Part shown: one piece after another, positions 1 to 64,000 of the stretch
Layout: the number at the start of each line of letters is the position of its first letter
How positions within the stretch are numbered: position 1 is the stretch's first letter
Source of the DNA: Paramacrobiotus metropolitanus
Lineage: Eukaryota; Tardigrada; Eutardigrada; Parachela; Macrobiotidae
DNA length: 64,000 nt
Direction of reading: 5' to 3'
NCBI RefSeq assembly: GCF_019649055.1
Contig: NW_026570287.1
Coordinates: 1-64,000 of the forward strand
Program-made: the position numbers and the translations under genes
Notes under the pieces: generated by a model
Databases searched by the model: none
Told to the model about the DNA's origin: nothing
Seen by the model: only the letters and a program-made list of their open reading frames with translations

Positions 1-374
1 GTAGGCAACTCTTCCAGTGAATGTGATGTGGCGTTTTCAGATTTGGCGATGCTGTAAATACCGCTTCCCGAATGGAAAGCAGCGGAGAAGACGGACGAAT
101 CCACGCAAGTTTCAGCACGGTTAGGCTTTTAACTCATCAAAGTGGGATCACATGCATATTTCGCGGGACTATTGTCGTAAAGGTATTAAATTCTACTATT
201 TATACGATGACCAGTGTCCAGAAAAAATTTTGTTGGCCGGCACTACGCTTGGTGTTAATTCACTTTCGCCGAAACATCAAGTTAGATTGATATATTAAGC
301 CTTCCAAAGCATTAATGTCCTGTAATTCATTTTTTAAGGGCAAGGGCGAAATGGATACATATTGGATATCCTGA
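1..374 (+). CDS. receptor-type guanylyl cyclase, 3' end only (partial)
   Basis: These are the last two coding exons of a guanylyl cyclase that begins left of the window. Exon 41-182 follows a cag acceptor and encodes FGDAVNTASRMESSGEDGRI and on to VVVK-type residues, the end of the class III cyclase catalytic domain; the N-T-A-S-R motif carries the catalytic Asn and Arg. Exon 339-374 encodes GKGEMDTYWIS then TGA, matching the classic GKG-x-x-x-TYWL ending. The junction is phase 0. The same two-exon ending (GKGQMQTYWIA then stop) closes the complete cyclase at 13331-19590, so the two genes are paralogues. The enzyme makes cGMP from GTP. Membrane receptor type is inferred from the paralogue, because the ligand and membrane parts lie outside the window. 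Confidence 0.85.
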
Positions 375-644
375 ACGGACAGAGTATCCAAAGTGAAAAA
401 TGTGTCAGGTGACATCTGGATACAGGCCGGATAAAGTGACTGCAAAACGGTCTAGTCGAACAGAATGTTTTGCAGTATTCCACTCGTAAGGTTTTATGAG
501 AGCAGCACAAACATATGTTGGCTTAATGGAAAACGACAGAATTGCAATCATACAGACACCTACATTTATACACTTAAACACATGGTTTGTTTAATAAAAT
601 CACATGCGAAAACGGGTTTCGAAACATTGTCGCTATTTCCAGAA

Positions 645-2121
645 CTAGGAAGCGGTATTCTTGATTTCATACACATCAGGTCGTTTTACCACAGCGTAGC
701 GAAGGAGTTTCGAATACTCCGTTAATAAATCCTTCCAATAATCTTCGACATTTGTCAACGAAAGATGTCTAAACACAAATTCTTTTCCTCTGAAAAACAA
801 AACCAGACTAAAAATACTATCAAAACGTTATAAAACATGTTGCAACCTTGCTTACCTGCTTGCAATCTGCCGAGCTAAATCATCGTTGGCTCGGAGAAGA
901 TCCAATATTATCTGCACATCAGAAAGATCTTTCCTAACCGGTATATAGTGTACCCATGGTTTCAGTTCATCGTAAAAAAATTCAACCCAGTCAGATTCCA
1001 CATTCAGAACCACGGCATCGCACAGAAACAAATGCTTCAAACGAAAACTAGCCGCCACGCCTCGGAAATTAAATAAGTATTTGTACTGGCAGTGATCTTC
1101 CAACGAAACTTCGTCCGCTGGAGGCAATCCCAGCGTATCATCTTCTGAACGCCATGCTTGATTCTTTGTGTACGCCGCGTCAACCAAACCAGGCTGTTGA
1201 CGGGATAGCAATACCAGCGGATCACGATCGGCACTCGTGCGAGATCCCCGGAAAAAGCCCACGGGAGTTTTCTTTTCCCACGGATGCGCATCAGCGCTCT
1301 GCAAGAGGCGGTCGCGCATAAGATCCCATCGCCCCAATCCTTGTGGATACAACATTATGGCGGGACCACCTTCCCAAAATGTCCACGCCGGATACAGAAT
1401 GTCATCGAAGACCGACGACTAAAATACACAAAAAAACAAGAAATCAATTTGCAACAACGTTAGCGTGTGCCAACGGTGAATACAAAATATTCTGCCAAAT
1501 TAAAAAAAATATCGTGCAGAAATCGAAATATTTGAAGCGATCGCAAATTGCCCTGCACAATGGATTGTACGGTGTGCAGAATTTTTAAACGTTAAACTTG
1601 ATTAATTTAAACGCAAGAAAATTTAAACCGCCAAACCGGCCTGACGTCGTTATTTGCCTTACTTTGCTGAAGGAAAACACAGGTGCAGCAGCGGCATGAT
1701 TGGCATACGCCTGAGGATAGTCTCGCACATTAACAACCATTTCCGTATCTGGCAAATCTTTTAATAATTTTAGCAGAAAATGCTCAATCCCAGAACACCG
1801 AGAGGGAAACAAGCAATCACGCTGCCGATAAAGTCGATTGTTAATAATCTGGTACACGGTACCATGATCAAGAACGGACAGGAATGCATCTCTTGAAATG
1901 CCGTCGGCAAAGGGTTCCAGATCTTTCTTTAAAGCGCGGCGATAACATACACGCACGTTGGATTCTTTATCTGTTGAGCAGGGCCTGTAAGCTTCCAGAG
2001 CTTCAGATACGAGTTTGCGATAAACGCTCCATTTGTCGCTTGTTGCTGCAATGGTGCGCCAATCAAAGTAACTAATTATTACATGCACAAGCAGTATGAA
2101 AATAAGAAGCAATTTAAACAA
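645..2121 (-). CDS. POGLUT1: protein O-glucosyltransferase 1 (rumi/POGLUT1)
   Basis: ER enzyme that adds O-glucose to EGF repeats of Notch and similar proteins. Three exons on the minus strand: 2121-1663 (start ATG at 2121), 1418-856 and 789-645 (TAG), with consistent phases 0 and 2. Residues 1-20 are a hydrophobic signal peptide ([19 protein letters not shown]). Family landmarks are easy to see: [25 protein letters not shown] (the Asp is the catalytic base in the human enzyme), [77 protein letters not shown] and ANDDLA. The last exon contains [15 protein letters not shown]. The protein ends in KNTAS, so no KDEL-like ER retrieval tail is present, unlike the human (KTEL) and fly proteins. A further 3' exon could supply one, but the in-frame stop is clear. 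Confidence 0.93.
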
Positions 2122-2551
2122 ACCTAGCTACTTATAACTGATAAGCAACCGTGAGGGTATCAAAGTAAGAGAAACGGCCCGGTACGCTTATTAACTCGTA
2201 AATACTGAAATTCGCGCACATCCACACGAATTTCGCTCTGCTTTACCCATTCTCAAGTAATCAACCATTTTTGTGCATTGTTTATTGTGCAAACAACATT
2301 CATTGGCAAATAACAAGCAAACAGATCATGCGTGCAGTACCGCATACATATTTCTAACCGGCCGCAGTGACGTCACTGCGGGAATAATCACTGGACAAAA
2401 GCAATCATTTTATTTCGCTCAAAAAATCGTATATGTCATTCAAAAATTATTCCCCTCAGCGATTTTAAAAAAATTCTCAACAGAAAAATTCGACATCACA
2501 GATCTAGCAAGAATAGCGTAAAACCTAAAATGAAACGCAGATCACTAGAGT
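2122..2551. other. intergenic/5' region of POGLUT1
   Basis: No gene is supported here. The short open frame at 2273-2521 has AT-driven composition and no recognisable motif. The stretch probably holds the POGLUT1 promoter. Confidence 0.4.
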
Positions 2552-2896
2552 CTAGTAAGTAGAGTGAAAGTAAGTACTGTATACGAAATCAAGCAAAAAT
2601 GAAATTTTAGGTACGAGTACTGTTTTATTGCACGTACTCGAACTTGCGCCAGTGCCAGTATCTCCAGGAGTTGTCTCCGCCAAATCGCGCTCATCGAGAA
2701 GTTCTAGTGACAGAACCCTCCCTGAATTGATACTGCAATCCCCCTCTCCGTTACCAGCAGAACAAAATTCAGAAGATCCAGATTCTGAGCGAACTTCAGT
2801 ACTTGATGTTAAAGGAGCAAGTGCTACCAAAATAAACAAGAAAATGCAAACAAGGTTTTTGCAAAATAGTTCCGCGTGGGTGGCAAGGCCAGGCAT
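2552..2896 (-). CDS. possible small secreted protein (uncertain)
   Basis: An open frame of 114 codons starts at 2896. It begins MPGLATHAELFCKNL, followed by a strongly hydrophobic segment VCIFLFILVALAPLTSS that looks like a signal peptide or anchor. The rest is acidic and Ser/Gly/Thr-rich with Cys at positions 12, 17 and two or three later. No family is recognised. The downstream part (after STCNKTVLVPK) may be intron or UTR rather than coding. A 106-codon frame lies antisense to it (2628-2948), so one of the two is a shadow. The hydrophobic N-terminus favours the minus strand. Transcript data would be needed to accept it. Confidence 0.25.
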   Translation of the reverse strand: MPGLATHAELFCKNLVCIFLFILVALAPLTSSTEVRSESGSSEFCSAGNGEGDCSINSGRVLSLELLDERDLAETTPGDTGTGASSSTCNKTVLVPKISFLLDFVYSTYFHSTY

Positions 2897-4038
2897 CTTG
2901 CATCTGCTTTCCTGTGATGAGATAAGATTATCAGAATCCTTCTTTTAATTGCAATGACCGCCCAGTGTATCGCAGTTGATGTACGTCCCAGATTAATAGG
3001 AAAACAAAAAATGGAACTAGGAACTTACTCGGACTTCGGCGCGAGAAATTTTGTATGGTAGTCGGTAACTGCCCCCCACAAGATGAAAGCACCGCAAAGC
3101 ACAAACGTGTAAGCACAAACGGCTAGTTTTTCCAGCTTACAAAACCCTGAAATTTTAATTCAAGGCGAAGTTACTTGCAAGGATTATTTCAGTTGCTGTA
3201 ACTATTTGAACTGTACTTATTTTTTATGACGAAATGTGATAGCAATCACAGCATAGATAGCGAACCGGAATAACCTTTGCGGGATAGACAAACAACTCAA
3301 ACGAGCAGTCAGAGTGTTTCAGGCATATTGCGCCTTGCGGTGCATGGGAATAAGTATACTGTAAATATAGATTTTACGTGTTACGTTTATGTGTCTGCGG
3401 GATCGATTTGTGCAATGTCCATACCGGCGTTTGTAATTTTATTGTTACATCTACCTTATGTCTTTCTTCGAACAACTCGTTGCAGCATGACTGTAAATCC
3501 ATATTATAAACTAAATTATTTATGCTGCAGCAGCTTCGTTTATGAATGTTGTACAGCTCAATTGCATTCTTCTCGCGATGTAACGATTTGCCAGTGAAAG
3601 TTTGCCAATCAGATATGCACAACGATACTGCACCAAAGAAAACCCTGCACCACCTCTTGTCGCTGTATCCGCCAGACCGCCACCAAAATCTTTTGGGAGA
3701 TGCAGTAACTTCCTTCACGATCGTTTCCTTTACGTAATCTTCTTGTACTTTCGAACGGCCACAACATTCTTGTATCGGATGGTCTATGGAGCAAAACATC
3801 ACACTTATCAACTTGTATAGATATAACAATTCTCTTTCAGGTCTACTCCATTTTGCCTGATTAAAAAGTTTTATGCTCAACAAAATACCATGCGTTGTAT
3901 CATTATCGTCATTACAACTGGACACTTGAGCTGTAGCTCTTCTCATGCAGAAATTAATTGCGAAGCGCTTGCATTATACACTGCCTTTACGGTACACTTT
4001 ATCAGTCTTTATACTTAATTATACTATTGTATAATTAC

Positions 4039-4913
4039 CGCGGTCATTTCGTTTCCATTGAATTCTCTGTCAATTGTCGATTCGAATCCCTTCTCACCAG
4101 ATTGCTTTTGCTTTAGCACGTTGTTATCCAAGGTGAAAATAGACTGAAAATGAGCCTTTTTCAGTTAATTCATTTCTTTAAATTTTAAACTAACACTATG
4201 TACCGTACGGACCGTGCCTAGTACCACTATTACCTGTTCTACTCGAGTTGTGTTGATCACTTTGATGAGTGCTGGTACGTGGTAACGCATTTAATTATAA
4301 CATAACTATGCAAACTGGACAACCCATTTTTTAAACTCTGGCTACAAACCTGCACATCGCGATCATCCATTGTCTTTTCCGGAACTGTTTCGTTCAACAC
4401 GAACTTGACCTCGGAGGTTTTGACAGGAGTAACAGTTTTCAGATGGTATTCATCGCCGGTTTTTGTAATTTCAACAGTAGCGGAATCCATTGCCGACGCC
4501 AGTTTCCGTTTGATAAAGTTTACTCCTATAATTGCACGGTAGCGGAGATAAAGGGAAACGGGTTGGATCAAAAACTTTACAGTTGCAAATTATTTGGTAT
4601 TTAGTACGGCAAAAGTCCAGCCGCAAATACATGTCGTCCAAGTGATCATTCTGTATTTTCAATGATGACATAACATTAATGATAATAATGCAATATTAAT
4701 AATGATGATAAATATAATATTGAATAATGATCTTTTATGGTTTTTTAGTTTAATATTACAGTCAAGAGGTCCATTACTACGACTATCTACGAATGATACG
4801 TATTATACATAATACTGCCTGCTAAACTGACTGCTAGTTTGCTCACCGATCTCTTTTAGGTATTCATCAAAATTTTCACTGCTGGCCAGTTGATAGCGTC
4901 CCGTAATATCCAT
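4039..4913 (-). CDS. fatty-acid-binding protein (intracellular lipocalin)
   Basis: Cytosolic carrier of fatty acids or retinoids of the FABP/CRABP family. Three exons fit with perfect phases. Exon 1 (4913-4847) encodes MDITGRYQLASSENFDEYLK. Exon 2 (4525-4350) encodes GVNFIKRKLASAM, then the beta strands TVEITKTGDEYHLKT, SEVKFVLNETVPEKTMDDRD. Exon 3 (4143-4039) encodes SIFTLDNNVLKQKQSG and STIDREFNGNEMTA. This is 116 of the usual 130-135 residues, and the exon layout (about 22, 59 and 35 residues plus a short last exon) is the canonical four-exon FABP structure. The final strand, normally ending in a T-R-x-Y-like motif, should be a short fourth exon below 4039. A weak candidate around 3975-4010 (TDKVYRKGSV then stop) would need an intron of about 35 bases, so it is left unplaced. 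Confidence 0.88.
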
Positions 4914-7094
4914 TTTATGATCTTTGGTCGAACTATGAAAATTAATCGAAATCTGTTTCTTATTAAATCACCGGGACTGGCCGTATGTACAGCTGCTTGA
5001 TGGACTGATCCGCTACTAAAATCTGCAACCGTCACTTGCGTGCGCTAAAAAGTTTCGACGCATGAAAATACTGTACTTACCATTAGCGAAGAATATATGT
5101 GTGATGTTCGTGTTCATGACTCCAAGGTCACCGGTGCTGCCAAGTACAACAGTACGAATACGGTTTACCATGGCGTACGTGTAACATGCACTTAAATTTT
5201 ATTTTTTTGGAAGAAATGTATCCTTAGTACGTACGTCACAAAGCGAGCATTGCTGGAATACGATTAATACTGCAGTTGCACTGCTGGGGCCTGGAATGCT
5301 AGAAAGTTGAAACTGTGCAAGTACTATTATGTACATTGAAGTGTTTACTTCCGTTGGCCAGTTTTGATAGATCAAACCTTTCAGTTGACAGACAGACCGC
5401 AAGCACAAAGAATTACTACTCGTAGCCGGAATCTTTATCTTTAATTTGTAAAATATTATCAGATCATTTCTCCAATCCAGCAACGATGGGCCTATGGCAG
5501 CTGTGTTTCGAGACTTTCGACTTTGAACTATCGATCGCACTCTCGATATTCGTCCATCTGCGGCGAAATATTTTCGTTCTTACCTTAGCTAGCCGATTTC
5601 ATGGACTTATATATAAATTCATGTACATAGTTGTAGATTGAATTTATGTCCATGCTTGCATAAAGGATAACAAAATCATATTATCCAGCTGCTGCATGTG
5701 TAATTCTATGTAAGATATATTATATATGTACCTAGATAAAAGTATCGTACAGTATGAAGTTATGAACACTGACTGCGAGCAAATAATCCTATTTGAAATA
5801 TTTAGATTCAAGACTGCGGCCAAGAAAGTAAAGAAACTTCCTATTAAAAGTAGTTATCCGTGAATCAATTAAAAACAATCTATGACCACAAATCTGTATT
5901 GTATTGTAATTGTATGTATAGACGATGAACTGGATGCACACACATTTTGCTGCAAATTTTACAATGTGGTTACAACACCAGAAATATCAAACCGCGGCCA
6001 TTACAACTGCAGTGCAATAATATCAGTTACAAAGTATTATCGTGGCTTCCGGCACAGTACCGGTCAATAAAAAGGAGAACAATTTTAAAACCTAACCATG
6101 GCAAGTAATCCGTAATAAGTTTCTCTCATACCAGCAAGAAAGTGATTAATAGATTGATTTCATCCTGCCTCCGGAGTATTGATTGGGCGACTTGAACCAA
6201 TCAAATCGTTCGCGGACTTTGCAATTGGTTGAAAACAGCCAGTTAAATTTGAGACGTTGAGCGGAAGTTCTGTTCAAATTCAGATTCGGTGTCGCATTAC
6301 CCGTCCACCCCGTGGGCCCGTATAAATAATGGAGCTTAAAAGAGGAATAACTTCTTAACGCCTCATCGTCTAAGAAACCAAAAATACTCCAGAAATAGAG
6401 CAACTTCTAATTAATGAACGGTTTGGGTGCTGCCAACTCGTCCAAGCCGACTGGCTGATAAAACGCTGTAAAACCTCTTCGGCGCATGTAAATTCGCGGT
6501 ACATCTCACCCATCTACGTCACAGGGGCGGGCACTACGCCACCGTGAAATCAATCTATTTCTAACCGTTTTAAGGTTGGTCACTGTGAAGCTGGTCGCTC
6601 TTATCTTTATAGTTTTGTCAGTGTTGAAACAAAGATTTGATTTCTTAAAAAGTTTATGTATGTAATGATACGAATAGTTTTTCAGTACAGTATAATTTTG
6701 ATTTTGATGGCCGAGACAACCGCCCTGGGTTCCATAAATCTGAGAGTCTTTTATACGAGTATGAGTGTGACGCTGTCCACTTTTGTTGAGAATGTTTCGT
6801 TGTCATGTTGTGAATGTTTGTTTTGTTGAGTTTCGTTGCGAGATTTAAAAATCAGAAACTCGTAGTTCTTGACGCTTTACATCTACTTGGTCGGTTGAAA
6901 CCTGAATTTTGTGAAATGGAAACCGTGGACTAGAGTAGTACGTGTATTAAATAACTGAATATTTGGCTCGTGAAGCTTCTACCACAGCGCTCAGTGACGA
7001 GGGGTATGCATTCTTGCAGTTTTCTCATTGATTAAGTGCTGCTCCTCAGCTCCTGGCTAATTTGCAGTTATTCTTGATCAGGACTGTATTGATA
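4914..7094. other. intergenic region upstream of FABP and SMC4
   Basis: This is the head-to-head interval between the FABP gene (-) and SMC4 (+). The open frames at 5199-5540, 5882-6070 and 6146-6403 have no family features and look like chance. A TATAAATA-like word sits near 6320. The last 500 bases probably contain SMC4 promoter and 5' UTR. No RNA gene or repeat was recognised. Confidence 0.35.
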
Positions 7095-10000
7095 ATGCCT
7101 CGTCGTTTTGAAAGCCCTCCTGACAGTGAGGATGAAGGTGACGCTAACGTCGCCAACGACACAACCGAACAGCCCAAAGATGTGGACGAGAGTGCAGACA
7201 AGCCAGTGACGCACGATCGCGCAGGCTCTGAGGCAGCGAAACCTGTGATTGCACAGACCACAACCGAAGGTGGATCCGACGGTGACGATTCGGACGCCGA
7301 GCTACTGGTGGAGTTGACACCTCCTGACGTGGATCCTGCCAAATTCGATTTTGGCATTGAGATCCCCGAATACCGTCCGCACAAACCGCTGAATCTCGCG
7401 GAATCTCCTTCGCGTCTCTGTATCAAAGCCATCATTACTGAGAACTTCAAATCCTTCTACGGAAAGAAATTCCTCGGACCGTTTGATCAGAAATTCACGG
7501 CCATTGTCGGACCGAACGGCTGCGGAAAATCCAACACCATTGACGCACTGCTCTTCGTCTTCGGTTTTCCATCGCGACGCTTACGTGCGCAGAAACTGCA
7601 GGAGTTGATCCATGTATCGGGCAGCCACCCGGAGTGTCGGTCCGCCAGTGTATCGGTATACTTTGCCATGGTGCAGCGTCCGACCGATAATCAGCCGCCA
7701 GTGCCCAACTGTGCGGTGGAGTTCAGTATTACGCGTATGGTGCGCCGCAGCGGCGAGTCGGTGTATTATGTGGACAAGAATAAAGCCACGCGGGTGGATG
7801 TGGTGGACCGGTTGAAGGAGTACGGTGTGGACTTGGATCATAATCGCTTTTTGATTCTCCAGGGCGAAGTCGAGCAGATCTCCATGATGAAACCGACGGC
7901 CAAGTCGGAACATGAGGAAGGGATGTTGGAATATCTGGAGGATATTATCGGGTCAAATCGCTACAAGGAACCGATTACCAAGTTCGAAGAGGAAATCGCT
8001 CGGTTGAATGATGAGATTGAAAAGTCGGACAGTGTACAGCATACTTTGAGGAGAGATATGAACGGTAACCACTGGTTTTTCAGCGTTTAAATTTTGTTAA
8101 AAAAATTGAATTTAGAAAGTGAGGTTAATGCAGATTAGTTCTTCCTTGTGAAAAATTATTTTTATTTATTTTTGTGTACGATACGGTTGCCTCCTTGTTT
8201 GAGCCTTCCACTGATATGGAGTTATGGCCAACTGATAAATTTTGCGTGGGATTATCTGTAGTTTTCTGTTTTTGATAAAATAGTTCTTTTTAGGAATGCG
8301 ATCCGAAAAGAAAAAAGCGGAGAAATATTTACAGGAAGAAGGTAATGCAAGCCGATTGGAGCACATCCTTCTGCAAGTGCGCATTCACACCCTGCGGAAT
8401 GGTTTAAACGAACTGATGGAGGAAATTGCCACGCGAACCAAAGATATCCAGGAGAAACGCGAGGAACTGTCTGCCCTTAAGGCTAAAGAAAAATCGTGGC
8501 TGGATGGGCAGTCTGCTGTTAATAAACAGCTGAAAGAGTTGCGTGTTTCCGAAGATGCTGCTGTGAAGGAACACCAGCGCTTGGAAACGGAGAAAACCAA
8601 AATTGGACAAGAACTATCAGCCCGCAGAAAAGCCGCCACGCGGTTAGAAGATGAGTTGCGTAATTTGCGGCATGATATCGATGAACTGAAGCAGAAGATC
8701 GAAGAGGATGGCGAAACACTGGAGCAGAAAAAGGAGGCGGAAACAAGTCTGGATGAAAAGATCACAGAAGAAAGTGCCAATTTCGCTGCTGCGCAGGAAC
8801 AAGTTGCATCGGTGGTAGGGAAGTATCGTAAACAGAAGGAAGAACTGGACCAATCAAAGCGAGCTGTCGAGCAGGAGCTGCATGCTTCCAATCTGCAGTT
8901 GGATGGGAAACAAAATGAACTAAATTTGGTGCGTTCGGAAGCCATTGCCGCCGAGAAACGGGTGACGGATATTACGAGCCGGCTGGATGCAGCGAATAAT
9001 ATTGTCAACCAGATGGATGAGCAAATCAGACTCGATCAAACGAGGCTGCAAGATGTGAAACGGGAGTTAGCGGATGTCACAACCAAATCTGCGGCCATTT
9101 CTGCTAAGAAAGCAACCATCCAGTCAAACCTCAGTAAGAATCGGGAGAGTCTGAACGCTTTACAGATGGTTCAACAACGGGAAAGCCAAGCACGCAGTCG
9201 GGATCATGCCATTAATGATCTGATGCAATGCAAGAGAAACAACTCCATACCCGGAATACTGGGACGGTTGGGGGATTTGGGAGCGGTTGATAAAAAGTAT
9301 GAAGTCGCTGTATCGGCGATCGGTGGACGGAGCCTCGATATGGTTGTTGTGGATACGGTGCAGACCAGTAAAGCATGCATTGAGAGGCTGAAAGCCAGTG
9401 GTAAGGGACGCGCATCCATTATGGTACTGGAGCAAATACGCAAGAGGATCTCCGTGAATGCGATGGATGGCCGGACTGAATATCCGGAAGGATGTCCGCG
9501 GTTGATTGATCTGATTCGCCTTGAGGATCAGTCAGTCAAACCGGCTTTTTATTACATTTTAAGAGATTGTCTGGCGTCGGAGAATTTGGACCAAGCCACA
9601 CGCGTGGCCAACCGTGGGCATACACGACATAAAGTGGTTACGCTTCGCGGTGAAGTAATCGACACAAGCGGTAAGTGAGAAAGGCATTCGTTGAAAGGCT
9701 GAGCTTGAATTTCAATTAGAAAAGGCTATTAAAGCGGTGCATCTCGTATTAGAATTATAACATTAAAGAATAATTCTACGCTAGGCAGAACGCAGATACT
9801 TTATATTCGAAAATAGATTTAAACCTAGATTTTTTTACATTCGAATGCTCCATGCACTTGCGTGTGCAGACGTAGTTAATACAAATTCGTTTTTTAGGTG
9901 CGATGACCGGAGGTGGAAGCGCCAGCGACATTGATGTCCGAATAGGACAGCAAGTGGTAGCACATGCTTCGCCCTCCTCGGCTCGTAATCAAAATGAAAT

Positions 10001-12273
10001 CAACGCCCTGGAGGAAGCTGCCAGATTACTAAATACCGAACTCTCTGAAGTTGTCCAAGAATTTAATGATGCCTCTGTTCGGATTCCCTCGCTACAACGC
10101 GAAGAATCGGATCTGACCTCCAGATTGCGGGTTAATTCCCGGCAATTAGAAATTAATAAAACATTATCGAAATCGCTCCCAAACGAACTGTCACATGCTG
10201 AAGCCGCGCTTTCCGATTGTCGTGTGGATGCACGCAAGGAAAATGAGTTAAATGAAGCCATTGAAGAGTTGCAGCAAACCATCAGTGAAATTGAATCGCG
10301 CCGCGATGAACTGACACAAAAGATCGCTGACATTGACAGCCAGATTTGGGAAAAACGGGGCGAGAAGGTGAAGGAATCGGAGAGCAAGCTCAAGAAATAC
10401 CGTAGGAAATTGGCGGAAACCAAGGCGGAAATCACCCGGCTCACCAGTGCCGTAAGTACCAACGAACGTGCCATTGTGTCTAAGCAGGGACAGATCGGCC
10501 GGAAGGAAACGCAGTTTGCCGATGCCACTGCTAAAGTTGCTGCACTCGAAACGGATCAGAAAGAAAGCGAACAGCGGATGTCCGCAGCAGCTGAGGTCTT
10601 GGTCAACGTCCGCAATGAACTGCGTGATGCACAGAGAAGTTTTGAACACATGAAGGCCAAAATGGAAGGCGTCCAGGAGGAAGTCGAAGCTCTTCAGAAC
10701 GAGATGAACAGCATGGAAGCAGAATTGAAGGAACATGAAAAAGCTGCTAACAGTGCGCAGAAGCGGCTTGAAGAAATGGAACCCAAGATGGCAGGAATTG
10801 TCGAATACTGTAATGGTCGTGAATTTGCCAAACCTGTTGAGTTTAAAACTCTTACAGCAGAAGAAATTGGAGAGCAGGACAAGGATGAACTAAAAACAGA
10901 AATTGCTGAAGTTAAGGTGTGTTCGATGAAGATCTGCAATAATATCGTGCAAGGGTTGTTATGCAAAAACATGCCCATTCGCATTTGGTTATTGTTGGTT
11001 GATTACGAGAAATACCGCACCTTGGTATTTGTCGCATTTTTTTTGTAATTGAATTTTGAGTACAGTTTTGCTTAACTCTAACTACTTCGAAAGTATAGAT
11101 CTGTGTTAACGAAGTAAGTAAGTTTTTGCAGTTGATACGGAATATCAATTCATATCTTGATCGTTGAAGTGAGACAAGTTAATGTGTTTTTCGTTACAGA
11201 AGCGCTTAGAAGGGATGCAGGTCAATCTGACTATTCTGAAGGATCATGCCGCTGCGAAGAAGAAAGTCGACGAGCATTTCACGATACACATGGAATTGAA
11301 GCAACGACATCATGCCGCTACGTCTCTACACAAGGAACTGTGTGAGCGACGGAAAAATGAATTTATGCGCTCTTTTGATCTTATTCGGAAGAAGTTGAAA
11401 GAAACGTATCACATGTTAACCTGCGGTGGAGATGCCGAACTGGAGATATGCAACCAGCTGAAGCTGTTCAGTGAGGGCATTGACTTCAACGTGCGACCAC
11501 CAAATAAATCCTGGAAAAGTATTAGCAATTTATCGGGAGGAGAGAAGACGCTGAGCTCTTTGTCGCTCATTTTTGCACTGCATCATTACAAGCCCACACC
11601 GTTTTATATTATGGATGAAATCGACGCTGCGTTGGACTATCGAAACGTGACTATAGCTGGGAATTATGTAAAGGTATGTACTATGTAATGTACCTTTTAA
11701 TTGGCCAGTGCAAAATTTTTTAGTTAAAGTTTTTGCTGCCGGTACACCCCAATGGCTGCTTGGTATTTTATATGGTAGGCGATTTGTAACCTTTTAAATG
11801 ATATATTATTATTGAATGCAGAAATACTTAGTTTTATTCCTGTGGAAAATAAGAAATCAGTCGTTATGGAATTCCAAAAGCGTCTGTTTTCTGAAAGTGC
11901 TTAATTTTGAAATTGATGACCGATTTTTTTACAGAACCGCGCATTTGATGCCCAGTTCATCATCGTCAGCCTGCGCCCTAACATGTATCAACAGGCAGCT
12001 CGTCATCTGGGCATCTTTAAAATTGACGACTCCACACAGATTTCAATGTTGTCCAGTGACGCCTACAAGAATCTCACGGTACGTCCGACCGGCACTGAAC
12101 GGAAGTATCAAAAGCGACACCGTAACGGCCGCGAGAAAGAAGTGGATCACGCTTCCGCTATGTTTGATCAAATTGTAGCGTCACTTTTCGACTTGTCCAT
12201 GGAGACAGCCACTGCAGCGCAAAGTGGACCGAAGCGAACGGCAGCGGCCGCCGGAATAGATGCTGATAATTAA
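7095..12273 (+). CDS. SMC4: structural maintenance of chromosomes protein 4 (condensin core ATPase)
   Basis: SMC4 pairs with SMC2 in condensin I and II and compacts mitotic chromosomes. Five exons with matching phases: 7095-8064, 8294-9670, 9898-10916, 11200-11673 and 11935-12273, giving 1392 residues (human about 1290). The start at 7095 (MPRRFESPPDSEDEGD) is preferred over an in-frame ATG at 7062. Residues 1-100 are an acidic tail. The Walker A motif is IVGPNGCGKSNTIDALLFVF, with the SMC4-type continuation RRLRAQKLQELIH. Long coiled coils flank the hinge (GILGRLGDLGAVDKKYEVAV). The after-hinge GEVIDTSGAMTGGG is canonical. The C-terminal head has the signature and Walker B block NLSGGEKTLSSLSLIFALHH and IMDEIDAALD, followed by AQFIIVSLRPNM. 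All catalytic elements are intact. The SMC4-specific YKPTPFYIMDEIDAALD stretch separates it from SMC1-3. Confidence 0.97.
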
Positions 12274-13330
12274 TGTCAGATTTTGTACGTTTGTAATTTA
12301 GCGGACGTATTCGGATAAATTGCGGTGTAGTTGTACATATTGGTTTTCTAACCGGCGGTGTACACATTTTTTTGGTTTTTTTTTACTTGTTTTTATTTGG
12401 CCTCAGTAATTCTGGTTCTTGTAGTAATGTGTCCTACGATACAACTGGTGAGCATAGGGAAGGTCGTTTATTAAAACCAGCGGTACATTTGCCTGTTACG
12501 CCCTTGTAGTGATCCACAATTATCTGGTTATTAATTGGAACAAATATGGTTGCATTAGCACGGAGTTTTAGAAATCGTATTTGATATGATGAGTCTTTAC
12601 TAATAATTTACGATGCCCCGTTCATCTGTGAAACTGCACAAAGGGTCACGCATTTAATTCTCATGTTGATCCGAAACACCTGGACGAGACAAGGATGACT
12701 GGCTTCCCAATCAAATAAAGATAACAATTTTTTGCAGGTTCTATCCGGTCGTTGCAGGATACAAGAGTGTTGCTCCTCCAGCGCTACCCAGCTGCCTTAT
12801 TTTGCCGGCAAAAGTTGATGCCGCACACAAATATACTTTGTAGTACGGCTGTATATCAGAATTAATAAGTTTCAGCTTAGACTGTTTACGATGCGTGGAC
12901 CGGGTCCGATCGATGTTGATCTCTTTATTGGGTTCGTGCGTAAATATACGGCAGCCTTGTAGTCGTAATGGATTTAATCATTTTAGCCGCACGCGTGTTT
13001 AGCAGGACAATCGAGTCTCCGATGACGGGATGCGCGGTTAATTCACACAAATCTATTTTATGATCTACAGCCGCTTTATTCTCCTACTCCGGAATACGTC
13101 CTTTATCCAGAGAGCTGATGCTCTGGGACTCAAATCGGTATTTTTCGTGCTTGTCGGCTAAATGTTCGACTTATTACTCTGGAAGCCGATTAAAACGCAG
13201 CTTATGATGCGCAAATCGTTGACTGATTACTGTTATGTAGCCGGCTTCCTTGCCAGCGCCGTCGGAGGTGTTCAGTTTATGGTTATCCTCCAAGAAGGAG
13301 TTATACTATGATGGGTTTTGAATTTATATT
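12274..13330. other. SMC4 3' end to cyclase 5' region
   Basis: Contains the SMC4 3' UTR (AT-rich; T-runs near 12368; an aataaag word near 12715) and then the promoter side of the cyclase gene. No further gene, tRNA or repeat was seen. Confidence 0.4.
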
Positions 13331-16300
13331 ATGGAAATACTGTTTTCTGTTATATTAAACTTATTTCTTATAATACTTTGGAAAATAATATTTGTATCCG
13401 GTGTCGCTCCCATTAACGAAACGGTGCCTTTCCAGAATGTTAATCTAAGCAATACACTTAATGTGGAAATTATCTCAGTCGGCAATTACTATCCTACGTC
13501 GATTTCCAGCAATCCCTATGCTGGACCGGGTTTAGATTTGGGTATTGTCCATCTGAGGGATATGTTTGCTAAGTCATCGCCAGTGGTCAACTTTAAGCAC
13601 ACATACGTTTATGACCGGAAGTATCGGTTTTGTGGCGACATCACTGACAATGTTGATCGGATGACTGCCGAATATTATTACAACAGGCAGTTTCTGCCCA
13701 ACATTACCGCATTCATTGCACCGGGTATGTTGTGTGACTTGTGCCCAATGTTATCCGAATTTAACACTTGTTTTCATCAGTTTAATTTTATCTTTCACGA
13801 TTTTCGTCTTCTTTATCGTGCAAAATGTAAATTTTTACAACATTTTTCACAGCCTGAGCATATTTTTAACCCTGTTTCTGAACAGGCACTGCAACAATGT
13901 ATTTCGTCATTCCAGATTTTTTATCGCTAATAAAAATGCTTTTCAGGATGCACGGAAAGAATAAATCTCAGTAAACTAATTCGAGGTCAGTCATTCGTTT
14001 TGCGTGCCTTGAATAATTTGCACAATTGTATTTTGCCGTACTTGCCGCTGTATACAAAATCAGCAATTAACATTTATGACTAATTGATAGGGTGGAATTC
14101 CTTGATGATGGTTGGGTACGACTGAGCATTTTACCCTAAAATGCCTTGCATAATACTTGTTAATATTTCTGCGCGGTAGCATTGCAGTGTTAAAAATTAA
14201 TCCGTGCATTTTTTACAGAGGAAATGGTGAAATAATTTTTCGAAATAAAGCCCTTTTTCCCAATGTGATTCTTGCCGGGGAAAATGCCATAAAAAGTTAC
14301 ACAACGTATTTTGCTGCATTGCTGCGGAAATTCAACTGGTCAACCGTGTACATAATCTCCGATCAGTCGGCCAAACCGTTTCACGCTTTACTTGCACCAA
14401 ATTTACACGCTTCACTCAAAGAACAAAAGGATTTTCGACTAACGTTTAGCCGGACAGGAGGACCCGATCTGCCAACATTTGATTCGGTTTTGGCGGACAT
14501 ACGCCAGTCTAGTCGAAGTAAGCCAGGGGACACAATTTTTGCGATAAACATCCGTAATTGTTTACGCTTTTTTTTTCTCGTTACGTACAGTTGTAGTATT
14601 TCTGGGATACGCTGCAGTACTGCGCACATTTATGGTGGGTAGGCTTCGGTTAAAAGTGATTGATTTTCATATACTCTTTGTACGAGTACGAATATTAATC
14701 CTGATTTTTGGTTTTTTATCAGCTCAAAGCTCAAAAAGCCGGAATGACTGATGGTGATTACGTGAGTAATGAAACTTGCGTGAGCATACATTTTATGTAT
14801 CAAAATTTATTAATTTGTGGTGTACGAGTACATACGATAGATGTATTTGCGTTGACAACTAGCTTGTTTGTCTCTTCCGGCGTTAATTGAACTATGACCA
14901 TAATGCAGGTTTATTTTGCATTGGAGCCTTTTAAACATTCTGATTATGGAAACTTGACATGGAAATATAATGATAAAGATGATGAGGTAAACAAACGCCG
15001 TTATAAATTTGGAAATTCAACAGCTGCTGCTGACTTTCAAACGAAGAACATAAAGAATATATTTAATTTAATTTTTCAGGATGCACGCAGATCCTTTCAG
15101 TCGTTGCTCATTGTGACATCTGCAAATAACTATCTGGCTGAAGATCGCCTAATATTTTACAACCAACTGAAGGATCTTTCGTATTCGAGATATAATTTTA
15201 CCTACGCCGTCAACGAAGTTGTAAGTGTATACCTTTGAAACAACAAAATTTAACGCATCAACGATTGGTTCAGATAGTTGCAGTTTATTCCCATCTTTTG
15301 CAGCCGAATCCTTTTGTCACCGCAAGTACCGAAAGCATGATTATGTTTGGGACTGTGAGTATTTAATTTGAAGATAAACGCGCGCTACCTGTAAAGTCCA
15401 GCGTATCTGTACTTGCCGTTTATTTTTAATTTATCAACTAAAAATAGAATTTTTTTACAGGTGTTGCAAGAAATGATTGCCGAATATCCCTTACCAAAAT
15501 TGTCCGACGGTAGTGCGATGGCGAAACGTTTCTGGAATCGAACCTTCACACTGTCCGATCCATATTCCGTTACGATCGCCTTTGACGATGTCGGTGAACG
15601 TAAACAGCTTCTGGTAACGCAACAATTTATTGATAATTTCACCGATCGGACGAACGTTGCCGTGTATAATGAGACCAGTGGGAATGTCGATATTTTAACT
15701 AATATTCGCTGGCCGATCGCATGGCCGCCCCCCAATGAGCCCTTTTGCGGATACCTCGGCCTTGACGTTCGCTGTCGCAGTGCCGGTAATTCTCGCTAAT
15801 CTGCGTGCGCTTTTTATTCGTAATTCTTTATTTGCTGTCTTAATTCGTCTAAGGAAACCACATTTAACTTAAGCATGTACTTTCAGAGAAATAAATTAAT
15901 TACGAATTCATTCGACGAAATGACGACGACTGCTCACAATTATGACCACTGCTCACGACTTTAAATGCAGCCCTTACATTCATGTACATGTGATGTTGAC
16001 CTTTTGTATTTCAGGTACGACATCCTTTGTGCTGACCAGTGCGATATCCGTAATTGCTTGCATGATGATTATTATTTTGGTGACCGTGGGAATTTTAAGG
16101 TGATATTCTGCATAATTATGAATATACATTTCGTTCATATACATTTCGTTTTGTGCGACCAGACCCTGAAGTCCCGTTAAACGAGTTGTTTGGTCTTCTT
16201 GGAAAAATACGAAATCAGTGCGAATATATTAATATTACGAATACGATTATATTACTCATAAAGTCGTAATACTGCAATAATACCATGGTATTATTAAAAA

Positions 16301-19300
16301 ACAGACACATCCTAATAGTTATTGGCCAATAACTATTAGGATGTGTCTGTTTTTTATGAAATGTACTCTCTACCCTAGTAAAGGTTTCCTTGCTGGTCTT
16401 CATTACATAGTTAAGGTAGTTTTATTTTTATCTAGATATCTTCGTCCATTTTCCCAAGATTTATACCGTTGGCTGCTTCTGGATGCCGATGTGCAGTTGG
16501 CGTACACTAAAACGGCGTGTTCGCATATGGCCACGTATCATGGTGATTCCGTGTGGGCCACCTGGACCGGTGTGGAAATCCGGCCAGCGCTCACTGTCGA
16601 TGCCCTTAAAGTTGCGCATAACGATTTATTCGCAACGGTATACCGACGCCCTTCTATTAATGATTATCGAGTCTCGTACAACTTTTTACGCCATTTGAAG
16701 ATTTTTAATTTTAGTTTGCCGATATTGACCATCGTAACATAAATTGCTTTATTGGCGTCTATCTGGAAAACAACCGCGATGTGTGGTTTCTCAGTACGTG
16801 GAATCGACGTGGATCTCTGGATCGGCTGCTGAGCAATGTGGATTCCCCCATTGCCGACTGGGATTTCAAGGTGTGCTTGGTATCCGATCTGCTAGAGGTA
16901 CGTGCGCATGCAGTGACCGGAAACAGCATGTGTATTACGCACAATAGGCATCTGTTTAGCGATACATGTTACCATGGCAGTCTCTTAAGTTCCGCCATAT
17001 TACGCATAGATTTACTGAACTGGGTGTGCGTAAAGGCAGTACGTTTTTGTTACTAGTATTGCGGAAGATCCTACGCTTACGAACGGTTAGAAAATTACTG
17101 CAATTAGCAAACAGCGCTTAGGTGGTGCATCTGATTTATTTAATCCAGTATTACCAAAACGTGAATTAAACAAATTCGTTACTCGACTTCCTGTGGTTCT
17201 GTTTTTGTCGGGTACTTAAAGATCCACGACGATGCGACGTACTATAGTTTTACAAAGGCAACATAACTAACAACTACAATAAGGCAACATACATATTTTA
17301 ACACAATATTCTTTCCATAATTTATGAGCGACGAGGGCGTTGATGGTGAGGGAGAAGATATCGATTCGAAGGCTTACTATAACTAAACTAAAGCACAAAT
17401 TTTTAAAATTTACTTTTAGACGTGCGTTTAAACCAGATTATGATTTGCGCATTTCACGCTGCTTTTACCAGTTGCGAGTATGAATTATCTGCATTAAAGT
17501 GGTCCAGCTAACACAGTCTTTGGACCGATTTCTAGAGTTTAACGCATGATGTTTCGAATATATCTGTATATAATTTCGTCTTGTACTTATATAATAATGA
17601 TCGTCTTTATAGAGAATTCCATTACAATTACGTAAGCACGAGTATCGTATTACAGGCTATTAGCGTGTCATATTTACCGTAGTACAGGAAAGAAAAATTA
17701 AAATTTCGTTGATATCGATTTTAATTTTTAGGGCTTATGTTATATTCATCAAAGTCCTGCAAAATATCACGGTTCGCTCAGCGCACATCAGTGTCTTCTG
17801 GACCCTCATTTTACCCTGGTCATTGGTTCACTGGGATATGACAGAATGATAACCGCTTTGACGGAAAACCCGGTGCAAGAAAAAGGTCGAACCCGGTCCA
17901 TACTTGGCAAATTGTTCAGTTGGACACACGCAGTCAAATCATCTACCATTGTAATTTGGCAACAAAACGACATCAAAGCCTTTAAGGATATCGTTTTTCA
18001 AATATGTTTCCCTATACGACTAGTCCAAGACAAAGCGCTAGATCAGCAGTTGTCCCGAAAAGCAGCGCAAATGTATAAATTCCAGGAGATCTTGGTGGAT
18101 ACGCCGACACCCTCCCTAAATTTAGAAGATATACGGACAAAATTTAGGCAGTTATTTGGAAAACGAAACAAGAATGTTGTGGAAAATTTACTAGCCAAGA
18201 CCACTTCCTATGCGGAGACGCTGGAAGAAATTGTGGGCAGTCGGACGTTGCAACTGAAGAGCGAAAGGCAAAAAGCCGATGACCTTTTGTCGGAAATCCT
18301 CCCAAGGCATGCTGCGTTTATATACTATGCATACTGTACAATACTTATTCTTTAAAATAGGTCAGATAGTTCAGAAACAGAATTTTGAAAAATATTTAAG
18401 AATTTGAACAACAAGGTCACAACTGACAAGACCGAGTCGGACTAATGTTTGTTGCAGAACGATTGTCAATGCTCTAAGAAATAAGCAAGACGTGCGTCCC
18501 GAAGACTTTGACTCGGTTACCTTTGCCTTTTCTGACTTGCCTGGGTTTGTCACGTGGTCGTCTCAAGCCGCAGCAGCATCTGTGATTGAATTATTGAGCA
18601 GAGTGTACGTGACCTTTGACGAAGAAACTGCTCGATTTGATGTGTACAAAGTGGAAACAGTTGGTGATACTTACGTGGTAAGCTTGTGCCGCATGCCCAC
18701 TGCAGCTTGTCATTATAGTAGTGCAATATTATTCGTTTTGTCAGTATATACAGATACGTATATATGTATATTTCTTCGATGAGGTTGCCAGTGGCCTTCC
18801 AATACGAAACGGTGACCAGCATGCGCTGGAGATTTGTCAAATGGCGAAGTGTTTTTTAAGCCGTTCGAAAGCTCTGGATCTTGAGAGAGACAACATGCGT
18901 TTACGAGTAGGCATACATTCTGGTAAGCAAATGTAATTACTCAGAAGTACTTTGATCGGCACTAGATTGTTTTGCGCGGTCACTGTAGATATTCCTGGTC
19001 GAATAAATTTGATTCCTACGTGCATATCATAAATCAGCGCGTTTTTCTGGTTTATTTTAGGAGCATGTGCTGCTGGTGTTATTGGGAACATTCTGCCACG
19101 ATACTGCGTGTACGTTGATCATGTAATTAATTCATTAACAACGTTTACTGTAAACCTGCAATATTATTATTATATTAAGATCTAGCTTCTAAACTGCCGG
19201 TTTCCATTTTTTGAGAATCACTATATTCAAAGATTGCTAGCAAAAAGGGACATTAAACAGCAAAACAATCTCAATATTTCCGGAAAACTTAAAGTATCTT

Positions 19301-19590
19301 ACATAAAGTTAAACCGCAAGTACTGAAAATGCGAATTTGTAGATTCGGAGATGTGGTAAATACGGCTTCCCGGATGGAAACAACCGGTGAACCTGGAAAA
19401 ATTCATGCCAGTAGCAATACCGCAAAACTGATACCGCTTGGACAAGGCATTATTAAGATCCCTCGGGGAATTATCGATGTCAAGGTAGTAAAAACAATAC
19501 AAGATGAGTGCAAAGCCCATATTTACAAATTCGATGTTTTTGCCTGCCTTTTAGGGAAAGGGCCAAATGCAGACGTACTGGATAGCTTGA
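13331..19590 (+). CDS. receptor-type (particulate) guanylyl cyclase, natriuretic-receptor-like
   Basis: Single-pass membrane receptor that makes cGMP. About twenty small exons, with start ATG at 13331 and stop TGA at 19588-19590. Order of parts: signal peptide (MEILFSVILNLFLIILWK); an ANF-receptor-type ligand domain (for example FNWSTVYIISDQ, IVVFLGYAAVLRTFM, LKAQKAGMTDGDY); one membrane helix in exon 16015-16099 (SVIACMMIIILVTVGIL); kinase-homology domain (DIDHRNINCFIGVYLENNRD, RRGSLDRLL, GLCYIHQSPAKYHGSLSAHQ); a coiled dimer helix (YAETLEEIVGSRTLQLKSER); and the cyclase domain. Metal-binding Asps are present in FAFSDLPGF and KVETVGDTY, RVGIHSG follows, and the catalytic Asn/Arg lie in FGDVVNTASRME. 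It ends in GKGQMQTYWIA. The kinase domain is clearly a pseudokinase: HRD is replaced by HGS and DFG by GSLG. The ligand is unknown. Orphan or peptide-gated status cannot be read from the sequence. Confidence 0.93.
16295..16356. repeat. perfect 62-base palindrome in a cyclase intron
   Basis: Two 31-base arms meet with no spacer at 16325/16326 (centre ATTGGCCAAT). The outer ends are a run of A on the left and a run of T on the right. It lies in the intron between the membrane-helix exon and the kinase-homology exons. A second small palindrome (ATACCATGGTAT) lies just upstream near 16280-16291. It has no coding role and could be a young hairpin element or a MITE-like remnant. Confidence 0.85.
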
Positions 19591-19823
19591 GAAGATGTTG
19601 CTTGCGATCCGTTCTTATTAATACATGTTTTATTAAGAGTAACATTTCCGAGTAGCAACAGTTTACAAGACTCATCTGCACTTCCTTGTAAATTAACTAT
19701 TAAAATAGTAAAACTGTCATCTGCAAGATAGCGCAACGAACTGAACAAAAAATTCACTAGAAAATAACAAACACAAGAACCAGAAACTGCAATACTTTAG
19801 ACAATCAACCAAATAATCCAGAT

Positions 19824-22800
19824 CTATTCTTCTTCTTCCTCATGATCGGCGTTGCCGTTCTGCAGCGCCACATCAATTCCATTAACCGTAATCATCTGTC
19901 CGCTTTCACCAGACTCGTCTTCGTCCTCCTCTTCTTCCTCTTCCTCCTCCTCCTCTTCTTCTTCTTCCTCTTCCTCCTCTTCTTCCTCGTCATCCCCATC
20001 ATTGTCTTCCAGATCGGCATCCCCTTGTTGACAGGGCGTGGGCACCATCGGCGTAGCAGTCTTGCTGGAGGTTACCGACATCGACGTGGACAGGGGTGTC
20101 GGAGTTTCCTTCTCCGCCCCACTCCCACTGCGATGACTGTTTCCGTTGCCATGTTTACTATGAGCGCGTAGCGCCAGAACACGTTGCGCCTCCCTTTCCT
20201 TAGCCTCCTGCTGCATTTTAATCAACCGGATTACGGCGGGTTTGCACGGCTGGTTCAGTGGTGCCGTGGCTGACGGTGGTGGTGGTGGAATGGATCGGGT
20301 TGGATCGTATGTTGGTATCGCCAAGAGATTAAGTGGCAGCCCACTGCTGGGATTGTTCCGCACTTGCGGAGGCACAATTAGATATTTTTCTGCCTGCAAT
20401 ATGAAATAAAAAAATTAATTATACAAAGCTCGCATTTGAAAAAGTGACTTAAGGGTATCGCAACCACAAATAACTGTCAAACAAATTACAGATTAACAAA
20501 ACCGTTCAATCGGATTATGTGGCATTTAAAGATCAGTTCCTGGTTTCGACTTTCGCACTGAGACATGCAAAGTCTATTTTACAGATACTTATACCAGAAA
20601 AGTGGGCAAGAATATCCAGATTCAATACAAAAATCAGCACAAGAAATTTACAGTTGTAAAAGCACTGGGAATAGCAGCAGTGTTACGAACCTTCGCCGGA
20701 TCAGCCGGCTTCTGCAGGGACAAATATGGAAACAGCACAATGGATCCATCGGGAACAAGATACGGCCAGCAGATTAAAGGTCCGACGCCCTCTACACTAA
20801 ACCCTACCGGAAACGCTCCACTAACAGCCTCGTCGACTTGAGGAAACGGTCGTTCGGCTTCGTTAACCGCTTCTTCAGCATCTGTCTGTAAATCTGGAAG
20901 GGAAGCAACCGACATATCCATCTCGTCTTCTGTCTTGCTAACCGAGCTGCGCGCTTCTCTCTTTACACTGCTGCGATTGACAGCAGGCGCCACGTTTTCA
21001 TCCTGCACAGTACTCCGATGCGAAGCAGACCGCCTCCTCGACGGCGATCTCGAGCTGCTTTTCGGCATGATGTCCTTCGACGAACGACTCGATCCTGACT
21101 TGGAAGGAGACCGTGACCGCGATCGTTTCCGGCGCCGTTTCGGATCGTCTCGAGTGTTGCTGGCACGACTGGAACGCCTGTCGTTTCTTCTATCCCGGGA
21201 GCGGCTTCTGTTATTCGACCTCGATCTCGGCCGCTTTCGGGCGGTTGTTTCGTGCTTCCTATCCCGACTGGCTCTTCGCCTTTCACGACCACCGGATCGT
21301 GAACGAGAACGGCGTTCCCTCTTTATTCGATGCCCACTTCGAGAACGCGATCTTCGGCGTTTGGGGGGTGACGCTTCTTTGGGTTCTTTCTTTATTTCCT
21401 TCTCAGGACTTACAGGTTCTTTCTTTATTTCTACGGCAGGTGGAGGAGAAGCGAATCGTCCGCGGTGTCTGAAACAAATCCAGTTTAATTATAAACGCTG
21501 CGGAAATTCAAGACAAAACCAGAGCCGACAACTGATACGAGAATTATGTTACGGTTTTTATAGAGGATTCACAATGAATTCTCCCTATCAGACGTGTCGC
21601 TATTTGCCGTACTAGCAAACGATAGCGCCTCAAGTTTGACATTACTTACCGTGGCTTGAAATTTAAAACAGGCTTCTGTTCCACATCGACAACAGGTTCA
21701 CATTTCACTTTTTCTTCTGTATCTATAATATTCTGGCCAACAGCGAGAGAACAAACTTCACGTGGCGGGGTCTCCGCGGAAATAGGTTCGAAGCCGTCAG
21801 TCGCACTATCGTCTCCCTCGGTGCACGCCTTGTCTTTCTTAATACCGATTTCTTGCAGAAACGCATCGTATTCATGAATTATAGCAGCTGGAGCCTCGGG
21901 CATAATCGGTGCAGTTTCCATCGCAGGCAAGGACCGTGCCTCTTGACCAGCCTTTTCCGCAGGGTCTGACCACATAGTCTGAATATCATTCGCAGGTTCT
22001 ACAAGGGGCTTCTTACCCGCAATACCAGAAAGGCTGAAGGAGATCTTCGGATGATGTTCAATATTTATGATCGGCGGCGGAGGTGGTGGCGGTGGAAGCA
22101 CAAGCGGCACAGACGGTAGCTCTGGCGCCGGCGTAATGACGTTCACCGGTCCAGCATCGGTAATATTTGTAGCTTCGTCTACGACAACCCCTACACTAGA
22201 GTCGCGAGAAACGCTCCTTTTCGCCTTATCTCGAGTTGGGTCTTTGGCTTTTTCGTGGCGCTCTTCCTCCCTCCGCGTCATACGATCCCAAAGTTTAGCG
22301 AAATCCACCTCTCTGGTTCTTTCTCCCGAAACGGACACCGCTGGTTTTACTGTGGTATAACGCACGATGTCGCCAGGTATGGTGACGGTATCTCCATTGA
22401 ATTTAGTCACTCTCACACGGTATGGCCTTAAACGCGGACTAAAACCCTGTCGGTTTCTATCCCGGGAACGACGGCGGGGCGATCGATTTCCGCGGCGAGA
22501 ACTGCCGCGGCCATCACGGTGACTGGTTGATCGATCCCTTTCACTGCGCGATTTCTTTTCATCTGAGTTAGTCTTTTCTCTTCGTGATTCGATCCTTCTG
22601 TGATCAGATGGCTGCCTAGTGGATGTGGAAATGCATTTCTCAGGAGAACTCCTTCTCCTCGACGATGTTTCCGACTTCACATTCTTATGAGATCTGTATA
22701 GTACAGAAAGAATAAAATATTTAATATTGTCAACAACCTCAACATCAAAAAACAGAAAATCCCGAAAAAAACGGAGACAGTGTCACACCCTAAAGCAAAA

Positions 22801-23533
22801 AAAATAAAAATTGTAATAACTCTGACATAAATTTGAAGAGAAGGAAAGTCTAAGCCACTTCCCTAAATAACCAAGAAACGGCTTTTCGTTCTTGATAATT
22901 TTAACCTCAAAGCACGCAGGGAAGGATCGCTCAAAGTTAAAAACGAGAGAAATATACGTTGCTCTCAAAAATGCTACCGTTCCACAACAAAAAATTCAAC
23001 GTTACTAACCTGGATCGCGGACTGGAACTGTCAACATGGGATTTGGCGCGGTCAGACGGGGACGATATGGGCCGTTTATCATTGGTCGGTTCTTTGGTTA
23101 ATACTGGCTGATTTCTCAAAGGTTCTTCCGTGGCAGAGAGCACAGTGATTCCAGCATCCCCATCTGCTTGACTAGGAAGAGGAATATCCGAAAGAGCCAC
23201 TGCGCCCCCCTCACTGGGATGGGCATCGGTAGTACTCACAGGTTTCTCAATCTCTTCGACAGGAACAGGGGGAGCAGGTGGCACAGAAGACTCAGTGGAA
23301 GACTTTCCATCAAAATGGACATCATTATCCGTATTCTGGACATGTTTGCGCACTGCGCTAGACTTTTTGATGGAAAAACTAATGCCCCCAGCTGAAAAAG
23401 GCAGTACACGAGTTGGAGCTGAGCTGGACAGAATAGTCGCACTGCTCGGGATGACGGATCGAAATTCTACGTTTTTCTGCGGATCAACACCGAACTTCGA
23501 GGAACTAAAGCGACTCGGTCGCGCATTCGACAT
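19824..23533 (-). CDS. Ser/Arg-rich nuclear protein with acidic tail, family not assigned
   Basis: Four coding exons on the minus strand: about 23533-23010, 22693-21650, 21468-20657 and 20393-19824 (stop at 19824-19826), roughly 950 residues. The N-terminus is MSNARPSRFSSSKFGVDPQK; GISFSIKK and SFSLSGIAGKKP are short repeated motifs. Exons 2 and 3 carry long Arg-Ser tracts (for example RGNRSPRRRSRDRNR), typical of splicing-related SR proteins in nuclear speckles. No RNA-recognition motif, zinc finger or kinase domain is visible, so a specific name is not given. Near the C-terminus is a conserved-looking patch EKYLIVPPQVRNNPSSG, then a proline run, and finally an uninterrupted Glu/Asp tract of about 25 residues (coded by GAG/GAA repeats at 19915-19990). 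A role in pre-mRNA splicing or transcription is inferred from composition only. Confidence 0.7.
19915..19990 (-). repeat. GAG/GAA microsatellite coding poly-glutamate
   Basis: A run of (TCC/TCT) triplets on the plus strand reads as an almost pure Glu tract in the last exon of the Ser/Arg-rich protein gene. Such tracts vary in length by slippage. Confidence 0.8.
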
Positions 23534-24424
23534 TTTATCCAGTGGGATTACTTCATCACGCTCTCATCCACAGCCGCAACTGAAAGAAAAATCGTTGAAT
23601 CATCCCAGATTAAAAAGGCAAATAACGAGTATCATAGAACAAGCTGATGATGAATACACTTCAAAATGATTTAAATTTCCATAAAAGTCCAACAAGCAGA
23701 AGCAGAGAAACTGAACAGCTGTATGCTAGTCCAGTCTATACAAAGTGATGTGCTGTAACGAACCTTTCCGGTCCCCACTTGCTTACCAAATTCCCCACTT
23801 TTTTAACACAAAATCATTGTGTAAAACAGATAAAGGGCGACGAAAATGGAAGATTAAGCGGGATCTGAGAACATTTAAAACATCATAGTTGAAAACTCTG
23901 ACCGTGGAAAATAGAAGTCCAGATTATTCATAAGTCTGAAAAATAATATTAAATTTTGTAAAATTCACTGGTCTACAGGTAAACAGACGGGGACATCCAT
24001 TCATACTACTGCTTCCTGACGATTTGTAATCAAGTTAGCGCCACTAGTGAGGCACCAGTAGCAAGCGGAGCCCGGAGGGAGTGCGAACACAAACCGCCGG
24101 CTGTGACAAAACTGAAAAATGCGTGTGACAACCTTTATAGGCGGTTCAAAACCGACCCATTTATGTTCGCATTTCGCAGCCGGTGTTGTTGTTTAACTTC
24201 CGGCCACTTGGGCCACTTCCGTACGAGAAATCGTACCGTATTCATGGCCGAATTGCATGTCTCATGGTACGATCTGTTGTCTCAGGTCTTCGGTGGCTCT
24301 CCCGTCGCCCGTCTGTTATTTTCTCAGGTGGTAATCAAGGGAATCGCCCCGGTCTCAATCGGTCCAAGGGTTTCAACGCACAAAGGTCCGAACAAATTAT
24401 TCATGTTTCGACATTTCCCGGTCG

Positions 24425-24470
24425 CAGAGGGCCGGCATCAGCCCAGTGCTTGCAGAGGGCCGGCATCAGC
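24425..24470. repeat. short tandem duplication
   Basis: The 20-base word GCAGAGGGCCGGCATCAGCC occurs twice in a row with about 8 bases between copies. It is a small direct duplication in GC-rich non-coding DNA. Confidence 0.7.
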
Positions 24471-25107
24471 CCGTGCGGAAATCGCTTATGTACGACACGC
24501 ACAACGCGGTACATTGGCAGATAGCGTTTTTGGTCAACCTCGGCCGTTCCTCTTCTAGTAGGGACTGCATTATATGCTGATGCCTTCAGTTCGAGAGATT
24601 CCCGGTTCAGTTGCAACTTCCGCCATCACCCCTGCGAAAGAAAAGGCGGTTTTGTAGCCGTTTTTAAGCGACTCGCTTAACTTTTCCGTCCCGCGCGAAA
24701 CTTGCAGCTCGAGCGTGGTAGCCAAGCGCGTCCGACTGAATCGCCGCCGATCATAATGCGTTGGTATGGTGTCCATATTGGTAGTTGTCCCTTATAGGCG
24801 CGGCGCCCGCTCACCCGTCAGTACGCTTCTAATACATAAAGTTATTGTAAATGTGCTAGGTGAGAATGGTCGAGCGTGACAGTGCTGGTACCGGAATTTG
24901 AAGCATTATTTCAATTTAAAGGTATGTGTTTCTCCCTCTCCTTTCTGTTATCTTCGAATTTCTTAATTTTATGGTAGTTTCACTGCCCAGCCCTTCCAGG
25001 GCATCGAAATCTACAGATCTGGAATGTTCCGTCAGGTCAGAAAAGTCAGCATTCGATTAGATAAATATCGGATTTCTATTTCGTAGCTACCAATAATTAA
25101 AAACGAT

Positions 25108-25179
25108 AGAGACAACGAAAATACGCCGCTATCACCGTGCATCATGCAAGGCAATAGCGGCGCATTTTTTCTTGTCTCT
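25108..25179. repeat. imperfect inverted repeat (72-base hairpin)
   Basis: The left arm 25108-25132 (AGAGACAACGAAAATACGCC then GCTAT) pairs with the right arm 25154-25179, leaving a loop of about 21 bases. Pairing is interrupted in the A/T-rich middle. Length and loop size resemble a small hairpin RNA precursor, but it could equally be a remnant mobile element. No evidence of expression can be seen. Confidence 0.5.
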
Positions 25180-26514
25180 GTGCTATATACAGAGTAGATA
25201 AATTTCAGTTGATCTTTTATTCAGGCAAAAGTCAATAATATTATCATAATTAATAATATCAATAATTATGTTTATGAACATAACATTTCGCCTGCACTGA
25301 ATTAAACACATATAAACAATTCAGTCAATTCAAGGAGTAAATACTCTTTGAAGAAAAGTCCACAATCATTACTGTCAGCTTATTCCAATGATTTTAACTA
25401 CAGCAGAGCACGCATGTCTTCTACTCGCTAGCTAAATACTGACGCAATTGCTCCACAAAAATTTATCAGTTCAATTCATTAATCACTCATGAGATGTTTG
25501 TGAATTATCCAATAAAATAACGATAAATAAGCAATGGCTGGAGCTAGCAGAACCGGCGTGCGGAAAAACGATCCACGCCCTTATGTCTTCCTTTGTGTAT
25601 CTGTTCTTAATTTGTAAATTACAACAGGGGGCCTCGTATCATCAGTCAAATGTTCTTAAATTTAAGCGAAATTATGTAATTAAGCGCAATTATTAAGCAG
25701 TTATTATTATTATATTTTGTGCGGTGCTAGCGCTGATTCTCCTAGGTGAAGGTTTTCTAATGTAATTCTAGTGCAAAACAAAGCTCCAGGATTCCAGAAA
25801 CTAATCAATACTGTAGCTGTAAAGTTATCTCAAACCACAATTAAGTAAAAAATGCATTTACTTCGAAAGTCAGTGGAAGTGTAGAGAATCGAAAATATTC
25901 TTATAACCGGTGGAGACTCTGTAGAAGTAACAGATACATGTTATTAACGTAATGCCTTTAATCTGGATTCGCGTAAGTTTAACGTTCGAATGTACTGATT
26001 GCTCAAGTAGGGTCAATATCGCCATATCACTAATTTTTCTTAAAAATTATATTCTTTACGCCTTGTGGATCCTGGCACGCATTGATCTTTGTTTCGACAA
26101 AAAGGAGGGAAAGTAAAGGAAGGTGAATTAGTGGTCAAGGCTCTTAATACCGCTTTTGTGGTTCATTAAAGCATCTGCCACTGGCATGGCCTGCTCTCAC
26201 TTCCGCCGTCTACAATTAGCATCTGCGACATCAGCAGCAGCGAATCGTAATTATAGAATTCCGATTTTCGATCTGCTTGCGCACGGTGTAAGGAAGCCAA
26301 TTCCGTCAGTGTCCACCAGCGGCTGATGTCAATCCGACGGGAAGCATCGTCATTTCTGGGCATGTGCTGTTAATTACGGGTGCCTTGCGAGACGGATCTC
26401 AAGTATCCATCGTGCCTAGTTGCCGAAATCATCGCGTTATATTGGGGTAATTAGAAAGTAATTGGACGGCATCTACCGCCACTTCCTGCATCTTTATTAA
26501 TTAGATCTCCCGCT

Positions 26515-26552
26515 TATAAAAACCCTGCTTAACCGCTGCAGATTTGTCAGTT
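26515..26552 (+). promoter_or_regulatory. TATA box and initiator of small gene 1
   Basis: TATAAAAACCC begins at 26515, and a TCAGTT initiator-like word at 26547-26552 lies about 33 bases downstream, the usual spacing. It sits about 148 bases before the ATG of the first small paralogue. A closely similar TATAAAACCCC stands before the third paralogue. Confidence 0.55.
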
Positions 26553-26662
26553 GTTCGTTACGAACTGAACTCCTGAACATTTATCATTGCTTTCTGCCTT
26601 TAAGTTCTTGCGGCAGTGCTAGCGTTGAGGTTGTAGCAAAGTTCTACTCGTAGTTTTTTACA

Positions 26663-27347
26663 ATGATTCCGCATTACGAAATTGAGAAGCGCTGCAGCCT
26701 CTGCATTCAACGACGCCGGCAGTCCGAAGCGGAAGCAATGATGGCCTTGCAAGGAGGGGTAAGCCATTAATATTTACTGCAGCATGATTTTCACTGCTTA
26801 ATTAACGGCTTCTGTTATTGGACGGTAATGCCTAAATCAAGAAAGAATACTAATAACACCAGTGAAGGCAATAATGTGGCCTCACAATTTAAACAACTAA
26901 CCGACAGACTGTTAATTAAATTCAAAAGCAGTTAACTATAATTAGATAATTATGATAGTAGGTAATTACGGCTGGCATTTGACTGTTATATCATCTTTGC
27001 AAAAAATTTCAAATGATTGGTAAGAGTAAGATTTTTAAGAGTTTTCTTGACGGTTACTGGTGACCTTTATGCCATATGCCTAACCGTCTTAGGAAACTAT
27101 TTTTATTGCGTTTCATATATCAATACAGTTGATGTTGGCGTTATTACACGTACGTGTTTCCCGCTAATGCACTTGCTTACACCATTTGTTTCAACAGCGT
27201 AACATGTCCATTTCCTCCGATCCAACGGGAGGATCCGGGTTGGGTTATTTAAGCCATAAAGACCTACAGAAACTACAATCCGTAGCCAGCGGCTCCGGAG
27301 GCCATGTATGTCAGCGACACGGAAACTCGCAGAGTCGTCATCACTGA
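26663..27347 (+). CDS. small protein of unknown family, paralogue 1 (CxxC-QRR)
   Basis: Two exons, 26663-26758 and 27198-27347 (TGA), joined in phase 0, give 81 residues. Exon 1 encodes MIPHYEIEKRCSLCIQRRRQ and then an Ala/Glu/Met stretch. Exon 2 is Ser/Gly/His-rich (LSHKDLQKLQSVASGSGG) and ends HGNSQSRHH. The gene is identified by comparison with two neighbours at 28857 and 32588. All three begin MIP-[HR]-[FY]-[ED], carry C-x2-C-x-QRR at about residues 11-18, and have one phase-0 intron after the conserved block. No signal peptide or membrane segment is present, and the protein is strongly basic. The CxxC could be half of a metal site, with His residues in the tail as possible partners; that is speculation. 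No known family is recognised. Confidence 0.7.
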
Positions 27348-28720
27348 CCTTTACCTTTCCTTGTGAGGATCAGATTTCTGCTTCAAGTCATGCGCAGAAA
27401 CGGATGCTAAACATCACCGCCGTAGTAATTATCACGCTAATAATTAATAATTTGCTTTCCATCCCATCGAACGGAAAATGAGAAATGTGATCCCTGTCCT
27501 AAATGTCGAGGTGGTTAGCGGTCTCTGTTAACTATCAAAATTGATCAGCACAAGGCTTATTTATTTATAATGAAACCTTATGGATTGCATGCGAAAGAAA
27601 TTGCATGTTATATGATTTGTGCAGTCGTTGATCTTATTAATTTTCATGAGCGTGATTTGTGCGAAATGCCTGCTCTTCATGCAATCTACATGCGTTTACA
27701 TTGTTTTCATCTTCCTGTAAGCACGGAAAATTGCATATTAGTTGATAGATTATCGTGCAGATAACCAGCTGACCTGCACGCGTTATGTACTTACATTTTA
27801 GTAAGCAAGCATTAGAATTATGTGAGTATTGATTGAAAAGCAAAAACAAAACGGTGCTATGTGTATATGTACAAAACGTACAATACGATATGAAGTAGTA
27901 CTCGTATCATGTAGATATAGAAAATATGTTAATGTGATAAGTGCCGGTAAGGTATATGTGGAAAATCAACATTTTCGCAGCAGTTTTACTTACTTTAGTT
28001 ATATCTATATATATATTTTTATTTTGTTAGGGATACTTACCAAGTGAGCATACATTGCTGCTACTACTGAATACCTACTGGGTATATATTCTGGGTTCGG
28101 AATTATTAAAGTACGATTTAATTTTGTACAGCCAACGTCTGCGCTGAAAGGAGAAAGCCATAAAGGAAGTTACTGTAATTAGGAAAAACCCATTGGTGGC
28201 ACTTTGTTTCCAATGACTGTTTTACATGTGTTAGACTTATGGATTCTCAAACAACAAATTGATTATTTTCACATAGCGTTTATGGGAATCCGGTGGATTG
28301 CGGAAAAGCACTTCCCGATTTGAATTTCTTTGCATGGAGCTATAATTATTAATATGCACGCATGCAGAGTGCCAATGCCGAGCCCTTATATTGACCGTGA
28401 AACACCTCCTTGTACGTGAAGTTCAATATTTACAACCATGCGGTCCACCAGATCGATATTTTAATGTTGGCCCAATATTGCAATATTATGCAACATTGGA
28501 AAAGAATACTTACCAAGGTTTCAATGTTCTTTTCGCTACCAGGATCAGCGTATACAAATATTCTTACGATGTACAGCAGGCGGACGTACATGTGTGTTGC
28601 ATTTCCTTTACGCATCTGCATGTCTCTTAAGTTTTTGATAGACGAACTAAACCTAATCAATGAGATTATAAGTCGCACGCCATGAAACCTCTCTTTTTGT
28701 AAATGCTCCCGTGAGAAGCG
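27348..28720. other. spacer between small genes 1 and 2
   Basis: AT-rich with no supported gene. Short open frames at 27570-27764, 27829-28047 and 28391-28685 overlap others on the opposite strand and show no motif. Contains the presumed 3' UTR of small gene 1 and the promoter side of small gene 2. Confidence 0.4.
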
Positions 28721-28727
28721 TATAAAT
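28721..28727 (+). promoter_or_regulatory. TATA box of small gene 2
   Basis: TATAAAT lies about 136 bases before the ATG of the second small paralogue, close to the distances seen before paralogues 1 and 3 (148 and 173 bases). Confidence 0.45.
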
Positions 28728-28856
28728 GCTTGAAAATAACACTCTTGTAGCATTGTATATTTCTAAGCCTTGAACTGTTGCAGCAGCTGTAAAAAAGTTT
28801 GTTTTCAGAACATTTTTTATTAGTTACGTTATATTGTCCTTCATCCATAAAGCGTA

Positions 28857-29789
28857 ATGATTCCGCACTTCGATATTGATTCCACGTGCGAAGCGTGTGA
28901 GCAGCGTCGTTCGCAAGCGAATCAATCAACATCTGCAATTTCCTTACAGGTACGAGTAGATACGAGAAGCTAACTATTCACACAATTCTTTTCTGGAATT
29001 CTGTACAGTGTTTTGTGAGTATACATGCACGAACGGTTAAGATGCACGAAAATTAACATAAAATAAGCTCTTGCTAATTAGAATGCCATGGCCAGTTTGG
29101 ACATCAGATAAAGATTAATTCTACGGCTTGACCGTTAACTCTTTCTTGGTGGACTACCTAAATCGTAGAACATCGTAGAATTAAGTGCAACAATTTTTGA
29201 ATTCGTGGCCGCTTTAAAACACAGTTATAATTTTTAGCCAACTGCGTAAATGGCTACGAGTTGTGACTGTTTAAAAGTGGCCAAAAATCAAATCGCTCAT
29301 CACGAACTGATATAATCGTTGTACAAGTACTAACCTTATAAATACAGTATACAAAAGGACTCATAGTATATGCAAACTATATTAGTGATGAAGCCGGTCA
29401 CAGAACTAAGAGATAATACTGACCTTTTATATGTCTAACAATTATTTCTTGAAAATACTTTCTTTTCACCCTATTTGTTAGCGCTACATAAACTGTTGCG
29501 TATGTCATAGATTTGAATCTTTTATTTTGTATTCTATAACAATATGGACTGACACACAGAAGTACTTCGAGTACAGCTCTTCGACTATATCAGTTGCAGT
29601 GGGGTGTTTAATATTTGCTTTCTCCGAATTCTCATAACTGATTTTCTGATGTGCGTTATTTAGCACCATATCATGCGGCGTCAGCGACGCTCGTCCCTCC
29701 TAGAACAACTGGGACTGCGGGGCTCTCGCCGACCTTCCCAAAGCAGAAGTTCCCATGGAAGCACCAACTCTAGCCACCATTTCCCGTAA
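28857..29789 (+). CDS. small protein of unknown family, paralogue 2 (CxxC-QRR)
   Basis: Two exons, 28857-28949 and 29664-29789 (TAA), phase 0, give 72 residues. Exon 1 encodes MIPHFDIDSTCEACEQRRSQ followed by a polar stretch ending in ISLQ. Exon 2 encodes HHIMRRQRRSSLLEQLGLRG, then a Ser/Arg stretch, and ends SSHGSTNSSHHFP. The end resembles paralogue 1 (HGNSQSRHH versus HGSTNSSHH), so both exons are homologous between these two genes. Very basic, with no signal peptide. The 714-base intron is the longest of the three. Function is unknown. The RRQRR cluster could be a nuclear localisation signal or a processing site, but neither can be decided here. Confidence 0.7.
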
Positions 29790-32414
29790 TCGGCAGTCTC
29801 AGGCCGCGCCGTGTTTGAATTAGGAACGTTTAAATGGGAACATTGTAGTATTTGCACATCGAAAACGCATATTCGGCAAGTTGCTTAGTGGCTATGGATT
29901 CCAGGAAAAAGAATTTGTATATATAAATGCATAGATGGGTGTATATATGTAAACAGAGATTATGTAAAATGAAATTAAGTGCATTCTTTGTAAATAAACT
30001 GTAAATTTTTTTCGTGTTTGCATGTTGCACATGCTCGTATGCTGTTGTTGTACATACAAGTTGTATTAAAGAAGTTATTTGATCTCCAGGAGCAGATTCG
30101 AAACAAGCGACCCAATATAAAGCGAAATGTTGCACTCACTTTTATCAGTAAAGGCTGTAAAGCGGTTTGAAATAATAAAGCCAAACAGAAATCTGAATAG
30201 TAAACCGAAAATAATATAAATTATGAAATCGAATATGAATAGGAAATCCAAAGATCATATGAACAGAATTCTGCAAAAAACTTTCCAGAATTGGACAATT
30301 ACGTTTTGGCGCGATAACGGGCGCAAACAATACTTCCCCAGGACATCTGGATTACGGTTTCATAAATTAATGCAGTTATGCTGCTCGAGGAACTTAATTA
30401 TGGTATAAAATAGCATTGTACTCGTATAGATACGTATTTTAGCATGATTCACTGAGGTTACATTGCTGTTGCCCATTAAAGGAGACCAAAAATCAAAAGT
30501 AAGTAATAATAACGCAAAAACAGTAACATAACAGTAACATATGCACAGAAACAATATATACAAAAACAGTAATATTTCCCTAACTTTTACAAATGCAACT
30601 TTTAAATTTTGACAACGGCATTAATATCATAGATAGATACAAATTAAGCAACGGCGAGTATTAATCTGTATAGCAGCCGTATAGTACGATGTTACTACGA
30701 ACATCAGCTTAGATTTTCAAAAAATGTCAACGTAAGCTTTTTCAGATTTCTTATAGTTAATTTATTGCACCAAATTTGTTATAATCAAAATAGTATTACC
30801 TAGTGCTTGCGCTTTGTAGTAGTAATTTTACAGCTCAGCGAATACGACCGAGCAATCAAGCAAACCGTGTATGACGACTTTGGAATAAAACTTAAAAAAG
30901 CACTCTGTTGGCTGTTGCAAAACAGGTCTGCACTGACGGCTAAAATCTGTTCCGAATACATAAATTTGTGAGCTGTTTCTTATTTGAAAACGTGTGTGGG
31001 GTAAATATGTGTTTTTGTGGTTTCGCAGCTTTTGCTGCAGTTTACCTTCAATGCGGTGGATGAAATCGATAGAAGTATATGTATATGTATATGTAATGTT
31101 ACGCTGTGCATTTGCATACAGAAAAAGCCTGTTCAATATTGCTGAATTTCCCTAACTTTCCTTTTTACCCTAACTATTTTCCTTTGATGCAATACGAAAT
31201 TTTTGAAAAGTTTGATCGTAACATATATATTTCGTAGTGACACAAAAAACGGTCAAAAACAAGCCCGTCCAAAAACAAAAACGTACAAAAACGTTGCTTT
31301 TATTTTAAAACGATACCAACATGGCATTAGTGCTACTTCGAAGTAGGTGGAGATAGCAACAGATGTAAAAGTTACGAAATAAGCATTCTAGATCTGCTTA
31401 CAATGGCAGCAACGGTAACAATACACTGCTGAGAATTTACCCGACAGAAAAAGCGAGTATGTAAATAAAAAAATTTTTACCCAACGAACAACTTGGTTGA
31501 CCAATATAACCAAACAGTACAAATGTCGTTTTTAGCAAGAGGTCGGCTTATAACAAAGTATGCGGCTTATAACAAAGTATGGATACGTACACTACGCTTC
31601 TGACTATATTTCTAATATTCATGGACAAGAATTTCAACAACACAGCGTAGGAGCATCTGTTACAGATCCAGTGGGATGAGAGGTCATTAAAACATACAGC
31701 CGCTGAGCATAAGGTATAACATTTGGGGAACTGAATTAAATTAAGCTGCAGCCATGAAAGCAGTTTTGATTGATTCTGTTTTGAAAATTGGAAAAAGGAA
31801 CCATCTATTAGAGCCTCTCCCATCCCAAAAAGCTAAGGTCACCCCATCCTCTATACTCTGACAATGTATCATCATGATGCAACCAGAATAGTTAATCCCG
31901 TGATAACGCGGCAGGTCACAAGCGAAAAGATGATGCCGACAATAATAAAATAATCGCATTTCTCTGCTGTTGATCACGACTTCATTGTCTATATTGCCGT
32001 AGATAGACGTATATAATCCTGCGCGGCTTATTGCAACATCGTATGCGGTCCAAAACAATACCGATAATATCGCTTCAAAAAATATCCGGTTAAGCCGTGC
32101 GCCTTGACAAAAGGGCAAGTTGTAAATACGCCCGCACTTGTGCGTCATCACGCAATAACCACATATACCGCCGTTTCATTCAGAAAAATCGGGAATACGT
32201 GCGTGAATCATCAGGTGCCAAATAAACAAAAGGGACGCGTCCATCCGGCTAATTGAATGCTCTTGAATGCGGTCACAAGGGGCATCGCGGTATGGAGCAC
32301 CATTGTGAATTCGATAGTCTGAGTGGAGGCGGAACCGATCCCACTTTTCCTGGGATGTTTAACTTAATATTCCCACTGCAGCTTGACTTAGCGCAACCAG
32401 CGCGTTTGTAAAAG
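29790..32414. other. spacer between small genes 2 and 3
   Basis: AT-rich, with a small (TATATG)n run near 31077. The longest open frame (31741-32151 minus, 136 codons) has no recognisable motif or splice support. The others (29830-30135, 30828-31136, 31548-31823) look like chance. No fourth copy of the small-gene family was found here by eye on the plus strand. Confidence 0.4.
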
Positions 32415-32421
32415 TATAAAA
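32415..32421 (+). promoter_or_regulatory. TATA box of small gene 3
   Basis: TATAAAACCCC begins at 32415, about 173 bases before the ATG of the third small paralogue. Initiator-like TCAATG and TCACTG words follow 28-35 bases later. Confidence 0.5.
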
Positions 32422-32587
32422 CCCCGGAATCCGGCACTATATCAATGTCACTGCCGACAGCTAGCTGGATCGAAAAGTTTCGACTTTGCCAGTTCAAGCG
32501 ATTATACTACTGTAGTGACTTCTGGTTAGCTCACAGCTTTAACAGTTTTTTTTTAATACATACACCTTCGAGTTCTTAGCAGCAATC

Positions 32588-32981
32588 ATGATTCCACGAT
32601 TTGAAGTTTGCAAATCTTGCGATGCTTGCGAGCAAAGAAGGCTCCAATCTCAGTCACCGGTAAGTTTGCTGAGAATTCAGTCACCTTACTTATTAACACT
32701 AACAATAATTAATTATAAATAACTTTAAGGTTGCGTCGAATTATTATGGGGTAATCGTTTTTTTATTACCGTAGCTTTTAGTTTTTGCAGAGGTCACTTC
32801 TGTTGATTTGCATTTAGTAATGCCCTTTTATTTGCAGCAAAGCGGTGGATCTTTAGCCACAACACCCGTTATGCGGCACACTGGTTTCCGAACTGTTCAA
32901 CAGGCATCGAAATCACCATCTAAGGCAAACAACCCAGAATGTTCCAATGTTTCGTGTTCAAGAAAATCCCTGAACGGATAA
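32588..32981 (+). CDS. small protein of unknown family, paralogue 3 (CxxC-QRR)
   Basis: Two exons, 32588-32659 and 32838-32981 (TAA), phase 0, give 71 residues. Exon 1 encodes MIPRFEVCKSCDACEQRRLQ and SQSP. Exon 2 encodes QSGGSLATTPVMRHTGFRTV, then a Lys/Ser-rich region ending CSNVSCSRKSLNG. Exon 1 clearly matches paralogues 1 and 2 (CDACEQRR versus CEACEQRR), while exon 2 has diverged and has its own cysteines instead of the His-rich tail. The 178-base intron has a good gtaagt donor and a tttgcag acceptor. The pre-ATG words AGTTCTTAGCAGC here and AGTTCTTGCGGCAG before paralogue 1 are also alike. No signal peptide. Function is unknown. Confidence 0.7.
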
Positions 32982-33542
32982 CGCTTACCGGCTGTTCCGG
33001 AGAAGAAAATACCGCTGTTCACAATTGTGACCTTTGCATTTTTACTGCTCAACCATGTCGCAAGCGCTAACGTAGTCGTATGATGTATTTGAATGCTTAT
33101 TCTGGCGCTAAATATTAATTTTTTGAAACTTCGTATTGCTGGTCTTGTCGGCGGTCACCAAAACAATGCGCTGTTTATTCAAACCTGATGTCAGCATTAG
33201 CAATAAACCATCAACAACATGTCAAACATAAGATCTACTGGTCCGTACAATATTAGGATCAAAGGATCCGGAATTCATCGCACGAAGGCGATCAACGAAC
33301 ATTAACTGCTAAACATTATTGTTGCACTTTGCATTGCGAAAGTATTGCATAAGAACAAAATTATAGAACTAAAACGTCGGAGGTAAAATCATCATTGAAG
33401 GGCATGCACAACGCGATAACGGATCAACTGGAGAACAACTCCAAAGCATCCAGATTCTAGACTCATTAAAACGAATAACAAAAAACAAAGAAGATTCAAA
33501 AACCTATACAAAAAAACTGAGCAAACACACTAGCAGCATTTT
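32982..33542. other. between small gene 3 and HP1-like gene
   Basis: Convergent interval holding the 3' UTRs of the flanking genes (an aataaa word lies near 33201). Nothing else was recognised. Confidence 0.4.
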
Positions 33543-35225
33543 CTACCGCTTAGAACGCTTGATCCCTGGCGGACAAAGACTCTTGTCAATCAGGCGCGAT
33601 TCAAAGTAGTCCATCAGCATTTGCGGGTCTTCCTCTAGCAAGTCCTTTCCTGGTACAGGTTCCAGAATATTAGTGCCCTCCCATTTGACGATGTAGCGTA
33701 ACGGTTTCTCCGCTAGATCGGCAACGCCCAGGATCTTCTCAGCAGTTAGGCCCAGTGCTAGACCGCATTCCCGTTTCAGTAACACTGGATCCTCTATGGT
33801 GTATTCATCGAACTCGTCATCGCTGTCGTTGCTAACAGCTGTGGTGGTGCGCTTAGTCGTTTTAGCTGGGGCTTTGGATCGGATAAGCTGCACGTTCGTC
33901 ACTTTGCTATCCTTTTGAACAGCAACCGGTGGTGGAGTCGGAGATAAACTGACGGAAGTCGATTCTCTACGCAAGGGGATTATTTTTCGTTGAAAACTGT
34001 AAATAAAAGAAGACAGCGCTATCAAATATTCACGCAATTATCCAATAAAATACTGTATATGCACATGTACATCAGTATTTCTATCACCAATATCCCTTTG
34101 TGCTGCAAGACAGCCGATAAGCAGCACGGTAAATGCAAGTACATACTTTCAAGTTGACAACTTCGTAACTATAATAATTCTGGTGTCATTACTTTTAAGT
34201 TAATCTGCTATGCGACCCACTGAAACTTTTCTTACACACAAAAACAAATTTCCCGTTTCATAACAAATAAGTGGATTATTTAATTAATTAATTTCTGGTG
34301 GCTCTTTTTAATTGTTGCAAGAGCCATAATTACGAGCACTTACGACAATGTTTTGCATAATGCATACAAGCCTAATGCGAGTCAATTCAACCAGTTTTTT
34401 TCTTAAACCTGATACTACAAATTTCAAAATAGTACTACCTACCACGCTGTATAATAACGGTACTACGGTCTATGCACAAGAATTACCTGGGTGCTGCTAG
34501 TGAGATTACGTTCACTGCTTTGGGTGACGGTAGATCCTTCCCGTTTTTCTTTGGAGAAGCCGGCTTCTTTGTCGCCCTCGGAGACGGGGATGTTTTTTTC
34601 GTATTGTTGGACGTCGGCTTGAGAAACTCGTTTTTGTTAAATCGCTGTAAGGGAATCCCCTTACTCAGGACGGGAGTGCTAACTGCCGACGCGACCGACT
34701 GGATTTTCCCATCCCCGCTCTTCTTAGCTTTATCGCCAGGTTTTGCCTTCAGCTCCTTCGATGCTAAAGTTTTTGGTAGCGACGGCGGATTTTTTTTCTT
34801 ATTGGCCTGTCCCACATCATCGCTCTTTGTCGCTTTGTCTCCACTCTGTAACTTGGATTCTGCTAATGGCACAATTTTTGGCAGCATCGGCGCATCCTTC
34901 TTCTTTTCAGCAGACGTTGCTGATTTTACTACAGAGAGCAGATTGGTCTTTTTATCCGTTTTCAGTTCCAGTTCATGTCTGCGCAAATATTCGCTCAGCA
35001 CTTCCGACGAGCCTGCTAAATGCTGCAGTGGCTCGTCCGTATTGGACTCCTCCGGCCAGTGAAGCCATTTCACGCGAAATACCCACTCTCCATCATTTCC
35101 CACCCGATGATCGACAATCGATTCCACTTCATATTCCACGCCGCAGCTGACGCTGTCCTTATCGCTGGAGGACCGGTCCGCCTTTTTGTCACATTTGTTG
35201 GGAGAAGCCTCTACAAGATGTGCAG
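33543..35225 (-). CDS. HP1-like protein with chromodomain and chromoshadow domain (first exon missing)
   Basis: Heterochromatin-type protein that reads methylated histone H3. Two exons are placed: 35225-34487 and 33996-33543 (TAG at 33543-33545), joined in phase 2. The first begins in phase 1, so a short upstream exon with the start codon lies above 35225 and was not found. The chromodomain is EYEVESIVDHRV, GEWVFRVKWLHWPEESNTDE and LSEYLRRHE; the aromatic residues Y, W and W that form the methyl-lysine cage are present. A long Lys/Ser/Pro-rich hinge of about 220 residues follows, then a chromoshadow-like domain (ECGLALGLTAEKILGVADLA, LRYIVKWEG, PQMLMDYFESRL). The hinge is longer than in classical HP1. 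A CDYL/MPP8-type protein is less likely because the second domain is at the C-terminus and looks like a shadow domain. Confidence 0.85.
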
Positions 35226-36339
35226 CTGTAAGTTAAAAGTATCGGTGCCGTTGAAAACATACGAAACGCAACCAGCGTACTCTATAATAATTTCCATCTT
35301 CATTCAATGCAACAGTCTCTGTCCTTATAACAGCAAGAAAACCATCGGAACAATTCAGTCTGCGTAATGGCTTATTTTAAATTATTATCAGCATAATTAT
35401 TATGAAAGCGAAAGAAATCAACAATTATGTTATCTAAATTAGAGTAGGTTTTCTGTGGTTTCACTTTTTTTGCGTCTTTCACTTGCCCAATGGATCACGT
35501 GCCCGAGACGCTGTTTCGCCAGGGTTTGGCTTCATTCCAGAGATATCCGTAAAGTAAGACCAACGAAATTTGACGTTCTTAAATCTTAATTTGCACTGGA
35601 AGATGCAACAACTTTCGACAATTTCGCTCCCAGTCAAACTATGCAGGCGCCAGAGAATCCCCCAATCCGCGTATCATGACGTATGCGAACGAATCTTCCA
35701 GTTAGCTGTTAGCCAAAAGGAGGCCCAATGGGATGAACAGCCACAACATCTTGTCTTACCGCACAAGAAGCTGACAATTCAACACTACGCTTGATAACAC
35801 ACACCTGATAAACGATAAGAAGTGACAAGCCAGCATCCTCAAAATCGGTCGAAAAACAGAAAAAGCTCGGTTGAGCGCGAAAAACCACTGACTACGCAGT
35901 GCGCAGGCCAATCTTTTGTTCTCGGTTCTGCGTGGCGCGTGCGGTATTCTGGTGTCTTGACTCAGAGTCTGTATACTGCTAACAGGCCTGTCTTGTACTA
36001 CTTCGCAAAAAGGTATTTAATTTTTTCATTTTTTATTATACTTTATTTCAATAGCGCGATAACAATATCAAGATCTGATTATGGTAAACAAAAACGATTA
36101 GGGTACAGTATTTGATTGTTTGATATACGAAGTAATACCAAAAACCCCTAAGATAGCGCATGGTTGCTGTACAGTGTACATGTAGCGCTTTGCTCCGCAC
36201 ACGGAGCTTCTGATAGATTTCGCTTGCAGTAAATTAAATTTATAAAGCTTTGCTTATAGTTCATTAATAAAATAAAATATTTTCAAAAAATTTAAAAACT
36301 ATACAAAACACATTAAAATTCTATGTTGAATAAAAAGTT
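35226..36339. other. upstream of HP1-like gene
   Basis: Should contain the missing first exon and promoter of the HP1-like gene. Open frames at 35570-35794 and 35822-36115 on plus have no features. A T-run at 36332-36336 (AAAAA on the plus strand) serves as the tRNA terminator. Confidence 0.35.
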
Positions 36340-36411
36340 GTTCTCAGCCAGGATCGAACTGGCGACCTTCTGCGTGTTAGGCAGACGTGATAGCCGCTAC
36401 ACCATGAGAAC
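36340..36411 (-). tRNA. tRNA-Val (anticodon AAC)
   Basis: The minus strand reads GTTCTCATGGTGTAGCGGCT and folds as a full cloverleaf of 72 bases. The acceptor stem is GTTCTCA with TGAGAAC (7 pairs). The anticodon arm is TCTGC-CTAACAC-GCAGA with AAC at the centre. The T arm is GCCAG-TTCGATC-CTGGC. No CCA is encoded and there is no intron, as in eukaryotic nuclear tRNA genes. The A box (TGGTGTAGCGG) and B box (GTTCGATCC) promoters are internal, and a run of five T just after the gene is a polymerase III terminator. Confidence 0.96.
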
Positions 36412-36932
36412 TAGTTAACGTAGTCAAAATATTACTCGAACGAATGCAAACCCATGTAAATTACGAGTTTATGATATCGTATCGATTTTCTTGCGATGAA
36501 TTCCCGGCCCGGCTTTCCGTCGACGCGAGTCACCGCGGCGAGTGTCGCGACCGAATGGCCATCCTATCTGATACGTACTAATGGTAACTCACCGTAAGTG
36601 ACAATCAAAATAAAATACTTTTTGGACATGCTGATAACAGGCATTCAACTTACAATCCTGTCTAGGTTTGATAAACCTTTGGTCCGCCCGTACGAGTGCT
36701 TACGTATACTGCAAATCGCTTTGCAGTGTTATCCCGATCCGCGATACCGTTATCAAATGGAAACCCTTTATCTATCCTCCGGATTGGTATTGGGTTGGCG
36801 GGCGTTAGGGGCTTACCTGGTTAAGTATTTGAGTTAGTCCGGCATAATTTGCGCCGAAGAATTTTCGTCAATTTTGAGCAAATTCTTGGACGACGTTTCT
36901 TCAGCGGTGCACCGTGACGTGTCTGTTTTAAA

Positions 36933-38077
36933 ATGGCCGAATCAAGTACTGACCAGAGGAACACCGACATTCGACTCAACATCATCGTAGCTGCTGATGC
37001 CAAGCGAGGAATCGGACAGAATGGCACGCTCCCATGGAGCTTACCGTGCGTAGTCGAAAAAATTCAAACCGAGCAACATTTTGGAAATGCAAAATGATTA
37101 TTCATTTCAGAAAAGAGACCAACTATTATCATGGAATGATTAACAGCGTTTCGCCCGGTACGTGCACAAATTAATATGAGTACCGTATTTTTTAGAGTCG
37201 TATGATTGTATCTATCTCTTGTTCTAAAATATGTTATGTTTCTAACTGCAACAGTTTGTTGCGAAATTAATATGCTTTCCATGCTTAATATGAATGTGCT
37301 TAATGAAAATACCATTGGCTTTGATTTATTGTATTGTTGAATGTAAAGTTCAGTTTTGGTGCACGAAATAAGCTGCTGCAGCAATGCCATTAATTATAGA
37401 AGATGTCCATCCGTGACTGTTTTCAGTTTGGTTAGATCCGAACTTTACAAATTTAAATGTTGTAACCTGGGTATCATTTGATCTGTCTAGTTTTAGGAGT
37501 TTTGTCGGTAAATAATATTAATCAGTAAAGGTTTGTGCCGGTAATTCAGGAAAGCAGAACGCCATCATCATCGGCCGGATTACGTACGCCTCGATCCACG
37601 ATCCACGCGACTACGAGAAGCTGCTAAAGATTGTGGTGACAAGAGGCGCGGCACCGGAAGGAGCGCCGCAGCCTAATGTTCGTTATGCTGTGTCTTTCGA
37701 GGATGCTCTCGAGGTACTGCGGAAAGAGATGAAACTGCGCGACATTGAGACAGTGTGGAGTTTGGGTGGTTCCAAGATTTATCAGGAGACACTGGATTCT
37801 CCATACCTGCATCGCATTTATCTTACCAATGTTCTGGCCGAATTTCCATGTGATACATTTTTCCCGGAATTTGACAAGTCCAAATTCAATCGAGTCACGT
37901 AAGTTGATGTTGGCATATTTTGCTTTGAAAAGCAACAAGGAATACTTTCAGCGATATTTTCTAAAATCATATATATTTACGAACGTTTGTCGCAGGGACG
38001 AAAGAGTGGACCCGAACGTTCAAACTGACAAAGGAGTGCAGTTTCAGGTGGAAATTTTTGAAAAGATTCGCAGCTAA
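36933..38077 (+). CDS. DHFR: dihydrofolate reductase
   Basis: Reduces dihydrofolate to tetrahydrofolate with NADPH for thymidylate and purine synthesis. Four exons with consistent phases: 36933-37045, 37111-37157 (only 47 bases), 37550-37898 and 37996-38077 (TAA), about 196 residues. Exon 1 has LNIIVAADAKRGIGQNGTLPWSLP, with the conserved GIG-x-NG-x-LPW substrate loop. Exon 2 encodes KETNYYHGMINSVSPG. Exon 3 starts GKQNAIIIGRITYASIHD and includes the NADPH-binding VWSLGGSKIY, then LHRIYLTNVLAEFPCDTFFP. The last exon ends GVQFQVEIFEKIRS. The tiny exon 2 explains why no long open frame spans the N-terminal half. The usual GRKTW-x-SIP is changed to GRITYASIH, and the following loop is altered, so the enzyme is divergent but keeps its core. 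Confidence 0.93.
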
Positions 38078-39014
38078 TGCAGCGCTTTGTCAATTTATTG
38101 TCAGTTTGACGTCACTGCTATATCTTAACGTTTCAAACTCATTACAGTCGGTTTTTATGTTATTTCCTCCAGATACTACTTCGATTAATTTTTGACTTTT
38201 GCTCAATTTAAGCATTTGTTGCCAATACCGGTTCGACCAGGGTGTCGACGATTTTAAAATTATTGGCATTGTTCCCGATTCTCCTCACCGAATGCATGCA
38301 GAACAAGTTTTTTTGCGCTGTTGTAAACATATCAGAAACAGAAAACACATATTGAAGACTACGGCATCAGTACATCGACGCTAAATTATTAACTGCACTC
38401 TACAATCGTGTACTACACAATTTCTGTGATACACCGAATTCGGCTTGTTTGCGATAGGTGATAATGGGTTATTTTCTCGCGCGCGATTTGCCAAACATGA
38501 AATATCTACAGAACATGATAATTTAATCGCGGGATAGATAACATAGTCGAAACCCGACTACACGCTTCAGGCAGCAAAGGTCAATCGAAAGTCCAAACGT
38601 CATAACGAACCGGCTCGGTTTCCAATCACGCTAATTTTGTGTTTGCCAGTTCAAGCGGACCATGTTCTATTTGAGGCACACATTGCGACTGTCTAGTGTC
38701 TACCTACCGGCACGATGTGCACGGCGCTAATTGCGCAATACGGTTCGCGTTCTATATATAGGTATTCAAAATTGACATATTCCATTGTTTAATTAGAAGC
38801 CACAATTTCAGTTAACAGACAACAGTAATATTTCACGTATTACATAAAAAAGGCACCTTTTGTAAAACAACTGAACATTATATAATTAAACAGCGATTCC
38901 TGTTACATCACACTTCGAAATCACTTTGACACAATAACAGTAAATTCTTGACTGCACGTAGACCTCCAGATTTTCATACTGATTGTGTCAACGAAGTATC
39001 TTTTACATGCCATA
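38078..39014. other. convergent interval, no gene seen
   Basis: 3' UTRs of DHFR (+) and of the PH-domain gene (-). Small open frames such as 38199-38384 and 38921-39112 are not supported. Confidence 0.4.
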
Positions 39015-39520
39015 TTAGCGCTCGGAAATTGCAGATTTGAAACCTGAAATCCAGAACCAAAATTATCATAGCTGCAATGAAAATGGATTTCGGAAACAAA
39101 AACATCGTGCACGCGCGCTCAGCGTGGCTCGCTGCCGGTCTTACTTACTCTGAGTATCCGAGGCAAAAGACTTCCTAGATTTTGAGTTCGCTGTATGAAA
39201 GCCTGCAAAATAATAATGAGTGAAAATTATAAGGGTTCGCGATAGAAATCATGCACATGTTAAACTGGCAGTTTTTACGCACTCTGAACATCTGAAGATT
39301 TTCCTGATTTAGAATTGGCGGTATGAAAACCTGTAAAATTCAAAAGTGTTAAGTATGTTAAGTTGCCTAACAATAAGTGCGATGTTTCCCGATTAATTCA
39401 TAATTACCAAAAAACCTGAAAAACTAGTTCTCTATCTGGAAATCGATTTTGCTATATACATACGGCACTTACTTTGAACATCAGACGATTTCCCTGATTT
39501 GGAATTTGCAGAATGAAAGC
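39015..39520 (-). repeat. tandem array of phase-symmetric microexons
   Basis: Three exons of 48, 48 and 54 bases and a terminal 29-base exon are copies of one unit. Together with the split Ser codon they encode S-FHSANSKSGKSSDVQ, S-FHTANSKSGKSSDVQ, S-FHTANSKSRKSFASDTQ and S-FKSAISER-stop. Every internal copy starts and ends in phase 1, with its own AG acceptor and a GTAAGT or GTGCGT donor. Introns between them are 152, 142, 80 and 105 bases. The preceding exon ends QSESSDLK, which looks like the end of the same unit. Confidence 0.8.
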
Positions 39521-42500
39521 CTGTAACGTGTAAGATACAGTAATCAGATTTATGTAAACAAACACTACCCCGTACTCTAGTATATCAAGTTACGTACGTC
39601 TAGTACGTCAGTTCAGTTAATTTTCCAAATTTTCGAAAAGTTTTGAGTATACACGCAGAAGAGATTACTTACTCTTCAAGTCGCTGCTCTCTGACTGGGG
39701 CGGAGCGGGCGTTTCCTGTGAGGTTACGGCGTAACCGTTGGAAACAACGAACGACCTTGTATCCACTGATATACAGTCATGGTATAGATCCGAATTGGAG
39801 GATAAATATCCGTTCGACATGGCATCCGTATGATAATATGACGATCCGGCTATGGACATGGGACCAAAGGAAGCGATCCGCGGCATGGGCGGGGCATCAC
39901 CCCGGACGCGACGCTGTGCGGCGGCTTCTAATTTGGACACTGAAAATATCGAAATTATTCACGACGCATCTGGAGGGGTGCGCAATCATTGTAATCAGAA
40001 ATACAAAGTAACAGTACACTTGCTAGGTATTAATGCTAATGATTAGTCTAGCCTGGTCAGCAAAAGCATACGAACTGTTGTAATATTATTTTATTGTCAA
40101 ACGCGTAACAAGCAATACAGAACAGAACCGATAAAATCAAAGCACACATAAGGAAACCAGAAAGTAGTTCATTTATTAAGACTTGCAAAACTCGTAAAAA
40201 ATTAATCCGTAAAAAGATTATAAAATTTTTAAAAGATGTCGTAAGGAACCGGCACGTTCAATTGTATGATAATATTATAAGAATACAGTCGACATACATA
40301 ATGCTCATTTACACCAGTTACACAAGAATAATTAACCGTTCCGCAAGAAGGACGTTTGACTTTCCCTTCAGATGAACAGAAGTATGCAAAATCATTCAGA
40401 TGTGTTCGGCAAACCACCGTGCGAAGTACATTACACTTTGTCACGTCCACTATACTTACAAACATTATCCACATCATCCGGGCGCATGTCAGCCGCCGGC
40501 TGCTCGGAATCGTTCACCGACGGGAAATTTGCGCCATCCGGCTGGTCGTGATAAGGCTCGGGAGTATCGTGATACAGGGCATCCTGAAAATGCAGGAGTG
40601 ATCCATCCGGAGTAAAATAAGCCGAACTGCTAGTGCGGGAGGAAGATGACTTTCCCGAGCGTTTCTCCACGCTGAGCAGTAGTGCATTATACTTCTGCGT
40701 GATAACCTCTAAGGTTTCTTCGGCCAGACGAGCTCGATTCCGCTCAATGCTTAACTCATCGTCTCGCCTCTGCAAAATCATAAAATAATAATACACCTAA
40801 ATATATGTGTGTGTAAATAATTGCATGCTCCGTACTGCATTTATATACATGTAAATAAAGAATATGTTGTATTAACAATAAGTAAAGCTTGTAATTAATT
40901 TACCAAGTTTTGTATGTTATTCAGCGCATTTAACAATTTCTTTAATTTGATTTTGTATAAATCCTAACCAGAGTCAGACAGTACAAGCATTCATAGAAGT
41001 ATGCATAAGCCGGTATTACTAACTTGGTTCTCCTGTTGTACGGCATCACAGAAATCTTTGAGAATGAGGTAAGCTTTTTCAGTGCATCCGGTGACATCCT
41101 GCAGATTCTGCGTGACATTGCTATTCAGAAGACGCGGCTGAATATTTCGCAAGGCGACATTGAAAGATGTCAGAGATTCCTGAAATAAAGCAGCACATTT
41201 AACAACCCTTTTTTTGCCCAACACAGCCGATGGGATATGCAAAACCCCTGAAGACACCGTCAAACAACTCGTTTACAAATACCTCTAAAGCACGTATCCG
41301 CTCTTTCGCTTCTTGAGATAAGGTCAACAGTGTACTGGTGGAATCGGTGACAGGACGCCCGTCTCCAATGCCATAACATCGGTTTGCGTACGCAATGTGG
41401 TTCTCTAGGGCAGCTATCCACTCCTAAAATTCATATTGTAAATTAAATATTGCGATTTCAGAACAACATTTTTTAGGTACATCGAAAAAGTATCAGGATC
41501 AAATACCATGACATAAATCGTTTCATATACGGCCAATAATGACATTCTCTCGAATCGTTATTGTTAACAGTGCTTCGTGATTTAATAAACAGCCGTCGAT
41601 GGCACTGACAGCCGCTGGTCTATCGGATTCATCACTTATCTCCGTACTAATAGACCTTTAGTGACAAAATTTTTCCTTCATAGTTCCGTTCTCATCTATT
41701 TATTTTGCTTACACGAGCTACCGGTTGTATTCGCTACGAGTAGATGCTGCTGACAAATAAACAGCCAGAACAGAGAAAGGAAAAAATCGTGTTAGAGCAA
41801 AACATGCTACGTAGTACAATATTGCAAGTACAGGAGTAAATTTATTATTAGAAGAAATATTCATCGTTCCACGCATATTCGTGTGTCAAAATTCTCAAAG
41901 ATGCTATTTAATTATGGATCTATTATCTTCCAGTGCGATAACATCGGGAAACTTACCGGTCGTTTGTTAGCACCAGAAGTAACCGGAACCCGAAACTTGA
42001 GTCGCTCACCAGTTTGCAATCGCAGTTTGATTTTATATGGACTTGGGGTTTTTCCAGTCTGTCAACCAAACAAACACGGTGGAAATAACCTTAAGAACTT
42101 TGCTGTGACTCACGGTTTCGGCAACGATTTTTAAGTATTTGAATTTAATGATTTGTGCCCTTTCGCACATATATACACTAATAAATTGGTTCCAGCCCAG
42201 CCACCCTTAATGTGGCCAACTTCCGAAGCCTAAATTATACAAGTAAGTTATAGGCTCGACATGTTTACACGACAAAAAAGCCTGCGCAGGGCATATGTAT
42301 AATCTGTCTGTACAACGCAAAATAATTGTTAATTAATTCGCGATTCACATTTCTATAGACTACAGATAATTAACCGTACGTAAGAAGCCCAATCGAAAGT
42401 TGTTTTTTTAGCAGAATAATAACATAAAAGTTCGCATACCACGATTTCCGCAAATTCCAAATGCCGGTAAACAGACTTCTTTAATAATCCTCCATCTGCC

Positions 42501-42542
42501 TGCTTATCGTCTCTGAGGATAAAACAGCGGAAATGCAGCCAG
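39015..42542 (-). CDS. PH-domain protein related to OSBP/CERT N-terminal halves, with repeated terminal microexons (5' end missing)
   Basis: Ten exons are placed on the minus strand, all with matching phase: 42542-42440, 42058-41957, 41423-41283, 41179-41024, 40769-40460, 39939-39673, then short exons 39520-39473, 39330-39283, 39202-39149 and 39043-39015 (TAA). The first three form most of a PH domain: WLHFRCFILRDDKQADGG, YKIKLRLQTGERLKFRV and EWIAALENHI, with the terminal-helix Trp. Next come helical segments (CTEKAYLILKDFCDAVQQEN and ERNRARLAEETLEVITQKYN) that resemble the coiled coils after the PH domain in OSBP and CERT. No sterol- or ceramide-binding domain follows. Instead there is a Ser/Tyr/Pro-rich region and a repeated tail. 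The first exon with the start codon lies above 42542. A lipid-membrane adaptor role is inferred; the family name is tentative. Confidence 0.7.
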
Positions 42543-44906
42543 CTGTTATGTAAACAACACTCGACCGACGGAGTGGCGCTCAAATATTTATCGCGTATAC
42601 GGTATTTTGAAATACCTCTTATCAGCCACGGATATGGTCCCGCGATACAACTTCACCCAACATCTTCGACTTCCAAAAAAGTGTACCTGTCAGAACAGGA
42701 ATTATGAATACTTTCCGATGACAGCAATATCAAAAATAAAAATTAGCGGTCACGTGTAGAGGCAATGTATTTATATCACAAAAACAGACAGTATAGCTCA
42801 TGTTAACAAGTACAGTAGTTCGAACAAGTTAGATAGATTGGCACTGCAAATCTCACCCAAATATTAATGACTGGTATGGCAAGCCGAAAAAAAGCTAGAG
42901 AATTCACTAGCTGCACGAGTTAAAGAAATTTGCTTGCAGCTGTCAGTTGCGTAATTCACATCGATTGTGTCGCAGTTAGTTTTCTAAATTAATCGCAATC
43001 CGTGTTCTATATTAATCACTTTGACTAACAGCAAATCAAAAACGTGTGTATTTAACACGAGCCGGAATTCACGTCTCACAGCCATTGAAACACATAAATA
43101 GATTGTAACTGACCTGTCTTAATGGACCTTCAAATGGCCGGCACGACATTATTGATTCCGCTTCTTATTAGAATCGTCAAAACAATAAAACATATAAGTC
43201 GATGGAATAAATCAAACTCATTTTTTAGTCCGATCGGCTAAGTGCACCGGAACGCATGCAAATGTGCCTGCGATCAGTCAACAACATAAGCACAGCCTCA
43301 CAGGTAAATATGGTTCTGTAAATAAGGCACTGCAGTGCTTACTACAAGTCAACTAGTGCGAGAAATTTCATGGTTGAGCACTTTTTGGATGCACTAGAGT
43401 ATCGGACCATTTTGTCAATTTTTAAACAAATAACAGCTGCACTCGTATAAACGATTAAACTGGCTACGCTAAGCCATAACTTTCCATTTTACGCACGTTT
43501 GAGCGCATTCCATTTCTCAACTCCCACCGTAAAATTTCACGGGCCAAAATTGAAATTGTATAGTTGTGCATACTCGGATATCGCAGATTATACAACTTAA
43601 TCATACGTCTGCCAGCCAAAAATAATTGTATCGCGCACAGACAAATGTCCTGCGGTGAAGACAGTTAAACACAATACTTAGCACACCGAAAACCGGTTAA
43701 CAGAACAAATCCATATCTTTTAGCGATTAAGTGTAGCGTGTTAACCAACAATGCCACCGTGTACGAAAGCTTCGAATAAGATCGTTCAAATCTTAACACT
43801 CCAATGCGTAACCATAATCCTCGATAAACAGTCACCGGCATCTTTCAGGACAGAGGCCGTTGATATTGTCGTAAATGGCCAATGCGCACTTGCATACTGC
43901 GCAATGCAAATTTCACAACTGGATGGCATATGGAGCGGTCTCCACAATACTTGATCAAAGTTGCACAGAAGCATGTGCGCTTCCTCCCAATACTCATCGC
44001 TCCTAACCAGATTAATAGCACCGCACTGCAATGGGGAATGAGGCCAACTATAGTGATTGTTGTTAGTGGAATCGGATGAGATCGATTAATAACCATCACA
44101 CACGCAGTCCTAATATCAGAGAGTTCATCCAGCTGTCAAACCGAACAGTAAACTCAATATATCACTGAACAGGAAGACAAAAACGCAACGTAATCACAAA
44201 AACTAGCAGAATCACATTTAATGAGATTTCAAAGCAACGTTTTTGGCCTTTCGGACCCATGATATTTTTAACAGACTAATAAAACGCTAAATACAAAATT
44301 AACAACACTGCAATTTCACATCACATTCCCAAAGGATCAGCAAATATCACAATGAGATCAATTCCAATCAAAGGGAACAAGTCGAGAACAACGAACGTAT
44401 CGCAACAATGTGCAACCATGACATTCCATGATAAAACTTGGGACTGGTGAATCTTCCAGAAATAAATTAATCAGCATGCGCAATGGGACTGCAGAAAGGA
44501 CGGCAAATGTTAAACAGCTGCTTCAGTAAAAAAAGGCTGGTATTAATGCTGCCCATAGTATATGCACTGATATTTAGAATAGTTTACCGTTCTAAGAAGT
44601 ACTGTATCGCAGAAGCATACGACGATAGAAATACACTTAACATCCAGTACCGAGCCCAGCTACTGCAATTTTCTCAATCGGAAAGGCAGCGCCAGTTAAT
44701 CCTATATTCTGATTGTGAAATTAACCTAAATCAAACTAAAAAAATGGCAGAAAATATTTTTATCTGGCCAGTAAACACACTTTATCCGTTTAACGCACAT
44801 TTGGAAATTCAACTTACAACACCAAAAGAGCACAAAATTAACGATGATGTAGGTTTCAGGAACTCGAATAAAGTAGTCAACACAGTTTCGTCCACTTCCA
44901 GTACTC
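42543..44906. other. upstream of the PH-domain gene; no complete gene seen
   Basis: Should contain the first exon or exons and promoter of the PH-domain gene, which were not located. A 176-codon plus-strand frame at 44483-45013 runs antisense into the last TMEM245 exon and shows no family motif, so it is not called. The rest is AT-rich. Confidence 0.35.
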
Positions 44907-47900
44907 TCACCTTTGACCAAATTCCGAATTCGTCGAGAACGACGCGCTATCCCTGGGTGTACTGTGATGCAGCCTCTCACGTCTTCTTGACGACGACAGC
45001 GCTTCCGCTTTAGGTTCTTCGTCCAATGTAGTGGTGGATGTTGCCGAAGACTCCACCACCTTCTCGCCAGTGGCAAATAAAGCGCCTGTGTACGAAGACT
45101 GAGATTCCTGCCGGTCAAGAAATCCGCTAATTCCCCGCGCAATATCCATATCTGGAGTACTAGGAGTGGGTAACAGACTGTTGGATAACGTGGGGAGTGA
45201 AGTGGGTAAAGGCGCGACCATCAAATTCGATACGGACACGCTGGCCCGTTCGGTAGTGGGCTGTAAAATGCGCCGGTAAACTTGAACAACAACCAGTAAT
45301 ATGCAGAGCATCACAGGACCAAAAACAGCTCCTTCGAGACCCATAGTCACTAATCCACCGGCCACGCTTAATCCAAACATGTAGGGATGAGTGCTGCAAA
45401 AGCAGAAAATAATGTGAATACTGCAAAATTTAAAAAAAATAATCAACTATATTTACAGAAAAGCAGCTTCAACTTGGTAAAGAATACGCATTACTTAATT
45501 ACGTACACGAAAAATAAATTTGAATCACCCAAACTTCAACGTTTCCAAAAATATTTATCATTATAATTATGAAGTGTGCCAAGCCATCGCTACGAGTTCA
45601 TATCAGAAGACGTACTAATGCTCTACTACTGTAATTTCTTACGTTTTCACATCTCCATAAATCGCAATGTCCACAAACATGCTGGGCGTACATGCCATTA
45701 TCACAAGAAGAACTGCGGGTACGTATTCTCCCCGAATAAACCAGAGCTCACACACCGCGGGTATGGCCATTACGTATGGGGGAACCAAAGGGCAAACCGC
45801 TAACATTGCGGCCATTACGGATGGAATAAACCTGATGTAAACGCTGAATAATGAAAGTAATACCCATGTGTAGAATCCATAAAAAGCTGCCATTTTGAAA
45901 GAGGCTGCGAAGATATCGCTGCAAAAAATTTTTACTTTGAATCAGAATTTCATGAACAGAGACACATTACCTACCTGATTGTCTGTTCGATAATTTCGGC
46001 AACATGGCCATATTCCGCAATTCGGGGACTGATCATGCCAACAAATTCCAGTGGTCGGTACGAATCCTTGCTCGACACCAGCAGATAATACAAAGCGGCA
46101 ATGTATACAAACTGCAAACAAATTCCTTTTCTCTTTGTACAAGTCGTGATAACATTAATACCGTTTCAATTTCAGTGGTAACTCACAATGCACAAAATAA
46201 AATGCATTAAAGCTGAGAAGTACATCACAATAATCGAAAGGATGGTGGTCACAAGGGAAAACAGCATGGAAAAATTTCCTTTGCAAACATTCCACACTGA
46301 CTCGGCAATCTGGAAACAGATCCATAAATTATCCACTACGCTTCGAAACTGCACCCTACCAGACTGGGCTTACGGATGTCAGCGTTTCCAAATTGTCCTT
46401 CACGTAAGAGCTGATGTTAGACCAATCCAGGGCACTAGCAGCCTTATGCCAAGTGTCGTTAAACTGCGACCAAAAATTGAACAACCAACTTCCATCTTCA
46501 TCTTCCGAAGTTAGCAATGACGAAAGAGGATGCTGCAAGGAGCGATTTCCCCAAACCGAAGACTGGCGAAGAAGGGAATGCGGATGGTCAGCGTAATCAT
46601 TACGCGGCACATAAAACCGATACACTCGGTCAGCGATAGCTAGGATATCCTTTTCGATTAATGCAACACGAGTAAGGTTTGTGTCGGCAATAGCGTCCCG
46701 CATCTGTAGTACAGAAAGAACGGCCTCAAACGAAAGAGGAAACGGCCGAAACCTGAGCATCTTACCGTGCCAATCATCCAGTCACGAGCGTACATGTATA
46801 CTGAATCCATAGCCGACTGAACCGTCTCCTGCACCTGAGCGCCTTCGGGAAGCCATTCAAGCAATTCAGGATGCTTTACGATTGTTTCGTTTAAGAAATT
46901 TCCCGATAATCCTACAAGGTAAACCGTTTCCTGTTGGACCTGCATCGTTGTAATGATGCCGCAGATTCCCATGGTTATAAACATCATCAGCACCAGCATC
47001 AGGCTGACTGTCTCGTCGACACAATCTTCCAAAACGCTCATGACCTATAAAGAACAGAATGCATAAATACGTATACAAGGTACTACAAATAAAAAAAACT
47101 TATGCCGTCAAAATTCAAAGTTCAGCTTATCATAAGAAATCATACAAAACCAAAAAAAAGTACCAAAACACTGAATCAACAGAAAGCTATGTATGAGAAC
47201 CGGAAATTACAATTAGTACATAAATTACTCATCAATCACAGTTACTCATAAATCAGTTAGTAGTTACTCATAAATTACAGTTAGTACAACTATTCGCAAT
47301 TACCTTATGATCACCCTGCTTGGCCAACCGCATCAAACCTCGCAGCGGCGTCGGTGCTACAACATCTTTTCTTGTCATAACCCACCGAACACATTGATTC
47401 CGCAAAGTCCAAAAATATTCAGCTAGGGCTATCCATGCTCCGCGTTTCTGCCCCACCGTCCTCACCAGCCGATAGGCGACAGGTATTAAAATCACCGGAA
47501 TCATGTAGTAATGTGACAACACTTCCACCAAAACAAACATCCAGAACAAATACAGCATGTATCTCGTTCCTTGAGCTGCATCCTGATTTACGGCAAATAA
47601 TTTCAACTGTCCGGCTGCGGTCAGTGCGGAGGGTATGGGAATCGGGCTGGCCGTCTGCTCCGCCGGTGGCTCTTCATCGTCCGATGTAACACCTTCACCG
47701 CCACTATGATTCGTCCCGATCAAGCTATCGTTGACTAAATGATAGAAGGACGAAGTGAGCACTTTCCAGAAAGAATCACTGATTTTATCGGCATCTTCCG
47801 TTATCTCGTCCGGGGAATCGACAGTCTGGTTCATGGTTTTCATGGAACGCGAACGGAGGATTTTTCCTTTGACCACCTTCATTTCCGTCACGAAGCCCAG

Positions 47901-48867
47901 ACACAAAACTACACCAGTGACGATTAAAACCGGCGCAGCCATTGAGCCAAGAAGGGAGCAGAGATGGAGTCCCAACCATATCCATAATGGCCACGCTAAC
48001 ATGCGAAGCGTCGCGCGGTGTTGCGGAGTCCACAGAGAATTCACAGCAACAATGTATGGAAAAATTAGGAACCAAATCTGGAAAAACAGCAGGTGTTATT
48101 GTCTTATCCATCAAGAGGTTTATGAAAATCGACGACATATGCATAAAATTTTGAAAACTAATTTCAACATTCAATGAACTCGATAAAATAACTTTAATCA
48201 TCATTTTGTCAGAAGCGCAGTTTACTTAAGCAGCTCTTTCCTTATGAACTTTAAAGTTTAGACCCTAGAAATTCAGTACAATAAAAATTGCCAACCGTAA
48301 CTGGAACAGCACTCAACAGCTGCAACTTACGGCTTTGGAGCTGAAAAACCCCAATATTCTTCCAAACACTGCACTGAGCTTCATCAAAAATTCCATGTGA
48401 TTCCATAAAGCAACTTGTCCAATTAGATACCCGGCCATGACGACAATTCCCCAAAATATCTTCACATAATGATTAAGCAAGAACTCCAGCACTTCGGCTC
48501 CGAAGTAATTAAATCCAGCATCCACCAATTTAAATGGTGTGATAACAAGTCCCACCACCAGCGGAGTCCGCGAGGCCTTCATACGGAGAATCCAACCGCG
48601 AATTCCATGTGCCAAGTAGGCTTTCAGTGGAAACAATATAGTGCCACTCAAGGCTGCCCATGCCAGGGGTTTGAGGAATGTCTGGAGGATGAAGTACACC
48701 TGGTATCCGACGAGCAGAACCAGCACGAGGAAGAACTGCCCGACAGCAGTGAAGAGAGCCTGGCGAAATGCCACTTCATGGCCGCTGCTGGCCTGGGCCA
48801 CCAGCGCGACAAAGTTGTTCCATGATTCTGTTACGCGCGAGTGATGGCGAGTGCGGACGGTAGGCAT
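44907..48867 (-). CDS. TMEM245: transmembrane protein 245 (AI-2E transporter-like family)
   Basis: Multi-pass membrane protein of the TMEM245 family, distantly related to bacterial AI-2E/PerM exporters; its transport activity in animals is not established. Eight exons: about 48867-48331, 48077-47304, 47044-46766, 46703-46374, 46348-46187, 46112-45975, 45918-45651 and 45393-44907, roughly 990 residues. The start is ATG at 48867 (MPTVRTRHHSRVTESWNNF). The N-terminal third has several helices (FLVLVLLVGYQVYFILQTFL, WPLWIWLGLHLCSLLGSM). A polar acidic loop follows (GEGVTSDDEEPPAEQ), then LYLFWMFVLVEVLSHYYMIP. The C-terminal half has the family-type hairpin FYGFYTWVLLSLFSVYIRFI, MAAMLAVCPLVPPYVMAIPA and GLSVAGGLVTMGLEGAVFGP, then a polar tail. 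Order and content match animal TMEM245 over the full length. Confidence 0.9.
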
Positions 48868-50228
48868 TCGCGAGACGGATCGCTGCTGCTGATTAGAAAT
48901 GGCGGCCCAGTGTGCCTAGTGCCTACTGTGGATCGACCGATGGAGTTAAGCACGGCCGTAGAAATCAACAAGGCGAGTCCTAAAAGTACTACGCAGATCG
49001 CCCGATCCTCGCACTAGCATTTGCGAAAGCCTTTTCGTTCAACTCAAGAACATTTCGGCAAAAAAATCCTATAAGAATAGAAGCAGCAATTGGTAAAACA
49101 CGGCCAACAGCAAAACCTTGATATAGACTCATCAGTCTCAAGTTGAGACTGATGATGATGAGACAGACTTGTTGAGATAATGTCAAGAAGGCAAAACTCA
49201 CGTCAGTACTCGGTATTAATCACCAACGGAAACTTTCGGTAACTGCTGAAAAAACGAAAGCTTTCGAAAAAAACGCATGTACGATTTAAGACTGTAAGTT
49301 CTTGTTCTGGCAGAAGCGCACAAACACAACAGGAGTAAAATTTTACAAAACTTGTCTAGCAGAAAAATCCTGTAGACTTCGCAGTTCGAACACGGACTTT
49401 ACCGTGGGAAAATGCCCTACCCGGATTATCGAGTAAGTTCGACACGAATCACCGTTATCAGCTGTGCGACTCGCTCACATGGAATAACTACTGTAGCCAG
49501 TTTGCAAAGTTAATTGCGTTTGCCGTTTTGATACTACGGTACTACCCGTAGTTTTTTTCCTGGTGCCTCACTTAACAAGAAAAATTCGAAGACTTAGGAA
49601 TTGGAAGATTTCTACTACCTTATTTAGTAATACAGTAGCAAACGGCATTTGGGATTTAAAGTACATTTTTTTAGATTCCCTTTTCGCTACTGGCTAGTGG
49701 CTAGCGGCTCAACCTAAGGCCGACTTGTTTTTAAGAAGACTGACCAGCGGCCATCTGGATGAGGTTCATATACTGTACTAAGTAAATGGCTGCAAAGCCA
49801 GTTTCTAATACATTCCCATTTTATTTCCTTGTCAGGAAAATGGTTTCTGTCTGCTTTTTCTCGCTTTGTTGAAATTTAATCTATATTTCCGTTACTGCAG
49901 TGCAGTTACTTGGAACAGTTATTATGGAAGACTTATAGACCGATTATACTGTACCTGCCGGTTTTTTGGCATCGCACCATCCATCCTAAAAACAGCACCT
50001 GTCATGGCTAACTTAGGACAAAATCTAACTGATGTCTTACCCTAGCGGCCACCTGTTCCGCTGTTGTGCGCTGACATGTGAGCTGTTTTTGTAAAAACCG
50101 AACTGTTTTGTAATGTTCCCATATATTGTGTACAAAGCATTTTCTCTTTACGAACAGTACGAAGTATATATACCATTCTCTTACTACGAGTACAGCTAGT
50201 TGCGTAGGTTGCACGATGACGATACCCT
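48868..50228. other. TMEM245 upstream region
   Basis: Promoter and 5' UTR side of TMEM245. Contains a 25-base near-perfect palindrome at 49130-49154 (CATCAGTCTCAA, one base, then its complement). No gene was recognised. Confidence 0.4.
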
Positions 50229-51063
50229 TTAATAAAGTTTTGAACAATGATATTTAAACAAGCAAACTCCAGAAAAACAATAATGCTGGAAAGTTTTGTT
50301 ATTTAAGCAAGCCAAATGCAGTTGTTCAATGCCCAGCGTCCAATCCAGTATTGTCCGTACATATCCAATTTCTTCTCTTAACACTTCGTTGACTAGCAGT
50401 TTTGAGCAACGCGGCTGACTTTCTTGGTGGAAGTCAGAAGCATCCCATTGGTCAGCAAGATCTTCTAACCAGTCGTACTTTTTGTTTTTATGAGATTTGG
50501 CCAATAACACTGCCCACTGAGACAAAAGAAATTCATAAGCACGTGCGCCAGATTTACTGGCGAAGAGAAAGAATGCTTTAGATGGGATGTTCTGCTTATC
50601 TGCTAATTGATCGCAGGCTCGCATCCATTGTCTTTGCTTAGTCTAAGCTGACCCGCATTCAACCTTGAATCACAGTGCCTTTTATTGCCCTAGCGGTATG
50701 CGCGCGCCTGATTGTTAGCGGCTCTGGTCGTTTTCCATGTATACCTTTCAGTCGAACAGCGGCATCATTGGGTAGTCTTCCCAAACTTCCCAATGCGCCT
50801 CATTTTTTTGTAAGCGATCGGAACCTCATATGTCGCTCAAAATCGACCAGTTGGCTACTAATAGTATCCAGTACAGGGCCTGATTTTTTCGATATCATAC
50901 ATTCACGCAGTTGAACGGTGTGACCATTTGAACGTCCATGTCCCAAAAACATGGTGACTTCCACCATCTCTATCCTGGACTTCCGGCTGCATTGACCGTG
51001 CCGAAAACAGCAGCAAAAGAAACTAGACGCTTTTTCACTCACACAGCCCAAAAACTGCTGTAA
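50229..51063 (-). pseudogene. two exon-like coding stretches of unknown family, possibly a broken gene
   Basis: Stretch A (about 51063-50800) follows a good acceptor (tttttacag) and encodes QFLGCVSEKASSFFCCCF, RIEMVEVTMFLGHGRSNGH and DTISSQLVDFERHMRFRSL, then meets TGA at a run of seven A. One extra base would continue as NEAHWEVWEDYPMMPLFD to a later stop. Stretch B (50667 or 50624 down to 50229) encodes QRQWMRACDQLADKQNIPS, KAFFLFASKSGARAYEFLL and DWLEDLADQWDASDF. Both have coding-like residue use (Trp, acidic/basic balance), but I recognise no domain and cannot join them cleanly. They may be parts of one degenerate gene or of a mobile element. Confidence 0.3.
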
Positions 51064-51418
51064 AAATATTTTTTTGAAATTAGTTACTGAATTAATAAGA
51101 CCAACTATGGTGTGAGTAACCACGCTAGTCAACGAAGTGTTAATTGTCGCAACTGCGGATGCCCGAAACGGCAGTTACGTACTGTATAGTGGATGACGAA
51201 AATCTTGATACGTTTACGTTTTTGATGTGATGTCAATCACAGTCAATGTTTTGACTTCATTTTCACATCAAATTTTTCTTTTTCGAGTTTTTCACTACGT
51301 TGAATAAAAATTCTCAAACAGTATCGGTACCCTTGATTTTTAGATTTTGTATTCTTTTACTCAAAGCTCATTATAGTTGACATCTCTTTTAAACCGACTT
51401 TTGTTCAGCTAATAAAAG

Positions 51419-54374
51419 ATGGCTCAGGCAAAAGCAAAGAAGTCCGCGACGAAAGATTCCCGACCGGAGGCTTTCAAAGCTGAGGAGATCTTGCAAGCTG
51501 TCGTTATCGCGGATAGCTTTAACGAGCGGTTCAAACCATTAACGCTGCAGACTCCTCGAGCTTTGGTCCCGGTTTGTAACTGCCCCACCATTGAGTTCAC
51601 TTTGGATTTTCTGGCTGGCAATGGTGTAAGCGAGATTTTTATATTCTGTCGAGCCAACGCGGAGAAAATCAGGAAATTCATTGAATCACACTGGAAATGG
51701 GGTCCTATGGGTCGCCGTCACAGAAGCGTCTCCGTTCAGGTAGTTTCTGGAAACCGTTTTTACTACAAAGTTGAACACAGTGACATATGGTATGTCAATG
51801 TGTATAATTTTTTTCCAAATTAATAGCATTTTTCGTGTTTAATTTGTCTAATTTCGAATCAGTAAAAGGTATACCTAAAAAAATTATACGGACAGCTTGA
51901 TTGCCTGCTTCTGATTGAGTAAGCCGTTAAAACATCATTTAAATCGAAAATGTTAGTCAGTTAGTGCACTTACAGTTGCAATACAATTTCAATTTGCTCA
52001 GTAAAACGGAAAATTTTCAGATTATTATGTCAGAAGATTGTTACTCCATGGGCGATGCACTGCGTGAAATTGATGCAAAAAACACTATCCGTGGAGATTT
52101 CATCTTGGTTCAAGGTGACTTGATCGCCAATGTGGATATCAAGCCTGCTTTGGATGCGCATCGAAAACGCAAAACTTTGGATAAAAACTCCATCATGACT
52201 GTCGTCTGTCGGCAAGTTGCATCGCGACATCCGGCTCGGTCTCAGGAAGATCAGGTTGTCCTGGCGATAGAGCCGCTGACCAATCGTGTTCTCCACTTTC
52301 AAAAACTTGGGACTGCCAAGAAAGTTTCGTTCCCTGTTGAGTAAGTTTTCTAAAACATTTTTGTTGTTTTCATTTTCAGTCTGCTGCCTTGTTCTATTCA
52401 GAACCACGCTTCCATGTATTGTATTTGTGCATAGGTGTTAGTAACTGATTGAAAGACTTTGAATAGCTTCTGTAAGAAATGCACAGGTTTATTATTTTTT
52501 TCTAAAAAGTCTTATACCTGTACAGTATTTGAGCTTGGGTAGCCGAGGAATGTTTTCTGTGATTTGTTTCGCAGTACAAACAGTCGGAGCCGCGAGGGAA
52601 ACATCTCACAGTAACTTTAGTTGCAGGTACAGGATAGAGCAGCACAATGATTTTGTTATGTTTTACAGTATTTTCGAAGGACGTGATGAATTGGAATTCC
52701 GCACCGACCTCATTGACTGCCATATTAGTATTTGTTCCGCATCAGTGCCTCCACTTTTCTCAGATAATTTTGACTACCTCACCCGGGACGATTTTATCCG
52801 CGGCATTTTAGTTAACGAAGAAGTGCTTGGAAATACCATCTACTGCCACTTGTTGACTGCCGGTTATACCGCTCGCATCTCTAATCTCCACATGTACGAT
52901 GTGGTCAGCCGCGACATTATTGCTCGCTGGGTGTACCCTTATTGTGCTGATTTGGGCTTCCCGGAAGGTGATGCATATTTCTACAGGCGGCACCATATCT
53001 ATCTACAGAAAGATGTGGAGTTAAAAATGGGATGTGTCTTGGAAGCGAATGTGTTAGTTGGACGACAGTCGGTGATCGGTGAGAACACTCGTATTCGAAA
53101 CTCGGTTATAGGGAATGGCTGCACCATTGGGCGAGACTGCAAAATTGAGGGATCGTATATCTGGGGAAACTGCGTGATCCAGGATGGTTGCGAGCTGTAT
53201 AAATGCATAATCGCTGACGGATGTGTGGTGTACAGCGGAAGTGTTATTGAGTCTGGATGCATTCTGAGCTATGGAGTTAAAGTGGGGCCGGACGCGCTTC
53301 TTAGTGCTGGCTCGCGTTTGTTCGGCGAAGCTGATCTGCAGATTTTGCTCCAGGAAAATTCAGAGGTATATAGTAGTGTTTCATTTGAAAATTTTGTCGC
53401 TTGTCTTTTAGTGGTCATTTTTTTCTAATTTTCAGGATGGTGACGTTACTCCAAAGGATCGGACATTCGCTACGGTCGACGAAAAGGTTCGTGGTTCTTC
53501 CGGCTCGCAATCGTGGCTGTTTACTCTGAATGAAATAGAAGACGAAGAGGAGGACATTGCACCTGGTGGTATTAATTATGAAAAGCTTAGTTGGAAATGG
53601 ACTTCTGTAGAAAATTTAGACGATAGTTGGGAAGAGGATAGTGAATCAAGTGATAGTGATGGTGACAGCGTGGATGATGTGGACGGACCAAAAACCACGG
53701 GCGCGCAGGAGGACATTAAAGTTTTCTTTCACGAGATATCCGATTCATTGTTACGGGCGGTGGATGAAAAGGTGAATCCGGATAACGTGATTTTGGAAAT
53801 TAATTCTTCCAAATTTGCTTATAATGTGACAATGACGGAGTTGAATAAGCTGGTGGTGCGAGCGATTATTGAGATACCTGAGCTGAAATCTCTTAAACAA
53901 CGGACGGAATTAAAAAGCGTAAAAGATGCGTCAGCACAAATTGTTTCTGCATTTGAGACGTTGCTTCCGGTACTGAGGAATTATTATCGCAGTTCTGAGT
54001 CGCAGATGGACGCCCTGTTGGCCATCGAGGAATGTGCTGTCAACTATCTCGATTTACCGCGACATCAGCCATATGGCAACTTGGTGATTTCCTGTTGCCT
54101 GAATATTCTGCATTTTCTTTATAATAACGACATTCTAACCGAAGATGTAATACGTAAGTGGTATGCCGAGCCCGAAAAGGCTCAAGTTAGGCGATTCCTT
54201 CCATTTTTTCTCCATGAACAGCAGCAGCATTCACCTGCTGGTCGGCGTCGACATATTAGTGGCGATTTGAGTGATGATGAAGTGAGTGGGCTTGTCAAAA
54301 AAGCGGAACTTTTGAAGCAGAAGATTGCCCCGTTTATCCATTGGTTAGAAGAAGCGGAAGAGGAATCAGATTAA
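51419..54374 (+). CDS. EIF2B5: translation initiation factor eIF2B subunit epsilon
   Basis: Catalytic subunit of the guanine nucleotide exchange factor that recharges eIF2 with GTP. Four exons: 51419-51739, 52021-52340, 52669-53365 and 53437-54374 (first base about 53436), giving 758 residues (human 721). Exon 1 has the nucleotidyltransferase-like start (LQAVVIADSFNERFKPLTLQ and PRALVPVCNCPTIEFTL). The junction to IIMSEDCYSMGDALREID aligns with the human spacing. Next come GDFILVQGDLIAN and the hallmark LFSDNFDYLTRDDFIRGIL VNEE (split here). Left-handed beta-helix hexapeptide repeats follow (VGRQSVIGENTRIRNSVIGN, IEGSYIWGNCVIQDGCEL). Exon 4 holds an acidic linker and the C-terminal W2/HEAT domain that binds eIF2 beta and gamma, ending in an acidic tail (IHWLEEAEEESD). 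All parts are intact. An apparent longer first exon reading through the 51740 donor is intronic. Confidence 0.96.
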
Positions 54375-55208
54375 TTGGGTTGAGCGTAATACAATTCGTC
54401 TGATTGCTAAACATACGAATATTAATGGTGACGCTATGGATTATTTTTTAACAAATTCTGCTCTTTCTCACTTTGTTTTCGTATGGTTGTTGCTGTCATC
54501 AGCTGGAAATTCGAAAATTCGGGGGCTTTGCGGACATGTGCTGCCTGAGCCTGCCTCAACGTTTATTAAATGGATATTTCTGTACAGTGTTCACGAAACT
54601 TTGGGACTTAGATGCCCCTTGGTGACGCATATCTTCGCTTCAATCAGAGGTTTTTGACGAAGTCGTCTGGCCTGATGCCGAAATGACAATACTCGAAATG
54701 ATATTACTCCCTCGTTGGGGAATTATTTCCGTGTTATTATTTTATTATTCATTTGTTCCGATGATATTCTTCATTTCAGCCAATGAGTGCACAAAATATT
54801 TCGGGTGTACTTTCGACATGTGTGAAAAAAACCAAATCGTTTATGAGTAAGAAAATTATTTGTACAAACAGAACGCATGTTAAACGCAACCAGCAGAAAG
54901 AACTAAAGGTGCAGTGATACATACAACAAAAAAATATCCCATAATTTGGCTCGTACATGCCTAAGTATGGACAGTATGTGCAAGACTGCACGATCCAATG
55001 ATAAAGCATCTGCAGCTGTTCCCCATGCTGATCGCCTAAAAATCTTCCCGCTAATTCTCACTTCCCGACATATCACCTCCATGATCACTGCGCGTATCCG
55101 ACATGTCCATCTGAAACCACAAAATGGTACTCTAAGCGGATACGACTCATTGTAAAAAAAGGTGCCAAGTTGACTCGACAACACAGTAATACAGGACAAA
55201 GTATGCTA
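54375..55208. other. convergent 3' interval
   Basis: 3' UTRs of EIF2B5 (+) and CCDC6 (-). The open frames at 54436-54657 and 54903-55199 are unsupported. Confidence 0.4.
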
Positions 55209-58200
55209 CTAATATGCAACTCGCACCGGTGATGGTGGTGGCAGAGGAGATGGTGTGGCGAATCGATGGGGTGACTGGCGTACGCGTGTTGGTGCCGGAG
55301 GGACATTGAAAGGTACCGGAAATGTAGCTGAATGCGAAGGAATTGGTGCCTGATGGCCAGAAGAAGTCACCCGTCTCCCAACTCCTGTGGGACTGGACAT
55401 GGTGCGATTGCGGCTGCTGCTCAATCGCTCATTGAATTCCCTGCTCAGGAAAAACAATGATGTAAAAACCAGTCCATGGCATTGCTGACCCAATGCATGA
55501 GTACCATAAAATCAATGATCACTAGGAGCTGAGTTAACATAAGGCATAAAGTGTGTTGAACTATGTCCGAATTTTGATATCACTAATAAACCGTTTTATT
55601 CCTTCCGCTCATCCACTAACATTTCAATATATCGACGGCTTAACAACCTTTCAATATGCAATACCCTTATCGACTCACCTCTCCGTATCGATCTCCAAAC
55701 TGGATTCAGATTCCGATAAGTTCCGGCAGATTTCTTCTCGCCGTTCCGCTTCTTGCTGCAATCGACGGCGCAAACGAGTATTTTCTTCCTTCAAGTGTTT
55801 CTCCTCCATGATCAATAGCTGCATTTTTTCTTCGTGATCTCGTTCGGTACTGTCCAGAAGATACTTCATCCGATCCACTTCCGACTTGAGCAACTCAACT
55901 TGCCGCTTGTCTGGACTGTCGGGGGATATGCGAGCCGGCTCAGCGCGGTCGCTACCGGTATCCATACTCGGCGGCGACTGCTCCAGTTTCTGCTGAAGCG
56001 ATCTGCAAAAACGAACATTCTAAATGCTCCAGCGCAAGACTTTAAATAAGATAAATCTCGCACCGCTTTTCTGCCTCCAGCTTAGTCATCCGGATCCACA
56101 GCTTATTAACTAGAGCTTCCTGTTCTTGTTCCAGGGAATTCTCCAGTTCACCTTTCTCTCGACGCAGCTATAATTATATGCAAAATTATGCAAATGAGCG
56201 CCGGAAGGCAGTGGAAATCAGACACCGCACCTGCTCCAATGAGTGCTGTTTCGACTGAATATCGTGTTCCAACTTCTCGACCTTGCGCATCAGCTTGTTA
56301 ACCAGACATTCCTGTTCACGCTCTAAGGTCGATTCAAGTTCCACCTTTTCTCGTTGAAGCTGTACACAAATGCCAAATTAAAATCTATCTACCCTGATAC
56401 TCCTGCATAAGCCAGCAATTTATCACTCTCGAGCCACGAAGCAAATGCTATAAGAGCATTCATAAACTGCACAGAAAAACCGATCAACACCAAGGTTTTT
56501 AAAAAAAATACACCGTTTAATTACAGTGTAAACAAGGAAAGAGAAAAATTATAGATCCTTGCAAGTTGTACTGACCTTCATTAATTTACGGGACAAATCA
56601 TTTGTCAAACACTCTTCCTCCTGCTCGTAATTCTGTGCCAAAACTTCCTTCTCTCGCTTCAACACCTGGATTTTCTTCAAAAGAGTGTTACTGATGAATT
56701 CCTCTTCCTGTTCTGCCTTGGCTTGCTGAAAAAAAAACGCAATTAATACAAACACAAATTTGGGGCTGATGGCCAGATTTATGTTCTGTACATAAAAAGG
56801 CACTCATAATGCAGTGTTAAAAAACCTTCCCAGAAACCGTACCTTTATTTACTTTCATTTTATGTTGTGCTATCTGAATTCGCACTTTACCATAAAAATG
56901 CTTGCTCGTATTTGTCACAAGTAATTCTTGTTTATTCATACGGGTACCGATGATATTTTCTTCTATCGCACTGATATTATTGAATGATCACCACAGTATC
57001 AATTATTAATCGCCAGCGGGACAATGATAAAATGTAATTAAAAATCTGCAACCGCAACCGATCCTTTGAAACAGAGCAGCGAATGGATTGGCAAGACTTG
57101 GCGTATCGATTGAAGCACTAAAGTACCACTACCCATCGTAAGCCTGCATACTTGCAAATTTGCAACGCAGTATTGACGAAAAGAATTATTCATTCATTCA
57201 TTCCATTTAGCTTTCTGAGTCCTGTAACATTCTAATGAAAAGAATGCACTTGACTTGTGAATCAGCCGGGATTAGTACACGTTCCCAGATTTTAAACTGG
57301 AACGGCAAGCTTACTCATATTATGAGACTAACGCCGACTGTATCAAGATTCAGATCTATATTGCCACGAATGGGATACACCAGAGCCGGCAAACCAGAAA
57401 AGACTGGCCAAAACCAATATTATATTCTGAAAGCCCGTAGTCGAAAACCCGGCCAGATAGTGTTCATTTCTTTTAAAACCTCTCCCGCTTCCAGCGCCAC
57501 AGGGGAAGAGTTTCGACTACCTTCACCAAATGTAACTAAATTATTACAATAATAATTATCATCGTGGTATTTTTAACCAGGCAATGTTGCCACGTAAACC
57601 AAATAAAATATATATAGTTAAAAAATGAAAGTATTTTTCACTAATTAAAATATCAGAATCAATTTAATTAGCAGACCGTTGGCGTTATTGCGACAAGAAC
57701 GACTACAGACTGTACTTATCAACGTTGTCATCGAGGACAATTTCTAAACAAGTGCCGGCCGAGCAGCGATAGACCGAACTACCGCCACTGTTCAGTGCAC
57801 AAGCCCGTTTCTGTTCTAGTTAGAATAGCCCGCTAAGCCAGTGAGCGACCGAACTACCACTATGGATAGCTATGTGAGCGGTTGACCGAGCTGTCATTAC
57901 TGTCCGATGCCGAGTGAACGAGTGACCGAGTTACTGTTACTACTGTCCGGTGCAGAGAGCCCGGTAGGGGAGCGAGTGACCGCGCTGTCATTTATGTCCG
58001 GCGCAGAAAGTCCGTTAGGTCAGCGGGTGACCGAGCTGTCAGTGGCGGGTGTCACTACTGTCCAGTGTACAAAGTCCGTTAGGTCAGCGGGTGACCGAGC
58101 TACCACTGCTGTCCGGCGCAGAAAGCCCGTTAGGGAACGAGTGGCTGAGCTACCACTACCGTCCGTGCACAGAGCCGGTAGGTTTGCGGGTGACCGAGCT

Positions 58201-60297
58201 GTCACTAATGTCCGGCGCAGAAAGTCCGTTAAATCAGCGCGTGACCGAGCTACTACTGCTGTCCGGCGCAGAAAGCCCGTTCGGTGAACGGGTGACCGAG
58301 TTACCACTACTGTCCGGGCACAGAGCCCGGTAGGTGAGCGGGTGACCGCGCTGTCACTAATGTCCGGCGCAGAAAGTCCGTTAGATCAGCGCGTGACCGA
58401 GTTACCACTGCTGTCCGGCGCAGAAAGCCCGTTAGGGAACGAGTGGCTGAGCTACCACTACCGTCCGTGCACAGAGCCGGTAGGTTTGCGGGTGACCGAG
58501 CTGTCACTAATGTCCGGCGCAGAAAGTCCGTTAAATCAGCGCGTGACCGAGCTACTACTGCTGTCCGGCGCAGAAAGCCCGTTCGGTGAACGGGTGACCG
58601 AGTTACCACTACTGTCCGGGCACAGAGCCCGGTAGGTGAGCAGGTGACCGCGCTGTCACTAATGTCCGGCGCAGAAAGTCCGTTAGATCAGCGCGTGACC
58701 GAGTTACCACTGCTGTCCGGCGCAGAAAGCCCGTTCGGTGAACGGGTGACCGAGTTACCACTACTGTCCGTGCACAGAGCCCGGGAGGTGAGCGGGTGAC
58801 CGAGCTGTCAGTGGCGGGTGTCACTACTGTCCAGTGTGCAAAGCCCGTTTAGGTGAGCGGGTGACCGAGCAACCACTGCTGTCCAGCGCAGAAAGCCCGT
58901 TTGGGAACGAGTGGCTGAGCTACCACTACCGTCCGTGCACAGATCCGGTAGGTGAGCGGGTGACCGAGCTGTCACTACTGTCCAGTGTACAAAGCCCATT
59001 AGAGAACGAGTGACTGAGTTACCACTACTGTCCGGTGCAGAGAGCCCGGTAGGTGAACGAGTGACCAAGCTGTCATTATTGTGCAGTGTACATGAGTGAC
59101 CGAGCTACCACTACTGTCCGGCGAACGGAACCGGTTAGATAAGCAAGTAATCGAGCCACCACTAGTGACCGGACATACACCACTGGGCACAAACCAATTT
59201 CCAGTGAAAAGAGCCAGTGAAGTGATGAGTCACCAAACTAGCGATCCAGTGCACTATCACTGTTTCGAATTTCACACCTTATAGACTGATATTTCGGCTT
59301 TCTTTGCGGGTAGGGGATATCGTAAAATTATCTGAATATACAGCCAAAGGGAATGCTTTTCAAGGTTGAGAGATCATGAACTGATCTTCATAGAAAATTC
59401 GTGTTTGCCCTATTGCATGTACCGTATGTTTCGACGAATAGACTGATATTAATCTAATAAAATTAATATTCATTCAAATTCAAATAAAACGGTCATGGAC
59501 CACAAGAAACGCGGAGGCGAAGCCGAGGCTGTTTCTTGTAATTATTATGCCGAAAGCATATCAAAATTTGAAAGGAGATCAATCAGTCATTAACGCAGAC
59601 AAAAAAATGACACTGGTCCACGCGAAAATTTCTATAAGTATTAACTGCCAGTTATTACGGCAATATTCAAAATCAGAAAAATTATTTTTAAAGGCCAATG
59701 TCAGAAGTATGATCTAGATTCTGAACAGAATGAGAGAACCCGTAAACAAGGGCTCTGCACCCCTTCATTAACAAAAACAAGATATATTAATAATTTAAAT
59801 TCTCGAACGAAGAATGCCGCAAGTGTCACTGAGATGATATATAACGTAAATCAGCTACGGGAAATAAAGTGCGAAAACCTACAAAACAAACTTACAATCA
59901 TGACGCTCTGCTGGCGCAGTGATTTGTTCTCCTCCTGGAGAGATTTAATGCGCAATTTGTGCGTATCCACTTCCATTTTGAGAACGCGGTTCTCCTGCTG
60001 CAGCCGTTCGATTACACGCTGCAGCTGTTCACGCGAGCTAGCCGACAAGGGGACCGTCGACAGCGTGACCGTCAGATTACCGCTGCCATCCCCCATCTGG
60101 GGCGCAGGGAAATTCCGGTGCAAAATGGGAGTGGTGGCACCCGACATGGATCCATCCAGGGACGACGTGTCCGACCATTCACTGGCCGAATCCAGCTGAT
60201 CAAAGTTATTCGCGCTAATGGACCCCGACAGACCAGCATTGCCTACACTCCCCACATTCATCATGCCGTTTGCATTGGCACCCGTCGGATCAGACAT
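55209..60297 (-). CDS. CCDC6: coiled-coil domain-containing protein 6
   Basis: Coiled-coil scaffold protein. In humans it is a DNA-damage-response substrate and the partner in RET fusions; the role in this animal is not known. Six exons with consistent phases: 60297-59896, 56725-56576, 56359-56231, 56167-56064, 56002-55679 and 55440-55209, 446 residues (human 474). The start ATG at 60297 ([14 protein letters not shown]) is preferred, with an in-frame ATG at 60327. Diagnostic motifs are [99 protein letters not shown] and [20 protein letters not shown]. The last exon is Ser/Pro-rich, as in the human protein. Intron 1 is unusually long for this window (about 3.2 kb) and contains the minisatellite at 57.84-59.1 kb. 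Confidence 0.95.
57840..59110. repeat. GC-rich minisatellite (about 50-base unit, 302-base higher-order repeat)
   Basis: Around 24 head-to-tail copies of a unit of 49-51 bases built on GAGCGGGTGACCGAGCTGTC, then CACTACTGTCCGGCGCAGAA, then AGCCCGTTAGGT-like sequence. Some copies carry a 12-14-base insert (GTGGCGGGTGTCA). A block of about six units is repeated with a period of 302 bases (for example 58049-58333 and 58342-58635), with a third partial copy after. The array sits in CCDC6 intron 1. It is open in several frames on both strands only because the unit lacks stops. Unit lengths are not multiples of three, so it is not coding. Confidence 0.93.
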
Positions 60298-61835
60298 TGT
60301 ATGACTACTTCTGAGTTCCAGGTGCAACTGGAAAAAATCGAGACGCTAATCATCAACGACTAGCAACTAACAAGTAAAAGTGCAATAGGATTTATACTGC
60401 AGTGTCAATGACAATGCCACAACCTGCACGACTACCTTGTCAATGGTAGTTCCACTTGTAATACTGGAACCAACTCATCTACTTATAACTAAAATATAAT
60501 TAACTTTACTAAATTATTATTACCAGTCTTAACTCTTACAAAGCGACGAGAAACAGAGAAGCCCAATAAGTTGAATGATGTCTCGTTCTTCCGGATGCGA
60601 TAGGGTACAAGGTTGTGACGCTCACATATCCAATGAAAACCTCCTGCAATCACAAGTTACCACCTTCCGCAATGACAAAACTGAAGATTCAGATATAAAG
60701 GAAATACGATAATCAAGGATTAATTCATGGATCAACCTAGAACGTCTCAATTCTTCATGGACTCATCAGTCAATATCCCTGATTTTTCGTTGCTCACTCC
60801 TGTGATTGGTGAGTCCTCGAGAAAATTTATCATCAAAATAAGTAGAAGCTGAACCACCTACGTTTGGCATTCACGTGCGCACGTCAGCATGGTACGTAAA
60901 TTCCCGTACGACCGGCCTCCATCATCCCAGATTTCTCGGTCTAGGGAGGGTAACGTGGGATCTGCCCCGGTTTGGACTAATAATAAAATACAAAATTTTG
61001 TAGCGCTCATTATACGTAGATTTTGTTTTTGTCTACGGATGGTTCAAGGTGCAGACTCTGTAATAATTGACCTCAATAGTTGTCGTACTCGTACTCATAG
61101 TCATATTAATACACTGACCAGCTGTATGCAGTTGCACTCTTTAGTCTTGTCACTCTTGTGTATACAGTCTTAGCATAGAAAAGGAAACTGTAGTCTGCAC
61201 CACTCTGTGGCGTACCGTGCGGGATGAAAGAGCAAAACTCTAGGGAAATGTTGAATAAATTTAACTTCCTTTATTACTTATCTGCAACAGCTAATGGTGG
61301 CAATGCTAGAACAGATTGCCCGGACAGCAACCGGAAAGCTGTCAAGAAAGTGTGGAAAGGCAGCGACGTGCTGTAATAAAATACTTCACCGCAGCACTCA
61401 GTCGGGCGGTGGTCGGTGGGTAAAGACTAAAGAGTATTCGTTAGCAACCTGCACATGCCAGCGTATTAGGGAAACAACTTGTTTTTCAAAAATAATTACG
61501 TTATAAATTTGCAAATTTTACACTGGATACATTTAAGTCAAAATTTAAAGCTAATACTCGTCCTTAAACGGTAGGAGTCCTTGACGGCTATGACGGGCTA
61601 TCGTCTGTTACTTATTTATTCCGTCGCATACATGAACCCTTGGGCGGGCGACAACCTAAAAACGATGCGTGCCACGTTGTCCGGCTCGTTGGATGCTCAC
61701 TTGCGATTAGTGATGTTTTGTCAGTTTATCTGAAATTTGCAAACAACATCTGGAAAGATTCGTTGATTTGGATATGTGATACTATACGGACTGAATTTAG
61801 TTTACCAGACAGTTCTTTGGGATTGCTTGGTTAGA
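60298..61835. other. divergent promoter interval between CCDC6 and GRASP genes
   Basis: Head-to-head spacing of about 1.5 kb between CCDC6 (-) and the GRASP gene (+), so the promoters lie here. The open frames at 60889-61173, 61294-61506 and 61640-61834 have no recognisable features. Confidence 0.4.
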
Positions 61836-64000
61836 ATGGGTAATGCGCAGAGTGAAATCAACTTGAAAGGAGGACCTGTGGGCTACCATGTGCTCAAGGT
61901 AAAAATTATGTCTGTTCTAGAAGAGCGACTGACAATGAGTGTTCTTTTCGGAGTCTTTTCTCTAAAATTGGCCAGAAAGTTTGTTTCCTTTTCCGCTTCA
62001 CATGTTCTGTTTATGTGCGATCATGCTGTTTCGATACAAAAATGGGCACTGTGACTGCTGATAATGAAAGCAGTGACCGATTGTTGACAGTCGGAGTGAT
62101 GGCTAACAAATTACGAAGTTTTCAGGGTAAAAAATAACTTCATTATGTAGGTTCAAGACGATTCACCTGGCTCCAAAGCAGGACTGGAGCCATTTTTTGA
62201 CTTTATTACAAGCATCAATGGACAGCGCTTGCTGGAGGATGACGAAACTTTTAAAGGCACATTGAAGAATAACGTGGATCGTCCTGTGGAGCTGGAGCTG
62301 TACAATACAAAAAGTCAGAATATTCGTAAAGTGATCCTAATCCCATCCACTTCTTGGGGAGGCCAGGGATTGCTTGGGGTATCCATTCGGTTCTGCTCCT
62401 TTGAAGGAGCTGAGCAGAACGTGTGGCATGTTTTGGTAAGCCTTGCGCGTTATAACTTGAAGTTTATATTATGAAGTATTAATAATATTATTATGTTTTA
62501 TTATATTATGAAGTATTATTATTATGCTCGAAGTAAGTACTGCAGCTTTGTGGGCAGTGTGACATTTTTTATATTTTACAGGAAGTTCATCCCGGATCTC
62601 CAGCAGCGGCAGCACAGTTTCGTGCCTATTCCGATTACATTATTGGAGCGGACGTGTTATTGAAAGAGTCGGAGGATTTATTCGCCGTTATTGAATCGCA
62701 CGAAGGGAAACCATTGAAGTTGTTCGTGTACAATACCGACACTGACACTGTTCGAGATGTGACGATTATTCCCAATCGCAACTGGGGTGGTGGAGGAAGG
62801 TAAAGCACCACGCAGGTTTATTTTCTGTTTTATGTTAATTTTTGGATTTCATATAATTTATTTCTTTATCAGTGTGGGTTGCGATATTGGCTTCGGCTAT
62901 CTCCACCGGATTCCACATCAGGCGAAAGACGAAACTGGCGGCGGAGAGGCCGTTAAGAGTAACCAGCATAATGTGGGCAAAGCTTCGACGTGTGGACACG
63001 ATCACGCCCATCCGCACGATCATTCTCATCATCACGGCCACCATGACCACAACCATGATCATCATGATCACAGTCACCACGATCACGGGCATGATCACCA
63101 CGATCACGGGCACAGCCATGCGCACGGCGCCTGCGGTGGGCATGATCATGATCATCATGCTCCAGCCAAACAGGATTTGTCGGGAGTGACCCGAGGCATA
63201 AATGGATCTGTCACTGAACATGTGCATTCTTCATCCTGTTCTCATGGACACGGGCCGCACAGTCACGATCACGGGGATTCACACGCGCATCACCATCATG
63301 AACCTGCGGAAAGCGCATCTCTGCTCCATAATTTTGCCAACCCTGCCGCTGTGCCAACAAATACTCTAGTTCGTGAAGGTTTGTCACTTGTCTCGCGATA
63401 ATTCTGTAGGTAGCGCCTTTGCACTGCGCACAAGATTTTTTAACATTTTAATCTTACTTTAATTTATGTTTTGGTTAATATGACGCATAGAAAACGCTGT
63501 GGGCGGAAGGACGTACATCTGTTCAGCGCAAACATTAATTTTGGACATTTAAGACTTTTTCTCTATCTTAAGATTGTGTCCGAGCACTATATATTTATAT
63601 TCCCGAACAGACAATATGATGTAGTTTGTTGCTTTAATTTTGTTGACATTGGTACTTCTATAAGGTGTAAACGTGATGTTACTGGGCGTCTTTGAGTACT
63701 TCGTTCTTAAAAATAATTAACATTATCATAATCGTATAAGTTCTGGTTTTGCGCTCAGATTGGTTGAATGCCTATTTGTTTCAGCGCCAATGACAGCGCC
63801 AGCTCCAATCAGTCCAGTTCCCGAACCTGCCAAAGTACAACAAACCACGGCTGCTCCGTTGATTGATTTAAATCCTTCGCCTCAGATTCCGGCGGGATCT
63901 TTTAGCATTGGAAAACCGATGTTTCCACCTACTCAATCTTCCTATGCCACTTCGTACACGACCCCGAATTACTCTTTTGCGCCTCCACCGGTAACGCCTC
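61836..64000 (+). CDS. Golgi reassembly-stacking protein (GRASP55/65), 5' part
   Basis: Peripheral Golgi protein that stacks cisternae through paired PDZ-like domains. Five exons reach the window edge: 61836-61898, 62151-62435, 62582-62799, 62873-63378 and 63785 onward. The start [20 protein letters not shown] keeps Gly2 for N-myristoylation. PDZ1 includes [20 protein letters not shown] and the hallmark [20 protein letters not shown], then [11 protein letters not shown]2 includes [31 protein letters not shown] and [15 protein letters not shown]. Directly after the GRASP domain comes an unusual His/Asp-rich segment (63000-63300), then a Pro-rich tail ([15 protein letters not shown]) typical of GRASP C-termini. 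The long open frame that seems to start at 62787 reads through an intron and is not the true start. Paralogue choice (55 or 65) is not decidable; most invertebrates have one gene. Confidence 0.93.
62995..63305 (+). other. histidine-rich insert in the GRASP protein
   Basis: Within exon 62873-63378, about 100 residues contain roughly 45-50 His, many as HDH, HGH and HHD (for example [18 protein letters not shown]), plus a few Cys. The pattern is like the metal-binding loops of ZIP and CDF zinc transporters, yet it is fused in frame after a GRASP domain. The underlying CAC/CAT-GAC/GAT repeats suggest growth by slippage. Confidence 0.85.

Follow-up and report, generated by a model that had tools for sequence, protein, structure and literature searches.

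An overlooked family of small, old paralogous genes with a conserved N-terminal module in the tardigrade Paramacrobiotus metropolitanus

Introduction

A single CxxC motif mediates the metal-dependent pairing of two chains in the zinc clasp of CD4/Lck and in the zinc hook of Rad50. Zinc fingers of the C2H2 and UBZ types carry a second ligand pair, made of His or Cys residues about 3-5 residues apart and located within some 10-20 residues of the CxxC. In protamine-like sperm nuclear basic proteins, about half of the residues are arginine. Among tardigrade proteins, the CAHS proteins are, to our knowledge, found in eutardigrades only. TDR1 has been described as a tardigrade-specific, small and basic DNA-binding protein of the DNA damage response (PMC11233135); DNA binding and induction by radiation are among its hallmarks.

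The locus analysed here lies in a stretch of 64,000 nucleotides of P. metropolitanus (contig NW_026570287.1, positions 1 to 64,000), hereafter the window. It contains three very small plus-strand genes, which resemble TDR1 as described in encoding small and basic proteins (PMC11233135). Each of the three proteins carries a single CxxC, invariant in all three, which by analogy with the zinc clasp and the zinc hook could share a metal ion between chains.

Results

Three two-exon gene models

Three plus-strand gene models were rebuilt from the window sequence and gave translations of 81, 72 and 71 residues, each closed by a stop codon. Exon 1 of gene 1 (26663-26758, 32 codons) begins with MIPHYE, carries the C-x2-C-x-QRR motif and is backed by homology and by silent-site saturation. 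Its predicted intron (26759-27197, 439 bases, GTAAGC..CAACAG) leads to an exon 2 of 49 residues (27198-27347 with the stop codon), indicated by its codon score. Gene 2 has an exon 1 at 28857-28949 (31 codons, starting with MIPHFD and containing the same motif) recognised by homology, a predicted intron of 714 bases at 28950-29663 (GTACGA..ATTTAG), and an exon 2 of 41 residues at 29664-29789 with its stop codon, again indicated by the codon score; an in-frame alternative acceptor would move the start of this second exon to 29685. In gene 3, exon 1 (32588-32659, 24 codons, MIPRFE and the same motif) combines strong homology with a codon usage that is not supportive, and the predicted intron spans 178 bases (32660-32837, GTAAGT..TTGCAG). 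Exon 2 of this gene (32838-32981 with the stop codon, 47 residues), the start of which would be moved to 32775 by an in-frame alternative acceptor, is the least certain part of the models.

All three introns are GT-AG and interrupt the frame in phase 0. An earlier, sequence-only reading of this DNA had proposed these coordinates, lengths, splice sites, phases and intron sizes, and all of them match the sequence, splicing itself being a prediction. Alternative acceptors located within 1600 bases and opening at least 28 residues did not yield a better shared tail, as judged by eye. We regard the three first exons as very probably real paralogous coding sequence. For genes 1 and 2, the complete models with both exons are probably correct, and we lean, with less assurance, towards that of gene 3.

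Exon 1 encodes a conserved N-terminus

The three-way alignment of exon 1 contains nine invariant columns (M1, I2, P3, C11, C14, Q16, R17, R18 and Q20). The start MIP-[HR]-[FY]-[ED] and the motif C11-x2-C14-x-Q16-R17-R18, both pointed out earlier, are exact in all three proteins. The scores of each of the three pairs were matched by 0 of 2000 shuffles, in local as well as in global alignment, which places the claimed homology of the first exons far above chance. When the window was scanned in all six frames, CxxCxQRR occurred nowhere outside these three exons; less strict patterns picked up two further and unrelated places, both on the minus strand (7577-7600 and 37463-37477).

The assembly (169,799,020 bases in 533 contigs) was then covered with tblastn. 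Each exon 1 found the other two, with E values of 0.003 to 0.31 and all within the same 6 kb, and a hand-made exon-1 consensus found the three copies with E values of 2.4e-6, 2.0e-5 and 5.9e-4. None of these four queries detected a fourth exon-1 place in the assembly at E<=10; more distant copies may still exist, since the search is heuristic and blind to gaps and to withheld stretches. In the same assembly, a CAHS stretch used as a query matched 18 places at E<=1 (best 76% identical, E 1.7e-32), some neighbouring ones of which may be exons of a single gene; these matches mark the genome as that of a eutardigrade. One internal stop is present in four of these 18 CAHS-like places (C9:1783742-1783963, C15:148687-148887, C73:137156-137320 and C69:99550-99660), which are possibly pseudogenes or matches overrunning exon ends. 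Searches for SL1 RNA and cuticle collagen, as signs of a nematode origin, gave no match, a result of little weight since both queries also failed to match in all of 14 control genomes; COX1, which was detected in 8 of 14 controls, gave no match either.

Over the first 21 codons of exon 1, silent changes amounted to 9.8 of 12.8 sites between genes 1 and 2, 11.9 of 12.8 between genes 1 and 3, and 12.0 of 12.7 between genes 2 and 3. The resulting pS values of 0.77, 0.93 and 0.95 are saturated; the pN values of the same pairs were 0.36, 0.34 and 0.30. Summed over the pairs, codon positions 1, 2 and 3 differed at 23, 19 and 42 of 63 sites each. A Fisher test of position 3 against positions 1 and 2 gave p values of 0.016 (genes 1-2), 0.11 (genes 1-3, not significant) and 0.0025 (genes 2-3), the three comparisons sharing sequences and thus not being independent. 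Saturated silent sites with pN no higher than 0.30-0.36 argue that the exon-1 protein is under constraint and that the duplications are old. These data show that exon 1 encodes a conserved N-terminus of 21 residues, maintained by selection on the protein, and they bear out the proposal that these very small genes are paralogues, their first exon being constrained at the protein level.

The DNA on either side of exon 1 shows no such conservation. Similarity above that of shuffles was absent both from the 300 bases before the ATGs, where 140, 253 and 193 of 500 shuffles reached the scores, and from the initial 170 bases of the introns (494, 271 and 63 of 500), as expected of old duplicates. Saturated silent sites, together with upstream regions and intron starts that score no better than shuffles, speak against the recent duplication implied when the cluster was attributed to tandem birth. 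The earlier suggestion that the proteins are lineage-specific goes beyond these data, which come from one tardigrade assembly. The best explanation is that the three genes are old tandem paralogues, which form a small eutardigrade protein family.

Divergent second exons and codon usage

Homology among the three second exons was not demonstrable. Among 2000 shuffles, the local alignment scores of the pairs 1-2, 1-3 and 2-3 were attained in 98, 1872 and 1131 cases, and the global scores in 472, 1191 and 978. Since no homology can be demonstrated, a rate of tail evolution cannot be measured, and the fast evolution attributed to the tails is left unsupported. The ends that genes 1 and 2 were said to share, HGNSQSRHH and HGSTNSSHH, are present; their resemblance is suggestive only, given the local and global scores of this pair, and an end-anchored comparison chosen post hoc was matched by 222 of 10000 shuffles. 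The description of the tails as basic and rich in Ser, His and Arg does not extend in full to gene 3, the tail of which is not Arg/His-rich (1 His and 6 Arg among the 71 residues of the whole protein). When searched against the assembly, each tail found itself, and only that of gene 1 gave two weak extra places (E 0.21 and 1.3).

Such tails may never have been homologous, if a cassette made of the promoter and exon 1 was duplicated repeatedly and each copy captured an unrelated neighbouring tail exon. Demonstrable homology does end at or before the exon boundary, and the tails have no clear match elsewhere in the assembly. We nevertheless consider this origin unlikely: the ends of genes 1 and 2 are weakly alike (98 of 2000 shuffles), the upstream DNA retains no leftover similarity, and the similarity of the tails may merely have eroded because the silent sites are saturated. 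Old tandem paralogy of the genes is the reading that we prefer.

Codon usage was scored after training on ten long-ORF stretches of the window, not all of them backed by a Pfam match, with overlapping open non-coding stretches as controls. The score of gene 1 was reached by a fraction of 0.0011 of 1851 controls for exon 1 and of 0.0121 of 745 controls for exon 2. For gene 2 the corresponding fractions were 0.0307 of 1954 for exon 1 and 0 of 1121 for exon 2; in gene 3, exon 1 gave 0.2749 of 2910 and exon 2 gave 0.0744 of 820. Furthermore, the frame of gene 3 exon 1 scored below both other frames, and its exon 2 scored no better than its other frames. By this measure genes 1 and 2 look coding and gene 3 is not supported.

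Promoters, transcript ends and surroundings

Plus-strand TATA boxes were recognised by their match to the consensus at 26515-26521 (gene 1, TATAAAA), 28721-28726 (gene 2, TATAAA) and 32415-32421 (gene 3, TATAAAA). They are located 148, 136 and 173 bases before the respective ATGs, in agreement with the earlier reading. These boxes are weak evidence because TATAAA occurs ten times on the plus strand of the region (24601-33500, 8.9 kb). With a chance expectation of 0.096 per 120 bases and 0.295 per 400 bases, the finding of a TATA box at all three genes is suggestive and not a proof. Gene 1 also has an Inr-like TCAGTT at 26547, 32 bases beyond its TATA box, a position at which genes 2 and 3 lack such an element.

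In the 700-base upstream regions, none of 17 motif patterns was present in all three genes. TAATTA occurs at four places upstream of gene 1 and at two upstream of gene 2, ARE-like and Inr patterns are found in genes 1 and 3, and a Su(H)-like pattern and CAGCTG in gene 2 only. The three heat-shock-element patterns tried were absent from the 700 bases upstream of all three genes. In the 500 bases upstream, k-mers (9-12 bases) that the genes share when one mismatch is allowed were no more frequent than in first-order random DNA. The notion that these genes are strongly regulated had been drawn from the TATA boxes and, as no other motif common to the three genes was found, it is not established. 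Upstream of gene 1, at 25118-25168, there is an inverted repeat whose two arms of 25 bases are 84% complementary and separated by 1 base.

Downstream of the stop codons, AATAAA was found at 29993 for gene 2 and at 33202 for gene 3, at distances of 203 and 220 bases; the only candidate poly-A signal of gene 1 is an ATTAAA at a distance of 757 bases from the stop codon. The signals of genes 2 and 3 bear on another arrangement, in which the three first exons would be alternative first exons of one transcription unit, each with its own promoter and all spliced to a common exon further downstream, and the second exons of the models would be wrong or minor. The three donors, all in phase 0 and on the same strand, would suit this arrangement, as would the absence of demonstrable exon 2 homology and the weak codon usage of gene 3 exon 2. 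We find it distinctly unlikely, however, since AATAAA lies near two of the stops and the second exons of genes 1 and 2 look coding and are preceded by AG acceptors. Moreover, the next recognised gene downstream, located directly after the cluster (33543-35139), is HP1-like, encoding chromo and chromo-shadow domains, and sits on the opposite, minus strand. Three separate paralogous genes thus remain the preferred reading.

On its other side, the cluster is flanked by Ser/Arg-rich minus-strand ORFs at 20.6-23.5 kb, two of which were tested and had no Pfam match, and the long ORF at 24103-24558 on the plus strand near the cluster belongs to no Pfam family. A minus-strand ORF of 136 codons between genes 2 and 3 (31741-32151), also devoid of a Pfam match, may be due to chance. 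The neighbourhood of the cluster provides no pointer to a shared function. The GC content of the window ranges from 0.35 to 0.51 in 2-kb bins. At 57944-59092 the window contains a tandem array of units of about 50 bases, organised in higher-order units of 152 and 302 bases (85% and 89% matches); part of it is open in frame as the ORF 57907-58287, which has no Pfam match.

Protein properties and comparison with known families

The three proteins have pI values of 9.35-11.40, net charges of +4.0 to +5.5 and mean hydropathies of -0.77 to -1.06. Low hydropathy, high pI and the absence, by eye, of an N-terminal hydrophobic stretch make secretion unlikely. We infer that the products are unsecreted, basic and largely disordered proteins of 71-81 residues, expressed from separate TATA promoters. 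AlphaFold2, run on exon 1 only with an alignment of the three sequences, predicted that residues 12-28 form a helix (pTM 0.30, with a mean pLDDT of 81 for residues 11-20), which we take as a hint and not as a structure. No His or Cys follows C14 in any exon 1; the next such residue is H52 for gene 1 and H38 for gene 3, and gene 2 has the neighbouring pair H32-H33.

The statement that the proteins belong to no recognised family holds for Pfam, where the three proteins gave nothing above cut-off in a search at E<=10. Matches below cut-off were DUF5540 for protein 1 (E 0.17) and DUF4655 for protein 3 (E 0.033), with none for protein 2. DUF1272 (PF06906) was rejected, as it matched gene 3 with E 0.0089 and 16.5 bits against a cut-off of 25.3 and left genes 1 and 2 unmatched. 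Among PDB sequences, proteins 2 and 3 had no match. The exon-1 profile gave a sole PDB match at E<=10, which was neither the zinc clasp of CD4/Lck nor the zinc hook of Rad50: it was 2m7q, a zinc-finger (UBZ) fragment of TAX1BP1, with an E value of 0.72 that is at chance level. Thirteen positions align, with P-H-x6-C-x2-C-E in common; unlike this zinc finger, exon 1 has no second ligand pair. A C2H2-type or UBZ zinc finger was rejected on the same ground, exon 1 offering no second His/Cys pair and the Pfam listing containing no zinc-finger model. A protamine-like sperm nuclear basic protein was likewise set aside, with Arg at only 7 of 81, 10 of 72 and 6 of 71 residues in genes 1, 2 and 3. The 22 pattern matches among IMG/VR contigs and the 18 among GTDB contigs were in no case confirmed by tblastn. 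In the literature searched, peptide strings of the three proteins were not found as text, and the matches listed included no paper on the family.

Membership in the TDR1 family was rejected, since proteins of 71-81 residues with a conserved N-terminus differ from TDR1, with 146-291 residues and a conserved C-terminal domain (PMC11233135). The products might still be functionally TDR1-like, that is, small nuclear proteins that bind DNA or chromatin in a stress response. Their small size and high pI would agree with such a role, and TDR1 itself is a basic DNA-binding protein of tardigrades. It seems a poor candidate nonetheless: the most similar part of TDR1 is C-terminal, the reverse of this family (PMC11233135), the net charge of only +4.0 to +5.5 is low, and no gene has a heat-shock-element pattern (0 of 3) in its 700 upstream bases.

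Discussion

That these loci are chance intergenic ORFs or a conserved non-coding element is highly improbable, for although the codon usage of gene 3 does not look coding, three like starts occur within 6 kb with no other place listed in 169.8 Mb, and the changes are concentrated at silent sites, unlike in a DNA element.

For the three old paralogues, the position of the CxxC where the predicted helix starts, with QRR behind it, in proteins probably too short for a fold of their own, suggests a docking peptide. The conserved N-terminus would form a docking module in which an extended start, MIP-x-[FY]-[ED], gives way to a helix with the CxxC at its beginning and QRR within it, and this module would bind one partner common to all three paralogues. 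The Ser-rich tails would make the paralogues differ in what they bind or in how they are phosphorylated. We put forward an N-terminal docking module, whatever its chemistry, as a tentative proposal. Binding of the partner could involve a metal ion shared through the CxxC, in the manner of the zinc clasp or the zinc hook, or a redox-sensitive thiol pair; this metal or thiol mechanism, suggested by analogy, is possible but doubtful. A single CxxC cannot by itself complete a zinc site, which is a point against docking via metal. The tails hold possible second ligand pairs: C70/H73 for gene 1, H32/H33 or H62 together with H69/H70 for gene 2, and C59/C64 for gene 3. It is very unlikely that a new type of short docking module (MIP-x-[FY]-[ED]-x4-C-x2-C-x-QRR), dependent on a metal or on redox state, was moved with its promoter and exon 1 onto unrelated tails, the metal site being rebuilt each time from non-homologous sequence.

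Small gene families restricted to one group of organisms occur commonly but mostly escape notice, since gene finders miss exons as short as theirs. The cluster described here is an overlooked family in a tardigrade, real, old and small, with a conserved N-terminal module. It provides an unusually clean case, in which a module of 21 residues has been kept by selection past the saturation of silent sites, whereas its surroundings have diverged beyond recognition. If expressed, these genes would add to the set of tardigrade-specific proteins, from which stress proteins such as TDR1 have come (PMC11233135), and they would provide a small peptide suited to fishing directly for its partner.
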